The notes under the pieces were generated by a model. That model had not been told where the DNA came from. It saw nothing but the letters and a program-made list of their open reading frames with translations, and did not search any database. Shown in pieces: positions 1 to 12,327 of a stretch of 12,327 nucleotides of DNA. The stretch is from Tannerella sp. GTDB lineage: Bacteria; Bacteroidota; Bacteroidia; Bacteroidales; Tannerellaceae. How positions within the stretch are numbered: position 1 is the stretch's first letter; every line of letters begins with the position of its first letter. A program made the translations under genes and the position numbers. Where the stretch lies: positions 1-12,327 of the forward strand of contig JAIRKN010000074.1 of the NCBI GenBank assembly GCA_031260095.1. The letters run 5' to 3'.

Positions 1-1591
1 TTTGATCCATTGAGTTCACGAAACTGATGTTGGGCTGGTAGTTTCCCCGCGAGAAGCCCCCGCCTATCCATTGCTTGGAGTTAAAGCGATAGCGAATCCA
101 CGTGTTTGCCCGGAATGTCCAAATGCGTTGAAGCCTGTCTCCGTGCAGCTTGTAATTCAAAAACGAACAACCCGGATTGAATACCGCCGTGACTTTTTCC
201 CCTAATTCATAAACATAATTGGTGAAAAGTATTGTTTCGCCCTTCCACAAGTGTTGCCACGAATTATAATCGCCGCTGTAAAGCACAGATGTGATGTAAT
301 GATAGTGCATCAAACTTCCGGAGAACGTGTTTTTGGCATCAGGCCGGAACGTATATCGACTGTACGCGTCAAATGTGTAGAAATCTTCATCCGCCTTAGT
401 GGATGATTCCTGTTCCGTCTCCCTGTATATCCGGCTATACTTGTTCTGCGTATACGCCCCGTTCAGCTCGACTTTCAATTGCTGCTTTTCCGTCGGATTG
501 AAAACACCATTCAGGCTGACTGCCGGCTTGAGACTCTCATTGTCGACCTGCTCGGACGACGGTATGCGCCGTTCGTCATGCCCGGTGTAAGAAAGCGTTT
601 CGTTTCTGTCGTTATGCGGCGTTCCGTCGTGAACAAAAGACAACTGCCCCCACAGATTACGCTTCTCCGTATCATTGCGTACCTTAAATTGAGCATATTG
701 CCGGTTGTTGCTGAAATCGGCATCCTCCGTTGTCCTGTCGCGGTTCACCGTATAATCGGCGAGATTCAGGTTGTCGCTTTTTTCTTTTTTGATGCCGTCA
801 TATTCTTTTATGTTATACCCGCTGAAAAAAGTGTAGCTGGTATTGTTGTGTGATATTTTTGCGCCTGCATCATAATTACCGTCCATGTAAGCTACGTTTT
901 GTTCACCTTCCAGAGTGACATATCCACCGGTTTTATACGTTTTGGTAATGTAATTGACGGAAGCCGCATCACCGACGTATTTTCCCGTGGGCAAGCTGTA
1001 ATATTCCACCTTTTCTATATCCCCGGGACGCAGATTCTGCACTTCGCGGAAGTCCACCTTCACGCCGTTTATATAAAGGGTAGCCGTACCCGTCACGGCG
1101 GTCACCGTCTTGTTTTTACGGTCTACGGTAAGACCCGGAATCATCAGGTTATATAGCAGATCATATCCGGAAAAGGAATGTTTTATCTGTTGTTTGTCCG
1201 GTATGACTAACAGATGGTCTTTTTTCCGGATGAAAGTACTTCCCTTTACCACAATTTCGCCCAGGGAGATGACGTCGGTTTTCAAAACGACCGGCGGCAA
1301 CGTGCAGTCGCCCTCCGGCATCCGGAAAGCAATAAATTGGCTGACATAGCCGATATTGCTTAATGCAAGGATATATTCTCCTGCTTTTATGTCCCTGAAC
1401 AGGAACTCTCCATTATCGTCCGTCGTCACACCGGCAACGAACACGGAATCCGGCGTGAGAAGTCTCACGGTAGTCAGAAAAAGACCGGCGCCCAACTCGT
1501 CATCATAGATATTGCCTTTCAATATGTTCTGTCCTCGCACCGGCAAAATAACAGTAACACAAACAGCTAAGATAAAAAACAGTTTATTCAT
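1..1591 (-). CDS. Outer membrane beta-barrel protein with carboxypeptidase-regulatory and plug domains (N-terminal part)
   Basis: An open frame on the minus strand runs from ATG at 1591 to the left edge without a stop (530 codons visible), so the C-terminus is missing. Residues 1-20 form a signal peptide (MNKLFF, then a hydrophobic core, then PVRG before QN). Residues about 22-105 look like a carboxypeptidase-regulatory-like beta-sandwich (GNIYDDELG, later GEFLFRDIKAGEYILAL). Residues about 120-215 resemble a TonB-receptor plug (LYNLMIPGLTVDR, LYINGVKVD, IEKVEYYSLPTGKYVGDAA). The rest is alternating aromatic/polar sequence expected of barrel strands. This architecture belongs to the Bacteroidota 'TonB-dependent receptor / outer membrane beta-barrel' family. 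No SusD-like partner is in the window, so the substrate is unknown. Confident on the class, not on a specific role. Confidence 0.85.
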   Translation of the reverse strand, partial: MNKLFFILAVCVTVILPVRGQNILKGNIYDDELGAGLFLTTVRLLTPDSVFVAGVTTDDNGEFLFRDIKAGEYILALSNIGYVSQFIAFRMPEGDCTLPPVVLKTDVISLGEIVVKGSTFIRKKDHLLVIPDKQQIKHSFSGYDLLYNLMIPGLTVDRKNKTVTAVTGTATLYINGVKVDFREVQNLRPGDIEKVEYYSLPTGKYVGDAASVNYITKTYKTGGYVTLEGEQNVAYMDGNYDAGAKISHNNTSYTFFSGYNIKEYDGIKKEKSDNLNLADYTVNRDRTTEDADFSNNRQYAQFKVRNDTEKRNLWGQLSFVHDGTPHNDRNETLSYTGHDERRIPSSEQVDNESLKPAVSLNGVFNPTEKQQLKVELNGAYTQNKYSRIYRETEQESSTKADEDFYTFDAYSRYTFRPDAKNTFSGSLMHYHYITSVLYSGDYNSWQHLWKGETILFTNYVYELGEKVTAVFNPGCSFLNYKLHGDRLQRIWTFRANTWIRYRFNSKQWIGGGFSRGNYQPNISFVNSMDQ

Positions 1592-1640
1592 AATCGTTTG
1601 TGACAATTAAAAATTAAAGATAATTGTAAATTTAAAGCCC

Positions 1641-1648
1641 CAAAAGTA
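1641..1648 (-). promoter_or_regulatory. Candidate -7 box (TACTTTTG) for the beta-barrel gene
   Basis: On the minus strand the sequence reads TACTTTTG, matching the Bacteroidota -7 consensus TAnnTTTG. It would start transcription near 1637, giving a 5' leader of about 45 nt before the ATG at 1591. No exact TTTG lies about 19-20 nt upstream, so the -33 element is weak. The position and orientation are right for the outer membrane gene; the assignment is inference. Confidence 0.45.
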
Positions 1649-1740
1649 GTATCAATTTTATATATTAACATGACTTTTTATATGTTTTACAACAGGATTT
1701 GAGTGATTTTGCAATCGTTTTATTTCATCTATTCCATTCA

Positions 1741-2035
1741 AAAGAGCCTGTTTTCATCGTAGAGTTGGACGAAATGCATAGCTACGTAATGAGAAAAAAA
1801 CTACTGTTGGACATGGATTGCTGTTGATAGATCCGGAAAACGGTATGTTTGTAACAATCGAACGTTTGTGTTATCAGAAAACGTCGCAAGGGTACAAATT
1901 ATTTCGTGACTGATACATTAGAAAAAAAAACGGAAAAATCGAACAGAAAGATCAGGAGCATACATTTTTGTGCAGAATTTCTACTCTTTCCGGTTGGTAA
2001 GTCATTGTCCATGGCGAGTGTAATGTGAGGTGACA
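1741..2035 (+). pseudogene. Decayed IS1-family transposase remnant
   Basis: Three pieces in different plus-strand frames read like successive parts of an IS1-family (InsB-type) DDE transposase. Frame one, 1741-1800, gives EPVFIVELDEMHSYVMRKK, comparable with the family's 'EMDEQWGYVGAK' around the first catalytic acid. After a shift, from 1802, it reads YCWTWIAVDRSGKRYV, comparable with 'RWLFYAYDS..K'. After another shift, from 1848, it reads FVTIERLCYQKTSQGYKLFRD, comparable with the 'FGxRxxxTxxxL' segment. A further stretch contains VTD (near 1910) and GKSLSMASV (near 2000), which may be the second acidic motif and the C-terminal helix. At least two frameshifts and a missing N-terminal half make it nonfunctional. 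I did not find terminal inverted repeats or a target duplication. The first two segments are the strongest evidence; the right limit is uncertain. Confidence 0.6.
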
Positions 2036-2066
2036 AAATTTGTAGAATCGGAGTTTTTCATGTAAG

Positions 2067-2094
2067 TTTGCACGGGTAAAAAACAGTATCTTTG
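2067..2094 (+). promoter_or_regulatory. Candidate hflX promoter (TTTG ... TATCTTTG)
   Basis: TATCTTTG at 2087-2094 is an exact match to the TAnnTTTG -7 consensus, with TTTG at 2067-2070 upstream. The spacing is 16 nt, shorter than the usual 19-20. The box ends only two bases before the hflX ATG at 2097, so the predicted start of transcription falls on or very near the start codon. This suggests a leaderless message. Confidence 0.55.
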
Positions 2095-2096
2095 GA

Positions 2097-3320
2097 ATGA
2101 AAGAGTTTATAATATCGGAGGCGAAAACGGAAAATGCCGTATTGGTAGGGTTGATAACGCCCGAACAAAGCGAACGGCAGGTGAAAGAATATCTGGATGA
2201 ACTGGCCTTTCTTGCGGATACGGCAGGGGCTAAGGCCGTCAGGAAATTTACTCAGAAACTGGATTGTCCTAATCCGGTTACGTTTGTCGGGAAAGGGAAG
2301 TTGCAGGAGATTAAAGAGTATGTCGCCGAACATGAAACGGGGCTTGTTATATTCGATGATGAACTTTCGGCGAAGCAAATCCGTAATATAGAAAAGGCGT
2401 TGGAGGTGAAAATCCTGGATCGTACGAATCTTATTCTGGATATATTCGCACGGAGGGCGCAGACGGCATACGCTAAGACACAGGTGGAACTGGCACAGTA
2501 TAAATATATGCTCCCGCGGCTGACCGGTCTGTGGACGCACCTCGAACGTCAACGCGGGGGGATTGGTATGCGCGGGCCGGGTGAAACGCAGATCGAAACC
2601 GACCGCCGTATTATATTGGACAAGATCGCTAAGTTGAAGAAAGATTTGGTGGAGATAGACCGGCAGATGTCGTCGCAACGTAAAAACCGCGGCAAAATGG
2701 TGCGCGTCGCGTTGGTCGGTTATACGAATGTGGGGAAGTCTACCCTGATGAATTTGTTTTGTAAGACGGATGTGTTCGCCGAAGATAAATTGTTTGCCAC
2801 ACTGGATACGACGGTGCGGAAGATGATTATCGGTAATCTTCCGTTTCTGCTTTCGGATACGGTCGGCTTTATCCGCAAGTTGCCGACCGAGCTTATCGAA
2901 TCGTTTAAGTCGACGCTTGATGAAGTGCGTGACGCGGACTTACTGTTGCATGTGGTGGATCTGTCGCATCCTGCGTTTGAAGAACAGATTGAGGTGGTGA
3001 ACCGTACGTTGACGGAGATAGACCAAACGCCGAAGCCGGTTATCCTGGTGTTTAATAAGATGGATGCGTTTACTTTTGTGCCGAAAGAAGCGGATGACCT
3101 GACGCCCCGTACGCAGGAGAATGTTTCTTTAGATGAGTTGAAAGCGATGTGGATGAATAAGCAGCCGGATCATTGTATTTTTATTTCTGCAAAGAAGAAG
3201 ACGAATATAGACGAATTGAGGGACTTGATGTATAAACGTGTCCGTGAGATTCATGTTACTCGCTTTCCTTACAATGATTTTCTTTATCAAAATTACGATT
3301 CCGGGGATGATGTTCAATAA
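2097..3320 (+). CDS. hflX: Ribosome-associated GTPase HflX
   Basis: This is a 407-residue GTPase of the HflX family, which binds the 50S subunit and splits stalled or stressed ribosomes. The N-terminal HflX domain covers roughly residues 10-190 and includes FVGKGKLQEI and the conserved loop GGIGMRGPGETQIETDR (154-170). The G domain follows: G1 GYTNVGKST (208-216), G3 DTVG (254-257), G4 NKMD (320-323) and G5 SAKKK near 364. There is an extended acidic segment between G4 and G5. The start MKEFIISEA is kept because this N-terminus resembles Bacteroidales homologues as I recall them and no better in-frame ATG follows. There is no Shine-Dalgarno sequence, and a -7 box sits two bases upstream. The 3' end overlaps convergent xerD by 65 bp. 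Confidence 0.96.
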   Translation: MKEFIISEAKTENAVLVGLITPEQSERQVKEYLDELAFLADTAGAKAVRKFTQKLDCPNPVTFVGKGKLQEIKEYVAEHETGLVIFDDELSAKQIRNIEKALEVKILDRTNLILDIFARRAQTAYAKTQVELAQYKYMLPRLTGLWTHLERQRGGIGMRGPGETQIETDRRIILDKIAKLKKDLVEIDRQMSSQRKNRGKMVRVALVGYTNVGKSTLMNLFCKTDVFAEDKLFATLDTTVRKMIIGNLPFLLSDTVGFIRKLPTELIESFKSTLDEVRDADLLLHVVDLSHPAFEEQIEVVNRTLTEIDQTPKPVILVFNKMDAFTFVPKEADDLTPRTQENVSLDELKAMWMNKQPDHCIFISAKKKTNIDELRDLMYKRVREIHVTRFPYNDFLYQNYDSGDDVQ

Positions 3321-4200
3321 TTTCTTTGCGTAAAAATTCGCGGTCTATATGTGTGTATATTTCCGTAGTAGTGATACTTTCATGTCCCAGCATCATTTGT
3401 ATGGCGCGCAGATTGGCTCCTCCTTCAAGGAGATGCGTGGCAAATGAATGACGCATGGTATGGGGGCTGATGTTTTTACGGATCCCCGCGATTTTGGCCT
3501 GTTCTTTGATGATGTGGAAGATCATGACACGGGTGAGTCCGGCGCCCCGTCTGTTCAGGAATAAGATGTCTTCGAAGCCCTTTTGTACGTTGATGCGATG
3601 GCGGTCGGGCAGATAGTTCTGTATTTCCCGGATCGCTTTGCCGGAAATCGGTACTAACCGTTGTTTGCTTCCTTTCCCTTTCACGATGATGAACTGTTCG
3701 TCAAAATAAATATTTGAGTATTGCAGTCCGGTCAGTTCCGAAACGCGCAGTCCGCAACTGTATAATACTTCGAGTATGGCGCGGTTGCGTTGCCCTTCGG
3801 CTTTGGAGAGATCAATCGAATGGATCAGGTTATTTATCTCATTTTCCGTCAGTACTTCGGGTAGCTTTTGCCCGATTTTAGGGCTTTCGAGCAACTCCGT
3901 AGGATCTGTGTCCTGATAGTTTTCAATTAATAGAAACCGGTAGAATGATTTGATCCCGGAGATAATGCGCGCCCGTGAACGTGCGGAGATCCCGAGGTCG
4001 CTTAATTGTGCAATGAATGGTTGCAGGTCTTGATAGGTCAGGTTGAAGATATTCATGTCCGATTCGCCGTCGATGAAGCGGATCAGTTTGTTCAGGTCGT
4101 CCAGATAAGCTTCCGTTGTGTTTTCGGAAAGCCCTTTTTCCAGCCGCAGGTATGCCGTATATTTATTGAGAATGTCGGTTTCTTTTTGTGCCATATACAT
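3256..4200 (-). CDS. xerD: Site-specific tyrosine recombinase XerD
   Basis: This 314-residue tyrosine recombinase is of the size and layout of XerD, which with XerC resolves chromosome dimers at dif. The N-terminal SAM-like core-binding domain (about 8-95) contains YLRLEKGLSENTTEAYLDDL. The catalytic domain keeps all six active-site residues: R152 (GLRVSEL), K176 (GKGSKQR), H247 and R250 (HTMRHSFATHLLEGG), H273 (LGHESITTTEIYTH) and the nucleophile Y282. The C-terminal EHHPRN motif is present. ATG at 4200 is used; ATG at 4194 (MAQKE) is an equally possible start. The final 21 codons lie antisense to the end of hflX. XerD rather than XerC is judged from overall similarity and is less certain than the family. 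Confidence 0.93.
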   Translation of the reverse strand: MYMAQKETDILNKYTAYLRLEKGLSENTTEAYLDDLNKLIRFIDGESDMNIFNLTYQDLQPFIAQLSDLGISARSRARIISGIKSFYRFLLIENYQDTDPTELLESPKIGQKLPEVLTENEINNLIHSIDLSKAEGQRNRAILEVLYSCGLRVSELTGLQYSNIYFDEQFIIVKGKGSKQRLVPISGKAIREIQNYLPDRHRINVQKGFEDILFLNRRGAGLTRVMIFHIIKEQAKIAGIRKNISPHTMRHSFATHLLEGGANLRAIQMMLGHESITTTEIYTHIDREFLRKEIIEHHPRNRNFDKENHCKESE

Positions 4201-4220
4201 TTATATATCAAAAAAAGCGC

Positions 4221-4228
4221 TACCTTTG
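4221..4228 (+). promoter_or_regulatory. -7 box (TACCTTTG) for the aroQ operon
   Basis: This is an exact TAnnTTTG match reading toward aroQ. The predicted transcription start is about 4231, leaving a leader of about 70 nt before ATG 4301. The -33 element is poor (TTTA near 4200). The box forms an inverted repeat with CAAAGGTA at 4257-4264. Confidence 0.5.
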
Positions 4229-4256
4229 TACCTTATTCTAACGCCTTTTGATAAGA

Positions 4257-4264
4257 CAAAGGTA
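4257..4264 (-). promoter_or_regulatory. -7 box (TACCTTTG) for xerD
   Basis: On the minus strand this reads TACCTTTG, identical to the box at 4221-4228 on the other strand. The predicted start is about 4253, giving a leader of about 50 nt before ATG 4200. Upstream there is only a T-rich run near 4281-4290 in place of TTTG. The two boxes face each other, so the divergent transcripts would overlap by about 20 nt. Confidence 0.45.
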
Positions 4265-4300
4265 TAATTTTTGACGTTAAAAAAAACAGATTGGAAAGAT

Positions 4301-4741
4301 ATGAAGAAGATACAGATAATTAATGGACCAAATCTGAACCTGTTAGGCAAGCGTGAGCCGGCAGTTTACGGTAATTTGGATTTTGAAGTGTATATTGAAC
4401 GTTTACGTTCTTCTTTTCCGAATGATGATATCCGTTATTTTCAGAGCAATTGTGAAGGCGCATTGATAGATAAGATCCATGAAACCGGGTTTACGGCGGA
4501 TGGGATCATCCTGAATGCGGGAGGGTACACACACACGTCCGTTGCATTGTGCGACGCGATCAAAGCCGTTGAAACCCCTGTGATAGAAGTGCATATTTCA
4601 AATGTGCATGCGCGCGAGGCGTTTCGCCATAAATCTATGATTTCGGCTGCGTGTAAAGGTGTAATTGCAGGTTTTGGCCTGGATTCATACCGGCTTGCAG
4701 TGGAGGCATTCATTACCGTCATTCCTAACGATTACTTATAA
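4301..4741 (+). CDS. aroQ: Type II 3-dehydroquinate dehydratase
   Basis: This 146-residue protein is the normal length for the type II dehydroquinase, which removes water from 3-dehydroquinate in the shikimate pathway and forms a cytosolic dodecamer. Visible motifs are the N-terminal IINGPNLNLLGKREPAVYG with the catalytic Tyr in its lid, FQSNCEGALIDKIHE, IILNAGGYTHTSVALCDAI and the active-site histidine region VEVHIS-like VIEVHISNVHAREAFRHKS. The start is ATG 4301, preceded by GGAAAG at 4293-4298. An in-frame TTG at 4271 would add ten residues upstream of the conserved start and is not favoured. pyk begins four bases after the stop, so the two are probably co-transcribed. Confidence 0.95.
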   Translation: MKKIQIINGPNLNLLGKREPAVYGNLDFEVYIERLRSSFPNDDIRYFQSNCEGALIDKIHETGFTADGIILNAGGYTHTSVALCDAIKAVETPVIEVHISNVHAREAFRHKSMISAACKGVIAGFGLDSYRLAVEAFITVIPNDYL

Positions 4742-4745
4742 ATAT

Positions 4746-6197
4746 ATGCTGAAACATACGAAAATTGTAGCAACCATATCCGACCAACGTTGCGAAGTGG
4801 ATTTTATTAAAAAGCTTTATAAAGCGGGAATGAATGTGGCGCGTCTTAATACGGCCCATTTGCAGGAAGACGGATTGGCACGTATCATTAATAATATACG
4901 GACGGTGTCGGACCGTATCGGTATATTGGTCGATACAAAAGGGCCGGAAGTGCGGACGACGACAACGCCGGCCTCTATTGATTTTAAGTATGGCGACAAG
5001 ATTAAGATGATTGGAGATCCTCTCGGAGAAACGACACGTGAGTGTATCTATGTTTCATATAAAGATTTTATAAATGACCTGGCGCTTGGAAGCGATATCT
5101 TGATTGATGACGGAGATCTGGAGTTGAAAGTGATAGAAAAGACGCCGGATTATCTCGTTTGTGAAGTGCAGAATGATGCGACGCTCGGTAGCCGTAAAAG
5201 CGTGAATGTTCCCGGAGTTCGTATTAATCTTCCGTCGTTGACGGATAAAGACCGGAAGAATATCGAATGGTCTATTAAAAATGATCTTGATTTTATCGCT
5301 CACTCTTTTGTGCGAACAAAACAGGATGTACTCGATATACAAGAAATTCTGGATGCCCATAACAGTCCTATAAAAATCATTGCGAAAATAGAGAATCAGG
5401 AAGGCGTTGATAATATAGACGACATATTGAAGGTTGCGTATGGTGTTATGATCGCCCGGGGCGATCTGGGAATTGAGGTCCCGGCCGAAAAGATTCCGGG
5501 GTTGCAGCGAGTGTTGATACGTAAATGCGTGGAAGCAAAGAAGCCGGTGATTGTGGCTACGCAAATGTTGCATACAATGATAAAAAATCCGCGTCCTACA
5601 CGCGCCGAGGTGACGGATGTTGCAAATGCTATTTATTATCGTACGGATGCATTGATGCTGAGCGGCGAGACGGCTTATGGGAAGTATCCGGTAGAGGCTG
5701 TACAGACGATGTCCAGGATTATTCATGAAGCGGAAAAGACAAAATTGTCCGCCAATGATATACGGGTGCCCATAACAGGAGATGACCTGGATGTGACTTC
5801 ATTCCTTGCCAAACAAGCCGTTAAATCATCCTCGAAACTGAATGTGCGCGCTATTATATCCGATAGTGTGACAGGACGTACGGCACGCTATCTGGCTGCT
5901 TTTCGTGGAAGAGCGACCGTTTTTGCCATTTGCTACAGACGGGAAACTATGCGTATGCTTTCGCTTTCGTATGGAGTGTGGGCTGTCTATCAGCCGTGGC
6001 TTAAAAGTCGCCGGGGTTATTATTACGAAGCGTTACATCAGCTTATTAATAATGGTATGATTACAGAAAAAGATAAGGTTGCTTACCTGAGCGGTAGCTT
6101 TGGCGAAGGGGGAGGAACTACTTTCCTTGAAATAAACGACGTGGAACGTGTGCTTAATGCAGGAGATAGCTATCAGTTGCCCACATTCGGCGATTGA
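4746..6197 (+). CDS. pyk: Pyruvate kinase
   Basis: This 483-residue protein converts phosphoenolpyruvate plus ADP to pyruvate plus ATP in glycolysis. The (beta/alpha)8 A domain begins TKIVATISDQRC, and the catalytic-site motif VDTKGPEVRT follows near residues 63-72. A B domain comes next. The family signature IIAKIENQEG carries the catalytic Lys and a Mg-binding Glu, and ARGDLGIEVP carries the Mg-binding Asp. VIVATQML and LSGETAYGKYP are also present. The C-terminal domain has SVTGRTARYLAAFRG. ATG 4746 is chosen because the family motif starts five residues in; the frame also stays open upstream into aroQ. There is no Shine-Dalgarno sequence. One oddity is RLNTAH where most enzymes have RxNFSH, so the Ser that helps bind K+ is Ala. 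Confidence 0.96.
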   Translation: MLKHTKIVATISDQRCEVDFIKKLYKAGMNVARLNTAHLQEDGLARIINNIRTVSDRIGILVDTKGPEVRTTTTPASIDFKYGDKIKMIGDPLGETTRECIYVSYKDFINDLALGSDILIDDGDLELKVIEKTPDYLVCEVQNDATLGSRKSVNVPGVRINLPSLTDKDRKNIEWSIKNDLDFIAHSFVRTKQDVLDIQEILDAHNSPIKIIAKIENQEGVDNIDDILKVAYGVMIARGDLGIEVPAEKIPGLQRVLIRKCVEAKKPVIVATQMLHTMIKNPRPTRAEVTDVANAIYYRTDALMLSGETAYGKYPVEAVQTMSRIIHEAEKTKLSANDIRVPITGDDLDVTSFLAKQAVKSSSKLNVRAIISDSVTGRTARYLAAFRGRATVFAICYRRETMRMLSLSYGVWAVYQPWLKSRRGYYYEALHQLINNGMITEKDKVAYLSGSFGEGGGTTFLEINDVERVLNAGDSYQLPTFGD

Positions 6198-6229
6198 ATA
6201 TAACGCAGTGGCGCAATTAATTTTAACGT

Positions 6230-6862
6230 ATGCAAACGATCGATGAGTACATATTTGAGCATATTGACGAGGAAGGAGCGTTACTGGCTACGCTGAATCG
6301 CGACGCTCATGTAAAATTGCTGTATCCTCGTATGATTGCAGGTCATTTGCAGGGGCGTATGTTGAAAATGTTCTGCCGGATGATGCGGCCTAAACGGATT
6401 CTTGAAATCGGAACATATACGGGCTATGCGACGCTTTGTATGGCAGAAGGACTTGATGACGGCGCACTTGTCTATACGGTCGAAATAAATGATGAGTTAC
6501 AACCATTTACCGCTTCGTATATTGAGAAGTCCCCTTATAAGGATAAGATCCGTTTGTTCTGGGGGGATATTAATGATTTGTATCCTACGTTTGATGAAAT
6601 ATTTGACTTGGTTTATATGGATGCAAATAAACGTGATTATTGTAAATATTATGATCTGGTATTTCCGCGTCTCAGACCGGGGGGCCTGATCCTGGCAGAT
6701 AATACCTTATGGTCGGGGAAAGTAGTTGAAGAGCGCTCTGCTGTGTCCGACAGGCAAACACAGGGTATTCTGGAATTTAATGAAAAAATCAGGTGTGATG
6801 ACCGTGTCGAGAAAGTTATTATTCCTGTTCGTGACGGTCTGACAATGATTTGGAAAAAATAA
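6230..6862 (+). CDS. SAM-dependent O-methyltransferase, cation-dependent (Methyltransf_3) family
   Basis: This 210-residue class I methyltransferase belongs to the catechol/caffeoyl-CoA O-methyltransferase-like family. Motif I LEIGTYTGYA (58-67) binds S-adenosylmethionine, and E85 ends the second strand (VYTVEINDEL). YMDANKRDY (129-137) and ADNTLWSGKV (156-165) supply the metal-binding Asp/Asp/Asn set (D131, D157, N158). Bacterial relatives include TrmR/YrrM, which methylates 5-hydroxyuridine at tRNA position 34. That role is possible here but not shown, so no symbol is given. The gene lies 32 bp after pyk with no visible terminator and probably belongs to the aroQ-pyk transcript. ATG 6230 is the only reasonable start. 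Confidence 0.88.
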   Translation: MQTIDEYIFEHIDEEGALLATLNRDAHVKLLYPRMIAGHLQGRMLKMFCRMMRPKRILEIGTYTGYATLCMAEGLDDGALVYTVEINDELQPFTASYIEKSPYKDKIRLFWGDINDLYPTFDEIFDLVYMDANKRDYCKYYDLVFPRLRPGGLILADNTLWSGKVVEERSAVSDRQTQGILEFNEKIRCDDRVEKVIIPVRDGLTMIWKK

Positions 6863-6884
6863 TTGTTGTATGGAAGATTTGCTT

Positions 6885-6918
6885 TTTGTTGCAGATTGGA
6901 AAATTATGAATAACTTTA
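6885..6918 (+). promoter_or_regulatory. Weak candidate promoter upstream of rbfA
   Basis: TTTG at 6885-6888 and TAACTTTA at 6911-6918 are separated by 22 nt. The second differs from TAnnTTTG by one base. The site would start transcription near 6922, about 60 nt before the rbfA ATG, in the only gap over 100 bp inside the plus-strand series. Suggestive only. Confidence 0.35.
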
Positions 6919-6983
6919 CGTGCATTTTAAGCACAAGAGAATGAAGTCGAAAATTATAGCAAATTCTTATAATGAATATTAGT

Positions 6984-7331
6984 ATGGAAGAAACAAGATT
7001 AAATAAAATAGAACGCCTGTTGCAGAAAGAACTTAGCGAGCTTTTCCGCAAACAGACAGCAGTGATGAAGGGAACGCTCGTTACGGTTAGCAGGGTACGT
7101 GTCAGTCCCGACCTTAGTGTTGCAAAAGTTTATCTGAGTATATTTCCTTCCGAAAAAGGAGATGAGTTGCTGGAATCAATAGAAAGAAATAAAAAGACAT
7201 TGCGCTACGATTTAGGACAAATTGTGCGGATGCAATTGCGCAAGATCCCGGAACTTGTGTTCTATCCTGATGATTCTCTTGATTATGTGGAGAAGATAGA
7301 TAAACTGCTGAAAAAAGAAGAGAGAGATTGA
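6984..7331 (+). CDS. rbfA: 30S ribosome-binding factor RbfA
   Basis: This 115-residue, single KH-like-domain protein matches RbfA, which binds the 30S subunit near the 16S rRNA 5' helix during maturation and cold adaptation. Visible family features are the start METRxNK-like MEETRLNKIERLLQKELSELF, then LVTVSRVRVSPDLSVAKVYLSIFP, LRYDLGQIVRMQLRKIPELVFYPDDSLDYVEKIDKLL. ATG 6984 is preferred because the recognisable N-terminus starts there; ATG 6972 would add MNIS. The stop codon overlaps the start of the next gene in TTGA, so the two are translationally linked. Confidence 0.92.
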   Translation: MEETRLNKIERLLQKELSELFRKQTAVMKGTLVTVSRVRVSPDLSVAKVYLSIFPSEKGDELLESIERNKKTLRYDLGQIVRMQLRKIPELVFYPDDSLDYVEKIDKLLKKEERD

Positions 7332-9415
7332 ATTTAGCTTTTTACATAGCGCGTAGATATTTATTTGCGAAGAAATCGCATAATGCCATAAATATTATTT
7401 CGATGGTGTCTGTTTGTGGTGTTGTTGTCGCTACGATTGCTATGATCTGTACGTTGTCTGTTTTTAACGGTTTCAAAGGGTTTACATCCATGCTTTTCAG
7501 TGTTTTTGATCCTGAATTAAAAATAACTCCCGCGTCAGGAAAAGTTTTTGACCCCACTACTCCTGAGATGCGACAGATCTGTGCGTTTCCTGAGGTAGAG
7601 TATTGTTGTGAAACGCTTCAAGAAAATGCGATTGTCAGTTATGGCGACCGTCAGTCTATTTCTGTGTTGAAAGGAGTTGATACGACCTTCAATAGATTGG
7701 TGGATATTGATACGGCAATTATTAACGGAGAGTTTATTTTAAAAGAAGGCGACTTTAATTATGCCGTAGCAGGCATTGCCTTGGCGTCGGCATTGGGCGT
7801 GAATGCAGGCTTTACGCAACCGGTGGAGATTTATATGCCGAAACGCACCGGGACCGTTAATCTCGCAAATCCGGCCCTCTCCTTTTTTGTAGAATATGTT
7901 TTTGTGGGAGGAGTCTATTATATAAATCAGCCTGTTTACGATGAGGGGTTTATGATTGTGTCGATTGACCTTATGCGTTCGATGCTGGATTATGACAAGG
8001 AGGTATCGGCGCTTGAACTTAAACTTGTATCCGGGGCGGATCTATCATCTGTAAAGAAGAAAATAAAGCAGTTGACGGGGAATGATTTTATTGTTCAGGA
8101 TCGGTATGAGCAACAGGAACTCTCATTCAATATGATGCAGATGGAAAAATGGGTGACTTACCTGATGCTCTGTTTTATCCTCGTGCTGGCATTGTTTAAT
8201 GTTTTAGGTTCGTTAGCTATCTTAATGATAGAAAAAGAAGCCGATATAGTTAAATTACGTAATATGGGAGCAAATAGTCGACTTATAAACAGGATATTTC
8301 TTTTTGAAGGCTGGATGATTTCTCTTATGGGGGCGGTCATTGGTGTGGCGCTGGGTATTTTGTTGTGCCTGCTACAAAAAAGATTCGGGCTTATCTCTCT
8401 GGGCGAAACAGCCGGAACTTTTATCATTGACGCATATCCTGTTGAAATAGAATGGAGGGATGTATTGACTGTTTTTGCGACCGTTATTGGTCTTGGTTTT
8501 CTGGCCGTCTTGTATCCGGTGCACTATCTGGGCGAAAAATGGCTTAATAAAACAGTTGCCGCCTGTTTGTTATTGCCGTTTATGGCGAGTTGCGGAGTGA
8601 AAAATAAAGACCCGAAAGCGGAAGAAGTGAAGGAAATAGCCGTTACAATTGAGCCTCTTCGCTATTTTGCCGAACAGATTGCCGGCGATCATTATACATT
8701 CTTTTCAGTGCTTCCCGCCGGTCAAAGTCCAGAAACGTATGATCCCTCTCCCCGTGAGATGATAAGGGTCGGAAAAGGGGTGGCCTATTTTCATACAGGA
8801 CAGCTTGGGTTTGAACAGGTGTTGATTCATTCTATTCATGAAAATAATACCCATACATCCCCATTTGATTTATCGGAAGGCATGGTTTTTCATGAAGGGG
8901 AGTGCTGTGCGCATGAGCATGGCGGCCATGACCCGCATTTATGGACGTCATTTAAAGGTGCAAAAGTGATATCCGAAAATATCCTGAAAGCTCTTGTTTC
9001 TTTAGATAAAGAAAATCAGACGCATTATCAATCAAATTACAGCCGGTTGACTCAGCGCCTTGATTCGCTGGAGGAAACACTGCATAAACAACTGGAAAAC
9101 CTTTCGTGCCGTAGCTTTGTGATCTATCATCCGGCCCTGACTTATTTTGCGGATGAGTTTGGATTGAAGCAATATAGTATTGAAAATGACGGGAAAGAGC
9201 CTTCTCCCGCTTTCTTGAAAAAACTGATTGAAGAGGCCGGCACAGAGAGGGTTGGCGTTGTTTTTGTGCAAATGGAGTTCGACCGTAGACATGCAAAGCA
9301 GATTGCCCGGGAAATCGGAGCGAAGACGGTCGTTATAAATCCTTTGGATTATCAATGGGACAAACAGATGGAATGGATTGCAAAAGCATTGGTCGGAAAT
9401 GGAAAAGCTGATTGA
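7328..9415 (+). CDS. In-frame fusion: FtsX/LolC-like ABC permease plus ZnuA-like metal-binding lipoprotein
   Basis: One 695-codon frame encodes two normally separate proteins. Residues 1-408 are an FtsX-family permease of LolC/LolE type: cytoplasmic MNLAFYIARRYLF, TM1 about 21-46, a periplasmic domain about 50-264, and TM2 265-291, TM3 about 327-350 and TM4 about 377-400, ending in the cytoplasmic GEKWLNK. A hydrophobic stretch TVAACLLLPFMAS (409-421) then leads to a lipobox Cys at 422. Residues 422-695 are a zinc/manganese ABC solute-binding protein (ZnuA/SBP_bac_9). Likely metal ligands are H489 (AYFHTG), H537 (DPHLW), H601 (YHPALTYF) and D674 (INPLDY); a His-rich loop lies at 522-537. The start is TTG 7328, overlapping the rbfA stop. 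No stop or ATG separates the halves; GTG 8519 could serve as an internal start for ZnuA. The fusion is either real, possibly cut by lipoprotein signal peptidase, or an artefact. Confidence 0.85.
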   Translation: MNLAFYIARRYLFAKKSHNAINIISMVSVCGVVVATIAMICTLSVFNGFKGFTSMLFSVFDPELKITPASGKVFDPTTPEMRQICAFPEVEYCCETLQENAIVSYGDRQSISVLKGVDTTFNRLVDIDTAIINGEFILKEGDFNYAVAGIALASALGVNAGFTQPVEIYMPKRTGTVNLANPALSFFVEYVFVGGVYYINQPVYDEGFMIVSIDLMRSMLDYDKEVSALELKLVSGADLSSVKKKIKQLTGNDFIVQDRYEQQELSFNMMQMEKWVTYLMLCFILVLALFNVLGSLAILMIEKEADIVKLRNMGANSRLINRIFLFEGWMISLMGAVIGVALGILLCLLQKRFGLISLGETAGTFIIDAYPVEIEWRDVLTVFATVIGLGFLAVLYPVHYLGEKWLNKTVAACLLLPFMASCGVKNKDPKAEEVKEIAVTIEPLRYFAEQIAGDHYTFFSVLPAGQSPETYDPSPREMIRVGKGVAYFHTGQLGFEQVLIHSIHENNTHTSPFDLSEGMVFHEGECCAHEHGGHDPHLWTSFKGAKVISENILKALVSLDKENQTHYQSNYSRLTQRLDSLEETLHKQLENLSCRSFVIYHPALTYFADEFGLKQYSIENDGKEPSPAFLKKLIEEAGTERVGVVFVQMEFDRRHAKQIAREIGAKTVVINPLDYQWDKQMEWIAKALVGNGKAD

Positions 9416-10160
9416 AATAAGGAATGTTTCAGTTGTATATGATACAAAGCCTGTGCTGAGAGATGTTTGTCTTGATGTATGGAGAGATGATTTTCTTGGC
9501 GTGATCGGGCCTAACGGAGGTGGGAAAACTACGCTTCTGAAGGTTTTGCTGGGTTTGATGAAACCTGTTTCGGGAGAAATTTCCTTTTTTGATTGCGGGA
9601 AGAATGTATCGTCGTTAAAGATCGGTTATCTTCCACAGATAAATCCGATAGATAAACGTTTTCCCATATCCGTATATGAAGTCATTGCTTCCGGCTTGGC
9701 CGGCGAAAAGCCCCGTTTTCGTAATTTTACATCCTTACAGAAAGAACATATTCATGAACTTATGATTCAAATGGGATTGGAACAATTCGCCGGACGCGCT
9801 ATCGGGGAACTTTCAGGCGGACAATTGCAACGTGTGCTATTAGCGCGTGCCGTTGTTTCACAGCCACAGGCGCTTATTCTTGATGAGCCGAATACATACG
9901 TTGATAAGAAGTTTGAGTCCCATTTTTATGAATTGCTCGGAGAGATCAACCGGAAAACGGCAATCGTACTTGTTTCACATGATGTAGGAACCTTGCTTTC
10001 GATGGTAAAAAATGTGGCGTGCGTAAATGAAACTCTTCATTATCATTGTGGCTCGGACATATCCGGCGATTGGTTGAATGAGGCGTATACTTGTCCTATT
10101 GAGCTTGTCGGACATGGCGATTTGCCTCACAGGGTACTTAAAAAACACGAGAATAATTGA
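9399..10160 (+). CDS. Metal (zinc/manganese) ABC transporter ATP-binding protein, ZnuC-like
   Basis: This 253-residue ABC ATPase has a full set of motifs: Walker A GPNGGGKTT (37-45), Q-loop YLPQ with Q80, signature LSGGQ (138-142), Walker B ALILDEP (158-164) followed by NTYVD, and H-loop H194 in LVSHD. The DEPNTYVD form and the adjacent ZnuA module place it with zinc/manganese importer ATPases. The C-terminus carries several His residues (VGHGDLPHRVLKKH). ATG 9399 is chosen because conserved sequence starts at once; it overlaps the ZnuA stop by 17 bp, indicating coupled translation. No ABC-3 permease follows, so its membrane partner is either elsewhere in the genome or unusual. Confidence 0.9.
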   Translation: MEKLIEIRNVSVVYDTKPVLRDVCLDVWRDDFLGVIGPNGGGKTTLLKVLLGLMKPVSGEISFFDCGKNVSSLKIGYLPQINPIDKRFPISVYEVIASGLAGEKPRFRNFTSLQKEHIHELMIQMGLEQFAGRAIGELSGGQLQRVLLARAVVSQPQALILDEPNTYVDKKFESHFYELLGEINRKTAIVLVSHDVGTLLSMVKNVACVNETLHYHCGSDISGDWLNEAYTCPIELVGHGDLPHRVLKKHENN

Positions 10161-10189
10161 CGATGCTTAAATAAATAAATGTTTATTCT

Positions 10190-11209
10190 ATGGAAGAGCA
10201 AAAACGTATATTAATAACGGGGGCAAGCGGTTTTATCGGAGGGTATCTTGTAAAAGAAGCTTTGAGCCGGGGCTATGAAGTTTGGGCGGGTATACGTCCG
10301 CATAGTTCACGGAAGCATTTGCAGGATGAACGGATTAAGTTTATTAATCTGCGGTATGATTCAAAGGATGCGCTTGTAGCGCAATTACGTGAAATAGCAT
10401 CTTCTGTCGGAGCATGGCGTTATGTAATCCATAATGCCGGTATCACAAAAACGCTTCGGGAGGCTGATTTTTATAATGTCAATGCTTTTAATACACATTT
10501 ATTGATAGAAGCGCTTGCTGCCGCGGATTGTAAGCCTGATAAATTTCTGTTGATGAGTAGTCTTAGCAGTTATGGGCCGGTAAATGAATATTCATTCAGA
10601 CCGATTCGTATAGACGATGACCGGAATCCCGATTCTGTTTATGGGAAAAGTAAATTTGAAGCGGAATTGTTTGTCAAAGCCCAGACTTATTTTCCATACA
10701 TTATATTGTTACCTACGGGAGTTTATGGGCCGGGGGATAAAGATTATCTGATAGAAATAAAAAGTATCCGTTCAGGATTTGATTTGAAAGTTGGTTTGAA
10801 ATCGCAACAGCTTACGTTTATCTATGTTAAGGATCTTGCGGTTGCTGCTTTTATGGCGCTTGAAAACAAAAAAGCCAAAAATGTATCTTATTTTGTTGCA
10901 GATGGTGATGTATATAAAGACACGGATTTTGCGCGACTTATAAAGAAATTATTGGGTAAAAAAATTGTGATAAATCTCCGTATACCTTTCTGGATGTGTT
11001 ATGTAGCCTGTTTGTTTTCCGAAGCGTTTGGTCATTTGGCAGGCAAGGCAATGACACTTAATACCGATAAATATCATATTCTTAAACAACGTAACTGGAT
11101 TTGTGAAACAGAGCCTATTCGTCAGGAACTTGGCTTTGTGCCGCGGTATAATCTGAAAGAAGGGTTGGAAGAAACGATTCACTATAGCAAAAAGCATAAA
11201 TTATTGTGA
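10190..11209 (+). CDS. NAD(P)-dependent epimerase/dehydratase (extended SDR)
   Basis: This 339-residue extended short-chain dehydrogenase/reductase has the cofactor motif GASGFIGGYL (11-20), the NAG-type motif VIHNAGITK (79-87), active-site serines in LMSSLSSYGP (121-130) and the catalytic pair Y151/K155 (YGKSK). GVYGPGD follows, as in sugar epimerases and 3-beta-HSD-like enzymes. The C-terminal third contains a hydrophobic stretch (IPFWMCYVACLFSEAFGHLAG), possibly membrane-associated. The substrate cannot be told. It starts 29 bp after the ATPase gene, probably within the same transcript. Confidence 0.9.
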   Translation: MEEQKRILITGASGFIGGYLVKEALSRGYEVWAGIRPHSSRKHLQDERIKFINLRYDSKDALVAQLREIASSVGAWRYVIHNAGITKTLREADFYNVNAFNTHLLIEALAAADCKPDKFLLMSSLSSYGPVNEYSFRPIRIDDDRNPDSVYGKSKFEAELFVKAQTYFPYIILLPTGVYGPGDKDYLIEIKSIRSGFDLKVGLKSQQLTFIYVKDLAVAAFMALENKKAKNVSYFVADGDVYKDTDFARLIKKLLGKKIVINLRIPFWMCYVACLFSEAFGHLAGKAMTLNTDKYHILKQRNWICETEPIRQELGFVPRYNLKEGLEETIHYSKKHKLL

Positions 11210-11350
11210 CAAAAATCATATATTATTTTTTTTATTCCGATCGGATGTGATTTGATTGTATAAAACAAAAAAAAATCAGGATGCAAATTGTTTATACTTA
11301 GATTATTGTTATTTTTCTATGGAAAATGTTTAAAAAAAAAAGAAAAAAAA
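11210..11350. other. AT-rich intergenic stretch, nothing recognised
   Basis: Between the SDR stop and the small-RNA promoter the sequence is strongly A/T-rich with homopolymer runs (T8 at about 11225-11232, A-runs near 11264-11275 and 11331-11350) and one short palindrome, CCGATCGG, at about 11237. I see no open frame with coding character and no clear hairpin-plus-T-run terminator for the upstream genes. Confidence 0.6.
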
Positions 11351-11381
11351 TTTGTTGTTTAAAAAAATATACTTATCTTTG
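11351..11381 (+). promoter_or_regulatory. Strong consensus promoter (TTTG, 19 nt, TATCTTTG)
   Basis: TTTG at 11351-11354 and TATCTTTG at 11374-11381 are separated by 19 nt, matching the primary sigma factor consensus of Bacteroidota in both elements and spacing. It is the best promoter in the window. Transcription should start at about 11384-11386. No gene-length open frame follows on this strand before the terminator at 11625, so it appears to drive a small RNA. Confidence 0.75.
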
Positions 11382-11395
11382 TGCGGAGATATTAG

Positions 11396-11452
11396 ATGAA
11401 GAAAGATAATAAAGTATGGCATAAAGTTGCCATAAATCCTGTAAAAATCTAA
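11396..11452 (+). CDS. Possible 18-residue peptide at the 5' end of the small RNA
   Basis: ATG at 11396 opens MKKDNKVWHKVAINPVKI followed by TAA. GGAG at 11385-11388 is suitably spaced as a ribosome binding site, but it lies at the predicted transcription start and may not be fully transcribed. The frame runs through the perfect hairpin at 11415-11434. It could be a small protein or a chance frame in A-rich sequence; it resembles nothing I know. Confidence 0.18.
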   Translation: MKKDNKVWHKVAINPVKI

Positions 11453-11624
11453 TTTTCTTGCTGAAAGCCGGTTGTGTGAGAGAGTTTTTCTGATTACACT
11501 GATAGGGCGATTGGTTATACGTCTAAATGGCGTGGTTAAATTTGGCTTCTATGCGGTAAACTTGAGTTTTACTTGGGGTGCTAGAGCATAATGCTAAACG
11601 TTATTCATTATTCATTACTGAAAG

Positions 11625-11655
11625 TCCCCGAACGTGAGTTCCGGGATTTTTTTTT
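11625..11655 (+). terminator. Intrinsic terminator of the small RNA
   Basis: TCCC at 11625-11628 and GAAC at 11630-11633 pair with GTTC (11638-11641) and GGGA (11643-11646) across a GTGA loop, with one C-C mismatch. Nine Ts follow at 11647-11655. This is a standard rho-independent terminator reading plus. Confidence 0.85.
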
Positions 11656-11657
11656 GT

Positions 11658-11826
11658 TCGCCCGGCACGGGCGAGGGGCGAGGGGAGGTGCTCCGGTCAG
11701 GTAATAACCTGAGTTCGGGATAAGAACAAATGTTTTCCGGCTAAGAAAACCGCGGATGCCTTCTCCGCAGGAGATACATGGTCGACCATAAACGAGTTTA
11801 TGGTCGACCATGCCTCAATCATGAGG
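11658..11826. repeat. Array of consecutive short hairpins
   Basis: Eight perfect inverted repeats follow each other with little spacing: TCGCCCG/CGGGCGA (11658-11674), GGAG/CTCC (11684-11694), TCAGGT/ACCTGA (11697-11712), GTTC/GAAC (11713-11727), GTTTTC/GAAAAC (11732-11750), GCGGA/TCCGC (11752-11768), the long palindrome at 11777-11812, and CCTCA/TGAGG (11813-11826). The fourth to sixth all have 7-nt loops, and two share the pattern TTC-n-GG-n-TAA-GAA. A period-7 G-rich repeat (GGGCGAG) lies at 11669-11685. No reading frame explains this. Function unknown. Confidence 0.7.
11777..11812. repeat. Perfect palindrome with 17-bp arms
   Basis: CATGGTCGACCATAAAC (11777-11793) is followed by GA and then its exact reverse complement (11796-11812). 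Each arm itself contains the 12-bp palindrome ATGGTCGACCAT, so the site has two identical symmetric half-units 19 bp apart. It lacks a T-run, so it is not a typical terminator. It could be a binding site for a dimeric protein, a recombination or mobile-element relic, or a dispersed genomic repeat. Confidence 0.85.
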
Positions 11827-11908
11827 ATGTGTCCTGATAAAATTGGTTGACTTTTTTCTTCCGCTTTGTTGCATTTACGAATGGGACTTACCGCTTATTG
11901 TATATCCG

Positions 11909-12327
11909 TCAGGGTTGCCGCCGTCTGACGGGGAGCCGGTGCGTGATGTTCCCGTACTTGAAAAGGAGGACTGCCTCCGTCAGATTTCCAGAAGTAGTTA
12001 TTTCAAGATCTTGATAGGTGGGCTTTATCATTGGATTATCTTTCGGATCTGTTCCTGTAGGCGATGTGATAGTCAATGTAGCGTTACCGGGTTGAATCGA
12101 TCCAGATTCAACAACAACGGTATCCGTTCGTATATCCCAAGCTCCAAGCCTAACCTCCGCCGAAGGATGAATACACCGGAACTTTGTGACCGCCCGAGCC
12201 GGAAAAATATCATCTTCTATCCGTACCGTGTCAACGCTCGTTACTACCGCATATTGCCCGTTTGAGGTAATAGACAGTGCACTGTTGTCAACGTGGAGCG
12301 TATATTCAAGGTTACTTCCCGGAGAGT
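11909..12327 (-). CDS. 3' end of an unrecognised, probably exported beta-rich protein (partial)
   Basis: The only minus-strand frame open from the right edge runs from 12325 to TGA at 11909-11911 (138 residues visible). Its composition is that of an extracellular beta-sandwich or fimbrillin-like protein: many Thr/Ser/Val/Gly, few Lys, and segments such as LEYTLHVDNSALSIT, DTVVVESGSIQPGNATLTIT and DLEITTSGNLTEAVLLFKYG. The N-terminus and any signal peptide lie off the window. The last residues (THRLPVRRRQP) change character. The neighbouring minus-strand frame gives GTSRTGSPSDGGNPDG and ends at 11875-11877, so a frameshift near 11950 is possible. I do not recognise a specific family. Confidence 0.55.
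   Translation of the reverse strand, partial: SPGSNLEYTLHVDNSALSITSNGQYAVVTSVDTVRIEDDIFPARAVTKFRCIHPSAEVRLGAWDIRTDTVVVESGSIQPGNATLTITSPTGTDPKDNPMIKPTYQDLEITTSGNLTEAVLLFKYGNITHRLPVRRRQP

Follow-up and report, generated by a model that had tools for sequence, protein, structure and literature searches.

In the genus to which our sequence belongs, a LolF/LolC/E-like permease and a complete ZnuA-type zinc-binding lipoprotein are encoded together in one gene. We think it quite probable that the product is a genus-wide polyprotein, born of a single rearrangement that joined two operons, and that it would be matured by Lgt and LspA at a lipobox internal to the chain. The window, that is the whole stretch of DNA analysed here, is 12,327 bp long. 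The fused gene starts at a TTG that overlaps the TGA stop of rbfA. In its 695-aa product Pfam recognizes MacB_PCD at residues 25-249, FtsX at 279-398 and ZnuA at 437-680, giving the layout permease (1-408), short lipoprotein-type signal (409-421), Cys422 and complete ZnuA. The features, by position in the window and strand, are:

6972..7331, + strand: open reading frame that we take to be rbfA, directly upstream of the fusion
7328..9415, + strand: fused gene, LolF/LolC/E-like permease plus ZnuA lipoprotein, 695 aa in a single frame (open reading frame, Pfam)
7328..8551, + strand: permease part, residues 1-408, with MacB-type periplasmic domain 25-249 and FtsX domain 279-398 (Pfam, NCBIfam, structure model)
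8531..8551, + strand: GEKWLNK, cytoplasmic tail of the permease and putatively also the basic n-region of the internal signal (sister permease ends, charge count)
8552..8590, + strand: TVAACLLLPFMAS, 13-residue hydrophobic core and c-region of the internal lipoprotein signal (sequence, comparison of fused proteins)
8591..8593, + strand: Cys422 (TGC), predicted lipidation site, with the predicted LspA cut just N-terminal to it (conservation)
8591..9415, + strand: ZnuA-type zinc-binding lipoprotein, residues 422-695 (PF01297, Foldseek)
9399..10160, + strand: ZnuC-like ATP-binding protein, its start overlapping the end of the fusion (open reading frame, NCBIfam)
10190..11209, + strand: open reading frame after the ZnuC-like gene, presumably an NAD-dependent epimerase-like gene

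That the permease and a complete ZnuA share one frame had been read from this DNA in the first-pass annotation, and we find the same: positions 7328-9415 translate stop-free into 695 aa. One may object that an assembly or sequencing error removed a stop codon here, and the genome of the window is indeed fragmented (284 contigs), but 36 genomes of the genus share the in-frame junction, as do 139 database proteins of at least 560 aa. This conservation rules out an artefact or a missed stop, and we regard the error explanation as improbable in the extreme. The absence of an indel or stop at the junction, on which the annotation depended, is likewise borne out by the same in-frame join in other assembled genomes at ~49-85% identity.

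The family search covered 123 genomes, 41 of the window's genus and 82 of other genera, with matches taken at E <= 1e-60. Within the genus the junction could be read in 37 of the 41 genomes (38 loci) and was in frame in 36 of these 37, so the annotated fusion is conserved in relatives. In 37 of the 38 loci the frame runs stop-free from permease residue 390 to the Cys; the one exception, genome G021, has the permease and ZnuA as two genes parted by a stop, and it is nested in the fused clade. In G131 the contig ends ahead of the junction, and a strong match is missing in G130, G015 and G019, whose genomes are 59-79% complete. Runs of N break the fused frame in G120. The locus of G132 (L039, contig C18) is fused at the junction yet has an in-frame TGA at permease residue 363, which could be an error, a pseudogene or real. 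G122 has two full-length fused copies (L037 and L053), and a third contig of this genome holds a ZnuA fragment; the double copy may reflect mixed strains or a duplication. Two genomes of the genus have an additional, unfused permease copy next to rbfA (L061, G002:C336; L060, G009:C161), and the sister-genus gene order of L061 makes assembly contamination possible there.

Searches of a protein database gave 206 matches at E <= 1e-3, with both FtsX and ZnuA domains in 119 of the 120 listed, and 616 matches at E <= 1e-150, with both domains in all 120 listed. These searches took proteins between 0.55 and 1.75 times as long as the query, a range that shuts out an unfused ZnuA; the absence of split genes is therefore judged from the genome searches.

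Outside the genus, none of the matches listed in the family's 82 remaining genomes crosses the junction: those to the permease stop at residue 417 or earlier and the ZnuA match, where listed, lies elsewhere, just one of the two genes being among the matches listed for some of these genomes. Among 16 genomes of other families, no listed match spans the junction without a stop. A sample of 393 genomes of the order contained a match at E <= 1e-150 in six, and only two of these were fused, both of the genus; a more distant fusion in the order could score under this threshold. We conclude that the fusion marks the window's genus, which is probably Tannerella.

The gene orders of unfused relatives suggest how the fusion arose. 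From the 82 genomes of other genera we examined 11 permease loci and nine ZnuA loci. At the sister permease loci rbfA precedes the permease in 11 of 11, ZnuA is nearby in none, and upstream of rbfA most have a methyltransferase, pyk, aroQ and xerD. At the sister ZnuA loci ZnuC follows ZnuA in nine of nine, with an epimerase next in eight. The genus loci examined (n = 16) combine the two orders: ZnuC follows the fusion in all 16, rbfA lies ahead of it in 13 (the other three begin at or near a contig end), and an epimerase comes after it in eight (in the other eight it was not found, some of these loci ending too early). The gene ends point the same way. Unfused sister permeases terminate in ...YPVRYLGKKWLQAR-stop or similar, and eight of the nine sister ZnuA genes encode, immediately ahead of the mature protein, a hydrophobic run closed by a Cys. 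The h-region has 13-16 residues in eight loci, the ninth, L073, being left out because of a misparsed frame.

We therefore propose, from synteny and gene ends, that in an ancestor of the genus one rearrangement would have brought two operons together, rbfA-permease by its 3' end and ZnuA-ZnuC by its 5' end. At the join the permease stop codon and the ZnuA start would both have been lost, and the basic permease tail (KKWLxK) would have taken over as n-region of the ZnuA lipoprotein signal. In phylogenies built from the permease part (49 rows) and from the ZnuA part (46 rows) the genus separates from the others with strong support (99/97 and 100/99), which fits a single origin. Gradual loss of a stop codon between genes that were already neighbours is not favoured, because elsewhere in the family, where both are listed, the permease and ZnuA lie at separate loci.

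We next consider the junction itself, where conservation is concentrated on one residue. Position 422 is Cys in all 140 fused proteins compared (140 of 145; the signal statistics below use 116 of 121; all are at least 560 aa, near-identical proteins included). It is one of only two cysteines invariant along the whole chain, and within residues 390-440 the only columns that never vary are G390, C422 and V439. Ahead of it stands GEKWLNK, whose final K408 is encoded at 8549-8551, followed by thirteen residues that are mostly hydrophobic or small; among the fused proteins the letters of this stretch vary while its kind stays constant. Position -1 is occupied by G, A, S or N in 112 of the 116 (C, H or M in the other four), and in 101 of 116 a stretch of 12-14 residues separates the last charge from the Cys. 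Although the last charge ahead of the core is acidic in 12 of 116, the net charge over the 12 residues ending at it is +1 or more in all 116, in keeping with the positive charge that the first-pass annotation had assigned to GEKWLNK. The -1 residue, the short hydrophobic core and the basic flank fit a relaxed lipoprotein signal, as judged from sequence. It is to be called a relaxed lipobox match because the strict pattern [LVI][ASTVI][GAS]C is satisfied in only 43 of 116, and the window's own MASC, with M at -3, is among those that miss it. The earlier view of MASC as a usable lipobox would thus hold for a relaxed motif, with an invariant Cys and a small -1 residue. The signal lies ~400 residues into the chain rather than at its N-terminus.

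Of the enzymes that would process such a signal, LspA was detected in 38 of the 41 genomes of the genus, the window's among them, and Lgt in 33 of the 41; Lgt was not found in the window's own genome, which is 73% complete. In an AlphaFold model of the chain (mean pLDDT 82.6, pTM 0.49) the junction residues 403-409 and 418-431 have pLDDT <50 and the flanking parts are better modelled; with a pTM of 0.49 the relative placing of the permease and ZnuA halves is not readable from the model.

These observations suggest the following course. The ribosome would make permease and ZnuA as one chain; the permease helices would insert, bringing the chain back into the cytoplasm after the fourth helix; the short hydrophobic stretch would then re-enter the translocon as an internal signal. 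Lgt would put diacylglycerol on Cys422 and LspA would cleave just before it, freeing a normal membrane-anchored ZnuA lipoprotein and leaving the permease with a short signal remnant. Processing at C422 had been predicted in the first-pass annotation, and the prediction gains from the Cys (140 of 140), the small -1 residue (112 of 116), the spacing (101 of 116), the presence of LspA and the re-split lineage described below. The excerpted text of a study of T. forsythia vesicles (PMC4604654) contains neither of the terms 'solute' and 'ABC transporter', and speaks neither for nor against a polyprotein.

Could the chain instead stay uncut, with the signal-like stretch serving as a fifth transmembrane anchor and ZnuA as a binding domain tethered to the permease? 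Cleavage is a prediction, the frame is kept continuous across the genus, and a simple anchor would tolerate the letter-by-letter variation of the hydrophobic stretch equally well. An anchor, however, needs no invariant Cys with a small residue before it, and 12-14 residues make a short core for a stable membrane-spanning helix. Moreover, ZnuA works with ZnuB and ZnuC, not with a LolF-like permease, and G021 manages without the link. We consider an uncut chain unlikely.

A second alternative is that ZnuA is made mainly from an internal start codon within the permease gene, the read-through fusion being a by-product. In-frame ATG, GTG or TTG codons do occur 13-30 codons ahead of the Cys in 29 of the 37 unsplit loci, the window has a TTG and a GTG inside the permease, and the split ZnuA of G021 has its own ATG. 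But no such codon is present at 13-30 codons in eight of the 38 loci, so internal initiation cannot be general. There is none at 13-22 codons in 24 of 38 (the window included), ATG is absent in 32 of 38, the V398 codon is GTG in 22 and another codon in 16, and 37 of the 38 loci read through without a stop from permease residue 390 to the Cys. Internal initiation thus appears a slim prospect as the main source of ZnuA, and we return to the polyprotein.

The exceptional genome G021 bears on each of these readings. Its permease ends in KKWLKKQL-stop, and its ZnuA (293 codons) begins after that stop at its own ATG with a fresh signal ending LLLWSC. It might be taken for the ancestral unfused state, but its nesting within the fused clade in the permease and ZnuA trees alike rules this out, and it is most simply a secondary split. 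The covalent link between permease and ZnuA is thus dispensable there, and the two halves can be made apart, the state in which cleavage would leave them in the other species.

Precedents for parts of this arrangement are known. FbcH, the cytochrome b/c1 precursor of Bradyrhizobium, consists of a polytopic membrane protein and an exported protein with an internal signal peptide between them, which signal peptidase cuts; the peptidase is of type I, and both products work in one complex. The fusion differs from FbcH in that its signal is of the lipoprotein type, with predicted use of Lgt and LspA, and its products belong to different pathways. The fused ZnuA resembles the ZnuA/AztC lipoproteins in having a complete ZnuA domain, the fold of 1pq4 and a ZnuC-like neighbour, but their signal is N-terminal whereas that of the fused ZnuA is internal, ~400 residues in. 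In the PubMed Central texts that we searched, no account was found of an internal type II signal or of a permease-ZnuA fusion. Bacterial polyproteins cut by a type I peptidase are established; a genus-wide one relying on an internal lipoprotein signal would be new with respect to the literature searched.

Descriptions and predictions of lipoprotein signals usually place them at the N-terminus. In the fusion a lipobox stands 420 residues into a polytopic membrane protein and is kept genus-wide. If cleavage takes place, internal signals are substrates of LspA and Lgt, and the lipoprotein pathway can mature bacterial polyproteins. This bears on lipoprotein prediction, as N-terminal predictors would be expected to miss such a signal, and on the action of LspA inhibitors. 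The re-split lineage G021 offers a built-in natural control.

The permease half had been described in the first-pass annotation as a possible lipoprotein exporter. Its likeness to LolF, LolC and LolE is clear in sequence, with matches over nearly the whole permease to LolF (9w2w, E 6.1e-31) and LolE (7arh, E 3.9e-22), and in fold, with a Foldseek hit over its full length to LolC/E (9rld_E, E 7.4e-23, 410 columns, TM-score 0.60 by target); its last transmembrane helix is modelled at 376-400. Its score against the lolCE equivalog TIGR02212, at 208.0 bits, is nevertheless below the curated cut-off of 362.45. Its setting also differs from the Lol systems: it sits between rbfA and a ZnuC-like gene, with a lipoprotein at its C-terminus and with no lolD ATPase beside it. 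No lolD-like match above the cut-off was found in any of the 41 genomes of the genus, and in the window's genome the top lolD-like match lies on a separate contig, C156. According to a review (PMC11784454), lolF and lolD form an operon. Given the missed lolCE cut-off and the rbfA and ZnuC-like neighbours in place of lolD, 'lipoprotein exporter' is to be read as a resemblance: the fold and sequence part of the description holds, and the family assignment and neighbourhood do not support the rest. One could imagine that the permease acts in cis on the lipoprotein at its own C-terminus, so that ZnuA after LspA cleavage would be kept at, or moved from, the inner membrane and the fusion would set the location of ZnuA; we find this very doubtful. 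A second LolC/E-like paralogue, also under the lolCE cut-off at 172.3 bits, was seen in G014 (L085, 4571-5818); by eye, no ABC ATPase gene lies alongside it.

The ZnuA half is unambiguous in family and fold: PF01297 scores 185.4 bits against a cut-off of 29, and the fold is that of ZnuA 1pq4 (TM-score 0.94 by target). A promoter scan upstream of ZnuA was uninformative, promoter-like sites being fewer than in shuffles. For the ZnuC-like protein that follows, the best NCBIfam match is AztA, with ZnuC among the best, both below their cut-offs. The ZnuB-like permeases of the window's genome are on contigs other than that of the fusion; the best match (L087, G000:C201, 3633-4448) lies away from ZnuA-ZnuC, and the zinc importer may therefore be encoded at two separate places. 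Another locus (L088, G000:C159, 2391-4797) holds a second metal-type ABC importer, with an ATPase-like gene, a ZnuB-like permease and a third protein; the latter has zero NCBIfam family matches at 1e-10 and carries an ordinary N-terminal lipoprotein-like signal (MNKMLIRFFICAMGLIVFVSC).
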